Part shown: piece after piece, positions 1-64,000 of the stretch
Numbering within the stretch: the first letter of the stretch is position 1
Layout: every line of letters begins with the position of its first letter
Source of the DNA: Janthinobacterium agaricidamnosum
Lineage (GTDB): Bacteria; Pseudomonadota; Gammaproteobacteria; Burkholderiales; Burkholderiaceae_D
Assembly: GCF_003667705.1 (NCBI RefSeq)
Contig: NZ_CP033019.1
Coordinates: 5,084,001 to 5,148,000, forward strand
DNA: 64,000 nucleotides
Direction of reading: 5' to 3'
The notes under the pieces: model-generated
Told to the model about the DNA's origin: nothing
The model's database searches: none
The model's input: the letters and a program-made list of their open reading frames with translations, nothing else
Position numbers and translations under genes: made by a program

Positions 1-1
1 G

Positions 2-1477
2 GTCGGCAGCCTGCGCGCGCACTTCGGCTGCGAGGCCGTGGCCTTGCTCAAGCTCGATGGCGAACACCTGCGCCCCGTGGCGATGGCCGGCCTGGCCAGC
101 GACGCGCTGGGACGCCGCTTCGCCGTCGCCGACCATCCGCGCCTGGCCGCCATCCTGCAGCGGCGCGGCGTGCTGTGCTTCCATCACGACAGCTCCCTGC
201 CCGATCCCTACGACGGCCTGATCGCCGAGCGGGCCGGCGAACCGCTGCCCGTGCACGACTGCATGGGCATGGCGCTGGACCTGGAAGGCGAACGCTGGGG
301 CGTGATCACGCTCGACGCGCTGCGGGTGGGCACCTTCGATACGCAGGCGCAGCGCGACCTGGGCGAGCTGGCCTGCGCCATCGAGGCGGCCGTGCGCGTC
401 ACCCGCCTGGAGACGGAAATCCGCGCCCTGCGCCTGTCGGGCGGTGCCATGCTGGCCGATGCGCAGGCGCCGCGCGAGGAACACGATTTCGTCGGCCAGA
501 GCAGCGCCATCACGCACTTGCTGCACGAATTGCAGGTGGTCGCCGATTCCGAACTGCCCGTGCTGCTGCTGGGAGAGACGGGCGTCGGCAAGGAATTGTG
601 CGCGCACCGCCTGCACCGCCTGTCGCGCCGCGCGGGCAAACCGCTGATCCACGTCAATTGCGCAGCCTTGCCGGAATCGCTGGCCGAGAGCGAGTTATTC
701 GGCCATGTGCGCGGTGCGTTTTCCGGCGCCGTCAGCGACCGGCCCGGGCGCTTCGAGGCGGCCGAAGGGGGCACCCTGTTTCTCGATGAAGTGGGGGAAT
801 TGCCGCTGTCGATACAGGCCAAGCTGCTGCGCACCTTGCAAAATGGCGAAATCCAGCGCCTGGGCGCGGACCGGCCGCGCCGGGTCAACGTGCGCGTGAT
901 CGCCGCCACCAACCGCAGCCTGCGCGAACATGTGCGCGACGGCTCGTTCCGCGCCGATCTGTACCACCGTTTATCCGTCTATCCCGTGCCGATTCCGCCG
1001 CTGCGCGAGCGGGGCAATGACGTGCTGCTGCTGGCCGGCGGCTTCCTGGAACTGAACCGCGCGCGCCTGGGCTTGCGCAGCCTGCGCCTGTCGGCCGCGG
1101 CGGAAAACGCCCTGTGCCACTACCGCTGGCCGGGCAACGTGCGCGAACTGGAACATGTGATCAGCCGGGCCGCGCTGAAAGCTGTGATCCGCGGCGCGGA
1201 CCGCAAAGAGATAGTAACGCTGGAAACGGATATGCTCGACCTCGATGCGCTGGAAGCGCCGGCCGGCACGGACGCGCTGCCGCTGGCGCCAGCCGCGTGC
1301 GGCACGCCGGCGGCGCCGCTGCTATCGATGCATCAGATCGTCGAAGCGAGCCAGCGCCAGGCCATCCGGCAAGCGCTGGTGCTGCATCAGGATAACTGGG
1401 CCGCTGCGGCGCGGCAACTGGGGCTCGACGCCAGCAATCTGCATAAACTTGCTCGCCGGGTGGGGCTGAAAGCCTGA
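2..1477 (+). CDS. norR: NorR, sigma-54-dependent nitric oxide regulator (5' end outside window)
   Basis: This is a bacterial enhancer-binding protein that senses nitric oxide through an N-terminal GAF domain and activates sigma-54 promoters of NO-detoxifying genes. The frame is open from base 2, so the start lies upstream. Visible in order are the end of the GAF domain, an AAA+ domain with Walker A GETGVGKE, the sigma-54 contact loop written GAFSGA, Walker B GGTLFLDEVGEL, the arginine-finger region FRADLYHRL, and a C-terminal Fis-type HTH (AARQLGLDASNLHKLARR). The wording of the AAA+ core (RPRRVNVRVIAATNRSLRE, SVYPVPIPPLRERG) is close to E. coli NorR. Its target operon is not in view. The GAFTGA Thr is replaced by Ser, a conservative change. 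It converges with the cytochrome genes after only 14 bases. Confidence 0.88.
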   Translation, partial: VGSLRAHFGCEAVALLKLDGEHLRPVAMAGLASDALGRRFAVADHPRLAAILQRRGVLCFHHDSSLPDPYDGLIAERAGEPLPVHDCMGMALDLEGERWGVITLDALRVGTFDTQAQRDLGELACAIEAAVRVTRLETEIRALRLSGGAMLADAQAPREEHDFVGQSSAITHLLHELQVVADSELPVLLLGETGVGKELCAHRLHRLSRRAGKPLIHVNCAALPESLAESELFGHVRGAFSGAVSDRPGRFEAAEGGTLFLDEVGELPLSIQAKLLRTLQNGEIQRLGADRPRRVNVRVIAATNRSLREHVRDGSFRADLYHRLSVYPVPIPPLRERGNDVLLLAGGFLELNRARLGLRSLRLSAAAENALCHYRWPGNVRELEHVISRAALKAVIRGADRKEIVTLETDMLDLDALEAPAGTDALPLAPAACGTPAAPLLSMHQIVEASQRQAIRQALVLHQDNWAAAARQLGLDASNLHKLARRVGLKA

Positions 1478-1491
1478 GCCGGCGTTACCGC

Positions 1492-1836
1492 TCAGCGATG
1501 AGTGACCAGGCTGCTCGGCAAGCTGTGCAGGTAGGCGGCCAGGTCCTTGATGTCCTGGTTGCTCAACGGTTTCACCTGGCCCGTCATGATGGCGTTGTTG
1601 CGGCCGTTGGCCTTGTCGCCCCGCTTATACGCCGTCAAGGCGTGCTCCAGGTAATCCCTGTGCTGGCCCGCCAGTTTCGGGTAGGACGGGTCGATGGGCG
1701 AACCGTAATCCTTGCCGTGGCAGGTGGCGCAGCTGTATTTTTCGGCCAGGGCCTTGCCCGTGTTGACATTGCCGGCGGCGCTGGCGGAAAACGAGACGGT
1801 GGCGCAAACGAGGGCGGCGAGTAGTGTTTTCATCAT
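1492..1836 (-). CDS. Periplasmic class I cytochrome c (monohaem), second of pair
   Basis: A short exported electron carrier of about 114 residues. It has an N-terminal signal peptide (MMKTLLAALVCATVSFSASA), one haem site CATCH just after it, and a likely axial Met in the segment NNAIMTGQVKPLS. It is paralogous to the gene immediately upstream: both share a (L/I)E(H/N)AL.AYK(R/K)GD block and an LS.QDI.D(L/V)AAY block. Start at 1836 is chosen because GAGGA lies 8 bases before it; Met at 1833 is the alternative. Eleven bases separate it from the first cytochrome, so the two are probably co-transcribed. The pair resembles the two halves of a dihaem cytochrome c4 written as separate genes. The redox partner is not identifiable from the sequence. 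Confidence 0.85.
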   Translation of the reverse strand: MMKTLLAALVCATVSFSASAAGNVNTGKALAEKYSCATCHGKDYGSPIDPSYPKLAGQHRDYLEHALTAYKRGDKANGRNNAIMTGQVKPLSNQDIKDLAAYLHSLPSSLVTHR

Positions 1837-1847
1837 CTGGCTGGTCC

Positions 1848-2177
1848 TCAGTTCGGCTTGGCTTGTTGCGCATAGTACGCGGCGACATCGGCGATATCCT
1901 GGTCCGACAGGCTGCTGGCGATGCCCTTCATGCTGGGGTGCTTGCGGTCGCCCTTCTTGTAGGCTTGCAGCGCATTCTCGATATATTTTGCCGGCTGGCC
2001 GCCGATCATCGGCACCTGGAACACTTCGGGGAAGGTTGCCTTGTAACCGGGGATGCCGTGGCAGCCGATACACATTTCCACCTTGGCAGGGGCTGCCTTG
2101 GCGTTTCCTACAATGTCAGCCGCTGTGACGGCATTTGCTATGCCGGCAAGCACGAGAAGTGCAAATATTTTTTTCAT
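1848..2177 (-). CDS. Periplasmic class I cytochrome c (monohaem), first of pair
   Basis: Exported monohaem cytochrome of 109 residues. The signal peptide is MKKIFALLVLAGIANAVTAA, the haem motif is CIGCH, and the candidate sixth ligand is the Met in HPSMKGIASSLS. The ending DIADVAAYYAQQ is the usual C-terminal helix of c553/c4-type domains. The start at 2177 is set by the signal peptide; an in-frame upstream extension to 2387 would run through the promoter and is rejected. It is the leading gene of a two-cytochrome unit that converges on norR. A role in a respiratory chain is likely, but the specific oxidase or reductase is unknown. Confidence 0.85.
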   Translation of the reverse strand: MKKIFALLVLAGIANAVTAADIVGNAKAAPAKVEMCIGCHGIPGYKATFPEVFQVPMIGGQPAKYIENALQAYKKGDRKHPSMKGIASSLSDQDIADVAAYYAQQAKPN

Positions 2178-2230
2178 AGTGGCAATGTGAACAAAGGTAA
2201 TCGGAGAAACGCCAGTGCTGGTTTTTATTG

Positions 2231-2260
2231 ATTTTATGTGTTGACAATTAAGGTTGACAA
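2231..2260 (-). promoter_or_regulatory. Candidate sigma-70 promoter for the cytochrome pair
   Basis: On the minus strand TTGTCA (2255-2260) is followed after 18 bases by TAAAAT (2231-2236), each 5 of 6 to consensus. It lies 54 bases upstream of the first cytochrome start. The site sits inside an 11-base direct repeat, TTGACAATTAA, at 2241-2251 and 2254-2264 on the plus strand. The repeat could be a regulator site; I do not recognise which. Confidence 0.45.
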
Positions 2261-2410
2261 TTAATCTGCTGCTTGCCGATTCTAGCCAAGATATTCTTGC
2301 AAGTCCACCTATAAAACCCGCATTGTCGGCAGGCAGGCACAGGCCGTCCGCGTGGCAGCGCGCCACAGTTCTGTTTATACTCACCATTTCCCTACTTTGG
2401 CAGACCGCTC

Positions 2411-3280
<870 letters not shown>

Positions 3281-3289
3281 GGAGCGCCG

Positions 3290-3928
3290 GTGAACGATAT
3301 CAGCCCCGACATGGTCTTCGTCCCCCTGGAACTGCACGGCATCCGCCTCGAGGCACTGGCGCCGCACCACGCGCCCGGCTTGCGCGCGGCGGCCATGGAT
3401 GGGGAACTGTGGAATCTGCGCGTCACCTCCGTGCCCGAGCCGGACCAGGTGGACCAGTACATTTTCAAGGGCATCGAGATGCGCCCTTCGCGCTTCGCCT
3501 TTGCCGTCATCGACGCGGCCAGCGGCGAGGTGCTCGGCACCACCAGCTACCACGACGTGGTGCCGGCCATCGGACGCCTGGAAATCGGCTACACCTGGTA
3601 TGCGAAGCGCTGCCAGCGCAGCCATGTCAACACCACCTGCAAATTGCTGCTGCTGGCGCACGCCTTCGACACGCTCGGCTGCGCGCTGGTGGGCCTGCGC
3701 ACCGACAATTTCAACCACGCCTCGCAGGCGGCCATCGAGCGCCTGGGCGCGAAAAAGGATGGCGTGCTGCGCCACCATGCGCTGCGCCGCGACGGCACCG
3801 TGCGCGACACCGTCATGTACAGCATCACGCGCGGCGAGTGGCCGGAAATTGCCGCCCATTTGCGCTACAAGCTGGCACAGCGCCCCATCGCCGCACTGCC
3901 CCGCGCGGGAGAGCGGGCGCCATGCTGA
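3290..3928 (+). CDS. GNAT-family N-acetyltransferase (RimJ/RimL type)
   Basis: A 212-residue acetyl-CoA-dependent acyltransferase. The pattern EVLGTTSYHDVVPAIGRLEIGYTWY followed by A.LGCALVGLRTDNFNHASQAAIERLGAKKDGVLRHH is the RimJ/RimL-type GNAT fold: beta-4, pyrophosphate region, and the N..S..A(I/L)E(R/K)LGF-like segment. A GTG start at 3290 is preferred because AAGGAG ends six bases before it; the next Met is at 3311. Its stop overlaps the VWA start by seven bases (ATGCTGA), so translation is coupled. Substrate is unknown. Its position inside a MoxR/VWA operon suggests, but does not prove, modification of a protein in that pathway. Confidence 0.82.
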   Translation: MNDISPDMVFVPLELHGIRLEALAPHHAPGLRAAAMDGELWNLRVTSVPEPDQVDQYIFKGIEMRPSRFAFAVIDAASGEVLGTTSYHDVVPAIGRLEIGYTWYAKRCQRSHVNTTCKLLLLAHAFDTLGCALVGLRTDNFNHASQAAIERLGAKKDGVLRHHALRRDGTVRDTVMYSITRGEWPEIAAHLRYKLAQRPIAALPRAGERAPC

Positions 3929-5091
3929 TCGATTTCTTCTTCACGCTCAAGGATGCGAAAATTCCCGTCTCGATCAAGGAATTTCTGACCCTTCTTGAAG
4001 CGCTGCAAAAGAACGTCATCGACGCCTCGATGGACGATTTCTACTATCTGACGCGCCTGACTCTGGTCAAGGATGAAGCCCATTTCGACAAGTTCGACCG
4101 CGCCTTTGCCCAGTACTTCAAGGGCATCAACGCGGCTTTCGACACGAACGCGGCGATTCCCCTCGACTGGCTGCTCAAACGCATGCAGCGCGAGCTGTCC
4201 GAGGAACAAAAGGCGCAGCTGGAAAAATTCGGCTACGACAAGCTGATGGACCGCCTGAACGAGCTGCTGAAGGAGCAGAAGGAGCGCCACGAGGGCGGCA
4301 GCAAGTGGATCGGCACGGGCGGCACCTCGCCGTTCGGCAATGGCGGCACGAATCCGGAAGGCATCCGCATCGGCGGCAAGGGCAGCAACCGCACGGCCGT
4401 GAAGGTGTGGGAAGCGCGCAGCTACAAGGATTACGACGGCGAGCGCGAACTGGGCACGCGCAACATCAAGGTAGCCTTGCGCCGCCTGCGCAAATTCGCG
4501 CGCGAAGGCGCGGAAGATGAGCTGGCGCTCGACGCCACCATCGCCGCCACGGCCAACAACGCGGGTTACCTCGACATCAGGATGCGGCCCGAGCGCAAGA
4601 ACCGCATCAAGGTGCTGATGCTGTTTGATGTGGGCGGCAGCATGGACGACCATATCGAGCGCACCGAGGAACTGTTTTCGGCGGCGAAGACGGAATTCAA
4701 GAACATGGAGTTCTTTTACTTCCATAACTGCGTCTACGACTATCTGTGGAAGAACAACCGGCGCCGCAATGCCGAGCGTTTTCCCGCCTGGGACGTGCTG
4801 CGCAAATATCCGCCCGACACCAAGCTGATTTTCGTCGGCGACGCCACCATGAGCCCCTATGAAATCCTGCAGCCGGGCGGCAGCGTGGAATACAACAACG
4901 AGGAAGCGGGATCGACGTGGCTGGCGCGCTTTACCCAGGCGTTCCCGAAATTCATCTGGCTCAACCCCGAAGCGGAAGGATTGTGGCAGTACCGCCAGTC
5001 GATCGGCGTGATGCGGCAGTTGATGAACAACCGCATGTTCCCCCTGTCGATCGACGGGCTGGAACGGGGCATGCGTCTGCTCAGTAAATAA
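3922..5091 (+). CDS. VWA domain-containing CoxE-like protein
   Basis: A 389-residue cytosolic protein, the usual partner of MoxR ATPases. The N-terminal half is helical and charged (LNELLKEQKERHE), followed by a Gly-rich stretch (GTGGTSPFGNGGTNPEG). The C-terminal half holds a VWA domain whose metal-ion-dependent adhesion motif reads FDVGGSMDDH, with a Gly where a Ser is more usual in DxSxS. The start at 3922 overlaps the GNAT stop, which excludes a much longer reading that continues upstream through the GNAT gene in another frame. MoxR/VWA pairs mature enzymes such as CO dehydrogenase in other bacteria; no such target enzyme is in this window. Confidence 0.83.
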   Translation: MLIDFFFTLKDAKIPVSIKEFLTLLEALQKNVIDASMDDFYYLTRLTLVKDEAHFDKFDRAFAQYFKGINAAFDTNAAIPLDWLLKRMQRELSEEQKAQLEKFGYDKLMDRLNELLKEQKERHEGGSKWIGTGGTSPFGNGGTNPEGIRIGGKGSNRTAVKVWEARSYKDYDGERELGTRNIKVALRRLRKFAREGAEDELALDATIAATANNAGYLDIRMRPERKNRIKVLMLFDVGGSMDDHIERTEELFSAAKTEFKNMEFFYFHNCVYDYLWKNNRRRNAERFPAWDVLRKYPPDTKLIFVGDATMSPYEILQPGGSVEYNNEEAGSTWLARFTQAFPKFIWLNPEAEGLWQYRQSIGVMRQLMNNRMFPLSIDGLERGMRLLSK

Positions 5092-5404
5092 AAGCACGCA
5101 ACAAAAAGTCCATGGCGGCATGAGGCCGCCATGCCGTACACTGCGACACGGCACTACCGTGCGGAGCATCTCCGCCGCGGGCGGGTAGCATACGCCGATA
5201 CCAGCCCTGCCCCACCCTGCTGCATCCCGTGCGCGGCCGCCATGGTCGCGACACTGTTCGATTGCGCACATCGTGCGCGCCCTCTGCTCCGGTAGAATCG
5301 GCGCATCGCTCTGCGCAAACTATGCACCACCGCTGCACCAAGACCTTGCCGCGCCAGCCCCCGTGCTGCCGGCCGGTGCCAGCGCCAATTTCAAAGGAAT
5401 GAGC
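5092..5404. other. Intergenic region, 313 bases
   Basis: No gene is supported here. It contains a perfect 9-base inverted repeat (CATGGCGGC at 5111-5119 and GCCGCCATG at 5125-5133) just after the VWA gene. The hairpin lacks a T-tract on the plus strand and so is at best a weak terminator. AAAGGA at 5393-5398 is the ribosome-binding site for the antiporter start at 5405. Confidence 0.5.
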
Positions 5405-6592
5405 ATGCAAAGTCTGATCTCGATCGCCGCCGACCTGTCCTGGCCGTTCGCCATTACCCTGGCCTGGGTGGTGGGCGAATTCGGCCACCGCTGGACGGGC
5501 CTGCCGCGCATCAGTTTTTACGGCGTGATCGGTTTCGTCCTCGCGCAGACGCAGGTAGGCATCCTGCCGCAGACGGACGCCGGCCCCATGCTGGTGCTGG
5601 CCGACGTGGCTTTCGGCCTGATCCTGTTCGAGGTGGGCTACCGCATCAACCTGCGCTGGCTGAAGAACAATCCGTGGATCGCCGTCACGGGCCTGGTCGA
5701 ATCCCTGCTGACCTTTGCCGTCGTCTACTTCATCGGCATCGAATTCGGCAGCACCTCGATGACGGCGCTGCTGCTCGCATCACTGGCCATGTCCACCTCG
5801 CCGGCCACCATCATGCGCGTCATCAACGAGGAACGCAGCTCGGGCCAGGTCACGGAACGCATCGTCCACCTCACCGCCTTGAATTGCGTGCTGGCCGTCT
5901 TCACGTTCAACATCATCGTCGGCTTCTGGATGTTCCAGAGTTCCACCGACCTGATCGAGGCGAGCAGCAGCAGCGCCGCCGTGCTGGCCGCCTCCGTGGC
6001 CGCCGGCACCGTCTTCGGCATCGTCGTGCCGGCCATGCTGCGCCGCCTGGGCAACATGGCGCAGGACGCCACCGTGGCGTTCGCGCTGTCGGTGATGCTG
6101 CTCGTCGCCCTGACCTACACCACCAGCCTGTCGCCGCTGCTGGCCACCCTCACCTTCGGCCTGGTGGCGCGCCACCGCAGGGTCGCCTTCAGCCAGGCGC
6201 AGCGCAATTTCGGCGCCATGGGCGAGCTGCTGACGGTGCTGCTGTTCGTGTATGCCGCCTCGACCCTGGAATGGGCCAGCGTGACGGCCGGCGCGGGACT
6301 GGCCCTGGCCGTCGTCGGCGGACGATTGCTGACGAAGGTCGCCGGCGTGGCCGCGTTCTCGCATGTGAGCGGCATTTCCTGGCGCAAGGGCGTGCTGACG
6401 GGCGTGGCCCTGACGCCCGTCTCCGTCTTCATCATCCTGCTGCTCGAGCACGCGCGCCAGCACGGCGTGAACTTCGGCGACGAATTGAACGCCCTGGCCG
6501 CCATCACCCTGGGCCTGGAACTGATCGGCCCCGTGCTGGTGCAGCGCGTGCTGATGCTGGCCAAAGAAACCCACGAAATCAAGGAGCGCTAA
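5405..6592 (+). CDS. CPA2-type cation:proton antiporter
   Basis: An integral inner-membrane protein of 395 residues with about a dozen hydrophobic segments. The composition and order (AFGLILFEVGYRINLRWLKNNPW, LLASLAMSTSPATIMRVINEE, LLATLTFGLVARHRRV) match the Na+/H+ exchanger fold of the CPA2 family, here without a C-terminal TrkA domain. It probably exchanges K+ or Na+ for protons. The ATG at 5405 is preferred over the one at 5399 because AAAGGA ends directly before the latter and six bases before the former. The next gene starts immediately after its stop, so the two are probably co-transcribed. Confidence 0.8.
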   Translation: MQSLISIAADLSWPFAITLAWVVGEFGHRWTGLPRISFYGVIGFVLAQTQVGILPQTDAGPMLVLADVAFGLILFEVGYRINLRWLKNNPWIAVTGLVESLLTFAVVYFIGIEFGSTSMTALLLASLAMSTSPATIMRVINEERSSGQVTERIVHLTALNCVLAVFTFNIIVGFWMFQSSTDLIEASSSSAAVLAASVAAGTVFGIVVPAMLRRLGNMAQDATVAFALSVMLLVALTYTTSLSPLLATLTFGLVARHRRVAFSQAQRNFGAMGELLTVLLFVYAASTLEWASVTAGAGLALAVVGGRLLTKVAGVAAFSHVSGISWRKGVLTGVALTPVSVFIILLLEHARQHGVNFGDELNALAAITLGLELIGPVLVQRVLMLAKETHEIKER

Positions 6593-7723
6593 ATGCCGCT
6601 GGAACCCTTTGGCCAATCGGCCGCGCTGACCTTCGGCGTCGAACTCGAACTGCAACTGGTGAACCTGTCGGACTATGACTTGACGGCCGCCAGCCCCGAC
6701 CTGCTGCATCTGCTGAACAAGAAACCGTTTCCCGGCAACGTCACGCCGGAAATCACCGAGAGCATGATCGAGATTAACTCGAGCGTGCACACGCATCACG
6801 GCCCCCTGCTGGAGCAATTGCAGGAAATCCGCGACACCTTGATCACGGCCGGCGACAAGCTCAATATCGGCATCGCGGGCGGCGGCACGCACCCGTTCCA
6901 GCAATGGTCGTCGCAAAAGATCTTTTCCAAGCCCCGCTTCCAGGAGATTTCGGAACTGTACGGCTACCTGGCCAAGCAGTTCACCATCTTCGGCCAGCAC
7001 GTGCACATCGGCTGCGCCTCGGGCGACGACGCCATGTTCCTGCTGCATTCGCTGAACCGCTACATCCCCCACTTCATCGCCCTGTCGGCTTCCTCGCCCT
7101 ATGTGCAGGGCCGCGACACCCTGTTCGATTCCGCCCGTTTGAACTCCGTGTTCGCCTTCCCCATGAGCGGACGCGCGCCGTTTACGCTGAGCTGGGACCA
7201 GTTCTCCAACGAGTATTTCGCCAAGATGGAGAACACGGGCATCATCAAGAGCATGAAGGATTTTTACTGGGACATCCGTCCCAAGCCGGAATTCGGCACC
7301 ATCGAGCTGCGCGTGTGCGACACGCCGCTGACGGTGGAGCGGGCCGCCGCGCTGGCCGCCTACCTGCAGGCGCTGTGCCGCTACCTGCTCGAACGCCGCG
7401 AAACCCCGCCCGTGGAAGACGATTACCTCGTATATAACTACAACCGCTTCCAGGCCTGCCGCTTCGGCCTCGATGGCGCCATCACGCATCCGAAAACCTA
7501 CGAAACGATGTCGCTGCGCGAAGACATCATGACCACCCTGCGCAAGATGGAACCGCACGCCGAGGCGCTGGGCAGCACGCCGGCCCTGAAACACCTGTCG
7601 GACGTGGCCAAGCAGTGGAGCGACGCGCAATACCTGCGCAAGCAGCACAGCCTGCAGGGCAGCGCCGAGGGCATGGTCGATTCGGCCATCCGCTGCTTCC
7701 GTGGCGAGCCCATGAACTACTGA
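6593..7723 (+). CDS. ybdK: Carboxylate-amine ligase, YbdK family (GCS2)
   Basis: A 376-residue ATP-dependent ligase of the glutamate-cysteine ligase 2 superfamily; E. coli YbdK has weak gamma-glutamylcysteine synthetase activity. Diagnostic blocks are [11 protein letters not shown] near the N-terminus, [68 protein letters not shown] and [13 protein letters not shown], which correspond in order to E. coli YbdK. Length agrees (372 in E. coli). It begins at the base after the antiporter stop. The true acceptor amine in vivo is not known; the pairing with a cation antiporter may mean a role in redox or electrophile stress, which is inference only. Confidence 0.88.
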
Positions 7724-7740
7724 CGTTGCTGCCTGGTAAC

Positions 7741-7831
7741 GTAGGTCGGATTAGCGGCGTAGCCGCGTAATCCGACTGGCGCTGCCAACCATGTTGTCGG
7801 ATTACGGTCCTTCGGACCTAATCCGACCTAC
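7741..7831. repeat. REP-like palindromic pair (GTAGGTCGGATTA family)
   Basis: Two hairpin units face each other: 7741-7776 begins GTAGGTCGGATTA and ends CGTAATCCGAC, and 7796-7831 is its near reverse complement, ending TAATCCGACCTAC. The whole 91 bases can also fold as one large cruciform. The same unit recurs at 20445-20617. It lies between ybdK and the Fur-regulated promoter and could also terminate ybdK transcription. Confidence 0.85.
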
Positions 7832-7870
7832 CGTTCGTCAACCAAAAAACCACAGCGTGCCTGCCCGTCA

Positions 7871-7917
7871 TTTACAGCCGCCGTCCCCGCTTGCTACAAT
7901 GAGAATGATTCTTATTA
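7871..7917 (+). promoter_or_regulatory. Fur-regulated promoter of the sigma/FecR fusion
   Basis: TTTACA (7871-7876) and TACAAT (7895-7900) are separated by 18 bases and each matches consensus at 5 of 6. Immediately overlapping the -10 and the start site is TGAGAATGATTCTTA (7900-7914), a 7-1-7 Fur box with near-perfect symmetry, extended by TTATTG. Binding of Fe-Fur there would block transcription when iron is sufficient. Confidence 0.8.
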
Positions 7918-7943
7918 TTGTTTAAAAACGCAAGGGGAATGCG

Positions 7944-9260
7944 ATGCCGCTGGCAAAGCCGCTACAACGCCAGGACATCGCGACACTGTATGCCGACCAC
8001 CACGGCTGGCTGCAGGGCTGGCTGCGCAAAAAACTCGGCAGCACGGCCTGCGCGGCCGATGTGGCGCACGATACTTTCATGCGCCTGCTCGACCGCGAAG
8101 ACGCCGTCGCCGCGCGCGAGCCGCGCGCCTTTCTCGCCACCGTGGCGCAGCGCGTGCTGTTCAACCATTACCGCCGCCAGAAACTGGAACAGGCGTACCT
8201 CGACGTGCTGGCACAGCTGCCGCCCCTGCATGCGCCCTCGCCCGAGGAACGCGCGCTGCTGCTGGCCACCGTGTTTGAGCTGGACCGCATGCTCGACGGC
8301 CTGCCGCCTCCCGTCAAACGGGCTTTTTTACTGCGCCAGCTCGACGAACTGCCGCAGGAAGACATCGCGCGCCAGCTCGGCATCTCGCTGGCCACCGTGA
8401 AACGCCATCTGCAGCGGGCCGGCAGCGCCACGCAGGCGTGGCAGCAGCTGCAAATACAGCACGAGCACCTGCCGCCCGCGGCGCACGCGAGCCTGCTGCG
8501 CGCCTGCGTGCAGGCGAACGCCCCGCGCCGCCACGCCGTCAAGACGCTGGCCCTGCTGCTGGCCTGCGGCGCCTCGCTGTATGCATTCGAACGCCGTGGC
8601 CCATGGCGCAGCTGGACGGCCGACTACCGCACGGGCATCAATCAGCGCCGCGTCGTGACCTTGAACGATGGTACTCAGCTCACGCTCAACACCGGCAGCG
8701 CCGTGAATATCGCTTACGACGGCGCACAGCGCCGCATCGACCTGCTGGCCGGCGAAATCTTCATCGCCACCGGCAAGGATGCGGCGCAGCGCCCGTTCTT
8801 CGTCAGCACGCCGCACGGTAGCCTGCAGGCGCTGGGCACGCGTTTCACCGTGCGCCTGCACGAGCAATACGCCAGCGCCGGCGTGCTCGAAGGGGCCGTC
8901 GCCGTGCTGGCCGGCGATGGCGCGCAGCGCCTGCTGCTGCGCCCCGGCGAAGGCGCCCATTTCGATAGTGACGGTTATCACCGCCAGGCGCTGGCGCCGT
9001 ACGGCGGCGCCTGGCTCGATGGCATGCTGGTGGCGCGCGACATGCGCCTGGCCGATTTCCTCGCCGAGCTGTCGCGCTACAGCGAGCAGCCGCTGGGCTG
9101 CACGCCCGCCGTCGCCGGTTTGCGCGTGTCCGGCTCCTACCCGCTGGCCGACGTCGATGCCATCGTCGACGCCGTCAGCGCCAGCCTGCAATTGCGGCGC
9201 AATACCGTCACGCGCTTCTGGGGCCATCAGGTGGTGCGCATCGAACTGGCGGCCCGCTGA
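7944..9260 (+). CDS. Fused ECF sigma factor (FecI-type) / FecR-like transmembrane regulator
   Basis: One 438-residue protein contains what are normally two neighbouring genes. Residues about 8-170 are an ECF sigma factor: region 2 (LYADHHGWLQGWLRKKLG, AADVAHDTFMRLLDRED, FLATVAQRVLFNHYRR) and region 4 (LPPPVKRAFLLRQLDELPQEDIARQLGISLATVKRHLQRA). One membrane span follows at about 200-215 (TLALLLACGASLYAF). Residues from about 225 are a periplasmic FecR domain (RRVVTLNDGTQLTLNTGSAVNIAY, STPHGSLQALGTRFTVR) with a C-terminal STN-like tail. The cytoplasmic DUF4880 anti-sigma segment usual at the FecR N-terminus is not recognisable; only about 30 residues link sigma region 4 to the membrane. AAGGGG lies six bases before the start. 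It sits behind a Fur box and before its cognate receptor. P. putida IutY is a known hybrid of this type. Confidence 0.9.
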   Translation: MPLAKPLQRQDIATLYADHHGWLQGWLRKKLGSTACAADVAHDTFMRLLDREDAVAAREPRAFLATVAQRVLFNHYRRQKLEQAYLDVLAQLPPLHAPSPEERALLLATVFELDRMLDGLPPPVKRAFLLRQLDELPQEDIARQLGISLATVKRHLQRAGSATQAWQQLQIQHEHLPPAAHASLLRACVQANAPRRHAVKTLALLLACGASLYAFERRGPWRSWTADYRTGINQRRVVTLNDGTQLTLNTGSAVNIAYDGAQRRIDLLAGEIFIATGKDAAQRPFFVSTPHGSLQALGTRFTVRLHEQYASAGVLEGAVAVLAGDGAQRLLLRPGEGAHFDSDGYHRQALAPYGGAWLDGMLVARDMRLADFLAELSRYSEQPLGCTPAVAGLRVSGSYPLADVDAIVDAVSASLQLRRNTVTRFWGHQVVRIELAAR

Positions 9261-9355
9261 AAAATATTTTCTGCAAAGTGAGCTGTTTTACCGTGCTCGC
9301 GTGACCTGGAAGATAGGCAGTCTCCATCTTGCGCATCCACGAAAGGCTTTATTCC

Positions 9356-11827
9356 ATGCACCACGCTTCGCGTTCCCTCCTTACCCGTACCGTTCTGGCC
9401 TGCGCCCTGGCGCAGATCGGCATGGCCCTGGCCCTGCCGGCGCCAGCCCAGGCGCAAAGCCGGCAAGTACGCGCCTACAGCATTCCGGCCGGCGCGCTGG
9501 GCGACGTGCTGACGCGCTTCGGCAGCGATAGCGCCATCCTGCTGTCCTTCTCCAGCGATACCACGCAAGGCTTGCGCAGCGCCGGCCTGCAAGGCAGCTA
9601 CAGTCTGCACGATGGCTTCCGCGTGCTGCTGGCCGGCAGCGGCCTGCAAGCCGTGCCGCAATCGAATGGCGGCTACCTGCTGCAGAAGATCCCCGCCGGC
9701 GCGGATACGCCCACGGCGGACAGCCGCGGCGTGGCCGTCATGAGCGGCGTCACCGTGGTGGCGTCGGCCGAGCGCAGCGCCGCCACCAGCGGCACGGGCA
9801 GCTATACGGGCGGCCCCGCCAGCGGCGCCACGGGCCTGGCCCTGACGCAGCGCGAAACCCCGCAGTCGCTGACCATCGTCACGCGCCAGCAGATGGATGA
9901 CCAAAACAGCAACGCCGTCTCCGACGTCATGAAAAACGTCAATGGCGTGAGCGTGCAAAACTACGACAGCGACCGCTGGAGCTTCCAGGCGCGCGGCTTT
10001 GCCGTCACCAATTTCCAGTACGACGGCGTGTCGGCCATCTATGACGGCGTGTACGACTGGGGCACGACCAACAGCGACATGGCCATCTACGACCGCATCG
10101 AAGTGCTGAAGGGCGCGACTGGCCTGATGAGCGGCTCGGGCGACCCGTCGGCCACCGTCAACATGGTGCGCAAGCGTCCCACTGCCAGCTTCGAGGGCGC
10201 GGCGACCCTGGGCGCGGGATCGTGGGACAATTACCGGGGCGAGGCCGATGTCTCCGGTCCCCTGAACGACAACCGCACGGTGCGCGGCCGCCTGGTCGGC
10301 GCCTATCAGGACAAGCACTCCTACCTGGACCGCTACACGCAGCAAAAATCCGTCGCCTACGGCATCGTCGAGGCGGACCTGACACCCGTGACCCTGCTGA
10401 CGGCCGGCTTCACGCACCAGGACTACAAGCCGCGCGGCTCGACCTGGACGGGCTTCCCCGTGCTGCTGGCCGACGGCTCGCGCACGGATTTCCCCACCGC
10501 GTGGAACCCGGCCACCGGCTGGAGCCGCCGCGACATGCGGAACACCACGCTGTTCTCGTCGCTCGAACACACGTTCGCCAACGCGTGGAAACTGACACTG
10601 AGCGCCAACCAGCTGCGCAGCAAGCATGACAGCGTGCTCGGTTCGGCCAGCGGCGGCAATCCCGACCCCGTCACGGGCGAAGGCGCCTATTTCTTCATGG
10701 GCAAATACAAGGGTGACCGCCGCCAGACCACCGTCAACGTCGACGCCAGCGGGCCGTTTACCGCCTTCGGCCGCCGCCATGAAGCGATGCTCGGCTATTC
10801 CACCTCGACGGCAAAGCAGGATGGCCCCGTCTACGAATCGGTCTACCCACCCGTCGCAGGCAGCTATTTCGACTGGCGCGGCCAGTATGCGGAACCCGCA
10901 TTTAGCCGCCTGGGCAACGACAACGACAGCACGCGCCAGAGCGGCCTGTATGGTGCCGTGCGCCTGCATCCGGCCGATGCGCTGTCCGTCATCGTCGGCG
11001 CGCGCGTGAGCAACTACAGGCAGGAGCAGGACCGCAGCTTCTTCGACCCCAAGACCGCGCGCATCACCTCGCGCATCGAGGAAAGCAACGTCATCACCCC
11101 GTATGCGGGCGTCGTGTATGACCTCGACAAGACGTATTCCCTCTTCGGCAGCTATACCAGCATCTTCGCTCCGCAAAGCAACCGCGATGTGAACCGCAAC
11201 TTCCTCGCCCCCGTGCGCGGCAAAGGTATCGAGGCGGGCGTGAAAGCCGAATACCTCGATGGCAAGGTCAATGCCAGCGCGTCCCTGTTCCAGATCCGCC
11301 AGAGCAATGTGGCCAGCTCCGTGGGTGAAGTCAACGGCGAGGAAGCGTATCGAGCCATCGACGGCGTCACCAGCCGCGGCGTGGAAATGGAAGTGACGGG
11401 CGAAGTGATGCAGGATGTGAAGCTGAGCGCCGGCTATACCTACACCCACGTGCGCGACGCGGATGGCAAGGATGTCTTTTCCACCATGCTGCAAACCACG
11501 CAGCCTGCTCACTTGGTGCGCGTGCAAGGCTCGTGGCGCCTGCCGGCCAGCCTGGACAAGCTGACCGTCGGTGGCGGCGTCAACTGGCAAAGCAGCTACT
11601 ACGGCAATATCTGGAATCCCGCCATCGAGGATTATTCACGCATCAAGCAGGGCGGCTACGCGCTGGTCAACCTGATGGCCCGCTACGAGATCAGCAAGAA
11701 CGTCACGGCCAGCCTGAACGTGAACAACCTGCTGGACAAGAAGTACTTCACGGGCCTGGGCCTGTTCCAGACGGGCTTTTACGGCGAACCGCGCAACGTG
11801 ATGTTCACCGTGCGCACGAAGTTTTAA
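9356..11827 (+). CDS. TonB-dependent siderophore receptor with STN signalling domain
   Basis: An 823-residue outer-membrane receptor of the FpvA/FhuE/FoxA type. The signal peptide ends near LPAPAQAQS; the STN signalling domain follows (YSIPAGALGDVLTRFGSDSAILLSF, about residues 37-112), then the plug (RETPQSLTIVTRQQMDDQ, FQARGFAVTNFQYDGV, RIEVLKGATGLMSGSGDPSATVNMVRKRPT) and a 22-strand barrel ending in RTKF with a terminal Phe. The STN domain is the part that contacts FecR-type regulators, which agrees with the sigma/FecR fusion 95 bases upstream. ATG at 9356 is preferred over the upstream TTG because of the signal peptide and AAAGG nine bases before it. The barrel resembles hydroxamate receptors, but the ligand cannot be fixed from sequence. 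Its stop overlaps the stop of the opposing gene. Confidence 0.92.
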   Translation: MHHASRSLLTRTVLACALAQIGMALALPAPAQAQSRQVRAYSIPAGALGDVLTRFGSDSAILLSFSSDTTQGLRSAGLQGSYSLHDGFRVLLAGSGLQAVPQSNGGYLLQKIPAGADTPTADSRGVAVMSGVTVVASAERSAATSGTGSYTGGPASGATGLALTQRETPQSLTIVTRQQMDDQNSNAVSDVMKNVNGVSVQNYDSDRWSFQARGFAVTNFQYDGVSAIYDGVYDWGTTNSDMAIYDRIEVLKGATGLMSGSGDPSATVNMVRKRPTASFEGAATLGAGSWDNYRGEADVSGPLNDNRTVRGRLVGAYQDKHSYLDRYTQQKSVAYGIVEADLTPVTLLTAGFTHQDYKPRGSTWTGFPVLLADGSRTDFPTAWNPATGWSRRDMRNTTLFSSLEHTFANAWKLTLSANQLRSKHDSVLGSASGGNPDPVTGEGAYFFMGKYKGDRRQTTVNVDASGPFTAFGRRHEAMLGYSTSTAKQDGPVYESVYPPVAGSYFDWRGQYAEPAFSRLGNDNDSTRQSGLYGAVRLHPADALSVIVGARVSNYRQEQDRSFFDPKTARITSRIEESNVITPYAGVVYDLDKTYSLFGSYTSIFAPQSNRDVNRNFLAPVRGKGIEAGVKAEYLDGKVNASASLFQIRQSNVASSVGEVNGEEAYRAIDGVTSRGVEMEVTGEVMQDVKLSAGYTYTHVRDADGKDVFSTMLQTTQPAHLVRVQGSWRLPASLDKLTVGGGVNWQSSYYGNIWNPAIEDYSRIKQGGYALVNLMARYEISKNVTASLNVNNLLDKKYFTGLGLFQTGFYGEPRNVMFTVRTKF

Positions 11828-12921
11828 TCAGCAAGTTTTAACTCACTGCCGTACAGCGCCAGCGCCCAGGCGGGCGGGCGCAGTTCCAGCGCCAGGGACA
11901 GGTAAGCGGGATCGAAGCGCGCCGCCAGCAGATACACATTGGCGGCGCCCTTGGTCTCCCAATTCCCCGTAAAGCCCTTTTCGCCGGCCGCCACGCGCTT
12001 GCGGTCGAAGGGTACGGCGCTTTTCGCGAACTCCTCGTGCGTTTTTTTGCCCTGCGCATACGGTGACAGCCAGGCCAGTGCCTCGGCAAGGCGCTTCGCT
12101 TCCGGCGCGCCATACCAGTCGTCGCCATGCGCCTGCGCCATCAGGGCCGTCGTCAGCAGCGGCTCCAGGCTGTAGGTGGTGTAATGCAGGGCGTCGCGCT
12201 GCTCGAAGTCGAAGGGCACGCCGCCGGCGCCGATATTGCGCGGCACGTGCGCCAGGAAGCGCTCCTTCGCCCGCGCGATCAGCAAGGCTTCGCCCGTGAC
12301 ATACGCGGCGGCCGTGCCGATCTTGATGCGGTGGCTGTGCCAGTTGTTGCGCGCCGTGGACGGGCCGCCCACCTTGACGGGATCGCTCAGATACCCTTGC
12401 GCCAGGGTGCGGCAAAACGCCTGCACCTGCTCGCGCTCGACGCCGTTCAAGCGTTCCTGCACCAGGTCAAATCCCATCAGCAGGCTGGCCAGTTCCGTCT
12501 CGTCGACAGGGCTGAACGAGGGCTGATAGCTGCCGCTCCAGGCCAGCAGCAGCTGGCGCGCCACCTCGAAATGCGGCATCTCGCCCGACAGCCGCCAGGC
12601 CAGCGCCTGCAAGCGCGCCTGGCGCCAGTCTTCCTGCGCCTGCTGGCTGGTCTCGCGCCCGCCCTCTCCCTTCAGCAAGCCGCCCGTGCGCACTTGCGCC
12701 ATCAGGTGCACGGGCCGCGCAGCGTCCTTGCGCGCCGCCTTGACCACCTGTTCAGCGATGGCCGGCGCCACCCGCGCCTTGAGCGTGCGTGCGCGCGCGG
12801 CGGACGTCAGCGCAAACGGCGGCGCGCCTTCATGCGGGCGCGGCGCCGCGCGCAAGCCCGCCAGGGGCAGCGCCAGCAGGCCGGCCAGCACGGCGCGCCG
12901 GCGGATCAGATGCGTACTCAA
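11824..12921 (-). CDS. Alginate-lyase-like (PL5 superfamily) exported protein
   Basis: A 365-residue exported protein. The N-terminus HLIRRRAVLAGLLALPLAGLRA has a twin-arginine-like start to its signal peptide. The core carries RNNWHSHRIKIGTAAAYVTG and HYTTYSLEPLLT, in the places where PL5 alginate lyases have their NN(H/W).. and catalytic Tyr/His segments, and the C-terminus KGAANVYLLAARFDP also fits the alpha/alpha barrel. Substrate could be alginate or another uronate polymer. The start is TTG at 12921, overlapping the TGA of the upstream gene (TTGA), which implies translational coupling. No alginate biosynthesis genes are present, so a catabolic or wall-related role is more likely than polymer export. 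Confidence 0.72.
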   Translation of the reverse strand: MSTHLIRRRAVLAGLLALPLAGLRAAPRPHEGAPPFALTSAARARTLKARVAPAIAEQVVKAARKDAARPVHLMAQVRTGGLLKGEGGRETSQQAQEDWRQARLQALAWRLSGEMPHFEVARQLLLAWSGSYQPSFSPVDETELASLLMGFDLVQERLNGVEREQVQAFCRTLAQGYLSDPVKVGGPSTARNNWHSHRIKIGTAAAYVTGEALLIARAKERFLAHVPRNIGAGGVPFDFEQRDALHYTTYSLEPLLTTALMAQAHGDDWYGAPEAKRLAEALAWLSPYAQGKKTHEEFAKSAVPFDRKRVAAGEKGFTGNWETKGAANVYLLAARFDPAYLSLALELRPPAWALALYGSELKLAD

Positions 12922-13919
12922 AACCGCGTCTCCCGCGCCGCGCGCAAAAAGTTATCGAGGATGGGCGTGCAATCGAGCAGCTCGACGCCGCCCGCCGAAT
13001 GGAATTCCGGGTGCCACTGCAAGCCCATGACGAAGCGGGCACGCTGGTAGCGGATGGCCTCGACGATGTTGTCCCCTTGCGAATACGCTTCCACGGTGAC
13101 GTCGCGCCCCAGGTCCTTGACCGACTGGTGGTGGATGGAATTGACGAGCGCCTCGCCCGCCTTCGGAAACATGCCCGCCAGGGACGAGCCTTTCGGGAAG
13201 ACGATGGTGTGGCGGTGGCGGTCATACAGGTCGTTGACGTGGGAGGCCGCACCTTCCACGTCCGAGGCGATGTCCTGGTACAGGGTGCCGCCAAAGCCCA
13301 CGTTGATCAGTTGGCAGCCGCGGCAAATGCCCAGCACGGGTTTGCCCGCATCGACGAATTCGTGCAGCAGTTCCAGCTCGTACAGGTCGCGCGCGCGGTC
13401 GCCGTTCCATTCGGGCCGCGTGGCCGCCTCGGAATACGTCTGCGGCGAGACGTCGGCGCCGCCCTGCAGCACCAGGCCGTCCAGATGGCGCGCATAGTGG
13501 CGCAGGGTGATATTGCTCGGGTGTAGCTGGCCGCTGGTATTGACCGTCGGGATCATGAACACCAGCACGTCGCGCGACATAACCCACTGGGCAATCGACT
13601 CTTCCAGGTATTGCAGGTTCTTGCTGCGCAGGCCAGTGGCGCCCGGCTCGGGGTGGAAAATGCGCGCCGAGATGCCGATGCGCAGGGTGCGCCGCATGAA
13701 GTCGCGGCTGGCCTTGTCGCGCATGGAGCGGTAGCGCGACGAGATCACACGCCAGGCCAGCGCCAGCGGCGTGTCGTTATCCTTCAAATAGCGGGGCGCG
13801 GCATCGCGCGCGCGGTGCTCATCATCGGGCGCCCGGCGGCCCACCCGGTCGGGCCGGGACGGCGTTGGCGCTGCGGGATCGGTGGAAGGGGGATGCAGGG
13901 GATCTTTTTCGTCTGACAT
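12918..13919 (-). CDS. Class I glutamine amidotransferase-like gamma-glutamyl hydrolase (PuuD family)
   Basis: A 333-residue cytosolic hydrolase of the peptidase C26/PuuD family, which cleaves gamma-glutamyl bonds. The nucleophile elbow is GKPVLGICRGCQLINV (Cys in GICRGCQ), the oxyanion region is DGLVLQGGADVSPQTYSE, and the catalytic His-Glu is GLQWHPEFHS. About 110 residues precede the catalytic core, longer than E. coli PuuD, and the first 45 are charged and Pro-rich (HPPSTDPAAPTPSRPDRVGR). The start at 13919 is therefore uncertain. It is followed by the alginate-lyase-like gene with a 4-base overlap. The pairing is unusual; a cell-wall or polyamine substrate is possible. Confidence 0.82.
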   Translation of the reverse strand: MSDEKDPLHPPSTDPAAPTPSRPDRVGRRAPDDEHRARDAAPRYLKDNDTPLALAWRVISSRYRSMRDKASRDFMRRTLRIGISARIFHPEPGATGLRSKNLQYLEESIAQWVMSRDVLVFMIPTVNTSGQLHPSNITLRHYARHLDGLVLQGGADVSPQTYSEAATRPEWNGDRARDLYELELLHEFVDAGKPVLGICRGCQLINVGFGGTLYQDIASDVEGAASHVNDLYDRHRHTIVFPKGSSLAGMFPKAGEALVNSIHHQSVKDLGRDVTVEAYSQGDNIVEAIRYQRARFVMGLQWHPEFHSAGGVELLDCTPILDNFLRAARETRF

Positions 13920-14137
13920 GGCAAGGCTGACTGAAAGCGGAGACGTTTTCAATATAACCCCCCTCCCCCGAAAGCACGATTCAATTTTGTAACAAAAGCC
14001 CACGCGCGGGGCCTCTGCGCAACACACTCACGCCGCCTGCATACAGCCCGTTTACGCCGGGGGCCCCGCTTTTTAGAGAATCTTTACGCCCCCGCTGCTA
14101 ATCTTGAACGTACCTCAACCACCGCTGCAAAGCCACC

Positions 14138-14437
14138 ATGGAACCCCATTCACGCATGCCATCGCATCAAGCACTGCCCCACCGCCACCCCCGCCTGCCC
14201 ACCTTCCTCATGCACATCACAGTCGACAAAGCCTGCCTGGCCGAGCTGCGCCGGCTGGTCGTCAGGACCTGCGGCGGCATGCTGTCGTTCATGCGCATCG
14301 AGGCGGTCGACCACGCCGAGCGCATGAAAGTCTGGCTGTGCGTCACGGAACCGGCCCTGCGCCTGACCATGGATGCCGTCATGCGCCTGCTGCCGGCGGC
14401 GGAATTTGGCCGCATCAGCCAGGGGAAATCGCTATGA
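14138..14437 (+). CDS. Small protein of unknown function, coupled to dapA-like gene
   Basis: I do not recognise this 99-residue protein. The first 24 residues are His/Pro-rich and may not be translated; a compact domain starts at the Met at 14210 (MHITVDKACLAELRRLVVRT) and continues CGGMLSFMRIEAVDHAERMKVWLCV with alternating strand and helix character, reminiscent of a small alpha/beta regulatory fold. Its TGA overlaps the ATG of the DapA-like gene (ATGA), so it belongs to that operon and is very likely real. Function is unassigned. Confidence 0.6.
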   Translation: MEPHSRMPSHQALPHRHPRLPTFLMHITVDKACLAELRRLVVRTCGGMLSFMRIEAVDHAERMKVWLCVTEPALRLTMDAVMRLLPAAEFGRISQGKSL

Positions 14438-15471
14438 ACCAGTACTCCTGCGAGCAGGCGATGTCTTCGTCGCGCATCACCGCGCACTTCCAGGGCATCT
14501 GGGTGCCGATGGTCACGCCATTTTGCGACGGCGATGGCGACATCGACTTCGATGCGGCCCAGCAGCTCGCATGCGAATTGGCCGCCAGCGGCATCGATGG
14601 CCTGGTGGTATGCGGCACCACGGGCGAAGCGGCCATGCTGAGCGCCGCGGAACAGACCATGCTGCTCGACAGCGTGCTCGAAGCCGTCGGCCCCCGTTTC
14701 CCCGTCGTGATGGGTATCGGCGGCAGCGATACGCGCAGCGTCGTCTCCACCGTGCAGCGCTACAACGACCATCCGCTGGCCGGCCTGCTCATCTCGGCGC
14801 CCGCGTATGTGCGCCCGTCGCAGGACGGCATCGTGCGCCACTTCCAGGCCATCGCCGCCGCCACCGACCAGTCCATCGTGCTGTACAACGTGCCGGCCCG
14901 CACGGGCGTCAATATCGAACCGCAAACGGCGGCACTGCTGGCGCGCGACTCGCACTTCGTCGCCATCAAGGAAGCGGGCGGCAAGCTGCAGCAGCTGGGC
15001 GAACTGCTGCTCGACACGCGCCTGGACGTGCTGTGCGGCGACGACGCGCTGCTGCTGGCCAGCCTGTCCATGGGCGGCCACGGCGCCATGTCGGCCGCCG
15101 CCCAGGTGCGTCCCGACCTGTATGCGCAGCTGTACCACCTCGTCAGGCAGGGCCGCCACGGCGCCGCGGGCGCCCTGTTCAAGACCATGCTGCCCGTCAT
15201 CCGCCTGCTGTTTGCCGAACCGAATCCCGCTCCCGTGAAGGCAGCCCTGGCCATGCAGGGCAAGGTAGGCGACGCATTGCGCCTGCCGATGACGCCCATG
15301 TCGGCCGCCGGCCAGGCCGCCCTGGCCGAAGCGCTGGAGCCCCTGATGGAACTGCCCGCATGGACCGCGAGCGACAGGGATGCGCCGCGCGAAGGCTGTC
15401 TGCTGCAGCTGGTTTCCCCCGCCAACATCATGCCAGCCGTGCGCCAAGATGATCATCGCCATCACGGATGA
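14434..15471 (+). CDS. Dihydrodipicolinate synthase/N-acetylneuraminate lyase family aldolase
   Basis: A 345-residue class I aldolase of the DapA family. The pyruvate-binding CGTTGEA motif is intact, the catalytic Tyr is residue 151 in LYNVPARTG, and the Schiff-base Lys is residue 179 in AIKEAGG. The 28-residue spacing equals that of E. coli DapA (133 and 161). About 40 extra residues follow the usual end (WTASDRDAPREGCLLQLVSP). Because it is in an operon with an unknown small protein and a ParA-like protein rather than lysine genes, it may be a second DapA-family enzyme with another aldehyde substrate. The exact reaction is not determined. Confidence 0.82.
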   Translation: MNQYSCEQAMSSSRITAHFQGIWVPMVTPFCDGDGDIDFDAAQQLACELAASGIDGLVVCGTTGEAAMLSAAEQTMLLDSVLEAVGPRFPVVMGIGGSDTRSVVSTVQRYNDHPLAGLLISAPAYVRPSQDGIVRHFQAIAAATDQSIVLYNVPARTGVNIEPQTAALLARDSHFVAIKEAGGKLQQLGELLLDTRLDVLCGDDALLLASLSMGGHGAMSAAAQVRPDLYAQLYHLVRQGRHGAAGALFKTMLPVIRLLFAEPNPAPVKAALAMQGKVGDALRLPMTPMSAAGQAALAEALEPLMELPAWTASDRDAPREGCLLQLVSPANIMPAVRQDDHRHHG

Positions 15472-16000
15472 ACGCGGGGGCATGGAGAAATCCATCCTGG
15501 CCGGACGGCTGGCCGCCTCGCGCGCGCTGGCCGGCCGCAAGGTGCTGCTGCTCGATGCCGATCCGCGTCAGGGCGCCATGGCGCAAGCCAGGAACATGCA
15601 CGACGGCGCCATGCACGGCAGCCTGACGCGGCCGCGCCTGATGGCGCGCGCCATCAGCGCCAAGGGCTTGCAGCCAGAGCTGGAGCACCTGGTGCACTGC
15701 TACCACGACATCGTCATCGACAGCGAAGGCCGCGACTCCATGGGCAGCCGTTCGGCCCTGATCGCCGCGCGCGTGCTGGTGGTGCCGCTAGCCGGCGTCG
15801 CCGACGCCGGCGCGCAGGCGGGCCTGGCGCGCCGCATCGCGCACGCGCGCAGCGTCAATCCGGGCCTGCGCGTCCTGCTGGCAGCGGACTCGCAGGCCGC
15901 ACCCGCCCATGCCCTGGCCGCGCAGATTCCAGCCGCCCGCGTGGTCGGCCTGGGGCAGCTGTATTGCGCCGTCTTCGACAACCATCACCGCGCAGCATAG
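15449..16000 (+). CDS. ParA/MinD-like ATPase with degenerate Walker A
   Basis: A 183-residue protein of the deviant-Walker SIMIBI class. The N-terminus MIIAITDERGGMEKSILAGRLAA occupies the place of the KGGxGKS/T motif but reads RGGMEKS: the signature Lys is Arg and the central Gly is Glu, while the P-loop Lys-Ser is kept. The second conserved block is present as VLLLDADPRQGA, and a third as YHDIVIDSEGRDSMGSRSALIAARVLVVPL. It overlaps the end of the DapA-like gene by 23 bases, so it is co-translated. It is shorter than plasmid ParA and no ParB or parS is nearby. ATP binding may be altered or lost. Confidence 0.7.
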   Translation: MIIAITDERGGMEKSILAGRLAASRALAGRKVLLLDADPRQGAMAQARNMHDGAMHGSLTRPRLMARAISAKGLQPELEHLVHCYHDIVIDSEGRDSMGSRSALIAARVLVVPLAGVADAGAQAGLARRIAHARSVNPGLRVLLAADSQAAPAHALAAQIPAARVVGLGQLYCAVFDNHHRAA

Positions 16001-16012
16001 CTCTCGACAGCT

Positions 16013-16039
16013 GGGGTCAGACCCGACGGGTCTGACCCC
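16013..16039. repeat. Perfect 12-base hairpin GGGGTCAGACCC...
   Basis: GGGGTCAGACCC, a 3-base loop GAC, and its exact complement GGGTCTGACCCC form a strong hairpin just after the ParA-like stop. It has no following T-tract. It may act as a terminator for the rightward operon or be a dispersed hairpin repeat. Confidence 0.7.
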
Positions 16040-16046
16040 GTGGCGC

Positions 16047-16070
16047 AAAAAAGGCGGCGCATGCGCCGCC
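16047..16070 (-). terminator. Rho-independent terminator of the TorF porin gene
   Basis: Read on the minus strand, GGCGGCGCATGCGCCGCC (16053-16070) is a self-complementary stem followed by six T residues. It lies 15 bases after the porin stop codon. Confidence 0.85.
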
Positions 16071-16085
16071 TCTCCCTTCCGTCAA

Positions 16086-16835
16086 TTAAAACGTCTTGCT
16101 GACCGTCAGCTGCAGCGCCGTCTTGCCCATGAATTTGCCATTCACGGGCGAGGCATACGCCGCCTTGCCCGCGTTCGTGCCGATCACGGCCAACGCGCCC
16201 GAAACAAAGCCGAAGTCGCGCGTGACGCCCACTTTCCAGTCCGTGTAGCTCGATGCATCATTGTTTTTCACTTTCTGGTGGCCCGCATGCAGGTTGCCGG
16301 TCCAGCCGTTCGTCAGGTCGATATTCGCGCCGATATCGAAGTAGCCGCTGTTCTTGCTGTTGACGATGCCGAACAGGTTCGAGACGGCGTGCGAATATTT
16401 GATATAGGCGGGGCCGTAAGACAGCTGGCCGTAGACTTCCTGCGTGTCCGCGTCGGCCAGGCCGGCGACGTGCTTCAAGCCGTTGTCGGCGTACACATAG
16501 GCGAGCACGCCCACGTCATAGCCGACATCGCCGCCCAACTGGCCGCGCTTGCCCGCATACAGATCGACTTCCACGTCGCCGCTGCCGCCCGCATCCTTGG
16601 TCCACTTGATGGTGGAAGCCCAGGCGCCCGCATACAGGCCCGTCGGGTTATTGACGTAATCCACGCCGCCCTGCAGCGCGGGCTTCAGGCGCGTCTGCGA
16701 GATGCCCCGGTAACGGTAGTCGGACACGCCGGCCACGTTGAAACTGACTTCATTGTCGGGCTTGGCCTCTTCCGCGTGGGCCAGGCTGCCGGTAAAGGCG
16801 GTCGCGACGGCAAGTGCAAGTAGCATTTTATTCAT
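16086..16835 (-). CDS. TorF-family putative outer-membrane porin
   Basis: A 249-residue outer-membrane beta-barrel. The signal peptide is MNKMLLALAVATAFTGSLAHA. The mature protein opens with EVSFNVAGVSDYRYRGISQT, the signature of the TorF family (formerly Gcw_chp), and continues with alternating amphipathic strands to a C-terminal ALQLTVSKTF ending in Phe, as expected for BAM recognition. It is transcribed alone and has its own terminator. The solute is unknown. It lies 146 bases after kdpE in the same direction and may be expressed separately. Confidence 0.85.
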   Translation of the reverse strand: MNKMLLALAVATAFTGSLAHAEEAKPDNEVSFNVAGVSDYRYRGISQTRLKPALQGGVDYVNNPTGLYAGAWASTIKWTKDAGGSGDVEVDLYAGKRGQLGGDVGYDVGVLAYVYADNGLKHVAGLADADTQEVYGQLSYGPAYIKYSHAVSNLFGIVNSKNSGYFDIGANIDLTNGWTGNLHAGHQKVKNNDASSYTDWKVGVTRDFGFVSGALAVIGTNAGKAAYASPVNGKFMGKTALQLTVSKTF

Positions 16836-16981
16836 GGTTTTTTCTTCTTCATGGGTGGTATGGGCCTTTGCCAACATGGCGCAGCTGGCCCGCCGCTGCA
16901 AAAATTCGCTGCAAAAATTTAAAGTAAAGCGTCCCCCCGGCGCGCGCGGCGCCTGTTTTCCAACAGGGGAAATAACAGGAG

Positions 16982-17680
16982 TTAGAGCGGCAGCAGCAAG
17001 CGGTAACCGACGGCCGTTTCCGTCAGCAGGTACTGCGGCTGGGCCGGATCGGCTTCCAGCTTCTGGCGCAGATGGCCCATGTAGATGCGCAGGTAATGGC
17101 CGTTTTCGCTGTTCGACGGCCCCCACACTTCGCGCAGCAGCTGCGGATTGGTGACCACCCTGCCAGCGTTCTTTACGAGCACCGACAGCAGGCGGAACTC
17201 CGTCGGCGTCATGTGCACCAGCTGCTTGTTGCGCGTCACCAGCCGGTCCTTCAGGTCGACGCGCACGTCGCCGAACTGCACCACGCCATCATCGCTGGCG
17301 GCGGGCTGGCGCTGGCGGCGCAGGGTGGCGCGCACGCGGGCCAGCAGCTCGCCCACGCCGAACGGCTTGGTCAAGTAGTCATCGGCGCCGGCATCGAGCG
17401 CGCGGATCTTGTCCTGCTCGTCGACCCGCGCCGACAGCACGATGATGGGCACGGCCGACCATTTGCGGATGTCGGCGATGAAATCGATGCCGTCGCCGTC
17501 GGGCAGCCCCAGGTCCAGCACGATCAGGTCGGGCCGGCGCGTGCCGGCATCAATCAAGCCCCGCTGCATGGTGGCGGACTCGAAAATCTGCCAGCCCTCG
17601 TCTTCCAGCGCGGCGCGCACGAAGCGGCGGATTTGCGGTTCATCCTCGACCAGCAAGGCGGTGGCGGAAGGTTCGTTCAT
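16982..17680 (-). CDS. kdpE: KdpE, response regulator of the kdp potassium system
   Basis: A 232-residue OmpR-family response regulator. The receiver domain has the acidic pair E12-D13 (LLVEDEPQIRRFVRAAL), the phospho-acceptor D56 (LIVLDLGLPDGDG) and the conserved Lys in DDYLTKPFGVGELLARVR. The C-terminal winged helix carries HMTPTEFRLLSVLVKNAGRVVTNPQLLREVWG. It activates kdpFABC when K+ is limiting. It overlaps the kdpD stop by 4 bases (ATGA). Confidence 0.95.
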   Translation of the reverse strand: MNEPSATALLVEDEPQIRRFVRAALEDEGWQIFESATMQRGLIDAGTRRPDLIVLDLGLPDGDGIDFIADIRKWSAVPIIVLSARVDEQDKIRALDAGADDYLTKPFGVGELLARVRATLRRQRQPAASDDGVVQFGDVRVDLKDRLVTRNKQLVHMTPTEFRLLSVLVKNAGRVVTNPQLLREVWGPSNSENGHYLRIYMGHLRQKLEADPAQPQYLLTETAVGYRLLLPL

Positions 17681-20418
17681 GTTGGTTTTCCTGTTTCATG
17701 GTCGTTGGCGTCATCGAGCTCGATCTCCGGCGGCGCCGGCGGCGTGCCCAGCGGCAGGCTGAAGACGATGGCGGCGCCCTGCCCCGGCGTGTGGGGCTGC
17801 GCGTGGATGGTGCCGCCGTGGGCTTCGATGATGGCGCGGCAAATGGCCAGCCCCAGCCCGACGCCCGGCTTGTTCGATTCGCGCTCGCCGCGCGTGAATT
17901 TTTCAAAGATGGCTTCTTCGCGGCCGGGCGGCAGGCCCGGGCCATCGTCAAGCACCGTCACCTGCAGGAACTGGCCGTGCACCCCGGCGGCGACCGTGAT
18001 GGTGCTGCCCGGCGGCGTGTACTTGGCCGCGTTTTCCAGCAGGTTGCACAGCACGCGCTCGATCAGCACGGCGTCGTAGCGCACCAGCGGCAGGTCCGGC
18101 GCCAGCTGCGTCTGCACGGCGTGCTGCTGCAATTGCGGACCGCTGGCGCGCAGCGCGCTGCCCACCACCTCTTCCAGCGCCTGCCATTGCAAATTCAGGC
18201 GCACCTGGCCGCTCTCGATGCGCGCCATGTCCAGCAAGTTCGCCACCAGGGCGCTCATGCGCACGGTTTCGGACTGCAGCGAGCGCGCCATGTCCAGCTG
18301 CGCAGGCGACAGCGCAGGCCGGGACAGCGCCAGCGATTCGGCCAGGCCCACCAGCGACGTCAAGGGCGTGCGCAAGTCGTGCGACAGGGCCGCCAGCAGC
18401 GAATTGCGCAGCCGCTCCGATTCCATCTGCAGCAGCGCGCCCTGCGCCACGTCGATGTAGTGCACGCGTTCGAGGGCGATGGCCGCCAGCGCGGCAAAAG
18501 TATCGAGGTGCTGGCGCTGTTCCGGCACCAGCAGCCAGCGACCGCGCTGCGCGCCATCGAGCGGCAGCAGCGCCAGCACGCCCCGCGTGCGCATCGGCGC
18601 GATCAGCGGCAGGTAGAAAATGGGCGAAGCCGGCAAGGTATCGGTGCCCCTCCCCGCCGCCTGCGCATGGTCGAAGGCCCACTGCGCGATGCCGATATCG
18701 AGCGGTTCGCCGCCGTTCGCGGCCTGCAAGTTGCCCTCGTCATCGGGCAGCAGCAAGGTGGCGCGCGCGCGGAACGCCCGTTCGATGGCGCTTTTCGTGA
18801 TGTCGAAAATCTGCTCCGTCTGCAGCACGCCGGACAATTCGCGCGAGAATTCGTATAAGGCGCGGGCGCGCGCTTCGCGGTGCGAGGCCACGCGCGCCTG
18901 GAAGCGTAGACCGGCCGTCAGGTGGCCCGTGATCAGGCCCACGGCCAGCATCACGCCAAACGTGATCACATACTGGAAATCGCCCACGGCAAACGAGAAA
19001 CGGGGTGGCACGAAGATGAAATCGAAGCAGGCCACGCCCACCAGGCTGGCCAATGCCGCCGGCCCGCGCCCCAGGCGCACGGCCAGCAGCACCACCGTCA
19101 GCAGGGACAGCATGGCGATGTTGGCCAGGTCCAGGTAGGGCTGCAGCGGCACCGACGCGAGGGCCGTGCCCAGGCTGGCGCCGGCGGCCAGGATGTAACG
19201 CCAGTGACGCGCGGGCCGGCGCGGCGTTTCCGCATCGTCGCCGCTTGCGCGCCGGGGCGCCGCATCGGCTGGCGGCAAGCCCACCTCGATCAAATCGATA
19301 TCGGGCGCCAGGCTGGCCATGCGGGCGGCCGGCGGCGCCTGCCACAGGCGCGCCAGCGCACGGCCGCGGCCACGGCCCACGATGACTTTCGAGATATTCG
19401 CGCCGCGCGCATACTCGACCACGGCGCCGGCGATGTCGGCGGACGGCACAATGGCCGTGCGCGCGCCCAGGTCCTGCGCCAGTTTCAGCGTTTTCAGGAT
19501 GCGTTCGCGCTGGCCCGCCGGCAAGCGCTGCAAACGCGGCGTTTCCACGTACAGCGCGTGCCATTCCGCGTTCAGCTGGCTGGCCAGGCGCGCCGTGCTG
19601 CGGATCACGTGTTCGCCCCCCGCGTGCGGTCCCACGCAGGCCAGCAGCGCGGCGCCCGTCTTCCATACGGGGTTGATCGATTTTTCAACGCGGTAGGCCT
19701 GCACGTCATCCTGGATCCGGTCCGCCGTGCGGCGCAAGGCCAGCTCGCGCAGGGCGATCAGGTTACCCTTGCGGAAAAAATGCTGCGATGCGCGTTCGGC
19801 CTGCTGCGGCTGATACACCTTGCCCTGCTTCAGGCGGCGCAGCAGTTCATCGGCGGGGATATCGACCAGCACCACTTCATCGGCGCGGTCGAACACCGTG
19901 TCGGGCAGGGTCTCGGCCACGCGCACGCCCGTGATCCCGCCCACCACGTCGTTCAGGCTTTCCAGGTGCTGCACGTTCACGGTCGACAGCACGTCGATGC
20001 CGGCCGCCAGCAATTCCTCGACATCCTGCCAGCGCTTCGGATGGCGCGATCCGGCCACGTTCGAGTGGGCCAGTTCATCCATCAGTATCAGCGGCGGCGC
20101 GCGGCGCAGGGCCTCGTCCAGGTCGAACTCGTACAGGGTCTTGCCCCGGTACTCGATGGCTTTGAGCGGAAGCACGGGCAAGCCGTCCAGCTGGGCCGCC
20201 GTATCCTGGCGCCCATGCGTCTCCACCACGCCCACCAGCAAGTCCTGGCCGTCGGCCAGCAATTTGCGCGCGGCCGCCAGCATCGCGTAAGTCTTGCCGA
20301 CGCCGGCCGAGGCGCCGAAATAGATGCGCAGCCGGCCGCGCGCGGCTTTCTGTTCCTGCGCCTGCACTTGCGCCAGCAGGGCATCAGGGTCGGGGCGTTG
20401 GCTGTCGTTGGGGAGCAT
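17677..20418 (-). CDS. kdpD: KdpD, sensor histidine kinase of the kdp potassium system
   Basis: A 913-residue inner-membrane sensor kinase. In order it shows the KdpD N-terminal domain with Walker A GASAGVGKT (residues 35-43) and the DELAHSN block, a universal-stress-like domain, four membrane spans (YLDLANIAMLSLLTVVLLAV and following), a GAF domain, a HisKA domain with the phospho-acceptor His in ALSHDLRTPLTSL (about residue 680), and HATPase_c boxes LLENAAKYTPPGS and DDGPGLPPG. Length is typical. It is separated from kdpC by 250 bases of palindromic repeats, so kdpDE may have its own expression level. Confidence 0.96.
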   Translation of the reverse strand: MLPNDSQRPDPDALLAQVQAQEQKAARGRLRIYFGASAGVGKTYAMLAAARKLLADGQDLLVGVVETHGRQDTAAQLDGLPVLPLKAIEYRGKTLYEFDLDEALRRAPPLILMDELAHSNVAGSRHPKRWQDVEELLAAGIDVLSTVNVQHLESLNDVVGGITGVRVAETLPDTVFDRADEVVLVDIPADELLRRLKQGKVYQPQQAERASQHFFRKGNLIALRELALRRTADRIQDDVQAYRVEKSINPVWKTGAALLACVGPHAGGEHVIRSTARLASQLNAEWHALYVETPRLQRLPAGQRERILKTLKLAQDLGARTAIVPSADIAGAVVEYARGANISKVIVGRGRGRALARLWQAPPAARMASLAPDIDLIEVGLPPADAAPRRASGDDAETPRRPARHWRYILAAGASLGTALASVPLQPYLDLANIAMLSLLTVVLLAVRLGRGPAALASLVGVACFDFIFVPPRFSFAVGDFQYVITFGVMLAVGLITGHLTAGLRFQARVASHREARARALYEFSRELSGVLQTEQIFDITKSAIERAFRARATLLLPDDEGNLQAANGGEPLDIGIAQWAFDHAQAAGRGTDTLPASPIFYLPLIAPMRTRGVLALLPLDGAQRGRWLLVPEQRQHLDTFAALAAIALERVHYIDVAQGALLQMESERLRNSLLAALSHDLRTPLTSLVGLAESLALSRPALSPAQLDMARSLQSETVRMSALVANLLDMARIESGQVRLNLQWQALEEVVGSALRASGPQLQQHAVQTQLAPDLPLVRYDAVLIERVLCNLLENAAKYTPPGSTITVAAGVHGQFLQVTVLDDGPGLPPGREEAIFEKFTRGERESNKPGVGLGLAICRAIIEAHGGTIHAQPHTPGQGAAIVFSLPLGTPPAPPEIELDDANDHETGKPT

Positions 20419-20444
20419 GTTGTATTTTAATCTTCTTGGGCATT

Positions 20445-20617
20445 GTAGGTCGGATTAGCGCGTCCGAAGGGCGCGCGTAATCCGACAACATCGTTGGCCT
20501 GGCTGGGGCTATGGGTGATGTCGGCTTACGCTGCGCTAAGCCGACCTACGCCGACCTGCGCCTTATTTTGCCATTGCGTCAAGTAGGTCGGATTAGCGCG
20601 CAAGCGCTTCATCCGAC
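20445..20617. repeat. Cluster of three REP-like palindromes between kdpC and kdpD
   Basis: Three hairpin units of the same family as 7741-7831. 20445-20486 begins GTAGGTCGGATTAGCG and ends CGTAATCCGAC. 20520-20549 is inverted, with GGCTTA in place of GGATTA and ending GACCTAC. 20583-20617 begins GTAGGTCGGATTAGCG. The loops differ, but the arms are conserved. They fill the only large gap in the kdp cluster. Confidence 0.85.
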
Positions 20618-20668
20618 GACATCATTGGCCAAGCCGTGCACGATATCGACCTGCACGCCTTTGCCAGC

Positions 20669-21244
20669 TTACTTTGCCATGGCATCCAACGCCAGATTCA
20701 GTTCCAGCACATTTACGCGCGGTTCGCCGAAAAAGCCGATATACGCGGTTTTCTGCACCTTGGCGATGGCGTTTTCCACCTGCGCCAGCGGCACGGCGCG
20801 CACGCGGGCCACGCGGGGCGCCTGGTACAGGGCACCCGCCAGGCTGATTTCCGGGTCCAGGCCGCTGCTCGACGCCGTCACCAGATCGACGGGGATCGGC
20901 TTGCGGTTGCCGGGATCGGCTGCCTGCAGGGCGGCGATGCGCGCCTTGACGGCGTCCACCAGGGCCGGATTGGTCGGCCCCTGGTTCGAGCCGCCCGAAC
21001 CGGCGCCGTTATTGGCCATCGGCGCGGTGGCCGACGGCCGGCCCCAGAAATACTTGGGCGAGGTAAAGGACTGGCCGATCAGCATCGAGCCGACGGGCTT
21101 GCCCCCACGCTCGACGATGCTGCCGTTGACTTCATCGTTGAAGGCCAGCTGGCCGATACCGGCCGTGGCAAACGGATAGACGACGCCGCAGATCACGGTC
21201 AGCGCGGCAAACAGGACCAGGGCGGGACGGACGATAGTGCTCAT
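20669..21244 (-). CDS. kdpC: KdpC subunit of the K+-transporting ATPase
   Basis: A 191-residue single-span inner-membrane subunit that stabilises KdpFABC and raises its affinity for ATP. The N-terminal span (ALVLFAALTVICGVVYPFAT) is followed by the family blocks GSMLIGQSFTSPKYFWGRPSA, SGGSNQGPTNPALVD, IPVDLVTASSSGLDPEIS and the C-terminal ...FFGEPRVNVLELNLALD. Ten bases separate it from kdpB. Confidence 0.95.
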   Translation of the reverse strand: MSTIVRPALVLFAALTVICGVVYPFATAGIGQLAFNDEVNGSIVERGGKPVGSMLIGQSFTSPKYFWGRPSATAPMANNGAGSGGSNQGPTNPALVDAVKARIAALQAADPGNRKPIPVDLVTASSSGLDPEISLAGALYQAPRVARVRAVPLAQVENAIAKVQKTAYIGFFGEPRVNVLELNLALDAMAK

Positions 21245-21254
21245 GATGGTTCCT

Positions 21255-23333
21255 TTAGACTAAATTGAGGGCGGACAGCAGCATGTCGATCAGCTTGATC
21301 CCGATGAAGGGCAAAATAATCCCGCCCAGGCCGTAGATCAGCAGGTTGCGGCGCAACAGGCTGGCCGCGCCGATGGCCCGGTACTGCACGCCTTTCAGCG
21401 CCAGCGGAATGAGCACGACGATGATCAGGGCATTGAAGATCACGGCCGACATGATGGCCGAGGCGGGGCTGGCCAAATGCATGATGTCGAGCGCCTTCAA
21501 TTGCGGATAGGTGCCCACGAAGGCGGCCGGGATGATGGCGAAGTACTTGGCGATGTCGTTCGAGATCGAGAACGTCGTCAGCGAACCGCGCGTCATCAGC
21601 ATCTGCTTGCCGATTTCAACGATTTCCAGCAGCTTGGTCGGGTTCGAATCGAGGTCGACCATGTTGCCCGCCTCCTTCGCCGCCTGCGTGCCCGAGTTCA
21701 TGGCCACGGCCACGTCGGCCTGGGCCAGCGCGGGCGCATCGTTGGTGCCGTCGCCCGTCATCGCCACAAGGCGGCCTTCGGACTGGTAGCTGCGAATCAG
21801 TTTGAGCTTGTCTTCCGGCGTCGCTTCGGCGAGGAAATCGTCCACGCCCGCTTCGGCGGCAATCGCGGCCGCCGTCAGCTTGTTGTCGCCCGTGATCATG
21901 ACGGTCTTGATGCCCATGCGGCGCAATTCCGCGAAGCGCTCCTTGATGCCGCCCTTGACGATATCCTTCAGTTCCACGGCGCCCATGACGCGGCCGTCGT
22001 CCACCACCACCAGCGGCGTGCTGCCGCGGCGCGCGATGTCGTCGACGGCGCGTCCCACCTCGGCCGGATACGGCTGGCCCAGCGCTTCCACATACTTTTT
22101 CATGGAATCGGCCGCGCCCTTGCGCAACTGGCGCACCTGCTGTTCGCCCGGGATATCCACGCCGCTCATGCGCGTCTGCGCCGTGAACGGGACGAAGGTG
22201 GCGTGCAGGCTGGCCATCTCGCGTTCGCGGATATTGAATTTCTGCTTGGCCAGCACGACGATGCTGCGCCCTTCCGGCGTTTCATCGGCCAGCGAAGCCA
22301 GCTGCGCCGCATCGGCCAGCTGCTGTTCCGTCACGCCGGGCGCCGGCACGAAGCTCGACGCCTGGCGGTTGCCCAGGGTGATGGTGCCCGTCTTATCGAG
22401 CAGCAGCACGTCGACGTCGCCGGCCGCTTCCACGGCGCGGCCCGAGGTGGCGATCACATTGGCCTGCATCATGCGGCTCATGCCGGCCACGCCGATGGCG
22501 GACAGCAAGCCGCCAATGGTGGTCGGGATCAGGCACACGAGCAGCGCGATCAGCACGGTGATCGTCACCGGCGTGCCAGTGCCGGCCGCCGCCACGGAAA
22601 ACAGCGAATACGGCAGCAGGGTCACGGTGACGATCAGGAACACGATCGACAGGGCCACCAATAAAATCGTCAGGGCGATCTCGTTCGGCGTCTTCTGGCG
22701 CTTGGCGCCTTCGACCATGGCGATCATGCGATCGATGAAGGCTTCGCCCGGGTTGACGGAAACGCGCACCAGCAGCCAGTCCGACAGCACGCGGGTGCCG
22801 CCCGTGACGGCGGAAAAGTCGCCGCCCGATTCGCGGATGACGGGCGCCGATTCGCCCGTGATGGCGCTTTCGTCGACGGAGGCCACGCCGGCCGTCACTT
22901 CGCCGTCAGCGGGAATCACGTCGCCCGCCTCGACCAGCACCGTCATGCCCTTGCGCAGGTCGGTCGCCGGCGTGGGCAGCCAGGAGGTGCCGTACTTCGG
23001 CGTCTGCATTTTCTTCGCCATCACCGTCTGCTTGAGGGCGCGCAAGGAGGCCGCCTGGGCCTTGCTGCGGCCTTCGGCCAGCGCTTCGGCGAAGTTCGCG
23101 AACAGCACGGTAAACCACAGCCATACGGCGACGGCGACGATGAAGCCGAACGGCGCTTCACCCTGGCCGTTCAGGGCCTGGATGGCCAGCAGGGTCGTGA
23201 TGATGCTGCCCACGTAGACGACGAACATCACGGGGCTGCGCCACTGCGTGCGGGGGTCGAGTTTTTTGAACGCATCGACGACGGCGGGGCCGATCAGTGC
23301 GGAATCGAACAAAGTCAGGCTTGTGCGTGACAT
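21255..23333 (-). CDS. kdpB: KdpB, P-type ATPase subunit of the K+ transporter
   Basis: A 692-residue P-type ATPase that drives K+ uptake through KdpA. Key motifs are the actuator TGES in [16 protein letters not shown], the phosphorylation site [10 protein letters not shown], the nucleotide-binding [14 protein letters not shown] and KGAADS, and the hinge [24 protein letters not shown]. Membrane segments surround them as usual. It lies 9 bases after kdpA and 10 before kdpC. Confidence 0.97.
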
Positions 23334-23342
23334 GGTAGCCTC

Positions 23343-25151
23343 TTATTTGATGAAAAGTTGCAGGTGTTCGACGATCGGGCCCAGGGCCAGCGCGGGAACG
23401 TAATTGAGCACGCCGACGAGCACGACGACGCCGATCAGCAGGCCGATGAACATGGGGCCGTGCGTGGGCATGGTGCCGGCGTTGGCCGACAGGCGCTGCT
23501 TGGCCGCCAGCGAACCGGCCACCGCCAGCACGGGCACGATCACGCCGAAGCGGCCGAACCACATGGCGATCGCCAGCATCACGTTGTAGAACGGCGTGTT
23601 GGCGGACAGGCCGGCAAACGCGCTGCCGTTGTTGTTGGCCGCCGACGTGAAGGCGTACAGGATCTCGGAGAAACCGTGGGCGCCCGGATTGGCCACGCCG
23701 ATCTTGCCCGGTTCGACCATCACGGCGATCGCCGTGCCCGTCAACACGAGGGCGGGCGTGATCAGGATGGCCAGCGACACCATCTTCATTTCATAGGCCT
23801 GGATTTTCTTGCCCAGGTATTCAGGCGTGCGGCCTATCATCAGGCCGGCGATGAAGACGGCCAGGATGGCGAACATCAGCATGCCGTACAGGCCCGTGCC
23901 CACGCCGCCGAAGATCACTTCGCCGAACTGCATCAGCAGCAGCGGCACCATGCCGCCCAGGGGCATGTAGGAGTCGTGCATGGAATTGACGGCGCCGCAC
24001 GATGCGGCCGTCGTCACCGCCGCGAACAAGGTCGAGGAGCTGATGCCGAAGCGCGTTTCCTTGCCTTCCATATTGCCGCCCGATTGCAGGCTGCTGGCCT
24101 GCTGGTCCACGCCCAGCGCCTGCAGCGCCGGATTGGCCTGCTGCTCGGCGCTCATCACGCCGGCCGTCATGACGACAAAGATCAGGGTCATCGCGGCCAG
24201 CACGGCCCAACCCTGGCGCATGTCGCCCACCATGCGGCCGAAGGTAAAGCACAGGCCGGCGGGAATGATGAAGATGGCCAGCATCTGCAGGAAGTTCGAC
24301 AGCACGGTGGGGTTTTCGTACGGGTGCGAGGAATTGGCATTGAAGAAGCCGCCGCCATTCGTGCCCAGCAGCTTGATCGACTCCTGCGACGCGACGGGGC
24401 CCATGGCGATCGTCTGCGTCGTCGCCACTTGCGCTTCCATCACGGGTTTGCCGGCGGCGTCCAGCACGGGCTGGCCGTCGGCCGTCACCTTCGGCGTTTC
24501 ATACGCCACGTGATCGAGCAGGGTCACTTCCTTATAGGCGGAAAAATTCTGGATCATGCCTTCGCCCATGAAGACGACGGACAGGGCCAGGGACAGCGGC
24601 AGCAGGATGTACAGGGTCGAGCGCACCAGGTCGACCCAGAAATTGCCGATCGATTTGCCCGAGCGCGAGGCGAAGCCGCGCACCAGCGCGAAGATCACGG
24701 CGATGCCGGTGGCCGCCGAAAAGAAATTCTGGCAGGCCATGCCCAGCATCTGCGTCAGATAGCTCATGGTCTGTTCGCCGCCGTAGCCCTGCCAGTTGGT
24801 ATTGGCGACGAAGCTGACGGTGGTATTGAACGAGGAATCGGGGCTGACGGCGCCCAGGCCCTGGGGATTCAAGGGCAGGAAACCCTGCAGGCGCTGCAGG
24901 CCGTAGACGAAGACGGCGCCCACGGTATTGAAGACGATCAGGGCGATGGCATAGCTTTTCCAGCCCATGGCCTTGTCGGCGGGCAGGCCCGACCAGCGGT
25001 ACAGCAGGTTTTCCAGTTTTTGCAGCCAGCCCAGGCCGCGAACGGGGCCATCGCCGGCCACCCTGGCCATGTACAGACCCAGCGGATAGCCGGCGGCCAG
25101 CAGCACGGCCAGGAAGGCCACCAATAACAGTATCGATTGCGTCGTCATCAC
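23343..25151 (-). CDS. kdpA: KdpA, K+-channel-like subunit
   Basis: A 602-residue inner-membrane protein of the SKT superfamily that carries the K+ selectivity path. Four filter-like segments are visible, among them NTNWQGYGGEQTMSYLTQM, LLGTNGGGFFNANSSHPYENP, SCGAVNSMHDSYMPLGGMVP and AFTSAANNNGSAFAGLSANT. Length is slightly above the 557 residues of E. coli. Its ATG overlaps the kdpF stop by 4 bases. Confidence 0.97.
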   Translation of the reverse strand: MMTTQSILLLVAFLAVLLAAGYPLGLYMARVAGDGPVRGLGWLQKLENLLYRWSGLPADKAMGWKSYAIALIVFNTVGAVFVYGLQRLQGFLPLNPQGLGAVSPDSSFNTTVSFVANTNWQGYGGEQTMSYLTQMLGMACQNFFSAATGIAVIFALVRGFASRSGKSIGNFWVDLVRSTLYILLPLSLALSVVFMGEGMIQNFSAYKEVTLLDHVAYETPKVTADGQPVLDAAGKPVMEAQVATTQTIAMGPVASQESIKLLGTNGGGFFNANSSHPYENPTVLSNFLQMLAIFIIPAGLCFTFGRMVGDMRQGWAVLAAMTLIFVVMTAGVMSAEQQANPALQALGVDQQASSLQSGGNMEGKETRFGISSSTLFAAVTTAASCGAVNSMHDSYMPLGGMVPLLLMQFGEVIFGGVGTGLYGMLMFAILAVFIAGLMIGRTPEYLGKKIQAYEMKMVSLAILITPALVLTGTAIAVMVEPGKIGVANPGAHGFSEILYAFTSAANNNGSAFAGLSANTPFYNVMLAIAMWFGRFGVIVPVLAVAGSLAAKQRLSANAGTMPTHGPMFIGLLIGVVVLVGVLNYVPALALGPIVEHLQLFIK

Positions 25152-25237
25152 AGTTCCTCCGCCTTCAGCAGCGCCACCAGCAAATACACGAGCAGGCCGG
25201 CCGAGACGACGGCGCCCAGCACATAAAACGCGTTCAT
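25148..25237 (-). CDS. kdpF: KdpF, small stabilising subunit
   Basis: A 29-residue single-span peptide (MNAFYVLGAVVSAGLLVYLL...) matching KdpF in size, hydrophobicity and the ending LLKAEEL. GGGAG lies six bases before the ATG. Both ends overlap neighbours: its ATG overlaps the stop of the 30-residue peptide upstream and its stop overlaps the kdpA start (ATGA in both cases), so the three are translationally coupled. Confidence 0.9.
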   Translation of the reverse strand: MNAFYVLGAVVSAGLLVYLLVALLKAEEL

Positions 25238-25326
25238 TTGACGCTCCCTAATTTGTCGCAGGCGACGGCAAAGCCGGCCGCCAGGACGAAAAACACGGCA
25301 ATCAAGCCGAGATATACGAGATCCAT
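25234..25326 (-). CDS. 30-residue membrane peptide at the head of the kdp operon
   Basis: A very small ORF, MDLVYLGLIAVFFVLAAGFA followed by VACDKLGSVK. It is one hydrophobic span with a short cationic tail containing a Cys. A good ribosome-binding site (GAGGGTGGGA) precedes the ATG, and its TGA overlaps the kdpF start by four bases. Position, coupling and composition argue that it is translated and joins or regulates the Kdp complex. I know of similar unnamed peptides upstream of kdpF in other beta-proteobacteria but cannot assign a function. Confidence 0.75.
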   Translation of the reverse strand: MDLVYLGLIAVFFVLAAGFAVACDKLGSVK

Positions 25327-25409
25327 TCCCACCCTCATTCAGGTTTGTTTTGATAGTGAGCAGATTAGCCAAAAGGGTCTAAAAAATTCGTAAAGACTGG
25401 GAAGGCAGC

Positions 25410-25426
25410 TGTAAACAAGATGTAAA
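25410..25426 (-). promoter_or_regulatory. KdpE-like operator, TTTACA direct repeat
   Basis: On the minus strand TTTACATCTTGTTTACA is a direct repeat of TTTACA with a 5-base spacer, the arrangement expected for an OmpR-family dimer and similar to the T-rich KdpE site of E. coli. It lies 84 bases upstream of the first kdp operon start. The proximal TTTACA may double as a -35 element, with TACGAA 17 bases on as a poor -10. Confidence 0.6.
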
Positions 25427-25584
25427 AAAGGCGGCTTTACCGCATAAAATCCATCACAATTGGCGCAAAACCACGCGCGCGGCGCACCGTTGTTGCCCTG
25501 GAGTAGCGCTATTGCTCGCCGGACAAGATAGAATGCGCGAGCGTCCGCACAAGGACGCCAAGCCTGCCGCACTGCCCTCCCCCA

Positions 25585-25620
25585 GTGACGCTGGACGGGA
25601 TATACTGTATATTCATACAG
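25585..25620 (+). promoter_or_regulatory. parE promoter overlapped by a LexA-type box
   Basis: GTGACG (25585-25590) and TATATT (25608-25613) are spaced by 17 bases. CTGTATATTCATACAG (25605-25620) covers the -10. It fits the CTGT-N8-ACAG SOS box with six-base perfect arms, CTGTAT/ATACAG. The parE ATG is 80 bases downstream. LexA binding is an inference from the motif. Confidence 0.65.
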
Positions 25621-25700
25621 TTATCGCCGCCGCTGTCATTGCGCCCCGCAGTGCCCTGGCCTGGCGTTCCAACCACTGTCTTTACTTAGCTTGAACACGT

Positions 25701-27698
25701 ATGGCCACTAAAAAACCAGCATCCGACTACAGCGAATCATCCATCCGTGTCCTGAAAGGACTGGAACCCGTCAAGCAGCGCCCGGGGATGTACACCCGCA
25801 CTGAAAATCCGCTGCACATCATTCAGGAAGTGATCGACAATGCCTCCGACGAGGCGCTGGGCGGTCATTGCACGCATATCGCCGTGACGCAGAACACGGA
25901 TGGCAGCATCACCGTCGAAGACAATGGCCGCGGCATTCCCGTCGGCCTGCACCCGGAAGAAGGCGTGCCGACGGTGGAAATCGTGTTTACACGGCTGCAC
26001 GCGGGCGGCAAGTTCGACAAGGGTTCGGGCGGCGCCTACGCGTTCTCGGGCGGCTTGCACGGCGTCGGCGTATCCGTCACCAATGCGCTGTCGACGCGCC
26101 TGGAAATCACCGTCTGGCGCAAGGAAAGCGACGGCAACGGCTTGCACCACATGGTGTTTGCCAACGGCGACGTGATCGAGCCCCTGAGTTCCCGCCCCGC
26201 CCCGCGCGACGGCAAGAAATCCGGCACGCGCGTCACGGCCTGGCCCGATGCAAAATACTTTGATTCGCCGAACATCTCGCAAACGGAACTGCAACGCCTG
26301 CTGCGCTCGAAAGCCGTGCTGCTGCCGGGCGTGACCGTCACGCTGACCAACGCGAAGACGGGCGATACGCAGACCTGGCAGTACGCGGAAGGCTTGCGCG
26401 GCTACCTGACCGAAACGCTGGCGCAGGTATCGAATGGCGAAACCCTGATTCCCCTGTTCGAAGGCGCGCAATACGCGGGCCCGGACTCGGAAGGCTTTGC
26501 CGAAGGCGAAGGCGCGGCGTGGGTGGTGGCGTGGACGGAAGAAGGCGCCATCGTGCGCGAATCGTATGTCAACCTGATTCCCACCTCGAATGGCGGCACG
26601 CACGAATCGGGCTTGCGCGACGGCCTGTTCGGCGCCGTGAAAAACTTCGTCGAGATGCACTCGCTGCTGCCCAAAGGCGTGAAACTGCTGCCGGAAGACG
26701 TGTTCGCGCGCGCATCGTTCGTGCTGTCGGCCAAGGTGCTGGACCCGCAATTCCAGGGCCAGATCAAGGAACGCCTGAACTCGCGCGACGCCGTGCGCCT
26801 CGTGTCGACCTTCACCAAGCCGCCGCTGGAACTGTGGCTGAACCAGCACGTCGACTATGGCAAGAAGCTGGCCGAGCTCGTGATCAAGCAGGCGCAGTCG
26901 CGCCAGCGTTCGCTGCAAAAAGTGGAAAAGAAAAAATCCTCGGGCGTGGCCGTGTTGCCCGGCAAGCTGACCGACTGCGAATCGTCGGACATCGCGCGCA
27001 ATGAACTGTTCCTCGTCGAGGGCGACTCGGCGGGCGGTTCGGCCAAGATGGGCCGCGACAAGGAATTCCAGGCGATCCTGCCCCTGCGCGGCAAGGTCCT
27101 GAACTCGTGGGAAACGGACCGCGACCGCCTGTTCGCCAATAACGAGATCCACGACATTGCGGTCGCCATCGGCGTCGATCCGCACAGCGTGGGCGACTCG
27201 CCCGACCTGTCGGGCCTGCGCTACGGGAAGATCTGCATCCTGTCGGATGCGGACGTGGACGGCTCGCACATCCAGGTACTGCTGCTGACCCTGTTCTTCA
27301 AGCACTTCCCGGCCCTGATCAACAAGGGCCACATCTGCATCGCCCGTCCGCCTTTGTACCGCGTGGACGCGCCGGCGCGAGGCAAGAAGCCGATGCAGAA
27401 AATCTATGCGCTCGACGACGGCGAACTGCTCGCCATCGAGGACAAGCTGCGCAAGGAAGGCGTGAAACAGGGCGCCTGGTCGATCTCGCGCTTCAAGGGC
27501 CTGGGCGAAATGAACGCCGAGCAGCTGTGGGAAACGACGATGAACCCGGACACGCGCCGCCTGCTGCCCGTCACGCTCGGCGAAGTCGACCACATGGCCT
27601 CGGCCTCGCGCTTCAATATGTTGATGGGCAAGGGCGAAGCGGCCGGACGCCGCGCCTGGATCGAGGAACACGGCAATGAGGCGGAGGCGGATATCTGA
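25701..27698 (+). CDS. parE: DNA topoisomerase IV subunit B
   Basis: A 665-residue type IIA topoisomerase ATPase subunit, which with ParC decatenates daughter chromosomes. The GHKL domain shows VIDNASDEALGG, DNGRGIPVG and GGLHGVGVSVTNALS; the transducer follows; the TOPRIM domain has LVEGDSAGGSAKMGRDK, PLRGKVLNSWE and SDADVDGSHIQVLLL. The C-terminus FKGLGEMNAEQLWETTMNP is diagnostic. Length and FARASFVLSAKVLDPQFQGQ fit ParE rather than the larger GyrB. Its stop overlaps hscC by one base (TGATG). Confidence 0.95.
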   Translation: MATKKPASDYSESSIRVLKGLEPVKQRPGMYTRTENPLHIIQEVIDNASDEALGGHCTHIAVTQNTDGSITVEDNGRGIPVGLHPEEGVPTVEIVFTRLHAGGKFDKGSGGAYAFSGGLHGVGVSVTNALSTRLEITVWRKESDGNGLHHMVFANGDVIEPLSSRPAPRDGKKSGTRVTAWPDAKYFDSPNISQTELQRLLRSKAVLLPGVTVTLTNAKTGDTQTWQYAEGLRGYLTETLAQVSNGETLIPLFEGAQYAGPDSEGFAEGEGAAWVVAWTEEGAIVRESYVNLIPTSNGGTHESGLRDGLFGAVKNFVEMHSLLPKGVKLLPEDVFARASFVLSAKVLDPQFQGQIKERLNSRDAVRLVSTFTKPPLELWLNQHVDYGKKLAELVIKQAQSRQRSLQKVEKKKSSGVAVLPGKLTDCESSDIARNELFLVEGDSAGGSAKMGRDKEFQAILPLRGKVLNSWETDRDRLFANNEIHDIAVAIGVDPHSVGDSPDLSGLRYGKICILSDADVDGSHIQVLLLTLFFKHFPALINKGHICIARPPLYRVDAPARGKKPMQKIYALDDGELLAIEDKLRKEGVKQGAWSISRFKGLGEMNAEQLWETTMNPDTRRLLPVTLGEVDHMASASRFNMLMGKGEAAGRRAWIEEHGNEAEADI

Positions 27699-29407
27699 TG
27701 ATCATCGGCATCGACCTGGGCACCACCAACAGCCTGGTCGCCATATGGCGCGACGGCAAGGCTTCCATCATCCCGAATGCGCTCGGTGAACACCTGACGC
27801 CGTCGTGCGTGAGCATCGACGACGACGGCACCGTGCTGGTGGGCCGCGCCGCGCGCGAACGGCTGCAGACGCACCCGCAGCTGACGGCGGCCGTCTTCAA
27901 GCGCTACATGGGCAGCGAAAAGAAGATCACCCTCGGCACGCAGCAATTCCGCCCGGAAGAACTGTCGTCGATGGTGCTGCGCGCGCTGAAGGAAGATGCC
28001 GAAGCCTTCCTGGGCCACAAGGTCGAGGAAGCCATCATCACCGTGCCCGCGTATTTCAGCGATGCGCAGCGCAAGGCCACGCGCATCGCCGGCCAGCTGG
28101 CGGGCCTGCGCGTGGAGCGCCTGCTCAACGAGCCGACGGCCGCCGCGCTGGCCTACGGCATCCGCGACAAGGAACAGGAAAGCAAATTTCTCGTCTTCGA
28201 CCTGGGCGGCGGCACGTTCGACGTGTCGATCCTGGAACTGTTCGAAGGCGTGATGGAAGTGCGCGCCTCGGCCGGCGACAATTTTTTGGGCGGCGAAGAC
28301 TTCGTCACCGTGCTGGTCGACGCTTTCATGGAAGGCAGCGGCCTGCGCGACGCCGTCGGCAGCCGCCTGCTCGACCCGCGCCAGCAGCAGCTGCTGCGCG
28401 ACGAAGCCGAGCGCGTCAAGCGATTGCTGTCGGACCAGCCGTCCGTGCGCATGGCCACGCGCTACCAGGACAAGGAATACAGCTGGGAGATCGGCGAAGA
28501 CAAGCTGGCGCAATTGTGCGAGCCGCTGCTGGCCCGTTTGCGCCTGCCCGTGGAACGGGCGCTGCGCGACGCCACCATCCGCGCGGCGGAATTGAATGAA
28601 GTGGTGCTGGCCGGCGGCGCCACGCGCATGCCGCTGGTACGTAAACTTGTCTCGCGCATGTTCGGCCGCTTCCCCGCCATCCACCTGGACCCGGACGAAG
28701 CCGTGGCGCTGGGCGCCGCCGTGCAGGCGGGCCTGAAGATGCGCGACGCGGCCCTCGACGAAGTGGTCATGACGGACGTGGCGCCGTATTCGCTGGGCAT
28801 TTCGATTTCGCGCCAGGTCGGCGCGAACCAGTATGAGGGCGGCCATTACCTGCCCATCATCGAGCGCAACTCCGTGGTGCCCGTCTCGCGCACGGAAAAC
28901 ATCACCACCATCCACGACAACCAGAAGGAAATCAACGTGGCGATCTTCCAGGGCGAGTCGCGCCTGGTGGCCGACAACGTCTTCCTGGGCAAGATCAGCT
29001 TCCCGATCCCCGCCAAAAAGGCGGGCGAGATCGGCATCGACGTGCGCTTCACCTACGACGTCAGCGGCGTGCTGGAAGCGGAAGTGACGGTGCTGGCCAC
29101 GCAGGAACGCCACAAGATGATCATCAGCGACAACGCGGGCGTGATGACGCCGGAACAGATCGAGCAGCGCTTTGCGGAACTGGCCGACCTGAAGATCCAC
29201 CCGCGCGAGCAGATGGAAAACCGCACCCTCGTCACGCGCGCCGACCGGCTGTATGAACAGTCGCTGGGCGACGTGCGCCAGTACCTGGCGGCGCACACGG
29301 CCAACTTCCAGGCCGCGCTGGAAACGCAGGACCCGGCCACCATCCGCAAGGCGCGCCAGGCGCTCGACGAGGTGCTGCGCCAGGTCGAGAGCGAGAGCTT
29401 CCTGTAA
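27698..29407 (+). CDS. hscC: HscC, Hsp70-family chaperone
   Basis: A 569-residue Hsp70 homologue, shorter than DnaK as is typical of HscC. Phosphate-binding loops are IGIDLGTTNSLVAIW and DLGGGTFDVSILEL, the adenosine motif is VLAGGATRMPLVRKLVSRM, and the substrate-binding domain starts at PYSLGISISR. The lid is shortened. HscC in E. coli works with small J proteins DjlB/DjlC and not with DnaJ; a J-like partner follows directly here. The gene is placed between parE and parC, an unexpected location for a chaperone pair. Confidence 0.93.
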   Translation: MIIGIDLGTTNSLVAIWRDGKASIIPNALGEHLTPSCVSIDDDGTVLVGRAARERLQTHPQLTAAVFKRYMGSEKKITLGTQQFRPEELSSMVLRALKEDAEAFLGHKVEEAIITVPAYFSDAQRKATRIAGQLAGLRVERLLNEPTAAALAYGIRDKEQESKFLVFDLGGGTFDVSILELFEGVMEVRASAGDNFLGGEDFVTVLVDAFMEGSGLRDAVGSRLLDPRQQQLLRDEAERVKRLLSDQPSVRMATRYQDKEYSWEIGEDKLAQLCEPLLARLRLPVERALRDATIRAAELNEVVLAGGATRMPLVRKLVSRMFGRFPAIHLDPDEAVALGAAVQAGLKMRDAALDEVVMTDVAPYSLGISISRQVGANQYEGGHYLPIIERNSVVPVSRTENITTIHDNQKEINVAIFQGESRLVADNVFLGKISFPIPAKKAGEIGIDVRFTYDVSGVLEAEVTVLATQERHKMIISDNAGVMTPEQIEQRFAELADLKIHPREQMENRTLVTRADRLYEQSLGDVRQYLAAHTANFQAALETQDPATIRKARQALDEVLRQVESESFL

Positions 29408-31231
29408 ATGGACGGTGGCATGCACAACGGCCAGCGCAGCCTGTGGGATATCCTCGGCACGGAGCCGACCGGCGACGAGCGCGCCCTCAAGCGCGCGTAT
29501 GCGAAGCGCCTGAAGGTGACGCGGCCCGAAGACGATCCTGCCGCCTTCCAGGAGCTGCGCGAAGCGTATGAATACGCACTGCGCCATGCGCACCTGTTTG
29601 CTGATGAACTGCCGGAAGCGCAAGCGGCCGAAGCCGAAACGGCAGCGGCGCAAGCGCCAGAAGCGCCGCCCATGGAACCGGCCGACCTGTGGGGCGTCAT
29701 CGACGAGCCCGCGCAGCAGGCACCTGCGGAACTGTGGGGCGTCATCGCCCAGGACCAGGCACCGCCGCCGGAACTATGGGGCGTGCTCGCCACCGATCCG
29801 GCGCAGGAAGCGGCCAATCTGTGGCAAGGCTGCCTGGCATGGATGCGGCACGCGGATGCGGGCGACGCGCTGGCCCGCATGCTGCAGGACGAGGCCATGC
29901 TGAACCTCGACGTGCGCGAGGAATTCGAGCTGTGCGCGCTGCGCTATTGCGCCAGCGCCGGCTATGACCTGGCGCTGCGCCACGCCCTGTTCGAGCAGCT
30001 GGGCTGGGACCACGACTTTTCCTATCTGGCGCGCAGCCATGCGGACCTGGTGCGCAGCGCCGTGCAGCGCTACCGGGCGGACCGCTCGTTCGCCCATTTC
30101 AGCGACAACCGCGACAGCTACCCCGGCCTGGACTGCATCATGTCGCAGCAGGCACCAAGCGCCTATGCGCGCCAGCTGTTCGACCAAAAATTCACGCTGC
30201 AGCTGCGCGAACTGCTGCACGCGATACGCTGGCAGCATGGCGAGATGCTGGCCTACAAGCTCGATACGGACCTGTTCGAGCAGTGGGAACACGCCGTGCA
30301 TGGCAAACGCTACTTCAAGCAGACGGCGCTCGCGTCGGGCGGCCTGGGCTTCGTGCTGCACTTCATGCTCGCGGGCGTGCTCGATGCGGCCGGCTTCAAG
30401 CTCGGCGACGCGGCCGCCTATGCCAGCCTGCTCGGTTTCCAGGCGCTGGCCTTTACTCTGCTGGCCATGCATGCCTTGCGCTGGCCGGCGCCCTTGTTCG
30501 CGCGCCTGGATTCGCTGCAGGAAGCGCTGCAGGACCGCCTGCCCGTGCTGTGGCAGCGGCCCGGCTTGCGGCAGCTGGGCTGGATCGCGCCCTATCTGCT
30601 GCTGACGCTGATGCTGTTCCTGCCCGAACGCAGCGACACCGTGCGCCTCGTCACCGCGGCCGGCTTGTGCGCGTCGGCCCTGCTCGCGTATGCGATGAAC
30701 CGCCAGCTGCTACATGGCATGCTGCTGCTCCTGGTTCTGGGCATGTCGCTGTTCGCCGCCATGTTCATGAGCGGCAAGGGCCAGTCGGCGCTGGCCATCG
30801 GCGACGCCATGCCGATGATGTTTTGCCTGGCTGCGCTGGCCCTGCGCAGCGCCACCGGCCTGTATGGCGATTGCGGCTGGCCGGAGGCGCTTTTGCCCCG
30901 CCTGCGCGCGGCATGGCTGATCGGCTGTGCGGGCTTGCTGTTGCAACTGTATTTGCAATTGCTGCCGGCCGCCCTCGTGGGCGCCGCGCTGTATGCCTGG
31001 TCGTGCGCCGGCCTGCTGTTTTCCCCCACCGATTTCAAATGGAAGACGATCTGGCCGGTGGTGCTGGTGCCGTCCCTCGCCAGCGTCGTGCTGGCCGGCC
31101 AGGCCCCGGCCATCCGCGCCATGCAGATGATGCACAACAGCGTGGAGCTGGCCCTGGCCGTGCTGTATTTCACCATGTGCTACATCTACAAGACCTACGG
31201 CAAATCCTTTTCCAAATCCGGGCTGTCATAA
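29408..31231 (+). CDS. J-domain-like membrane protein, probable HscC partner
   Basis: A 607-residue protein starting at the base after hscC. Residues about 10-58 form a J-like domain (SLWDILGTEPTGDERALKRA, YAKRLKVTRPEDDPAAFQEL). The HPD triad that stimulates Hsp70 is replaced by RPE in the loop, as in other degenerate HscC-type J proteins. A linker carries three copies of an LWGV(I/L) motif at residues about 94, 109 and 123. The middle is soluble and helical; the last 280 residues hold about nine hydrophobic spans. It is therefore likely to be tethered to the inner membrane and to recruit HscC there. The client is unknown. Tandem placement with hscC strongly supports a functional pair. Confidence 0.78.
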   Translation: MDGGMHNGQRSLWDILGTEPTGDERALKRAYAKRLKVTRPEDDPAAFQELREAYEYALRHAHLFADELPEAQAAEAETAAAQAPEAPPMEPADLWGVIDEPAQQAPAELWGVIAQDQAPPPELWGVLATDPAQEAANLWQGCLAWMRHADAGDALARMLQDEAMLNLDVREEFELCALRYCASAGYDLALRHALFEQLGWDHDFSYLARSHADLVRSAVQRYRADRSFAHFSDNRDSYPGLDCIMSQQAPSAYARQLFDQKFTLQLRELLHAIRWQHGEMLAYKLDTDLFEQWEHAVHGKRYFKQTALASGGLGFVLHFMLAGVLDAAGFKLGDAAAYASLLGFQALAFTLLAMHALRWPAPLFARLDSLQEALQDRLPVLWQRPGLRQLGWIAPYLLLTLMLFLPERSDTVRLVTAAGLCASALLAYAMNRQLLHGMLLLLVLGMSLFAAMFMSGKGQSALAIGDAMPMMFCLAALALRSATGLYGDCGWPEALLPRLRAAWLIGCAGLLLQLYLQLLPAALVGAALYAWSCAGLLFSPTDFKWKTIWPVVLVPSLASVVLAGQAPAIRAMQMMHNSVELALAVLYFTMCYIYKTYGKSFSKSGLS

Positions 31232-31279
31232 TCGCCCCCATGAATTCAACCGCAACCACTTAACACCGAAACAAGCGCC

Positions 31280-33634
<2,355 letters not shown>

Positions 33635-33655
33635 GCGCCACCCAGCCACACAAAA

Positions 33656-33680
33656 AGACAGGTACGCCTGTCTTTTTTTT
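33656..33680 (+). terminator. Rho-independent terminator after parC
   Basis: AGACAGG and CCTGTCT form a stem around a short loop (33656-33673) followed by seven more T residues. It lies 22 bases after the parC stop and ends the topoisomerase IV/chaperone unit. Confidence 0.9.
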
Positions 33681-33728
33681 CGTTCATCGCATCTGGCAGC
33701 AGAGAAAATAATTTTACAGATAGGCGCC

Positions 33729-34007
33729 GTGCTCCCGTTATCCCTGCAGGCATGCCACCGGCATGCCGCTTACGGACAGGAGAGCAAGGATGACACACAA
33801 CGTTTCAGGCAGGCTGCCATGCAGCGCCTGACGCCGGCAGAACGGCTGGTGGCGGCCAAGGCGGCCGAAGGCTTGCCGTATAAAAGCATCGCCAGGGAAC
33901 TGGGCAAGTCGCCGGCCACCGTGCGCAACCAGCTGCATGCGATTTACCAGAAACTGGGCGTGGGCAACCGCACGGCGCTCGCGCACAAGTTGCGCGGCCA
34001 GCCTTAA
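33729..34007 (+). CDS. Short LuxR-type helix-turn-helix protein
   Basis: At most 92 residues, of which the C-terminal 62 form a LuxR/GerE HTH: LTPAERLVAAKAAEGLPYKS, IARELGKSPATVRNQLHAIY and QKLGVGNRTALAHKL. No receiver or ligand domain is present. The start is unclear: GTG at 33729 gives an undistinguished N-terminus and the ATG at 33819 gives just the HTH. The best ribosome-binding site (AGGAGAGCAAGG) precedes an ATG at 33790 in another frame that stops after 13 codons and overlaps the HTH start. This may be a stand-alone DNA-binding protein or the remnant of a larger regulator. Confidence 0.65.
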   Translation: MLPLSLQACHRHAAYGQESKDDTQRFRQAAMQRLTPAERLVAAKAAEGLPYKSIARELGKSPATVRNQLHAIYQKLGVGNRTALAHKLRGQP

Positions 34008-34351
34008 CGCCGCGCCAGGCGCAGCACGTCGGGCGTCGCTTCGACGATGTCGATCACGTCCTGCGCCCCGCCAGCATCACTCAGGGCATAGCGGCCCATG
34101 CCCAGGGGCACCAGCCGGGTAACGGGGCCGGCGCGGGGACGGTCGTCGGGGCCGGGCGCCATGGACGTCAATGTCGCCGCCCCTTGCGCCATGGCGCCGG
34201 CGGACGGGCCAAACTCCAGCACCTTGCGTCCCTTGCGGCTGGGAGGAAAGGCGAAGGTGGCCGTGGGCCGGTACACCTCGATACCGTCTGCATCCTCCTC
34301 GAAGGAATGCGTCCAGTTGCCGCTGGGCAAAGCCGTTGTCATACCGTGCAT
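34004..34351 (-). CDS. Small protein of unknown function
   Basis: A 115-residue soluble protein I do not recognise. The N-terminal part is acidic (SGNWTHSFEEDADGIEVYRP), followed by FAFPPSRKGRKVLEFGPSAG and a C-terminal half with GRYALSDAGGAQDVIDIVEA. The block E.D.DG(I/V)EVYR....FP.SR(G/R) suggests a self-contained beta-rich fold. Start 34351 is favoured by GGGAGG four bases upstream; 34372 is possible. It lies downstream of the metalloprotease-lectin gene in the same direction and may be co-transcribed with it. Its stop overlaps that of the HTH gene. Confidence 0.6.
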   Translation of the reverse strand: MHGMTTALPSGNWTHSFEEDADGIEVYRPTATFAFPPSRKGRKVLEFGPSAGAMAQGAATLTSMAPGPDDRPRAGPVTRLVPLGMGRYALSDAGGAQDVIDIVEATPDVLRLARR

Positions 34352-34385
34352 GCCGCCTCCCGTTTCACGCATTGACGCATTGACG

Positions 34386-36716
34386 TCAGAAACACGATAC
34401 CACGCCGCCCAGGCTTTCATAGCCGCTCACGGAAGGCGACCAGGCCGTACCGTTCCAGGCCTTGTGGAACAGGGCGCCATTCGTGCCCGTGACAAACACG
34501 TCGAGGCGGTTCGCCGCCCAGGCCGTGGCGCGCGGGCGCGAAGTGCACACGCCGCCCAGGCTTTCAAAGCCCGTCAGCGACGGCGTCCAGGCGCTGCCGT
34601 TCCACGCCTTGTGGTACAGGGCGCTATCGGTGCCGATGACGAACAGGTCGAGCCGGTTGGGCGCCCACGACACGGCTTCCACCTCGCCCACGCAAATGCC
34701 GCCCAGCCGTTCGAAGCCGTCGTTGGAAGGCCCCCATTTCGCGCCGTCCCACCACTTGTGGTACAGCGCGCCATCGGTGCCCGTAACAAAGACGTCGAGC
34801 CGGTTCGGTCCCCACGCCACCGCCTTCGGCGACGAGGTGCAAATGCCGCCCAGGCGCTCGTAGCCCGTCAGCGACGGTCCCCAGGCCGTGCCGTCCCACC
34901 ACTTGTGGTACAGCGCCCGGTCCGTGCCGATGACGAAGACGTCGAGGCGGTTCGGCCCCCACGCCACGGCTTCCGGCTGACCCAGGCAGATGCCGCCCAT
35001 GGCTTCGTAGCCGGTCAGCGACGGCCCCCAGGCGGCCCCGTTCCACCACTTGTGATACAGGCCGCGGTCCGTGCCGACGACAAACACGTCGAGGCGGTTC
35101 GGCCCCCAGGCCACGGCGCGCGGGTCGCCCACGCACAGCCCGCCCATCGCTTCGTAACCGGTCAGGGACGGGCCCCAGGCCGTGCCGTTCCACCATTTGT
35201 GGAACAAGCCGCTGTCGGTGCCCGTGACGAACACGTCGAGCCGGTTCGGCGCCCACGACACCACCTGCGGCGCACTGGTGCAAATGCCGCCCTGCCCTTC
35301 ATAGCCGGTGACGGACGGCGCCCAGGCCGTGCCGTTCCAGGCCTTGTGGTACAGCGCGCGATCGGTGCCCAGCACGAAGACGTCGAGGCGGTTCGCGCCC
35401 CAGGCCACGACGGGTGAGGAACTCTGGCGCGGCGTGGCGCCCGTGCCACCCGTCCCCGTGCCGATGCTGGCGCGCGGACCGTCGAGACAGGCCTGCATGC
35501 GCGCCACCTGGCCCGCCGTGAACATGAACATGGCGGGATCGTCGACGTAATCCATGTAGTTCATGAACATGTCGCCATTCGGCCCGTTGCTGCAGGAAAT
35601 GTGGGGGAACGAAGGCTGGCCCGTGTTCGGTCCGCCCTGGTTCGGCGTGTCGGCCACGTTGTCCGTGCCCGAGCAGCCGGTGCCGTCGTCGCCCCAGATA
35701 TGGTTCAGGTTAAGCCAGTGGCCGATTTCATGCGTGGCCGTGCGCCCCAGGTGGAACGGCGGCGCCGCCGTTCCCGTCGTGCCGAAGGCCGATTGCAGGA
35801 TCACCACGCCGTCGGTGGCGGCCGGGCCGCCGGGAAATTGCGCGTAGCCGAGCAAGCCGCCGCCCAGCTGGCACACCCAGATATTCAGGTAGCTGTCGGC
35901 CGGCCAGGCATCCATGCCGCCCGTCGCCTGCGATTTGACGGCATCGTCGGCGCCAAACGAGGCCACGGTCGTCTGGCGCCGCTCGATGCCGCTGGTGGCC
36001 GCGCCATGCGGATCGATGGTGGCCAGCGCGAACTCCACGCGCGCATCGGCCGTCAGCGGCAGGAACGGCGCCGGCGTGCTGTTCACATCGGGATTGACGC
36101 GCCGGAAATCACGGTTCAGTACGTCGATCTGACTGGCGATCTGCGCATCCGAAATATTCTGCGCGGCCGTATTCCACACCACGTGCACGACCACCGGTAT
36201 CTGCGTCACGCCGGAACGTCCGGCGCTGCTGCCGGCGCCCTCGTACATGCCAGCCTGGTTTTCAATATCGGCGCGGATGTTCGCATAGGAGGGGTCCTCC
36301 GTCAGCAGGCGGCGATGCACGTCCATCGTGGCGCAGGTGCGCACCTGCGGCGTACTGCCGCCCTGGCCGCCGCCGTCGCCGCCCATGCCGCCTCCACCGC
36401 CCCCGCCATCGCGGTCGCCCCCCATGCCGCCGCCATCGCCCACGTGCATGCAACTGGCGCCGGCCATGCCCTGCGATGCCTGCTGCATGCCGCCGCCCGG
36501 CATGTCGCCGCCGTTCGCCGCGGCCGCGCCCTGCGCGAGCGCCGCCTGGTCCGCGTACGACATACCCAGGCGCGGCCCCGGCATGGCGTCGGCGCCCGCC
36601 GCATCAGTACCGGCATGCACGTCGCCCTCGACCGGCATGGACTGCATGGACTGCATGGCCGGCGCGCCTTCGGCCGAACCGGTGGCCGGTAATTTTTTCG
36701 TTTTAGCGGTGCTCAT
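34386..36716 (-). CDS. M43 pappalysin-like metalloprotease fused to a seven-bladed PLL-type lectin propeller
   Basis: A 776-residue protein in three parts. Residues 1-130 are low-complexity, Met/Gly/Asp-rich ([13 protein letters not shown], then a Gly/Met run), with no obvious signal peptide. Residues about 150-415 are an M43 zinc protease: zinc site [11 protein letters not shown] at about 325, Cys-containing loop [18 protein letters not shown], and Met-turn MNYMDYVDD. The remainder is seven consecutive copies of a 49-residue repeat of the form [20 protein letters not shown] followed by [18 protein letters not shown]. This is the DUF346/PLL lectin signature, a seven-bladed beta-propeller that binds fucose-type glycans in Photorhabdus. 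A strong AGGAGG sets the start at 36716. A secreted glycan-targeted protease is likely; the export route is unclear. Confidence 0.85.
34389..35412 (-). repeat. Seven in-frame 147-base tandem repeats (lectin propeller blades)
   Basis: The 3' part of the protease-lectin gene is built of seven units of 49 codons, the last slightly shorter. Blades 2-5 are the most alike ([15 protein letters not shown](N/D)G, GPS), which suggests recent internal duplication. Blade 7 lacks the closing Cys-x-x segment and ends VVSCF. Confidence 0.85.
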
Positions 36717-36820
36717 GGTGCCTCCTTCGTCTGTTTGCCAATTCACTATGGCACGGCGAAAAGAGGAGCATTTGTGCCAGATCAAGACTGGCAAGCGGTG
36801 CCCGAAAAAAGTGGCAGACG

Positions 36821-36849
36821 AAAAAAAAGACAGCCGAAGCTGTCTTTTT
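36821..36849 (-). terminator. Rho-independent terminator of the Ala/Lys-rich gene
   Basis: On the minus strand AAAAAGACAGC, loop TTCG, GCTGTCTTTTTTTT forms a stable hairpin with a T-tract, 31 bases after the stop codon at 36881. Confidence 0.9.
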
Positions 36850-36880
36850 GGCTTGCGGGCCGTGGCCCGCAAACGGGGAA

Positions 36881-37357
36881 TTACTTGGCGGCGGCGGCCT
36901 TGACTTCAGCGTCGGCTTTGGCTTTGGCTTCTTCCGTCTTGGTGGCGGCGAGGGCTTTGTCGGCATTCGCTTCCACTTTTTCCTTGGCGACCTTGGCGTT
37001 CGCTTTTACGGCAGCCTTGGTGGCTTTCGCATCGGCCTTGGCATCGGTTTTGTCTGCCTTGGCTTCCGCTTTCAGCTTGTCTTCCGCATCGGCGTTGACG
37101 ACTTTGTCATGGGCCTTGGCTTTGGTTTTGTTCGCCTTGTGATGGGCGTCAGCTTTCTTTTCGTCAGCCTTCATCTCGGCCTTGGCGACATTGGCGTCAG
37201 CCTTGGCATCGACTTTGGCTTCCGAAGCGGCAGCCTTGTTGACGTCTTTTTGCGCGGAAGCCTGGGCTTTCACGACAGCTTCCGTGGCCGGCGCGGTTTG
37301 AGCGAAGGCGGCGGTAGCAAACAGGGTAGCGATCAGTGCGGCGAGTAATTTGTTCAT
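36881..37357 (-). CDS. Exported Ala/Lys/Asp-rich low-complexity protein
   Basis: A 158-residue protein with a clear signal peptide ([19 protein letters not shown], cleavage before QTAP). The mature part is almost only Ala, Lys, Asp, Glu and Val in irregular short repeats such as [20 protein letters not shown] and ends KAAAAK. It is predicted to be one long charged helix or disordered. Composition recalls histone H1-like tails and the acid-shock protein Asr, but there is no sequence signature that allows assignment. It is a single gene with its own terminator. Role in the periplasm is unknown; charge buffering or envelope binding are guesses. Confidence 0.75.
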
Positions 37358-37572
37358 GATGAGACCTTTCAATATGGTTTAATTTTATTCTTACTAAAGG
37401 CGGGCAAAATGTTCAAAATTTGCCAGGCATCGCGCTGTTTCTTGATGTAGCGCAATGGCATGACTTCATAGTAAAGATAACTGGCAAACCACACAGTGCG
37501 GTAGCGCACTCAACGAGAAATATATGCAAATCGGCAAATTTCCCATCGAGCGCGGCCTGACGCTTCAGATCC

Positions 37573-38790
37573 TCATGCGCCCACGGCCAGCGCCGCGTGG
37601 CGCGCCGCCACCCACTCCTCGTTGGCCGGCTCCACGCCCACCACGATGCGGCTGGCGTCGGTGGAGATACGGCTGGCGTTGCGCGCATTGGCCTGCGCAT
37701 CGAGCACGGGGCCGATAAAACCGAGCTCGGCGCAGATGCGCTGGCGCAATTCGGCGCTGTGTTCGCCGATACCGGCCGTAAACACCAGCATGTCCAGTCC
37801 CCCCAGCACGGCCGTCAGGGCGCCGATCTCGCGCACGATGCGGCGGATATATAAAGCCAGCGCGGCGCGGATGCGTTCGCCCGTCGCATCCTGCCGGTCC
37901 TGCTGCGCCAGCAAGACCGGCGGGTCGGCCGACACGCCGGACACGCCCAGCAAGCCCGACTCGTGGTACAGCACATGCGCCACTTTTTCCAGCGACAGCT
38001 TTTCGATTTCCATCAGGTAGATCACGGCGCCAGGATCGAGCGAACCGCAGCGCGTGCCCATCATCAGGCCGTCGAGCGCGGAAAAGCCCATGGTGGTGGC
38101 CACGCTGTGCAAATTGTCCATGGCGCACAGGCTGGCGCCGCTGCCCAGGTGGGCCACGATGACCTTGCCGCGCGCGACAGGGCCGAAACGCTGTTCCAGC
38201 ACCAGCGACTGGTATTCGTAGGACAGGCCGTGGAAACCATAGCGGCGCAAGCCCCGCTCCCACGCATCGTAAGGCAGGGCCAGCATCTGCTCGACCTGCG
38301 GCACCGTGTGGTGGAAGGCCGTGTCGAAGCACGCCACCTGGGCGATGTCGGGCCGCGATGTGAGCAGCACCTCGATCGCCTCGAGCGCGAACGGCTGGTG
38401 CAGGGGCGCCAGCGGCACATAGCTTTTCAGGTCCGCCAATACCTTGAAATCGATGCGCACGGGGGCGAAGTACTTGCTGCCGCCATGCACCACGCGGTGC
38501 GCCACGGCGCGCAGCGCACGCCCGTCCAGCTGCGCCACCACTTGCGCGCGGATGTATTCGAGCGCCGCGTGATGCGGCTGCTCCGGGTCCAGTCGCAAGG
38601 CGACCGCCGGCAGGCCGCCGGCGCGGTAGGTGGCGCTTTCGCGGCCGATGCCTTCGACCTTGCCGCTCCATTGCGCCTGCTGCGGCAGCACGCCGTCCGC
38701 CTGTTCGAACAGGGCGAACTTGATGCTCGACGAGCCGCAATTGAGCACCAGGATCAAGGCACCGTCGGCGTGGGTGATTGGCGCGTTCAT
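37573..38790 (-). CDS. ackA: Acetate/propionate kinase
   Basis: A 405-residue member of the acetokinase family, which converts acyl phosphate and ADP to carboxylate and ATP. Motifs are LVLNCGSSSIKFALFE near the N-terminus, RVVHGG, HLGSGASLCAM and MGFSALDGLMMGTRCGSLDPG, and VFTAGIGEHSAELR near the C-terminus. It is the last gene of the long leftward operon. Its start overlaps the stop of the MaoC-phosphotransacetylase gene by 4 bases, giving an immediate Pta-Ack route to substrate-level ATP. Promoter control is inferred to be the FNR-type site at 50083. Confidence 0.93.
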   Translation of the reverse strand: MNAPITHADGALILVLNCGSSSIKFALFEQADGVLPQQAQWSGKVEGIGRESATYRAGGLPAVALRLDPEQPHHAALEYIRAQVVAQLDGRALRAVAHRVVHGGSKYFAPVRIDFKVLADLKSYVPLAPLHQPFALEAIEVLLTSRPDIAQVACFDTAFHHTVPQVEQMLALPYDAWERGLRRYGFHGLSYEYQSLVLEQRFGPVARGKVIVAHLGSGASLCAMDNLHSVATTMGFSALDGLMMGTRCGSLDPGAVIYLMEIEKLSLEKVAHVLYHESGLLGVSGVSADPPVLLAQQDRQDATGERIRAALALYIRRIVREIGALTAVLGGLDMLVFTAGIGEHSAELRQRICAELGFIGPVLDAQANARNASRISTDASRIVVGVEPANEEWVAARHAALAVGA

Positions 38791-40202
38791 GGCGGCGTGC
38801 TCCGGTAATGGTTAGCCAGCATCACGGCGATGGCGCACGAGGCGATGCGGCTGGCGCGCGAATCGGCGCGGCTGGTGAGGATGACGGGGATCTTCGCGCC
38901 CAGCACGATGCCGGCGCTGTCCGCGTCGCCCATGTACTCGAGCTGCTTGGCGAGCATGTTGCCGCTTTCCAGGTCTGGCACCAGCAGGATGTCGGCGCGG
39001 CCCGCCACTTCCGAGACGATGCCCTTGACGGTGGCGGCGGCGATCGACACGGCGTTATCAAAAGCCAGCGGGCCGTCGAGGATCGCGCCCGTGATCTGTC
39101 CGCGGTCGGCCATCTTGCACAGGGCGGCCGCGTCCAAAGTCGCCGGCATGTCCGCGTTCACCGTTTCCACGGCGGCCAGGATGGCCACGCGCGGGCAGGC
39201 CACGCCGATCACGTGCGCCAGGTCGATGGCGTTGCGCACGATGTCGGCCTTCATGGCCAGGTTGGGCGCGATATTGATGGCGGCATCCGTGATGATGAAA
39301 GGGCGCGGATAGGCGGGCGTCTGCATCAGGAAGCAGTGGCTGATGCGGCGCTTGGTGCGCAGGCCGGCGCTGGCCGACAGCACGGCCGACATCAGTTCGT
39401 CCGTATGCAGGCTGCCCTTCATCAGCGCCTCGACTTCGCCCTTGCCCGCCAGTTCGGCGCCGCGCGCGGCGGCAGCATGGCTATGCTCGACGTCCTCGAT
39501 GGCGATGCCGGCCAGGCTCAGGCCCGCCTCCAGCGCCACCGCTTCCAGGCGCGCGCGCGGCGCCACCAGCACGGGCGTGATCAGGCCGGCCGCATGCGCG
39601 TCCAGCGCGCCAGACAGACTCAGTTCATCGCAGGGGTGGATCACGGCGACCCGGATCGGCCCCAGCGTACGTGCGTGCTCGAGCAGGCGCCGCGTGCCGT
39701 CGCCGTTATGCAGGCGCACTTCGGGCAAGGTGGCGCGCGCCCGCTCGATCTGCTCGGCCGGCGCGATCACCTGCGCCTCGCCGTCGAGCACCACGGCGCC
39801 ATGCTGGTTGACGCAGCGGCAAGCCAGGGTCACGTGGCGGCTGCGCGGCTCGCGCGCCGTGACGGTAACGCTGATGGCCAAGGTATCGCCCACGCGCACG
39901 GGTTGCAAAAAACGCAGGGTCTGGCCCGTGTAGACGGTGCCGGCGCCGGGCAGGCGCGTGCCCAGCACGGCGGATATGAGGGAAGCGCCCCACATGCCGT
40001 GCGCGATCACGCCCTGGTAACGGGTGGCGGCGGCAAATTCCGTATCGAGGTGCTGCGGGTTGTCATCGCCCGACATCACTGCGAACAGGGCGATATCGTC
40101 CATGCTCAGGGTGCGCGTGATGCTGGCGGTATCGCCGATGGCGATCTGGTCGAAGGTGCGGTTACGCACGATATGCAGATCATCGTCTTGGGTAGTAGTC
40201 AT
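38787..40202 (-). CDS. MaoC-like enoyl-CoA hydratase / phosphate acetyltransferase fusion
   Basis: A 471-residue two-domain protein. Residues about 10-145 are a MaoC hot-dog domain (FDQIAIGDTASITRTLSMDD, NPQHLDTEFAAATRYQGVIAHGMWG, with the hydratase Asp/His pair). Residues about 155-471 are a phosphate acetyl/butyryltransferase (VEALMKGSLHTDELMSAVL, ILDGPLAFDNAVS, LLVPDLESGNMLAKQL). Such fusions are commonly annotated as bifunctional enoyl-CoA hydratase/phosphate acetyltransferase. The second half would pass acyl groups from CoA to phosphate for the adjoining kinase. Nine bases separate it from the DUF3141 gene. Confidence 0.9.
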   Translation of the reverse strand: MTTTQDDDLHIVRNRTFDQIAIGDTASITRTLSMDDIALFAVMSGDDNPQHLDTEFAAATRYQGVIAHGMWGASLISAVLGTRLPGAGTVYTGQTLRFLQPVRVGDTLAISVTVTAREPRSRHVTLACRCVNQHGAVVLDGEAQVIAPAEQIERARATLPEVRLHNGDGTRRLLEHARTLGPIRVAVIHPCDELSLSGALDAHAAGLITPVLVAPRARLEAVALEAGLSLAGIAIEDVEHSHAAAARGAELAGKGEVEALMKGSLHTDELMSAVLSASAGLRTKRRISHCFLMQTPAYPRPFIITDAAINIAPNLAMKADIVRNAIDLAHVIGVACPRVAILAAVETVNADMPATLDAAALCKMADRGQITGAILDGPLAFDNAVSIAAATVKGIVSEVAGRADILLVPDLESGNMLAKQLEYMGDADSAGIVLGAKIPVILTSRADSRASRIASCAIAVMLANHYRSTPP

Positions 40203-40211
40203 CGTGGTCTT

Positions 40212-42476
40212 CTAGGCAGAGGTAATATGTTTGGCCGGTTTGGCTTTGGGTCCGGCATGGGATGCGCGCGCGTCCGGCGGCAGCGCCTGCGCCTGCTGCT
40301 TGACTGCGCGGTCGAAGACGTCCAGCATCTGCTGCAGGCTTGCTTCCTCGTCCGGCGTCGGCGGCTCGGGCACCTGCAGCACCTGCTGCAGCCATTCGGC
40401 CAGCGCGCCGATGTCGTCCGGATCGGCGCGCGACAGCAAGGCCGGCAAGGCGGCGATGGCGGCATCGAAATCATGCAGCATCAGGCGCGCCTGCTGGCGC
40501 ACGATGCCGCGGAATTCCTCCATGCTGACCTCCTGCCGGTATTGCGGCTTGATCAATTTGAGGGCCAGGTTGACCCTGCGCTCGTCGGCGATCATGCGGA
40601 AGCGGTAGATGTAGAACAGCGCGCGCACGGCCGCTTCCACCAGGCCGCCGCGCTGCATGTCCTCGTCCATCTTGCGCGTTTCGCAGCGCACGTATTCGCA
40701 ATGCTCGGGCGAGATGCCGGGATGGGGGCGCGGCGGCGCAGCATCGCCGATGGACTGTCCCGTCAGCGCCTGCACCAGGGGCGAGCCGTACACCAGGTCG
40801 AAGGTGGTTTCCTGCACAGTATCGCGCCAGTCGCGCCAGCCGTTCAAACCGGCCGTGATGGCGCCGGAGACGGCTTCCTGCATGGCCAGCAGCGGGTTGT
40901 CGGGCGATACCGGCTGGCGGTGGGCGCGCACTTTTTCCGCCTCCTTGGCCACCAGCCTGGCCAGCGGATTGTGGTCGGTCCAGCGCTCGTACGACACGCG
41001 CAGCGGATGCGCAAGCTGCAGGAAGCGCGCGGTCTGCGGCGTGACCATGGCGCGCACCCACGGCTGCGCGAACGTGCGGTACAGGGCCAGGTTGACCTCG
41101 GATACGCGCGCGGCGGCGGCGAACTTGCGGTCGTTTTCCACGCTCGGCTGCACGATGGCGCGCACGTCCTCGATGCCGCGGTGCTCGACCTGCAGCACAT
41201 AATCGCCGCTGGCCAGGTCGGCATTCGGCGTGTCGGGCGTCTTGTCGACGATCCGCGCTTCGTAGATACCGGCCGGCAGCAGGTTGATCAGGTCGATATT
41301 GCTGGCGAATTTCTGGTGTTCCTTGTGCCCCACCTTGGCCGAGACGAAGATGCCCAGGTGGCCGATGCTGTCATGCACGGCATAGACGATGGTCTGATCG
41401 TGCATCAGCACATCCTTGTCGTCGCGGTACAGGTCCGTGATCCAGCCCAACGCCTGCGGCGGCGGCGTGATGTTGTCGCCATTCGAGCAGAACACAACGA
41501 TGGGCGAACGGATATTGCGCAAGTCCAGGCGCACGCCGTCGGAGGTGATCAATTCGGCCGTGGCCAGGCGGTTGCCGATGAACAGATTGTCGACGATGTA
41601 CTGCATCTCGACGTCGTTGAGGAACACATGGCCGCCCCAGTATTTTTCAAATTCCAGGTAGCGGGGCGCTTCCGTATCGATGTTCGCGTACAGGTTGTAC
41701 TGCTTGCTCCACAGCGTGTTGGCCGGGTTGAGCTTTTCGAAATTCTGCACCAGGCTGGCGCCGTCGAAACGGCCGTTGCCCAGGTCGCCCGCCAGCGCCG
41801 TGGCCCAGCTGCCGCCCATCAGGCCGCCAGCGTAGCGCATCGGATTGCGGCCATGCCAGCCGGCCCAGTAGGACACGGGCGCGCCGGCCACGATGATGGG
41901 GCCGAACAATTCCGGGCGCATGGCCGCCGTCATGAGGATTTGCCAGCCCGCCTGGCAATTGCCGATGACGACGGGCTTGCCTTCGCTGAGCGGATGCAGG
42001 GCGATGACTTTTTCCAGGAAGGCCGCCTCCGCATGCATCACGTCTTCCACCGTCTGTCCCGGCACGGGATCGGGCAGGAAGCCGATGAAGTAGCACGGAT
42101 GGCCGGCGCGCAGGGCCACGCCGATCTCGCTCTCCGCCTTGAAGCCGCCGATGCCGGGACCGTGGCCGGCGCGCGGATCGACGACAACAAACGGGCGCTT
42201 CGATGGATCGGGTTCCGGCGCATCGGGCGTCAAAATGCGCGCCAGGCCATAGTTGACGGGGCGCGCCAGCTCCAGGCCCGACATCACCAGTTCGGCCGGG
42301 AAATCGAGCACGTTCGGCACTTCCTCGGCCAGGTGCTCCTGGTACTGGTTGCCGCGCCGGCGCATCACGTCCGCGTACAGCACGATGCGCTGCCACGAGT
42401 CGCGCGCATAATCGCCCAGCATGCCCAGGGACGGCAAGCCGCCGGTGGAGAAAAATGGTGCAGCTTCGGTTGTCAT
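40212..42476 (-). CDS. DUF3141 protein, PHA-synthase-like alpha/beta hydrolase
   Basis: A 754-residue cytosolic protein of the DUF3141 family, distantly related to class I/III PHA synthases. The nucleophile elbow is VVIGNCQAGWQ with Cys174, followed by Asp334 in CSNGDNITPP and His373 in DSIGHLGIFVS. This Cys-Asp-His set and its spacing (160 and 39) resemble the PhaC triad. The C-terminal 300 residues are helical and family-specific. The start at 42476 is supported by AAGGA; a Met at 42491 is in frame. Its neighbours are a MaoC-Pta fusion and an acetate kinase, which fits handling of 3-hydroxyacyl-CoA or PHA under low oxygen. Whether it makes, cleaves or transfers acyl groups is unknown. Confidence 0.82.
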   Translation of the reverse strand: MTTEAAPFFSTGGLPSLGMLGDYARDSWQRIVLYADVMRRRGNQYQEHLAEEVPNVLDFPAELVMSGLELARPVNYGLARILTPDAPEPDPSKRPFVVVDPRAGHGPGIGGFKAESEIGVALRAGHPCYFIGFLPDPVPGQTVEDVMHAEAAFLEKVIALHPLSEGKPVVIGNCQAGWQILMTAAMRPELFGPIIVAGAPVSYWAGWHGRNPMRYAGGLMGGSWATALAGDLGNGRFDGASLVQNFEKLNPANTLWSKQYNLYANIDTEAPRYLEFEKYWGGHVFLNDVEMQYIVDNLFIGNRLATAELITSDGVRLDLRNIRSPIVVFCSNGDNITPPPQALGWITDLYRDDKDVLMHDQTIVYAVHDSIGHLGIFVSAKVGHKEHQKFASNIDLINLLPAGIYEARIVDKTPDTPNADLASGDYVLQVEHRGIEDVRAIVQPSVENDRKFAAAARVSEVNLALYRTFAQPWVRAMVTPQTARFLQLAHPLRVSYERWTDHNPLARLVAKEAEKVRAHRQPVSPDNPLLAMQEAVSGAITAGLNGWRDWRDTVQETTFDLVYGSPLVQALTGQSIGDAAPPRPHPGISPEHCEYVRCETRKMDEDMQRGGLVEAAVRALFYIYRFRMIADERRVNLALKLIKPQYRQEVSMEEFRGIVRQQARLMLHDFDAAIAALPALLSRADPDDIGALAEWLQQVLQVPEPPTPDEEASLQQMLDVFDRAVKQQAQALPPDARASHAGPKAKPAKHITSA

Positions 42477-42523
42477 GGCTATCCTTTTCATGCAAAAAAC
42501 GCCGGACCATTCCGGCGCGGGGG

Positions 42524-43648
42524 CTACGCCATCTGGCTGATGGTCTTGCGAAAACGCGCCAGCGCGAAGGTAAACAGGGCCGTGCCGATGGCCAGCAAGG
42601 CCAGGAACGGTTTCCACACTACGTCGATGCCGGCGCCCCGGTACAGGATCGCCTGGCTCAATTCGACGAAATGCGTGGTCGGGGCGATCAGCATGATGTT
42701 CTGCACCAGCTCGGGCATGCTTTCGCGCGGCGTGCTGCCGCCCGAGAGCATCTGCAGCGGCAGCAGCACGAGGATCAGCAGCATGCCGAACTGCGGCATG
42801 CTGCGCGCCACGGTGGCCAGAAAAATGCCCATCGAGGTGGTGGCAAACAGGTGCAGGGCCGCGCCGCACAGGAACAGCGCGATCGAGCCTTCGATCGGCA
42901 CGTGCAGCATGCCGCGCACCACCAGGTTCAGCGACAGGGCGGCGGCCAGCAGCACCACCAGGCCCATCGACCAGACCTTGCCCAGCATGATCTCGGCCGG
43001 CGTCACGGGCATCACCAGCAAGTGCTCGATGGTGCCATGTTCGCGCTCGCGTATCAGGGCCGCGCCCGTGAGGATGATCGACAGCATCGTCACCTGGTTG
43101 ATCAGTTCCATCAGCGAGCCAAACCACGCCTGGCTCAGCGAGGGATTGAAGCGCGCGCGCATCACCAGCTCCACGGGCGAGACGGTCGCGCCCCGGTAGC
43201 GCTTGGCGAATTCGGCTATTTCGCCGGCGACGATCTGCTGGATGTAGCCGCTGCCGCTGAAGGCCTGGCTCATGCGCGTGGCGTCCACGTTCAGCTGCAA
43301 TTCCGCCTGGCGCCCGCCCAGCACGTCGGCCTGCAGCTTGGGCGGGATCGTCAGCACGAAGGTGTACCGGCCCGCATCGAGACCCGCATCGACCTGGCTC
43401 TGGTTGATCATGGCCGGCGGCGTGAACTGGGGCGGGAAGAAGGCCGAGGCGATGCGCGCGGACAGCGGCGAGCCATCCTCGTCGACGATGGCGATCGAGG
43501 CCATGTGCAGGGTTTCCGGCTTGGCCGTGGCGGCCACGTAGATGGCCAGGGTGAACGTGTAGAGGATCAGGATCAGCATCATCGGATCGCGGATCAGGCT
43601 CCAGATTTCCTTCACGCCCAGGCGGTAGATGTTTTCAAGATGGCGCAT
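42524..43648 (-). CDS. ABC-2 type permease, YhhJ/YbhR-like
   Basis: A 374-residue inner-membrane permease. A first span (MMLILILYTFTLAIYVAATA) is followed by a large periplasmic domain and five C-terminal spans, with the ABC-2 signature ALIREREHGTIEHLLVMPVTPAEIMLGK. It is the second permease half for the RbbA-type protein encoded one base upstream, which carries its own permease. With the HlyD and outer-membrane proteins of the same operon it forms a tripartite exporter. Substrate unknown. Confidence 0.9.
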   Translation of the reverse strand: MRHLENIYRLGVKEIWSLIRDPMMLILILYTFTLAIYVAATAKPETLHMASIAIVDEDGSPLSARIASAFFPPQFTPPAMINQSQVDAGLDAGRYTFVLTIPPKLQADVLGGRQAELQLNVDATRMSQAFSGSGYIQQIVAGEIAEFAKRYRGATVSPVELVMRARFNPSLSQAWFGSLMELINQVTMLSIILTGAALIREREHGTIEHLLVMPVTPAEIMLGKVWSMGLVVLLAAALSLNLVVRGMLHVPIEGSIALFLCGAALHLFATTSMGIFLATVARSMPQFGMLLILVLLPLQMLSGGSTPRESMPELVQNIMLIAPTTHFVELSQAILYRGAGIDVVWKPFLALLAIGTALFTFALARFRKTISQMA

Positions 43649-43649
43649 G

Positions 43650-46397
43650 TCAGCTCTCCTGTTTCTTCAGCAGCGCCACCGTCACGCCGAGGATCACGGG
43701 AATGGCGACGAGCAGGGGCCAGAACGAGGCGTGCAGGTCGCCGAAGCCCAGCGCCTTGTTGAATACGCCGCGGCTGATATTGAGCATGTGCGTGGCCGGG
43801 TACATCAGGCCGATGGCCTTGCCCACGCCTTCCATCGACGAGACGGGATTGAGCAGGCCGGAAAACTGGATGGCAGGGATCATGGTGCCGATCATGGTCA
43901 CGAACAGGGCCGCGATCTGGCTGCGCGTAAAGGTCGAGGCGAACAGGCCGATGCCCGTGGCGCAGATATTGAAGATGAAGGTGGCGCCGATCAGGGTCGG
44001 CAAGCTGCCCTTGATCGGCACGCCGAAGGCGGTGACCGCCAGCAAGGCCATGAGGACGAAGTTGAACATGGCCAGCACGACGTAGGGCACCTGCTTGCCG
44101 AGCAAAAATTCCAGGCGCGTGACGGGCGTCACGTACAGGTTGATGATGGAGCCGAGTTCCTTTTCGCGCACCACGGACAGCGCCGCCAGCATGGCCGGCA
44201 GCATCAGCAGCAGCAGGGGAATCACGGCCGGCACCATGGCGGGCAGGCTTTTCACGTCCGGGTTGTAGCGGTAGCGCGTCTGGATGGCGACGGGGTTGCT
44301 CATCGTGATGCCATAGCGGTGCAAGGCCTGGTCGGCCAGCCACAGCTGATGCATGCCCTGCACATAGCCCTGCACGGTTTCGGCGCGCATCGGCATGGCG
44401 CCGTCGATCCACGCGCCCACCTGCGCCGGCGCGCCGCGCTGCACGTCGCGCGCGAAGCCGGGCGGGATCTCGATGGCCAGCGACAGTTCGCCGCTGCGCA
44501 TGCGCTTGTCGATATCGGCATAGTCGCGCAACGGCGGGCGCTCGACGAAGTAGCGCGAGCCGGCCAGGTTGTTCGTGTAATTCTGGCTCAGGGTCGTCTG
44601 GTCGTGGTCGAGCACCGCATAGCTCAAGTCTTCGACGTCCAGACTGATGCCGAAGCCGATGACGAACAGCAGCAGCACGGAGCCGCCCAGCGCCAGGGTC
44701 AGGCGCACGGGGTCGCGGCGCAATTCCAGCGCCTCGCGCCACATGTAGCTGAGCATGCGGCCCAGGCTGAAACGGCTGCGCCGGTGCTGCGGCGCCGGTG
44801 CCGTTTCCTGCGGCACGGATGCCGGCGTTTCCTGCACTGTTGCCGCTGCCGTACCGCCGCCCGCCTCTTCCAGGTAGGCGATGAAGGCCGCCTCCAGCGA
44901 CGGCGCGCCCTTCTTGCGCACCAGTTCGGCCGGCGCATCGCTGACCAGCACTTTACCCGCGTGCATCAGCGAGATGCGGTCGCAGCGCTCGGCCTCGTTC
45001 ATGAAGTGGGTGGAAATGAAGATGGTGACGCGGTCGCGCCGCGCCAGCTCGATCATCAGGCGCCAGAAATTGTCGCGTGCGATGGGGTCGACGCCGGACG
45101 TCGGTTCGTCGAGGATCAGCATTTCCGGCTTGTGCACCATGGCCACGGCCAGCGACAGCCGCTGGCGTATGCCCAGCGGCAGGCTGTCGGGCAAGTCGTC
45201 CATCACGGCGCGCAAGTCGAAGCGCTGCGCCATTTCGTCGATCCTCGCCGGGATCTCGCCCTCCGGCACGTGGAACAGGCGCGCGTGCAGCACCAGGTTC
45301 TGGCGCACCGTCAGTTCGCTGTACAGGGAAAACGCCTGCGACATGTAGCCGACCCTGCGGCGCGTGTCGATGTCGTTGGAATCGACTTCCTTGCCGAACA
45401 GCCAGGCCTTGCCTTCCGTGGCCGGCAGCAGACCCGTGAGCATCTTCATGGTGGTCGACTTGCCGCAGCCGTTCGAACCGAGAAAACCGAAGATCTCGCC
45501 GCGGCCGATGCGGAAATTCACATGGTCGACGGCGGTAAAATCGCCGAAGCGCATGGTCAGGTCTTTGGCCTCGATGGCGACGTCCTGCGCGCTGGCGGCG
45601 TCCAGCGGCGTGATCACGACGGGCTGGTGGCCGGCGCGCTTGGCTTCGGGCAGCAGTTTGATGAAGGCCGCTTCCAGATTGCCGCTTTCTGTGCGCGCCA
45701 GCAGTTCGGCCGGCGTGCCCGTATCGAGCACCTTGCCGTCATCCATGGCGACTAACCAGTCGAAGCGCTGCGCCTCGTCCATGTAGGCGGTGGCCACCAT
45801 CACGCTCATTTGCGGGCGCTGCACGCGGATGCCGGCGATCAGGTCCCAGAACTGGGCGCGCGCCAGCGGATCGACGCCGGTGGTCGGCTCATCGAGAATG
45901 AGCAGGTCGGGATCGTGGATCAGGGCGCAGCACAGGCCCAGCTTCTGCTTCATGCCGCCCGACAGCTTGCCCGCCGGGCGCGCGAGGAAGGGCTGCAAGC
46001 CCGTGCTGCGGGTCAGCTGGTCGATGCGGCGGCGGCGCTCGGCCGCGTCATGGCCGAACAGGCGCGCGAAAAACTGCAGGTTTTCCTCGACCGACAGGGT
46101 CGGATACAGATTCTTGCCCAGGCCTTGCGGCATGTAGGCGATGCGCGGGCAGACGTCGTCGCGGTGGCGCGCATCGCGCATGTCGCCGCCCAGCGCCATC
46201 ACGCTGCCATGCTGCACGGCGCGTGCGCCGGCCACCAGCGACAGCAGGCTCGATTTGCCCACGCCATCGGGGCCGATCAGTCCCACCATGCGGCCGGCCG
46301 GCACGTCGAGGTCGATGCCGTCGAGCGCCACCGTCTTGCCGTAATGCTGGCTGACGCCCTTGATGCTGACGACAAAGGAAGTCACGTCCATGCTCAC
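43650..46397 (-). CDS. RbbA/YhiH-type ABC exporter: two ATPase domains fused to a permease
   Basis: A 915-residue protein with two nucleotide-binding domains and one membrane domain. NBD1 has Walker [10 protein letters not shown] and signature [20 protein letters not shown] followed by [16 protein letters not shown]2 has GSNGCGKST and [12 protein letters not shown], but its signature reads [13 protein letters not shown], without the SGG. The C-terminal third is an ABC-2 permease ([20 protein letters not shown]). The start is GTG at 46397, overlapping the HlyD stop (GTGA), with an in-frame ATG at 46391. RbbA is also described as a ribosome-associated ATPase in E. coli; here the operon argues for export. 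Confidence 0.92.
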
Positions 46398-47467
46398 TGC
46401 GGAACCTTCGCCGTCAGTTCAGCGGGCCAGGGCTGCTTCGCATCGAGGCGCACCCAGGCCACGCCGGGCAAACCCACTTTGACCAGGGCCAGGTGCTTTT
46501 GCAGCAGCTCGCGGCTGATCTGCGCCTTCACGCGGAACATCAGTTTTTGGCGCTCGCTGGCCGTTTCCACCGTCTTCGGCGTGAACTGCGCGCTGGCGGC
46601 GACAAACGAAATCGTGGCGGGAATCACGTAATTGGGCGCCGCGTCGAGGATGAGGCGCACTTCGCCGCCCAGCGCCACCTTGCCGGCCGCCGTCTCGGGC
46701 AGGAAGAAGGTCATGTAGACGTCCGACAGGTCGACCAGGTTGAGCACCTTGCCGCCGCCGGCCAATACTTCGCCCTGCTGCGCCACCAGGTATTGCACGC
46801 GGCCGTCGCGCGGCGCCGTCAGCTGGCCATCGGCCAGGTCGGAATCGATGCGCGCCGTGGTCGCCTCGGCGGCCACGACGGCGGAACGCGAACCGACCAC
46901 CTGCGCTTTTGCCGCATCGATGGCCGCCTGCGCCGCCGTCACCTGCGCCTTGGCCGCATTCAGGGCGGCGGCCACGCTGCGCACGCGGGCGCGGTCGTCG
47001 TCGAGTTCCTGCACCGAGGAAGCGCCTTCCTTCGACAGGGTTTCGGAACGGGCCAGGCGGCGCCTGGCCGCATCGAGTTCGCTTTCGCGCTGCGCCACCA
47101 TGGCCAGCGCGGCCGCCTTGTCGCTTTCGCGCACGGCCACCTGCGCCTGCGCGCCGACCACGGCATCGGACGCCTGCTGCTGGCGCGCGCGCGCCTCGTC
47201 GCGCTGGGCCGTCAGCGAGTCGACCTGCATGGTGGCCAGCGGCTGGCCCGCCTTGACGAAGTCGCCCTCGCGCACGAGGATCTCCTTGACCCGGCCGGCC
47301 AGCTTGGTGGCGACGTCGACTTCCGTCGCTTCGATGCGGCCATTGCCGCTGACAAAACCTTCGCCAGGGCCCGTGGGGCGCATTTTTTGCCAGGCCACGT
47401 AGCCCAGCACGAGCACGGCCACGACCAGCGCCGCGGGGATGAGTTTTTTCTTCAGTTGAGCATTCAT
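46394..47467 (-). CDS. HlyD-family periplasmic adaptor
   Basis: A 357-residue membrane-fusion protein. One N-terminal span ([18 protein letters not shown]) anchors it, followed by the lipoyl half-motif [29 protein letters not shown], a long Ala-rich coiled coil, the second lipoyl half ([20 protein letters not shown]) and a beta-barrel domain. It links the inner-membrane ABC exporter to the outer-membrane channel encoded 18 bases upstream. Confidence 0.92.
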
Positions 47468-47485
47468 GGTATCGGGGCGATCAAA

Positions 47486-48931
47486 TTAGTGAGTGGAAGC
47501 GGCGGCGGGTGCGGGTGCGCCGCCGCCCAGGGCCGCGTACAGGCTGACCTGGCTGGACAGCAGCGCGCGGCGCGTCTGCACCAGCTGCTGCTCGACCGTC
47601 AGCAGGTCGCGCTGCGCATCGAGCACTTCCAGGTAGGGCGCGGCGCCATTGTCGTAGCGCAGCTTGGCCAGGCGCGCGCGTTCGCTCTGCGCGGCCAAGG
47701 TGGTCTTGCCGATATCGACCTGCAGCGCCAGCCAGCGCCGGTTCGACAGCGCGTCGGCCACTTCGCGGAAGGCGCCCTGCACGCTCTTTTCATAATTGGC
47801 CACGGCCACGTCGCGGCGTACCTCGGCCAGGTCCATATTGGCGCGGATGCGGCCCGCGTCAAAAATCGGCAGTACCAGGCGCGGCGCGAAATTCCAGGCC
47901 CCGCTGCCCGAGTCGAACAAGCCGCTCAATTCCGCGCTGGCCGTGCCATAAGCCGCCGTCAGCGAAATGGTGGGGAAGAAGGCGGCGCGCGCGGCGCCGA
48001 TATTGGCTTGCGCGGCGCGCAGCTGGTGCTCGGCCGCGATCAGGTCGGGACGCTGCGTCAGCAAGGCCGAAGGCAGGCCCGCATGCAGCGGCTGCAGCAC
48101 GCTGGCGTCGTCAAAGCGGCGCACCTCGCCAGCCACTGGCGTCAGGTCGACGGGGCCGCCCACCAGCTGGGCCAGCGCATGCGCCTGCACGGCGCGCGCC
48201 TGCTCCAGCTGTGCCGACAGCGACAGGGCCTGGCTGAGCAGGGTTTCCACCTGCGTCAGGTCCAGCTTGGAGATCGACCCCACCTCGAAGCGGCGCGTGA
48301 AGATGCGCAGCGATTCGGCGCGGCTGTCGACCGTGGCGCGCGCCAGTTCCACGCGCTCGTCGAGTTCGCGCAAGCCCAGGTAGCCATTGGCCACCTGCGC
48401 CACCAGGGCCACGCCGACGGCGCGGCGCGCCTCGTCGCTGGCCAGCAGGGTTTGCAGCGCGCTGTCCTTCAGGCTGCGCACCCTGCCCCAGAAATCGAGT
48501 TCCCAGGCGCTCACGTTCAAGCCCGCCTGGTACTGCGCGCTCGTCATGGCGCGGCCCGTCGGACTCAGGTCGTCTGGCACGCGCGCGCGGCTGCCGGAGG
48601 CGCCCAGCGCGATGGTGGGGAATTGCTCCGCGCGCTGGATGCCATACGCGGCGCGCGCCTCTTCCACGCGCAGGGCGGCGATGCGGATATCGCGGTTGCC
48701 GGCCAGCGCCTGCGCAATGAGCGCCTGCAGACGCGGGTCGGCAAAGTAGGCTTGCCAGGCGACGTCGGGCGCCTGCGCGCCGGCCGGATCGGCTTCCGGA
48801 TACTGCGCCGCCACGGGCAGCGGCGGCGGCGCGTACGGCGGCGCCAGCGAGGCGCAGCCGGCCAGGGCCAGCGCGGTGGCCAGCGCGGCCATCCTGGCGC
48901 GGTTGGACAAAGTAGAAACAGCCATGGTCAT
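47486..48931 (-). CDS. NodT-family outer-membrane efflux lipoprotein
   Basis: A 481-residue TolC-like channel with a lipoprotein signal: the lipobox is ALAGC at about residue 26. Two repeats of the OEP domain are visible (IAALRVEEARAAYGIQRAEQFP, and LRAAQANIGAARAAFFPTISLTAAYG). It completes the tripartite efflux unit with HlyD and the ABC proteins. Ten bases separate it from fabI. Start could be 48931 or 48925. Confidence 0.92.
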   Translation of the reverse strand: MTMAVSTLSNRARMAALATALALAGCASLAPPYAPPPLPVAAQYPEADPAGAQAPDVAWQAYFADPRLQALIAQALAGNRDIRIAALRVEEARAAYGIQRAEQFPTIALGASGSRARVPDDLSPTGRAMTSAQYQAGLNVSAWELDFWGRVRSLKDSALQTLLASDEARRAVGVALVAQVANGYLGLRELDERVELARATVDSRAESLRIFTRRFEVGSISKLDLTQVETLLSQALSLSAQLEQARAVQAHALAQLVGGPVDLTPVAGEVRRFDDASVLQPLHAGLPSALLTQRPDLIAAEHQLRAAQANIGAARAAFFPTISLTAAYGTASAELSGLFDSGSGAWNFAPRLVLPIFDAGRIRANMDLAEVRRDVAVANYEKSVQGAFREVADALSNRRWLALQVDIGKTTLAAQSERARLAKLRYDNGAAPYLEVLDAQRDLLTVEQQLVQTRRALLSSQVSLYAALGGGAPAPAAASTH

Positions 48932-48941
48932 CTTCTTCCAG

Positions 48942-49727
48942 TCAATTCAGAATGTTGTAGCCGCCATCGACATACAGGGTGCCGCCCGTGATGGCGCGCG
49001 CGCCGTCGCCGGCGAGGAAGGCGCACAGCGCGCCCACGTCCTCGATGGTGGCCAGGCGGCGCATGGGCGAGCGTTCGATGGCGTCGGCCATCAGGCGGTC
49101 GAAATGGGCGATGCCGGAAGCGGCCCGCGTCTCCAGTGGGCCCGGCGAAATGGCGTTGACGCGGATGCCTTGCGGCCCCAGTTCGGCGGCCAGGTAGCGC
49201 ACCGACGCTTCCAGCGCCGCCTTCACGGGCCCCATCAGGCCGTAGTCGGCGATGACTTCCTCGGCGCCCAGGTAGCTCATGGTCATCAGGCTGCCGCCGT
49301 CCCGCATCAGGGGTTCGGCCAGCTTCGCCATGCGCATGAAGGAATGGCAGGAAATATCCATCGCCTGCGCGAAACCGTCGGCCGAACTGTCCGTGACCCT
49401 GCCATGCAAATCCTGTTTCGGCGCGTAGGCAATGGAATGGACGACGAAATCGATGGCGCCCCACTGCCGTCCGATCTGCGCGAACAGCGCTTCGAGCTGG
49501 CCCGGCACGGCCACGTCGAGCGGCGCCATGATGGCCGCCTGCACTTGCTGCGCCAGCGGCTCCACGTGCGCTCTGGCCTTGTCATTAAGCCAGGTCACGG
49601 CCAGTTCGGCACCGGCCGCGCGCAGCGCGCTGGCGCAGCCCCAGGCGATGCTTTGCGCATTGGCGATGCCCACCACCAGCCCACGCTTGCCCTGCAAAGG
49701 CAAGTGCGGGTGCAAGCCGGCCGTCAT
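48942..49727 (-). CDS. fabI: Enoyl-[acyl-carrier-protein] reductase, FabI type
   Basis: A 261-residue short-chain reductase, the last step of fatty acid elongation. It shows the FabI-specific cofactor segment GKRGLVVGIANAQSIAWG, VVHSIAYAPK, SYLGAE with the first Tyr, and the catalytic Y-x6-K in DYGLMGPVKAALEASVRYLA. Start at 49727 is set by FabI homology and by the 4-base overlap (ATGA) with a small upstream ORF. Because it sits in a long low-oxygen type operon it may be a second, specialised FabI, not the housekeeping copy; the window cannot show that. Confidence 0.9.
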   Translation of the reverse strand: MTAGLHPHLPLQGKRGLVVGIANAQSIAWGCASALRAAGAELAVTWLNDKARAHVEPLAQQVQAAIMAPLDVAVPGQLEALFAQIGRQWGAIDFVVHSIAYAPKQDLHGRVTDSSADGFAQAMDISCHSFMRMAKLAEPLMRDGGSLMTMSYLGAEEVIADYGLMGPVKAALEASVRYLAAELGPQGIRVNAISPGPLETRAASGIAHFDRLMADAIERSPMRRLATIEDVGALCAFLAGDGARAITGGTLYVDGGYNILN

Positions 49728-49909
49728 GCCTGGACCGGACGCAAGGCGGGCCACGGCGTGGCCGCCTGCACGCAGCGCACCGCGCCGGCACGCGTGGCGG
49801 CCGCGCTGATGGCCAGGGTCACGCCGCCGGCGCGCGCATACGGCAAGGCAATCGGTGTGTGGGGATGGAGGGTATTGCACGCGTCAGGCGCGGGGGTGTG
49901 CATCTTCAT
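49724..49909 (-). CDS. Possible small protein leading the fabI operon
   Basis: A 61-residue ORF (MKMHTPAPDACNTLHPHTPI...) I do not recognise. Support: GGAAG lies seven bases before the ATG, its stop overlaps the fabI start by four bases, and it is the first reading frame after the FNR-type promoter. Against: composition is undistinguished and the GC-rich background makes chance ORFs common. It may be a translated leader that couples fabI initiation. Confidence 0.35.
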   Translation of the reverse strand: MKMHTPAPDACNTLHPHTPIALPYARAGGVTLAISAAATRAGAVRCVQAATPWPALRPVQA

Positions 49910-50336
49910 GAATCGGCTTCCGTCACTGAAATTCGAGGCCGGCACCAGTGCATTCTCGGGGAACTGGTACAGGGCGAAAATTACTCTACAGCATTTAGAT
50001 ACGTGATTCGCGATGAGTCCGGTCCGCATGCTTATCGTTTTTGAGCTAGGTCAACTATAAGTGCGATTGCGGCGATGCAACATTGATATACATCAAATTC
50101 TACATCAATATTATTTAAATGAACTAATTGACAAGCAATCGAATCGCGGTGCTTATTTGATAATATCGCGGGGCTGGCGCACAGAAAGGCGGCCGAGCAA
50201 AAGAAGGGGAATTGCCTGAAAAACAAACTACGCGGCGCCGTGGCGCGCGGCGCAAGGCGGGGAACGGTGAAACGGGGGGCCATGCTATTGCGATGCAACA
50301 TGGCCCACCATGCTTACTCCAACGACATGAACGGCA
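49910..50336. other. Regulatory region upstream of the leftward operon, 427 bases
   Basis: No protein gene is well supported. It holds the FNR-type promoter (50054-50096). Around it lies an AT-rich patch (50080-50170) that stands out from the GC-rich surroundings, and GCCATG/CATGGC form a weak hairpin near 50278-50303, downstream of the M64 peptidase stop. Two similar strings, ATTGCGGCGATGCAACAT and ATTGCGATGCAACAT, occur near 50066 and 50286. Confidence 0.5.
50054..50096 (-). promoter_or_regulatory. Class II FNR/ANR-type promoter of the nine-gene operon
   Basis: TTGATATACATCAA (50083-50096) is a perfect TTGAT-N4-ATCAA site. On the minus strand a TATAGT -10 hexamer lies at 50054-50059. With the start site near 50047 the box is centred at about -42, the position FNR occupies when it contacts RNA polymerase in class II activation. 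No good -35 hexamer is present, as expected for an activator-dependent promoter. The first ORF starts at 49909. Confidence 0.75.
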
Positions 50337-51779
50337 TTATTTTCCCGCTGCCGGGGCGGGACGCGAATACAAGTCGATGATGGTGCTGATCCCATCCTGG
50401 CATACGGAACAGAAGGTCTCGCTGCGGTCGAACATGATGCACTGCATCTCGGGACGGTAGTAGCCGGACGATTCATAGTTCGCGCCTTCGAAGGCGCCCA
50501 CCGCATGGCGCTGCGGCGCCTTCGAGAACAGCTGCTGCGTGTATGCCAGGTCGGCCTTGAACAAATCGCTCATCTCGCTTTCCGGGCGGTTGGCCGCGCG
50601 CAGGGCCGCGCGCTGCTTCTGGTATTCGCGCGCATGGCTGTCGTACGCTTCCTTCGGCCAGGGCGTCGGCAGCGGCGTGCCGGCCTTGACGTGGCTCTTC
50701 CATTTCAGCTTGGCTGGATCGCGCAGCGCCGTGGCATTCGGCTCCCACGGCTCCTGGCGCTCGCCGTTCGACTGGTAGGCCACGGGCGAAGTGTAGTACT
50801 CGTCGGCCAGGCCGGCGAAATGGTGGCCGAATTCATGCACGAACAGGTAGTTGGCCCAGTCGTTGTTCGCTGCCGCCGTGCTGAACTGGCCGAAGATGCC
50901 GCCGCCGCCGTAGGTATCGTTATTGACGAGGATTTCGATGAATTCGTACGGCGCGTACTGCGCCAGGTCGCGCAGCGCGCGGTTGTCCGTCGTCAGCACA
51001 TAGCGCTCGCTGCCGAAGATGTCGTAGCGCGTGCCCAGCGGCGAGGCGTGATGCACGCCCGTCGATGGACGCGACACGCCCGATTCCTGCGTCGGCGCGG
51101 CCATGGCCCAGACGTTGAAATCATTGGCCCGCTCGCGAAATGGCGAGACGGTAAACAGGTGCTCGGCCAATTTGCGCGCCGTCGCTTCGAACTTGCCCAT
51201 TTCGGCGGCCGTGTAGCCATCGCCCATGATCAGGAGATCGACCTTCTCGGACGAGGGGCCTTCGACACGGATCGGGATCGGCTTGACGGGCGCCGGCGGC
51301 TGCTTGCGGATCACGTCCTGCGCGGCAGGATCGACGTCGGTGCTCCACACAATGGAAAACAGGCCGCGTTCGTCGCGCTTGAGGATGCGCACGCGCACGG
51401 GCTGCTCGGGCTGCGGGAAGCGCACGGACTCCTGGAAGGCGCGCGTGGTGGTTTTCGCTTCGTCGGTGCTGGCCCACTCGCCGAAGATGGTGGAAAAGCC
51501 GCGCGAGTACAGCACCTTGCCCGACTTGATGTCGACCACTTCCAGCATATTGTTGCCGCGGTTGCTGTCATCGATGGGGCGCGCCAGGTTACCGGGCCAT
51601 GGCAGGGGCTCGACCAGCACGCGCTCGACCGCATAATGCTCGCCCAGCGCATTGCCGCTGTGCTGGTAGTCGAGGCGCATGGTGGCCGGCTGGGCTGCGT
51701 TGGCCGCTTGCGCGGCAGGGACGATGCCGGCGGCCAGCGCCAGCGCGCACAGGAAGGATCGAATCGGGATCTGCTGCAT
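50337..51779 (-). CDS. Secreted M64-family metallopeptidase
   Basis: A 480-residue exported zinc peptidase of the M64 (IgA peptidase) family. A signal peptide (IRSFLCALALAAGIVPAAQA) precedes an N-terminal beta domain (about 25-165), then the catalytic domain beginning VDLLIMGDGYTAAEMGKFEA and the zinc site HEFGHHFAGLADEYY at about residue 313. The C-terminal MQCIMFDR...FCSVCQDGI has a Cys pair. AGGA six bases upstream supports the start at 51779. It is transcribed as a single gene. Substrate is unknown; IgA cleavage applies only to the Clostridium founder. Confidence 0.88.
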   Translation of the reverse strand: MQQIPIRSFLCALALAAGIVPAAQAANAAQPATMRLDYQHSGNALGEHYAVERVLVEPLPWPGNLARPIDDSNRGNNMLEVVDIKSGKVLYSRGFSTIFGEWASTDEAKTTTRAFQESVRFPQPEQPVRVRILKRDERGLFSIVWSTDVDPAAQDVIRKQPPAPVKPIPIRVEGPSSEKVDLLIMGDGYTAAEMGKFEATARKLAEHLFTVSPFRERANDFNVWAMAAPTQESGVSRPSTGVHHASPLGTRYDIFGSERYVLTTDNRALRDLAQYAPYEFIEILVNNDTYGGGGIFGQFSTAAANNDWANYLFVHEFGHHFAGLADEYYTSPVAYQSNGERQEPWEPNATALRDPAKLKWKSHVKAGTPLPTPWPKEAYDSHAREYQKQRAALRAANRPESEMSDLFKADLAYTQQLFSKAPQRHAVGAFEGANYESSGYYRPEMQCIMFDRSETFCSVCQDGISTIIDLYSRPAPAAGK

Positions 51780-51924
51780 CTCATTCCTAACACGGTAGAA
51801 AAACGGGTAAAAGAAGCGGATTTCCGAACAAACAGCGGCGCCAGCGGCGGGCATGGAAAAATCCGGTGCGGCACATTGTAGCGACAGGAATCGGCACTGC
51901 AAAGCATCCATTTCACCCATCAGC

Positions 51925-51966
51925 TTGACCGCGCCGCGCAATCTCTTTATATTAGACTGACTAGTC
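51925..51966 (+). promoter_or_regulatory. TetR promoter with overlapping palindrome
   Basis: TTGACC (51925-51930) and TATATT (51948-51953) are spaced 17 bases apart. GACTAGTC (51959-51966) is a perfect palindrome at the expected start site, inside TTAGACTGACTAGTCGATTA. This is a typical arrangement for autorepression by the TetR protein that follows. Confidence 0.6.
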
Positions 51967-51993
51967 GATTAAATAAAAGGACAGCCAAACACC

Positions 51994-52596
51994 ATGCGCA
52001 CCATCGATCCCGATAAACACGCGGCGCGACGCGACGCCATCCTCGCCGCCGCGCGCCACTGCTTCGCGCGCAAGGGCTTTCACCAGACCAGCACCGCCGC
52101 CATCTGCGCGCAGGCGGGCATGAGTCCCGGCAACCTGTTTCACTATTTCCCCACCAAGCAAGCCATCATCGCCGCCATCGTCGACCAGGAAGGCAACGAG
52201 ACGGCCGCCTATTTCGCCGGCGTGCAAGGCAGCGCCGATGCGTACGGCGCCCTGCTCGACTTCATGGACCTGGTGCTGGCATTGGCGGCCGACGGGGACT
52301 TTGCGGGACTGGCGCTGGACATTGCCGCCGAGGCGATGCGCGACACGGATATCGCGGCCAGGGTGGCGCGCAACGACGCCAGCCTGCGCGGCGGCCTGCA
52401 AACCTTGCTGGCAGAGGCGGCGGCGGCAGGCCAGATCGACGCCGCGCTGGACGCCGCGCAAACGGCCGGCTGGATCGCCGCGCTGATCGACGGCATCTTC
52501 AACCGGGTCGCCGTCGATCCCGATTACGCGCCGCTGGCGCAGCGCGCCAGTTTGCACCTGCTGCTGGCGCGCTTCCTGCGCCCTGCCCTGGCATGA
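51994..52596 (+). CDS. TetR/AcrR-family transcriptional regulator
   Basis: A 200-residue repressor. The N-terminal HTH is RDAILAAARHCFARKGFHQT followed by STAAICAQAGMSPGNLFHYFPTKQAI. The C-terminal ligand domain (YGALLDFMDLVLALAADGDF) is not assignable to a ligand. Its TGA overlaps the start of the DUF418 gene (ATGA), which is its likely target and is co-transcribed. Confidence 0.9.
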   Translation: MRTIDPDKHAARRDAILAAARHCFARKGFHQTSTAAICAQAGMSPGNLFHYFPTKQAIIAAIVDQEGNETAAYFAGVQGSADAYGALLDFMDLVLALAADGDFAGLALDIAAEAMRDTDIAARVARNDASLRGGLQTLLAEAAAAGQIDAALDAAQTAGWIAALIDGIFNRVAVDPDYAPLAQRASLHLLLARFLRPALA

Positions 52597-53807
52597 GCGC
52601 CGCCATGAAAACCCCGTCCGCGCGCATCGCCGACGTCGACGCCCTGCGCGGCTGCGCCCTGTTCGGCATTTTGGCCGTCAATATCGGCGCCTTCGCCACG
52701 CCCTGGTTCGGCCTGGGCTTGACCGATCCCGCCTTTCACGGCGGCGTCGACCGCGCCACGCATTTCCTCGTCGCGCTGCTGTTCGAGACCAAGTTCTACC
52801 TGCTGTTTTCCTTCCTGTTCGGCTACAGCTTCACCTTGCAGATGCAGGCGGCCGCGCGCGCCGACGCACCGTTCGTGCCGCGCATGCTGCGCCGGCAGGC
52901 GGGCCTGTGGCTGATCGGCGCCCTGCATGCCGTGTTCCTGTTTCATGGCGACATACTGACCACCTACGCCGTGCTGGGCATCGTGCTGCTGGCGCTGCAC
53001 CGTTGCGGCGAACGCCAGGCGCTGTGCCTGGCCCTGGTGCTCGTCGCCGTCTGCGCCGCGTTCTGGGCAGGCATGGCCTGGCTGCAAAGCCTGCAGCCGG
53101 CGGGCGACGCGGCGGACAACGCCGTGGCGATGGCACAGAAGGCGGCAGCGGCGCTGGCCGCCTACCGCGCCACGCCGGCCGCCGTCGTCAATCAGCACTT
53201 GCGCGAACTGAGCGACATCTGGATCGTCCTGCTGCTGGTGCAGGCGCCGTGCGCGCTGGCCATGTTCCTGTGCGGCCTGGCCGCCGGCAAGCGCGAAATG
53301 CTGCTGCACGCGGCCGATTATCTGCCGCTGCGCCGCCGCCTGCTGCGGGCCGGCGCGCTGGCGGGCCTGCCCGGCGCCGCCTTGTATGCGTGGACCTCCG
53401 TGTATGGCGAGAGCCAGGCATGGCAGGTGGCGGGACTGGCCGTCGGCTTGGCGAGCGCGCCGCTGCTGGCGGGCGCCTACCTGGCATGCGCGCTGACCCT
53501 CTTCGAACGGCTGCGCGACGGCACGCTGTTTGCGCTGCTGGCCGATACGGGCCGCATGGCCCTGTCGAACTACCTGCTGCAGTCAGCCGTCTGCGCCTGG
53601 CTGTTCCTCGCGTATGGCGCACGCTTGATGGGCAGCGTCTCGCCGCTCGGCGCACTGGCGCTGGCCCTCATCATCTTCAGCCTGCAGCTGCCCCTGAGCC
53701 GCTGGTGGCTGCGCGGCCACGCCTATGGCCCCGTCGAATGGCTGCTGCGGGCCCTGACGATCGCCGCGTGGCCGCGCTGGCGGCGCGCCAGTGCAAGCTA
53801 CTTGTAG
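52593..53807 (+). CDS. DUF418-domain membrane protein (YeiB-like)
   Basis: A 404-residue integral membrane protein with about ten spans. The N-terminus RIADVDALRGCALFGILAVNI and the block FETKFYLLFSFLFGYSFTLQMQ are the DUF418/YeiB signature, related to acyltransferase-3-like proteins. The C-terminal DUF418 part includes TGRMALSNYLLQSAVCAWLF and a typical W(L/W)RGHAYGPVEWLLR. It is controlled with the TetR gene that overlaps it. Function is unknown in the family; transport or envelope modification has been proposed. Its end overlaps the opposing cyanophycinase gene by 10 bases. Confidence 0.85.
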   Translation: MSAAMKTPSARIADVDALRGCALFGILAVNIGAFATPWFGLGLTDPAFHGGVDRATHFLVALLFETKFYLLFSFLFGYSFTLQMQAAARADAPFVPRMLRRQAGLWLIGALHAVFLFHGDILTTYAVLGIVLLALHRCGERQALCLALVLVAVCAAFWAGMAWLQSLQPAGDAADNAVAMAQKAAAALAAYRATPAAVVNQHLRELSDIWIVLLLVQAPCALAMFLCGLAAGKREMLLHAADYLPLRRRLLRAGALAGLPGAALYAWTSVYGESQAWQVAGLAVGLASAPLLAGAYLACALTLFERLRDGTLFALLADTGRMALSNYLLQSAVCAWLFLAYGARLMGSVSPLGALALALIIFSLQLPLSRWWLRGHAYGPVEWLLRALTIAAWPRWRRASASYL

Positions 53808-55051
53808 CGGTACAGCGGCTGGCGCAGCTGGATGGGGCGGATGTCGAGGCGCAGCTTGAGCACCGAATACGCTTCCGCCTCGGTCGAGCTGTAGCCGACG
53901 CTGTTGACCGTTTTACTGAAGCGGAACTCGAAACCCAGCTCCGGGTACGGGTCGCGCGGGTTGCCGAAGGCGATGCCGATGGCTTCCTGCTGCGCGTTGT
54001 CGATCAGGTTGCCCATCAGGTCGAGCACGGCGTTGTTGCCGAGGATATCGTTGGTGAACACGGGCTCGCGCATGTCGGGCTGGTTCGGATCGAGCTTGTT
54101 GTCGGCCTTGTCCGGCGAGGGCGTAAACACGCGCGTGACGAGGTTGAATTTGTCGCCCCGGTCCAGATAGCTGATGGCAGCATTGCTGATATTGAAATTT
54201 TTCACGCCGCGGTCGCTGATGGCGCCCGACAGGTCGATCAGCAGGGCGCCGCTGTAGCCGATCACTTCCACGTCGCGCATGGCGTCGACCACCATGGCGC
54301 TGTTTTCATCGATACCCAGTCCCAGGTGATAGCCTTTTTTCAGCATCACGGGAATCATGCGCGCAAAGCGCCCGCGCACCAGCAGATGCTGGTCCACAAA
54401 AACGTCGCTGCCGATGAAGCCCAGTCCGGGCGCGATCTCGCGGCCATCCGTGACGCCCATCTTGAGCATGTCGAGCACGGGTTTGGCATCGTAGAACATG
54501 GTCGTGCTCATGATGGCCGCGCCGGCGCTGGAGCCGGCGATCACGCCGCCGTTGCGGTAGACCGACCAGATGGCTTCCAGCGCGGCCGTACGGCTGCCGT
54601 CCGGGCGCAGCAACGCTTGCGTGATGCGCCCCTGGTCGCCGCCGGCAAAATAGATGCCGGTGGCCGACTTGATCTGCGTGACGATGGCCGGATCTTCGGC
54701 CGCCTTGCGGTAATCGCGGTTGGCCAGCTTGACGGCCAGCGGCACGAAAAAGGCGTCCGCACCATATTGATTGAGCTTCCTGATGATGCTTTCACCCGAT
54801 TTTTCCGGGTTCATCGCGGCCGAGGCCAGCACGGCGATGCGCGCGCCCGGACCGCCCGACAACTTGACGATGCGCTGCCACACTTCGGCATTGTCGGCGC
54901 GCAGGCCGCCGCCGATGATGACGAGCGTACCCTGCGGCGCGCTGCCGATGGCGCTGCCGCCGGGCGCCGCCACGGCATGGAAGCTGCACAATGCCAGCGC
55001 GAACAGCAGCGCGGCGCAAAAGGTGTGGTACCGGATTGAGAATAATTTCAT
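53798..55051 (-). CDS. Exported cyanophycinase (S51 family)
   Basis: A 417-residue serine peptidase of the cyanophycinase family, which cuts the Asp-Arg polymer cyanophycin to beta-Asp-Arg dipeptides. A signal peptide (YHTFCAALLFALALCSFHAVA) marks it as secreted, as in CphE-type enzymes. The nucleophile elbow is GGVIAGSSAGAAIMSTTMF (Ser about residue 172), then DVFVDQHLLVRGRFARMIPV with the His, and GLGIDENSAMVV. Glycine-rich LVIIGGGLRADN opens the fold. AAAGG supports the start at 55051. It is last in a unit with a TonB receptor and an RpiR regulator, facing a dipeptide hydrolase and a transporter, which supports use of external cyanophycin. Confidence 0.85.
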   Translation of the reverse strand: MKLFSIRYHTFCAALLFALALCSFHAVAAPGGSAIGSAPQGTLVIIGGGLRADNAEVWQRIVKLSGGPGARIAVLASAAMNPEKSGESIIRKLNQYGADAFFVPLAVKLANRDYRKAAEDPAIVTQIKSATGIYFAGGDQGRITQALLRPDGSRTAALEAIWSVYRNGGVIAGSSAGAAIMSTTMFYDAKPVLDMLKMGVTDGREIAPGLGFIGSDVFVDQHLLVRGRFARMIPVMLKKGYHLGLGIDENSAMVVDAMRDVEVIGYSGALLIDLSGAISDRGVKNFNISNAAISYLDRGDKFNLVTRVFTPSPDKADNKLDPNQPDMREPVFTNDILGNNAVLDLMGNLIDNAQQEAIGIAFGNPRDPYPELGFEFRFSKTVNSVGYSSTEAEAYSVLKLRLDIRPIQLRQPLYRYK

Positions 55052-55213
55052 GATGCCTTTCGAATACAAGGAAAGGGGCGCGCACTTGTTGATACCGGCG
55101 CGCGCCCTTGCTGCCAAAACTGCTGCCTGCCACCCAACTGCATCGAACTACGATACTACTTGCCGCATATGACAGCGTTGTTGCGCTATCTCCACGCTTC
55201 TATGTAAAACTGC

Positions 55214-57973
55214 TTACTTGAAGCTGTAATTGGCGCTGGCGTAGAAGCGCCGGCCGCGCGGGTCGGCGTAGCTGGGGTCATAGCCGGACAGGAAGAAAAA
55301 TGCCTGGTTCGAGTATGGCGGACTGGTATTGAACAGATTCTGTATGCCGGCGCGCAGCTTGAACTGCTGGCTGACCGCATACGCGCCCGACATGTCCCAC
55401 AGCGTGTAGGCCTTCACGCGGTTCGGCTTGACCACGCTGCCGTCGTCCGTGTTGATGGCCGAGTTCTGGTCATCGTAGCCGCTCGAATACGTGTTCGACA
55501 GGCTGGCCGAATACGGGCCATTGTCCCAGTCGAGGGTGATCGTATGGCGCCAGCGCTGCACCACGCCGTCCGTGACGAACTTGTTCAGATTGCTGATGAA
55601 GACATCGCCAGGGCTGGTCTGGATTTTTGAGCCGAGCACATAGGTGCCGCTCAGATGTCCGCCAAAGCGTCCCCACGCCGTTTTCACGCCATGCAGGTCG
55701 GCCGTGATATCGATGCCCGAGGCTTTTTGCGCACCGCGGTTTTCCTTGCGCAGCTCGATGTAGCGGATTCCATTGTCTTCGTCGCGGTGTACGAGATTGC
55801 CGTACTTGGACAGGTTGGACAGGATGATGTCGTCGCCGATTTCGCTGATCAAATCCGTGCGCCTGATGTTCCAGTAGTCGGCACTGAAGGTCCAGTGCTG
55901 GCCGGGCTCGAGCACCACGCCGGCCGTGAACTGGCGGCTGCGCTCCGGTTTCAGCTTGTCGTTGCTGTAGCGGCGCGTACGCCAGTTGTCGGCGCAGACG
56001 GAGTAGTCGTTGTTCTCGGCTTCGCAGTACACGGGATCAGGCAGGGTCGCCGTCTGGCTGTAGACAGTGGGCCGATGCAGGTCCGACATCGACGGCGCGC
56101 GGAAGCCCTTGCCGGCCGAGGCGCGCAGCAGCACCTCCTTGCTGGGCATGTAGGTCAGGCCGATCTTCGGACTGAGGGCGCCGCCCACTTGCTGGTAATG
56201 GTCATAGCGGCCGGACAGCTGCGCCTGCCATTGCTTGCTAAACGGCAATAGCAATTCACTATAGATGGCCTGCACGTTGCGGCTGTCGCTGGTGGCCACG
56301 CCGCCTTCGGGCGCGTCATCGTTGGTGATGTTACCGCTCATTAGCAATGCGGATGGCCGGAAATCCGTGCGCTCGCGCCGCACTTCGCCGCCCACCGCCA
56401 ACGCCATGTCGCCGCCGCCCATGGACATCAAGGCACGCGACACCTTGAAATCGAGCGCATCCATGACGCCGCGCGCGTGCCGCACTTCGTCGTTGACCTG
56501 GATGCTCTCGAGCAGCGCCTTGCCCGCCGCACTGGAGGGGCCGAAGGGATTGATGGTGCCATCCGTGATGCCCTTTTGTAGCTGGTCTGCCAGGAGGTAG
56601 CCGTGCGTGTCCTTGTCCCTGACCACATTGACACTGTGATTCAAGCCCACGTCGTAATCCCAGCCGCCCACGGTGCCGGTGGCGCCCACCACGTAACGCT
56701 GGCTTTCGCTGGTCAATTCGCTGGTGCGCATGCCCGCTTCGTTCAGGCGGATGCGCAGGGCCAGCGTGCCGGTCAACCCGGCAGCGTTCAGCTGCGGCAC
56801 CATGCTGGCGTCGATTTCGCCATCCGGCCGCGCTGTCGATCCCACGTAATAGCTGCGCGAGCGGCTCAGCGCCACCTCCGCATACAATTGGTGATCGTTA
56901 TTCAGTTTCAGCACGCCGCGCGTGAGCAGGTTCTGCTTGTCCGTTTTCGGATACAGCTCGGTGTCGCCCATGTAGTTATAGGTACACGCATCGACGCCGC
57001 CCGTGCCGGCAGGCAGGTACACATTGGCCGGTCCGCTGCAGCCAGGAATCGACAGATTAATCAGGCGATTCGTGATCGGCTGGCCATTGAGCAGGAAGCC
57101 CTGCTCCTGCAGGTAGTCGCGCTGGTCGCTGGAGAGGCGGATATTTGCCGGACTGGTGTAACTGGACAGCAAATGGCCGAGGCGTTCCGGCACCTGCAGG
57201 TGCGGAATGAACTTGCGCTGCGAGGTGCTCAGACGGTCGGTTTTTTGCAGGTCGACCACGGCAAAGATATTGTAGCCATCCGTGGCCAGGTCGCCCGTGC
57301 CGGCCGTGATGCTGGCCGTGCGCTTGCCGGCGCCGCCTTCCTGCGTGCCGCTGCCGTAGGCGTTCAGCTCCACGCCCTGGTAATCCTTGCGCGTAATAAA
57401 ATTGATGACGCCGCCGATGGCGTCCGTGCCGTACAGGGCCGAGGCGCCATCGAGCAGCACTTCCACACGCTGCAGGGCGGCGGCGGGAATGTTATTGAGG
57501 TCCACGCCCGCATCGTCGCCGGGCGAGGCAAAGTTGGCCATGCGCCGGCCATTGAGCAGCACCAGGGTCGACGAGGTGCCCACGCCGCGCAGGTTGGCGC
57601 TGTTGAAGCCGCGCTGGTCGCCGCCCACGTTGATGCTGACGCCATCGGTCAGGCCGCCCACGTTGGCCGACACGCGCGCCATCAGCTCGGCCGCCGTCGT
57701 CACGCCCGCCTTTTCGATCTCGGCCCGCGTGATGATCTGCACGGGCAGCGCCGTCTCCGACTCCAGCCGCTTGATGGCCGACCCCGTGATTTCCACGCGC
57801 TGCATTTTTTTCGGCGCCGGCTCCACATCCGGCCCCTGCTCTTGCGCCTGCGCGCCGCCGGCCAGCATGCCCAGCGCCGCCGACACGCTCAGGGCCCCCA
57901 GCGCCAGCCGCACGCCTTGCGCCAGCACCGATTCGCGCGGCAAGGAGCCGCCGTCCTGTTTTTTCATCTGCAT
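55214..57973 (-). CDS. TonB-dependent receptor, probable cyanophycin-product importer
   Basis: A 919-residue outer-membrane receptor. After a signal peptide ending near GGAQAQ there is a TonB-box-like QRVEITGSAIKR, the plug (ALPVQIITRAEIEKAGVTTA, GVGTSSTLVLLNGRRMANFA, VEVLLDGASALYGTDAIGGVINF) and a large barrel ending ASANYSFK. It has no STN domain, unlike the siderophore receptor at 9356, and belongs to the class used for peptides and sugars. The start at 57973 is chosen from GGGGAGA seven bases upstream. It lies between the RpiR gene (32 bases upstream) and the cyanophycinase gene, so dipeptides or short cyanophycin pieces are the likely cargo (inference). Confidence 0.88.
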   Translation of the reverse strand: MQMKKQDGGSLPRESVLAQGVRLALGALSVSAALGMLAGGAQAQEQGPDVEPAPKKMQRVEITGSAIKRLESETALPVQIITRAEIEKAGVTTAAELMARVSANVGGLTDGVSINVGGDQRGFNSANLRGVGTSSTLVLLNGRRMANFASPGDDAGVDLNNIPAAALQRVEVLLDGASALYGTDAIGGVINFITRKDYQGVELNAYGSGTQEGGAGKRTASITAGTGDLATDGYNIFAVVDLQKTDRLSTSQRKFIPHLQVPERLGHLLSSYTSPANIRLSSDQRDYLQEQGFLLNGQPITNRLINLSIPGCSGPANVYLPAGTGGVDACTYNYMGDTELYPKTDKQNLLTRGVLKLNNDHQLYAEVALSRSRSYYVGSTARPDGEIDASMVPQLNAAGLTGTLALRIRLNEAGMRTSELTSESQRYVVGATGTVGGWDYDVGLNHSVNVVRDKDTHGYLLADQLQKGITDGTINPFGPSSAAGKALLESIQVNDEVRHARGVMDALDFKVSRALMSMGGGDMALAVGGEVRRERTDFRPSALLMSGNITNDDAPEGGVATSDSRNVQAIYSELLLPFSKQWQAQLSGRYDHYQQVGGALSPKIGLTYMPSKEVLLRASAGKGFRAPSMSDLHRPTVYSQTATLPDPVYCEAENNDYSVCADNWRTRRYSNDKLKPERSRQFTAGVVLEPGQHWTFSADYWNIRRTDLISEIGDDIILSNLSKYGNLVHRDEDNGIRYIELRKENRGAQKASGIDITADLHGVKTAWGRFGGHLSGTYVLGSKIQTSPGDVFISNLNKFVTDGVVQRWRHTITLDWDNGPYSASLSNTYSSGYDDQNSAINTDDGSVVKPNRVKAYTLWDMSGAYAVSQQFKLRAGIQNLFNTSPPYSNQAFFFLSGYDPSYADPRGRRFYASANYSFK

Positions 57974-58005
57974 AGTCATTCTCCCCGGATGTTGATGCCT
58001 GATTT

Positions 58006-59088
58006 TTATAATGATTTTGGGACTGCCTTGCGTTGCTTTGAAGCTGTTTTCCGCGCGCCTTGCACGCCATGTTCGCCGCCATACAGATAGGCGGAGATGA
58101 CTTCGCTCAAGCGGGCCGCTTTTTCTACGTTCTTCCTGTTCGATACCATCAGCGCCACGGCCAGCGCCTCGATCATGGCCAGCGCCGTGCTGGCGCTGCT
58201 GGGCAGGACGGGATGCGTGCTTTGCGCATACAGCGCGTGGTCGGCCAGTTCGCCCAGGGGCGACGCGGGCGAGTCGGTGAGCGCCACGATGCAGGCGCCG
58301 CGGTCGCGCGCGAAGCTGGCCAGGCCGATGCAGTCGAGCGTGTAGCGGGGGAACGAGATCACCACGAGCACGTCCTGCGCCGTCAGGTTGACCAGGTGAC
58401 CGGCCGCCACTTCCGAGCCGCCGATGCCCACCACATCCACCACGTGCGGGCAAAACGGCTGCAGATGCTGCACCAGCATGCCCGCCAGGTTGGCCGACAG
58501 GCCGAAACCCATCACGTACACGACCTTGGCGCGCGTCAGGCGACGCACCACGGCCAGCATGGCGGGCGGCGACAGGGCATCGGACGTGGCGGCGATGTTC
58601 GCGGCCGCATATTCCAGGCTTTCCGTGATGGGCGAGGTGGCGCGCGCGCGCCGTTCTATCGTGCGGCGCAGTTTGTCGACCGGCTGCAGCAGCGATTGCA
58701 GGGTTTCGGCCATGGCGCCGCGCATGGCCGAGTAATTCTTCTGACCGATATCGCGCGCGAAGCGACTGATGGTGGCCGTCGACACCTGGCAGCTGTCGGC
58801 CAGTTCCTCGATGCCCAGCGCCGTCACGCGCATCTGGTTGCGCAGCAGGTAATCGGCGATCTGCCGCTGCGAAGCCGAGCCGCCGGCCAGCACGTGCATC
58901 AGCGCCTGCCCCAGCGGCGATTGCGCGAAGGCGGCATCGGGCGACGCCAGCGTGGTGGCAAGTGGCGTGGGGGCGCTGCTTCTGGCAGGACTGGCGGATG
59001 CTCTCATATCACTGGCGGCCTGTATTCTTGGGCACTGCTGATCACTGGCGGAGGGGGAAATCGGGTCGCTGGAACTTACTGTACTCAT
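58006..59088 (-). CDS. RpiR/MurR-family transcriptional regulator
   Basis: A 360-residue regulator with an N-terminal RpiR HTH (QRQIADYLLRNQMRVTALGI, EELADSCQVSTATISRFARD) and a C-terminal SIS domain (AKVVYVMGFGLSANLAGMLV, DVLVVISFPRYTLDCIGLAS). SIS domains in this family usually bind phosphosugars, but in amino-acid clusters other effectors occur. The first 60 residues are Ser/Ala/Pro-rich and the start is uncertain (59088 or 59007). It is divergent from the M14 hydrolase gene and likely controls both directions. Confidence 0.87.
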   Translation of the reverse strand: MSTVSSSDPISPSASDQQCPRIQAASDMRASASPARSSAPTPLATTLASPDAAFAQSPLGQALMHVLAGGSASQRQIADYLLRNQMRVTALGIEELADSCQVSTATISRFARDIGQKNYSAMRGAMAETLQSLLQPVDKLRRTIERRARATSPITESLEYAAANIAATSDALSPPAMLAVVRRLTRAKVVYVMGFGLSANLAGMLVQHLQPFCPHVVDVVGIGGSEVAAGHLVNLTAQDVLVVISFPRYTLDCIGLASFARDRGACIVALTDSPASPLGELADHALYAQSTHPVLPSSASTALAMIEALAVALMVSNRKNVEKAARLSEVISAYLYGGEHGVQGARKTASKQRKAVPKSL

Positions 59089-59105
59089 ATCAAAAAGAAA
59101 ACTCA

Positions 59106-59163
59106 ACAAATATTTGTAAAAGGATTTTCATTGATTTACTTCGTGAAAATATTGCTACATAAT
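59106..59163 (+). promoter_or_regulatory. Divergent control region with palindromes and rightward promoter
   Basis: ACAAATATTTGT (59106-59117) is a perfect 12-base palindrome. ATTTTCA (59124-59130) and TGAAAAT (59144-59150) are an inverted repeat. TTTACT (59135-59140) and CATAAT (59158-59163), 17 bases apart, form a possible promoter for the hydrolase-transporter pair. The inverted repeat brackets the -35, so a repressor there would block transcription. RpiR is the obvious candidate. Confidence 0.5.
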
Positions 59164-59182
59164 CGACCGGAATCCATCAACC

Positions 59183-60343
59183 ATGCACCTTTTCGGGGCG
59201 CCCACCATGCAAGTACAGCAGCATTCCATCTCCACCGCGCACGCCAGCATGTCATGCCAATTGAGCAGCTTCCACTTCGGCACCGCGGCCGCCACCAGCT
59301 GCAGCGGCAAGAAGGTCTACATCCAGGCGGCCCTGCACGCGGACGAGGTACCGGGCATGCTGGTGTCGCAATTTTTGCGCCGCGAACTGCTGGCGCTGGA
59401 AGCGGCCGGCAAGGTGCACGGCGAAATCATCCTGGTGCCGGCCGCCAACCCGATCGGCCTGGCGCAAGCCATCCATGGCGCGCCGTTCGGCCGTTTCGAC
59501 CTGACCACCGGCATCAACTTCAACCGCGCCTACCGCCACGTGGCCGATGAATTGAAAACCACGCTCGATGGCCAGCTGGGGCAGGATGCGCAAGCCAACG
59601 TGGCGCTGATACGCGAGCACGCGCGCGCCGCCGTCGCCGCCTGGCAGCCGGGCACGGATGCGGAGACGCTGAAGAAAACCCTGCTGGGCATGGCCATCGA
59701 CGCCGACATCGTGCTCGACCTGCATTGCGATAACGAGGCAGCCCTGCACATCTATACCGGCACGCCGCTGGCGGCGCAGATCGCGCCCCTGTCCGCGCTC
59801 CTGGGTGCGCGCGCCGTGCTGCTGGAACTGGCAGCCGGCGAAGAGCCGTTCGACGAAGCCTGCAGCCGCTTGTGGTGGGATCTTGACGCGCACTTCGGCG
59901 GCCGCTATCCGATTCCCGCCGCCTGCCTGTCGACCACCGTCGAACTGCGCGGCGAGGTGGAGGTGAGCTACGCCCTGGCCGAACGCGACGCCGCCGCCCT
60001 GCTGCGCTTTCTCGCCATCGAGGGCGTGCTGGACATCGCCGGCGCCGGCGACGACCTGCCCGCGCCGCAATGTACGCCAACGCCGCTGGCGGGCGTGGAA
60101 CCGATTCTCGCGCCGCATCACGGCGTGCTGGTCTACCTGCGGGAAATGGGCGACGTATTGGCCACCGGCGACGCGGTGGCCGACCTGATCGACCCCGTCA
60201 GCGGCGAGACGACAACCTTGCGCTGCACGGTCGCCGGCGTCTTTTTTGCGCGCAGCGCCCACCGCCACGTCCTGCGCGGCATGAACGTCGGCAAGGTCGC
60301 AGGCAGCATCGCCTTCCGCGGCGGCAGCCTGTTGAGCCAATAA
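59183..60343 (+). CDS. M14-family zinc hydrolase, candidate cyanophycin dipeptide hydrolase
   Basis: A 386-residue member of the succinylglutamate desuccinylase/aspartoacylase (M14) family. Zinc ligands are His52 and Glu55 (AALHADEVPG) and His181 (IVLDLHCDNEA), with a candidate catalytic Glu254 in TTVELRGEVEVSY. The C-terminal third is a lipoyl-like beta domain (HHGVLVYLREMGDVLATGDAVADLID). It has no signal peptide and so is cytosolic. I recall that an enzyme of this class, CphZ, hydrolyses beta-Asp-Arg in cyanophycin clusters; this gene would fill that step. The start may be 59183 or the Met at 59207. The transporter gene begins immediately after its stop. Confidence 0.8.
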   Translation: MHLFGAPTMQVQQHSISTAHASMSCQLSSFHFGTAAATSCSGKKVYIQAALHADEVPGMLVSQFLRRELLALEAAGKVHGEIILVPAANPIGLAQAIHGAPFGRFDLTTGINFNRAYRHVADELKTTLDGQLGQDAQANVALIREHARAAVAAWQPGTDAETLKKTLLGMAIDADIVLDLHCDNEAALHIYTGTPLAAQIAPLSALLGARAVLLELAAGEEPFDEACSRLWWDLDAHFGGRYPIPAACLSTTVELRGEVEVSYALAERDAAALLRFLAIEGVLDIAGAGDDLPAPQCTPTPLAGVEPILAPHHGVLVYLREMGDVLATGDAVADLIDPVSGETTTLRCTVAGVFFARSAHRHVLRGMNVGKVAGSIAFRGGSLLSQ

Positions 60344-61750
60344 ATGTCACAAAAAAGCGCCATGAGAACATTCAAGCTTCCCAATACCTTCGTCCTGCTG
60401 TGCGCCATCCTGGCCATGATCGCCCTGGCGACCTGGCTGGTGCCGGGCGGGAAATTCGACACCCAGCTGGTCAACGGCAAGCAGCTGATCATCCCCGGCA
60501 CGTTTCATTACGTAGCCAACAAGCCGCAGGGACTGGCCGCGCTGATGATGGCGCCCATCAAGGGCTTCGTCGACGCCAGCCTGATCATCGGCTTCGTGCT
60601 GATCGTCGGCGGCGCCTTCGCCGTGCTGCAAAAAACGGAAGCCTTCGACTCGCTGATCAAGGCCATCGCCAAGGCCCATACCAGTTCGCGCTTCGTGCGC
60701 GCCGCCATCATCCCCGTCTTTTTCACGATGTTTTCGCTGGGCGGCGCCACCTTCGGCATGAACGAGGAAGCGATTCCCTTCATCCTGATCTTCGTGCCGC
60801 TGGCCCTGGCCCTGGGCTACGACACCATCACGGGCGTGTCGATACCCTTCATCGGCTCGCAGGTGGGCTTTTCCGCCGCCTTTTTAAATCCGTTCAACGT
60901 CGGCATTGCGCAGGGCATTGCCGGCGTGCCGATCTTTTCCGGCATCGGCTACCGCCTGATCGTGTGGGCCATCGCCACTGCCGTCAGCATCGTGTTTTTG
61001 ATGTGGTATGCGGCGCGCATCAAGCGCCATCCGGAAAAAAGCCCGACCTACCTGCTCGATATCGAAAAGCGCAGCGAACATTCGATGGACCTGGACAGCT
61101 TTGCCGGCATGACGCGCACGCACCGCGCCGTGCTGTGGATCTTCATGGCGACCTTGCTGACGATGGTCGTCGGCGTCGTCAAGTACGACTGGTTCATCGA
61201 TGAAATCGCCGCGTTGTTCCTGGTGATGGCCATCATCGTCGGCCTGGTCGGCCGGCTCGACATGGACAGCCTGGTCGCCTCCTTCGTGCAGGGCGCGCGC
61301 GACATGGTCAGCGTGGCGCTGGTCATCGCGCTGGCGCGCGGCACCATGATCCTGGCGCGCGACGCGCAGATCATCGACACCATACTGCATGCATTGACGC
61401 CCCTGGTGGCCTCGTCGAGCCCCGTCTTCGCCGCGCAAAAGATGTTCTTCATGCAGTCGGTGATCAACTTCTTCATCCACTCGGGCAGCGGCCAGGCGGC
61501 GCTGACCATGCCCATCATGGCGCCGCTGGCCGACCTGGTCGGCGTGACGCGCCAGACGGCCATCCTGGCCTTCCAGTTCGGCGAATTCACCACGCCGATG
61601 ATCCCCACGTCCGGCATCACCGTCGGCGTGCTGGCGCTGGCGCGCGTGCCCTGGATCACGTGGGCCAAATGGATGATCCCGCTGCAGCTGATCTACCTGG
61701 TGCTGGCGCTGCTGCTCTTGATTCCGCCCTGCCTGATGCACTGGCAGTGA
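60344..61750 (+). CDS. YfcC-family (ArcD-like) amino-acid/dipeptide permease
   Basis: A 468-residue inner-membrane transporter with about 12 spans. It matches E. coli YfcC along its length: LATWLVPGGKFDTQ, FSLGGATFGMNEEAIPFILIFVP, IGSQVGFSAAFLNPFNVGIAQG, and VINFFIHSGSGQAALTMPIM with APLADLVGVTRQTAILAFQFG. Family members are basic C4-dicarboxylate or arginine/ornithine-type permeases. It directly follows the M14 hydrolase and probably brings in the dipeptide or its amino acids. A Met at 60362 is an alternative start. Confidence 0.88.
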   Translation: MSQKSAMRTFKLPNTFVLLCAILAMIALATWLVPGGKFDTQLVNGKQLIIPGTFHYVANKPQGLAALMMAPIKGFVDASLIIGFVLIVGGAFAVLQKTEAFDSLIKAIAKAHTSSRFVRAAIIPVFFTMFSLGGATFGMNEEAIPFILIFVPLALALGYDTITGVSIPFIGSQVGFSAAFLNPFNVGIAQGIAGVPIFSGIGYRLIVWAIATAVSIVFLMWYAARIKRHPEKSPTYLLDIEKRSEHSMDLDSFAGMTRTHRAVLWIFMATLLTMVVGVVKYDWFIDEIAALFLVMAIIVGLVGRLDMDSLVASFVQGARDMVSVALVIALARGTMILARDAQIIDTILHALTPLVASSSPVFAAQKMFFMQSVINFFIHSGSGQAALTMPIMAPLADLVGVTRQTAILAFQFGEFTTPMIPTSGITVGVLALARVPWITWAKWMIPLQLIYLVLALLLLIPPCLMHWQ

Positions 61751-61774
61751 GCGCCGGTCCAGCTGCTCAGGCAA

Positions 61775-62200
61775 TCAACGCTGGTAGATATCCGGCACAT
61801 ACCGCTCCATCAGCGTCTCCGGCCTGAGCGGCGCCGTAAAGCCGTAGCGCGCATACAAATCATGCGCCGTGCTGGTGGCCAGCATGAAACGGCGCAGGCC
61901 CTGCAAGCCGGGATGCGCCGTCACCGCCTCCATCAGGCGCTGGCTGTAGCCGCGGCCGCGGTATTCTTCCAGCACATACACGTCGACCAGATAGGCAAAC
62001 GTGGCGTAGTCGGTGACCACGCGGGCAAACGCCACCTGACGGCCGTCCAGCGTGCCGCCAAAGCAGAGCGAATGGTCGATAGCGCGCTGTACGGTAGCCA
62101 ACGGGATGCCGATGGCCCATGTCGATTGCGTGCTGAGAAAATGGTGAATGGCTGGAACGTCGAGTTCCGCCTTGTCGGTGCTGATCATCAAATGTGACAT
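61775..62200 (-). CDS. GNAT-family N-acetyltransferase
   Basis: A 141-residue acetyltransferase. The acetyl-CoA loop is VDVYVLEEYRGRGYSQRLMEAV (R/Q-x-x-G-x-G/A), preceded by GGTLDGRQVAFARVVTDYAT and followed by RRFMLATSTAHDLYARYGF. It is a single-domain enzyme of the YjaB/AttT-like kind found with small-molecule substrates. The start at 62200 gives a natural N-terminus; 62185 is possible. It ends 24 bases from the transporter stop and is transcribed toward it. Confidence 0.85.
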   Translation of the reverse strand: MSHLMISTDKAELDVPAIHHFLSTQSTWAIGIPLATVQRAIDHSLCFGGTLDGRQVAFARVVTDYATFAYLVDVYVLEEYRGRGYSQRLMEAVTAHPGLQGLRRFMLATSTAHDLYARYGFTAPLRPETLMERYVPDIYQR

Positions 62201-62364
62201 CGCGCAGGCCCTGCTATCGTTGAAAACACGATCATCGGCCTTTTTGCTGCGGCTGTCACCAGGGCTCGATAGAACCGGGGGCGCCGCCCGTTCTGCCCGT
62301 CCATGATGCGGTGTTGCTGTTTGCTGCCGATGCTTCTTGTACTGCCTGCATGGCACTGCCGCGC

Positions 62365-62562
62365 TTACAGGGCGGCTTTTTCTTCGGCGCTCAAACGCTT
62401 GGCGCTGACGTACACCGTGTGCATGGTGGCTTGATCGGCGCTGGCGGCGATGGGGGCCGGCGCGGCGCGGAACTTCGGCACGGCGGCGGTGGCCAGGCTG
62501 GTGGCGGCAGCGACGGCGATGATGGCAACGAAGATGGCTTCCATGTTTTTAGCGATGTTCAT
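62365..62562 (-). CDS. Small exported or membrane-anchored protein of unknown function
   Basis: A 65-residue protein with one hydrophobic N-terminal segment (MEAIFVAIIAVAAATSLATA) that could be a signal peptide cleaved before AVPKF, then a short Ala/Pro-rich mature part and TVYVSAKRLSAEEKAAL. AAAGGA eight bases upstream supports the start at 62562. Similar small hydrophobic leader proteins are frequent in related genomes, but I cannot assign a role. Confidence 0.65.
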   Translation of the reverse strand: MNIAKNMEAIFVAIIAVAAATSLATAAVPKFRAAPAPIAASADQATMHTVYVSAKRLSAEEKAAL

Positions 62563-62796
62563 GATGGTGTCCTTTGGGTGGCTGGTTGTGTGCTGCGATG
62601 ATTGAACTGTAGGCCGATCGCCCCTGAACTGCCATCGGATTGCGACCAAACGCACGATTCGCGGGACAGAATACAAAAAGCCCCGATGAAACGCACAACA
62701 GGCACCCGGCGTGGCATTTGAGGCTGGCCAGCCCCATTCCTGGCCATTTCAGCGACCTGCAAACCCCTAAAAGCCCTACCGCCGGCCAACCTTGTT

Positions 62797-62819
62797 TATA
62801 ATCGCCGTACACTAAAGGA
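62797..62819 (+). promoter_or_regulatory. -10 element and ribosome-binding site of argH
   Basis: TATAAT (62797-62802) is a perfect -10, but no good -35 lies 17 bases before it. AAAGGA (62814-62819) is the ribosome-binding site eight bases before the ATG. The short distance implies a very short leader. Confidence 0.5.
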
Positions 62820-62827
62820 CTTCTTTC

Positions 62828-64000
62828 ATGACTGATCAATTCTCCAAAAAGGGCGAAGCCTGGTCGGCCCGGTTTTCCGAACCGGTCTCGGACCTCGTCA
62901 AGCGCTACACAGCTTCTGTATTTTTTGACAAGCGCCTGGCGCTGTTCGACATCGAAGGTTCGCTGGCCCATGCGGAAATGCTGCATGCGCAAGCCATCAT
63001 CAGCCCGGCCGACTACGCGGAAATCCAGCGTGGCATGGCGCAAATTTCGCAGGAAATCGCCGCCGGCCAGTTCGAATGGCTGCTGGACCTGGAAGATGTC
63101 CACCTGAATATCGAAAAACGCCTGACCGAACTGGTGGGCGATGCGGGCAAGCGCTTGCACACGGGCCGTTCGCGCAACGACCAGGTGGCCACCGACATCC
63201 GCCTGTACGTGCGTTCCGCCATCGACGACATCAGCGCCCTGCTGGCGACGTTGCGCAGCGCGCTGACGGACCTGGCCGAGCAGCATGCCGACACCATCAT
63301 GCCGGGCTTCACCCACATGCAGGTGGCCCAGCCGATCACTTTCGGCCACCACATGCTGGCGTATGTCGAAATGTTCGGCCGCGACGCCGAGCGCATGGCC
63401 GACTGCCGCAAGCGCGTCAACCGCCTGCCGCTGGGCGCCGCCGCCCTGGCCGGCACCACCTTCCCCATCGACCGCCTGCGCGTGGCAAAAACGCTGGGCT
63501 TTGACGACGTCTGCCACAACTCGCTCGACGCCGTCTCGGACCGCGACTTCGCCATCGAATTTTGCGCCGCCTCCGCCGTGCTGATGATGCACGTGTCGCG
63601 CATGGCCGAAGAGCTGGTGATCTGGATGAGCCCACGCATCGGCTTCATCGACATCGCCGACCGCTTCTGCACCGGCTCGTCGATCATGCCGCAAAAGAAA
63701 AACCCGGACGTGCCGGAACTGGCGCGTGGCAAGACGGGCCGCGTCTACGGCCACCTGATTGGCCTCTTGACCCTGATGAAAGGCCAGCCGCTGGCCTACA
63801 ACAAGGACAACCAGGAAGACAAGGAACCGCTGTTCGACACCGTCGATACCGTCATCGACACACTGCGCATCTTCGCCGACATGGCCGGCGGCATCACGGT
63901 GAAACCGGAAGCGATGCGCGCGGCGGCCCTGCAAGGCTACGCCACGGCGACCGACCTGGCCGACTATCTGGTCAAGAAAGGCTTGCCGTTCCGCGACGCC
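62828..64000 (+). CDS. argH: Argininosuccinate lyase (3' end outside window)
   Basis: The first 391 codons of ArgH, which splits argininosuccinate to arginine and fumarate. Motifs are the N-terminal [60 protein letters not shown], and the superfamily signature [19 protein letters not shown] at about residue 283 with the catalytic Ser. About 70 residues are missing at the right edge. The nearby arginine-yielding cyanophycin cluster is probably a chance neighbour, as argH is a core gene. Confidence 0.96.

Follow-up and report, generated by a model that had tools for sequence, protein, structure and literature searches.

A conserved five-gene locus of Janthinobacterium agaricidamnosum, most likely for the use of cyanophycin or beta-Asp-Arg

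Results and Discussion

Gene Content of the Locus

The window analyzed here is a stretch of 64,000 nucleotides, positions 5084001-5148000 of the 6.36-Mb single-contig genome of J. agaricidamnosum. Five of its genes were found on the strands and with the identities given in an earlier note: an exported cyanophycinase (CphE), a TonB-dependent receptor and an RpiR-family regulator are read leftward, and an M14-type hydrolase and a DcuC/YfcC-type permease are divergent from them (Table 1). The start of CphE was corrected to 55051, and that of the receptor is 57979 or 57973. The listed RpiR frame reaches a TTG at 59109; its start is probably 59007, because the divergent promoter falls within the extension to this TTG. 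With the YfcC model the permease scored 385 bits against a cut-off of 500, thus it was regarded as YfcC-like and not as a YfcC equivalog.

Table 1. Features of the candidate cyanophycin utilization locus (positions within the window).
Feature	Position	Strand	Remarks
CphE-like exported cyanophycinase (S51)	53798..55051	-	417 aa from corrected start
TonB-dependent outer-membrane receptor	55214..57979	-	Pfam plug and barrel domains; substrate suggested by context
RpiR-family regulator	58006..59007	-	HTH_6 and SIS; ORF as listed runs to 59109
Conserved sigma-70-like promoter, leftward (RpiR and receptor)	59078..59106	-	TTGAGT, 17 bases, TACAGT
Possible operator: imperfect inverted repeat overlapping the M14 promoter	59115..59159		16-nt arms
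Conserved sigma-70-like promoter, rightward (M14 and permease)	59135..59163	+	TTTACT, 17 bases, CATAAT
CphZ-like M14 cyanophycin dipeptide hydrolase (putative)	59207..60343	+	Probable start Met-9 of the ORF listed at 59183
DcuC-family, YfcC-like inner-membrane permease	60344..61750	+	PF03606, 347 bits; cargo presumed

The Exported Cyanophycinase

CphE begins with a hydrophobic Sec-type leader (MKLFSIRYHTF..., judged by eye), and such a leader was also read by eye in the relatives compared. TIGR02069, the model of S51 cyanophycinases, gave 137.3 bits against a cut-off of 126.6. Furthermore, S197, H244, E271, D242, R248, R250 and R253 were invariant in 30 sequences, and they correspond to the Ser/His/Glu triad and the binding Asp and Arg residues described in PMC3235067, as well as in an alignment with CphB. 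The identity as a cyanophycinase proposed earlier is supported. The export leader, the triad and the binding residues are shared with the described CphE of Pseudomonas alcaligenes and P. anguilliseptica, and the length of the protein is similar to that encoded by their 1260-bp gene. One difference was noted: Gln243 here, as in CphB, stands for Thr223 of CphEal according to the published description of the latter. In the fold comparison, the closest solved S51 structure was pseudo-CphB, tied with a true cyanophycinase; the comparison barely covers CphE past residue 334, so our statements stop at that residue. The alignments behind the predicted structures of the M14 protein and CphE were shallow, with 27 and 30 rows, and the mean pLDDT was 78.8 and 77.0, respectively. 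The window CphE was up to 99% identical to CphE of named Janthinobacterium records. A search with PF03575 revealed that it is the sole S51 protein of its genome, with no second cyanophycinase found by this model.

The M14 Hydrolase

The M14 protein carries an AstE_AspA_cat domain, and its start is probably 59207, since Met-9 of the listed frame was invariant in 27 of 27 aligned rows. CphZ (8EIN and 8EIP) was the best solved match in both sequence and fold, and in the comparison of the predicted model a gap of 8 Z units separated it from the next solved protein. H52, E55, H181 and E254 were kept in all 42 rows except 3FMC; we take the first three to be zinc ligands, and E254 aligns with the residue mutated in 8EIP. 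The HxxE...H motif and the catalytic Glu are therefore retained, in agreement with the CphZ identity suggested before. A different outcome, that the protein would cluster with AstE, was looked for in sequence, tree and fold and did not occur; as it did not group with solved AstE in any of the three, the reading as a succinylglutamate desuccinylase was rejected. The tree contained the window protein, 40 of the 138 locus sequences and two PDB chains, after rows with stops or spanning less than 300 query residues were dropped, and 12 of its 40 inner branches were left open and several were long. CphZ of Acinetobacter baylyi (8EIN, 8EIP) has Gly-Ser after the catalytic Glu where the window M14 family has R256-G257. 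No mention of 8EIN or 8EIP appeared in the literature searched, which left most subscription papers outside, and AotO gave unrelated words only. The AotO work in the CphZ paper reportedly concerns aot operons.

Divergent Promoters and the Inverted Repeat

The region between RpiR and M14 holds two divergent sigma-70-like promoters. Of 67 loci, that of the window included, 59 carry both; the distance between the two is 28-30 bases in 57 of the 59 and 19 bases in two. The sequence upstream of M14 was present in 59/67 loci against 0/67 for the reversed pattern, the patterns being derived from the same sequences in which they were counted. The promoter scan alone proves nothing (one found vs. 1.3 expected in shuffles); it is the conservation that counts. 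The loci without the conserved promoters were L063 and L069, where they are degenerate, L084, L085 and four Undibacterium loci. The earlier note had also described palindromes between the genes. This holds mainly for one imperfect inverted repeat (59115-59130 and 59144-59159; arms 75% complementary), which overlaps the M14 promoter, whereas no inverted repeat of at least 6 nt was found in 57953-58010. The inner arms TTTTCA-N13-TGAAAA occurred in 25 of 67 loci, so the repeat is not tied to the whole promoter element. At up to two mismatches, the promoter core had four sites in the genome against none for the control; only the window's own site was convincing, and a regulon built on this core was not accepted. 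A homologue of RpiR at E 1e-20 was missing from seven of 18 genomes searched. Six of the seven loci in these genomes still hold the promoter element, the seventh (L069) being degenerate, and this persistence weakens the case for RpiR as the owner of the element.

Conservation of the Gene Set

Named CphE loci (74) were gathered by peptide patterns of the window CphE and are thus close relatives. M14 was present in 66 of them, the permease in 66, the receptor, adjoining CphE, in 64 and RpiR in 32, with all five genes in 31. CphE, M14 and permease occurred together in 66/74 loci, in an orientation common to all 66, and this shared layout is far beyond chance. CphE stood alone in seven loci and with RpiR in one, at a contig edge. 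In six of the seven (Massilia/Telluria), CphE lies 1.4 kb from argH, and each of these six genomes had two strong M14 matches elsewhere. Both places were opened in two of the genomes, and in each a lone M14 (L146, L148) was found at one and all five genes of the cluster (L147, L149) at the other; a third genome holds a lone M14 copy at L150, the sole place opened. Further complete second clusters were found at L151, L166, L167 and L169. Two loci carry CphE, M14 and permease without a receptor, which is present in another cluster of their genomes (L151, L169). In L168 and L172, additional CphE copies likewise have an RpiR gene next to them. A different version occurs at L153, in the genome of L061, with CphE, receptor, YfcC-like permease, M20 peptidase, CphZ-like M14, AraC and arginine/ornithine succinyltransferase.

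Among genomes of the same genus, CphE and M14 were both present in 33 of 37 and both missing from the same four; G022, at 98%, is the one genome of these four to exceed 88% completeness. In a class-wide sample, M14 was found in 19, CphE in 20 and both in seven of 369 genomes (p 1.5e-5), or both in six of 368 without the window's own genome (p 1e-4), a statistic that ignores relatedness and includes weak matches. Since M14 was missing from the ORF listing of several loci with low GC, the loci themselves were searched at E 1e-10: outside Oxalobacteraceae, none of 18 loci (13 M14, four CphE and L155) held both genes, so the cluster is known here only from Oxalobacteraceae. The possibility that the genes do not co-occur in other genomes was examined and was not borne out within the family, although RpiR is not a constant part of the set.

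Proposed Function and Alternative Explanations

Taken together, the five genes most likely form a conserved locus for the use of cyanophycin or beta-Asp-Arg, much as first proposed, and we give a probability of about 0.77 to CphE, receptor, permease, CphZ-like M14 and RpiR acting as one cyanophycin utilization system. The sequence itself shows which genes are present, how they are arranged and conserved, that the catalytic residues are retained and that the promoters are conserved; the substrate, the topology, the cargo of the receptor and the permease and the ligand of the regulator are inferred. Exported CphE would cut cyanophycin to beta-Asp-Arg dipeptides; the TonB receptor would bring polymer fragments or scarce dipeptide through the outer membrane; the permease would move the dipeptide over the inner membrane; and in the cytoplasm the M14 enzyme would hydrolyze it to aspartate and arginine. 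The latter could then enter the succinyltransferase (AST) pathway, and two AstA-family genes are present in the genome. RpiR may control one or both of the divergent promoters. Counted against this were the tie with pseudo-CphB, Arg-Gly instead of Gly-Ser after the catalytic Glu and the 0 of 18 loci outside the family, and also the six lone CphE genes beside argH and the two loci without receptor.

It is possible, at somewhat less than an even chance, that the receptor first imports soluble cyanophycin or oligomers and that CphE acts in the periplasm, with little product lost to neighbours. The Sec leader shows export from the cytoplasm only, and the receptor gene is the neighbour of CphE in most loci. 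As porins normally let through a dipeptide of 289 Da (mass calculated by hand), larger fragments are the better fit for a dedicated TonB receptor. However, activity of the P. alcaligenes CphE was found in the culture medium (PMC3235067), and cyanophycin, described as of low solubility in PMC10206079, dissolves poorly at neutral pH.

The earlier note argued that the window has no synthetase and hence that the cluster looks like one for scavenging polymer of other bacteria. This argument fails, because the genome has tandem cphA-family genes (970 bits against a cut-off of 850, and 677 bits), with genes of a cyanophycin metabolism-associated ABC transporter and DUF1854 beside them. Also located there are genes for two more TonB receptors, a further RpiR, an aminotransferase and an IS1595 transposase. 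The cluster receptor is 28% identical to one of these two receptors and gave no match to the other, and the cluster RpiR is 27% identical to its counterpart; close kinship was thus rejected. The suggested genome check for other dipeptidases gave no Asparaginase_2 match (IaaA) and no IadA over the cut-off in the genome (28.9 and 20.3 bits vs. 331). Alternatively, the locus might recycle the cell's own CphA polymer, either released by lysis or otherwise to exported CphE, or cut inside by a leaderless CphE, and we consider this rather unlikely. Of the 25 same-genus genomes examined, 24 had cphA above the cut-off and 22 of these also had CphE, and the window's genome has a single S51 protein. However, cphA lies about 0.8 Mb from the locus, G022 keeps cphA without CphE and M14, four genomes of the same order (G037, G039, G041, G049) have cphA above the cut-off with no CphE match, and a leaderless start of CphE is hypothetical. 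A second S51 match was found in one of 37 same-genus genomes (G003, in a cphA/IaaA cluster, L154), in a search with the window protein as query, by which distant forms may have been missed. Both of these explanations can be compatible with the utilization locus.

It is improbable that the substrates are other beta-aspartyl or acylated amino acids or peptides and that the cyanophycin names mislead: this would suit the nearest solved S51 structure, the M14 pocket neighbourhood at R256-G257 and a receptor and permease without known cargo, but TIGR02069 is over its cut-off, the M14 model stands closest to CphZ, and CphE genes are repeatedly accompanied by CphZ-like ones, in several layouts.

The utilization locus leaves a puzzle, namely a predicted producer whose only recognized S51 cyanophycinase is exported. 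We suggest, quite tentatively and as a minority view, that many Oxalobacteraceae are producer-scavengers which make cyanophycin and keep only an exported cyanophycinase together with a TonB receptor of its own and CphZ, the polymer being a shared or kin-recycled nitrogen store. A recognizable cyanophycinase was reported in 2.8% of 903 cphA1-bearing betaproteobacterial genomes (PMC10206079). Our results bear on this point, as cphA and an exported cyanophycinase co-occur in this genus, and the suggestion, if true, would go some way towards explaining the apparent lack of a cyanophycinase in betaproteobacteria with cphA. In addition, candidates for the outer-membrane receptor, the permease, the regulator and the hydrolase of cyanophycin use are now named in Oxalobacteraceae, a family common in soil and water, and their layout permits gene-by-gene deletion.

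Relation to Known Systems

Among the literature matches listed, the receptor-CphE-RpiR-CphZ-permease set had no description (most subscription papers lay outside the search), and none of the papers listed joined "cyanophycinase" with Janthinobacterium, Massilia, Duganella or Oxalobacteraceae. CphE, CphZ, a cyanophycin utilization locus and a TonB receptor beside a cyanophycinase are already published. Secreted or extracellular cyanophycin use was mentioned from genome data (PMC2536512, PMC7564069). Clusters of cyanophycinase with dipeptidases were described in PMC10206079, where proteins of the M14/succinylglutamate desuccinylase family are given as beta-Asp-Arg/Lys dipeptidases. The scavenging cluster in a cphA-less genome outlined there differs from ours, in which tandem cphA is present. 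A "cyanophycin utilization locus" was reported in the Bacteroidetes strain L21-Spi-D4 (Ben Hania 2017, as cited in PMC10206079), in which a cyanophycinase, a beta-aspartyl dipeptidase and a transporter are likewise clustered and proposed for environmental cyanophycin; such clustering was found in 66 of our 74 loci. However, the dipeptidase is IadA there and CphZ-like here, and our locus includes a TonB receptor and RpiR, in a genome that has cphA as well. In Citromicrobium sp. JLT1363, a TonB receptor lies close to a cyanophycinase, as here, and cyanophycin was proposed as its substrate (PMC3400609); the passages of that paper on the receptor name no CphZ, permease or regulator, and the likeness noted is one of gene context.

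Genomic surroundings and variants of the cluster

Two genes near the cluster recurred among the close relatives of its exported cyanophycinase (CphE): a match to argH was present in 59 of the 74 CphE loci, and one to the M64 peptidase in 62. At the locus of Janthinobacterium sp. CG3 (L063), CphE, the M14 hydrolase, the permease and the RpiR regulator were all retained, and the match to the TonB receptor covered 60 residues only, a pattern that looks like loss of the receptor from a cluster whose other four genes were kept. In a divergent version (L153), CphE, receptor, permease and M14 genes shared the locus with genes for an M20 peptidase, an arginine/ornithine succinyltransferase and an AraC regulator.

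Features at the cluster and at related loci
Feature	Location	Remark
M64 peptidase gene	window 50337-51941	close to cluster
argH (argininosuccinate lyase)	window 62828-64000	adjoins cluster; cut by window end; identified from sequence
Receptor match	L063:9667-9846	Janthinobacterium sp. CG3
Divergent version of cluster	L153:1402-11815	
Tandem cphA-family genes	L110:7483-12288	own genome, ~0.8 Mb from window
Additional, classical cyanophycin cluster	L154:5264-14043	genome G003
Glycoside hydrolase family 92 gene	L166:14179-16491	near second five-gene cluster

Around the cphA pair at L110 lay the ABC and DUF1854 genes associated with cyanophycin, together with genes for two TonB receptors, one RpiR regulator and one aminotransferase; a cyanophycinase was not found at this locus. 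The classical cluster of G003 comprised two cphA-like ORFs, an S51 protein of 297 aa in which no leader was seen, and a gene for an IaaA-type asparaginase. Judged by N-terminal sequence, ORFs resembling the family 92 gene of L166 were located near CphE or RpiR copies at four further loci (L167, L168, L170 and L171).
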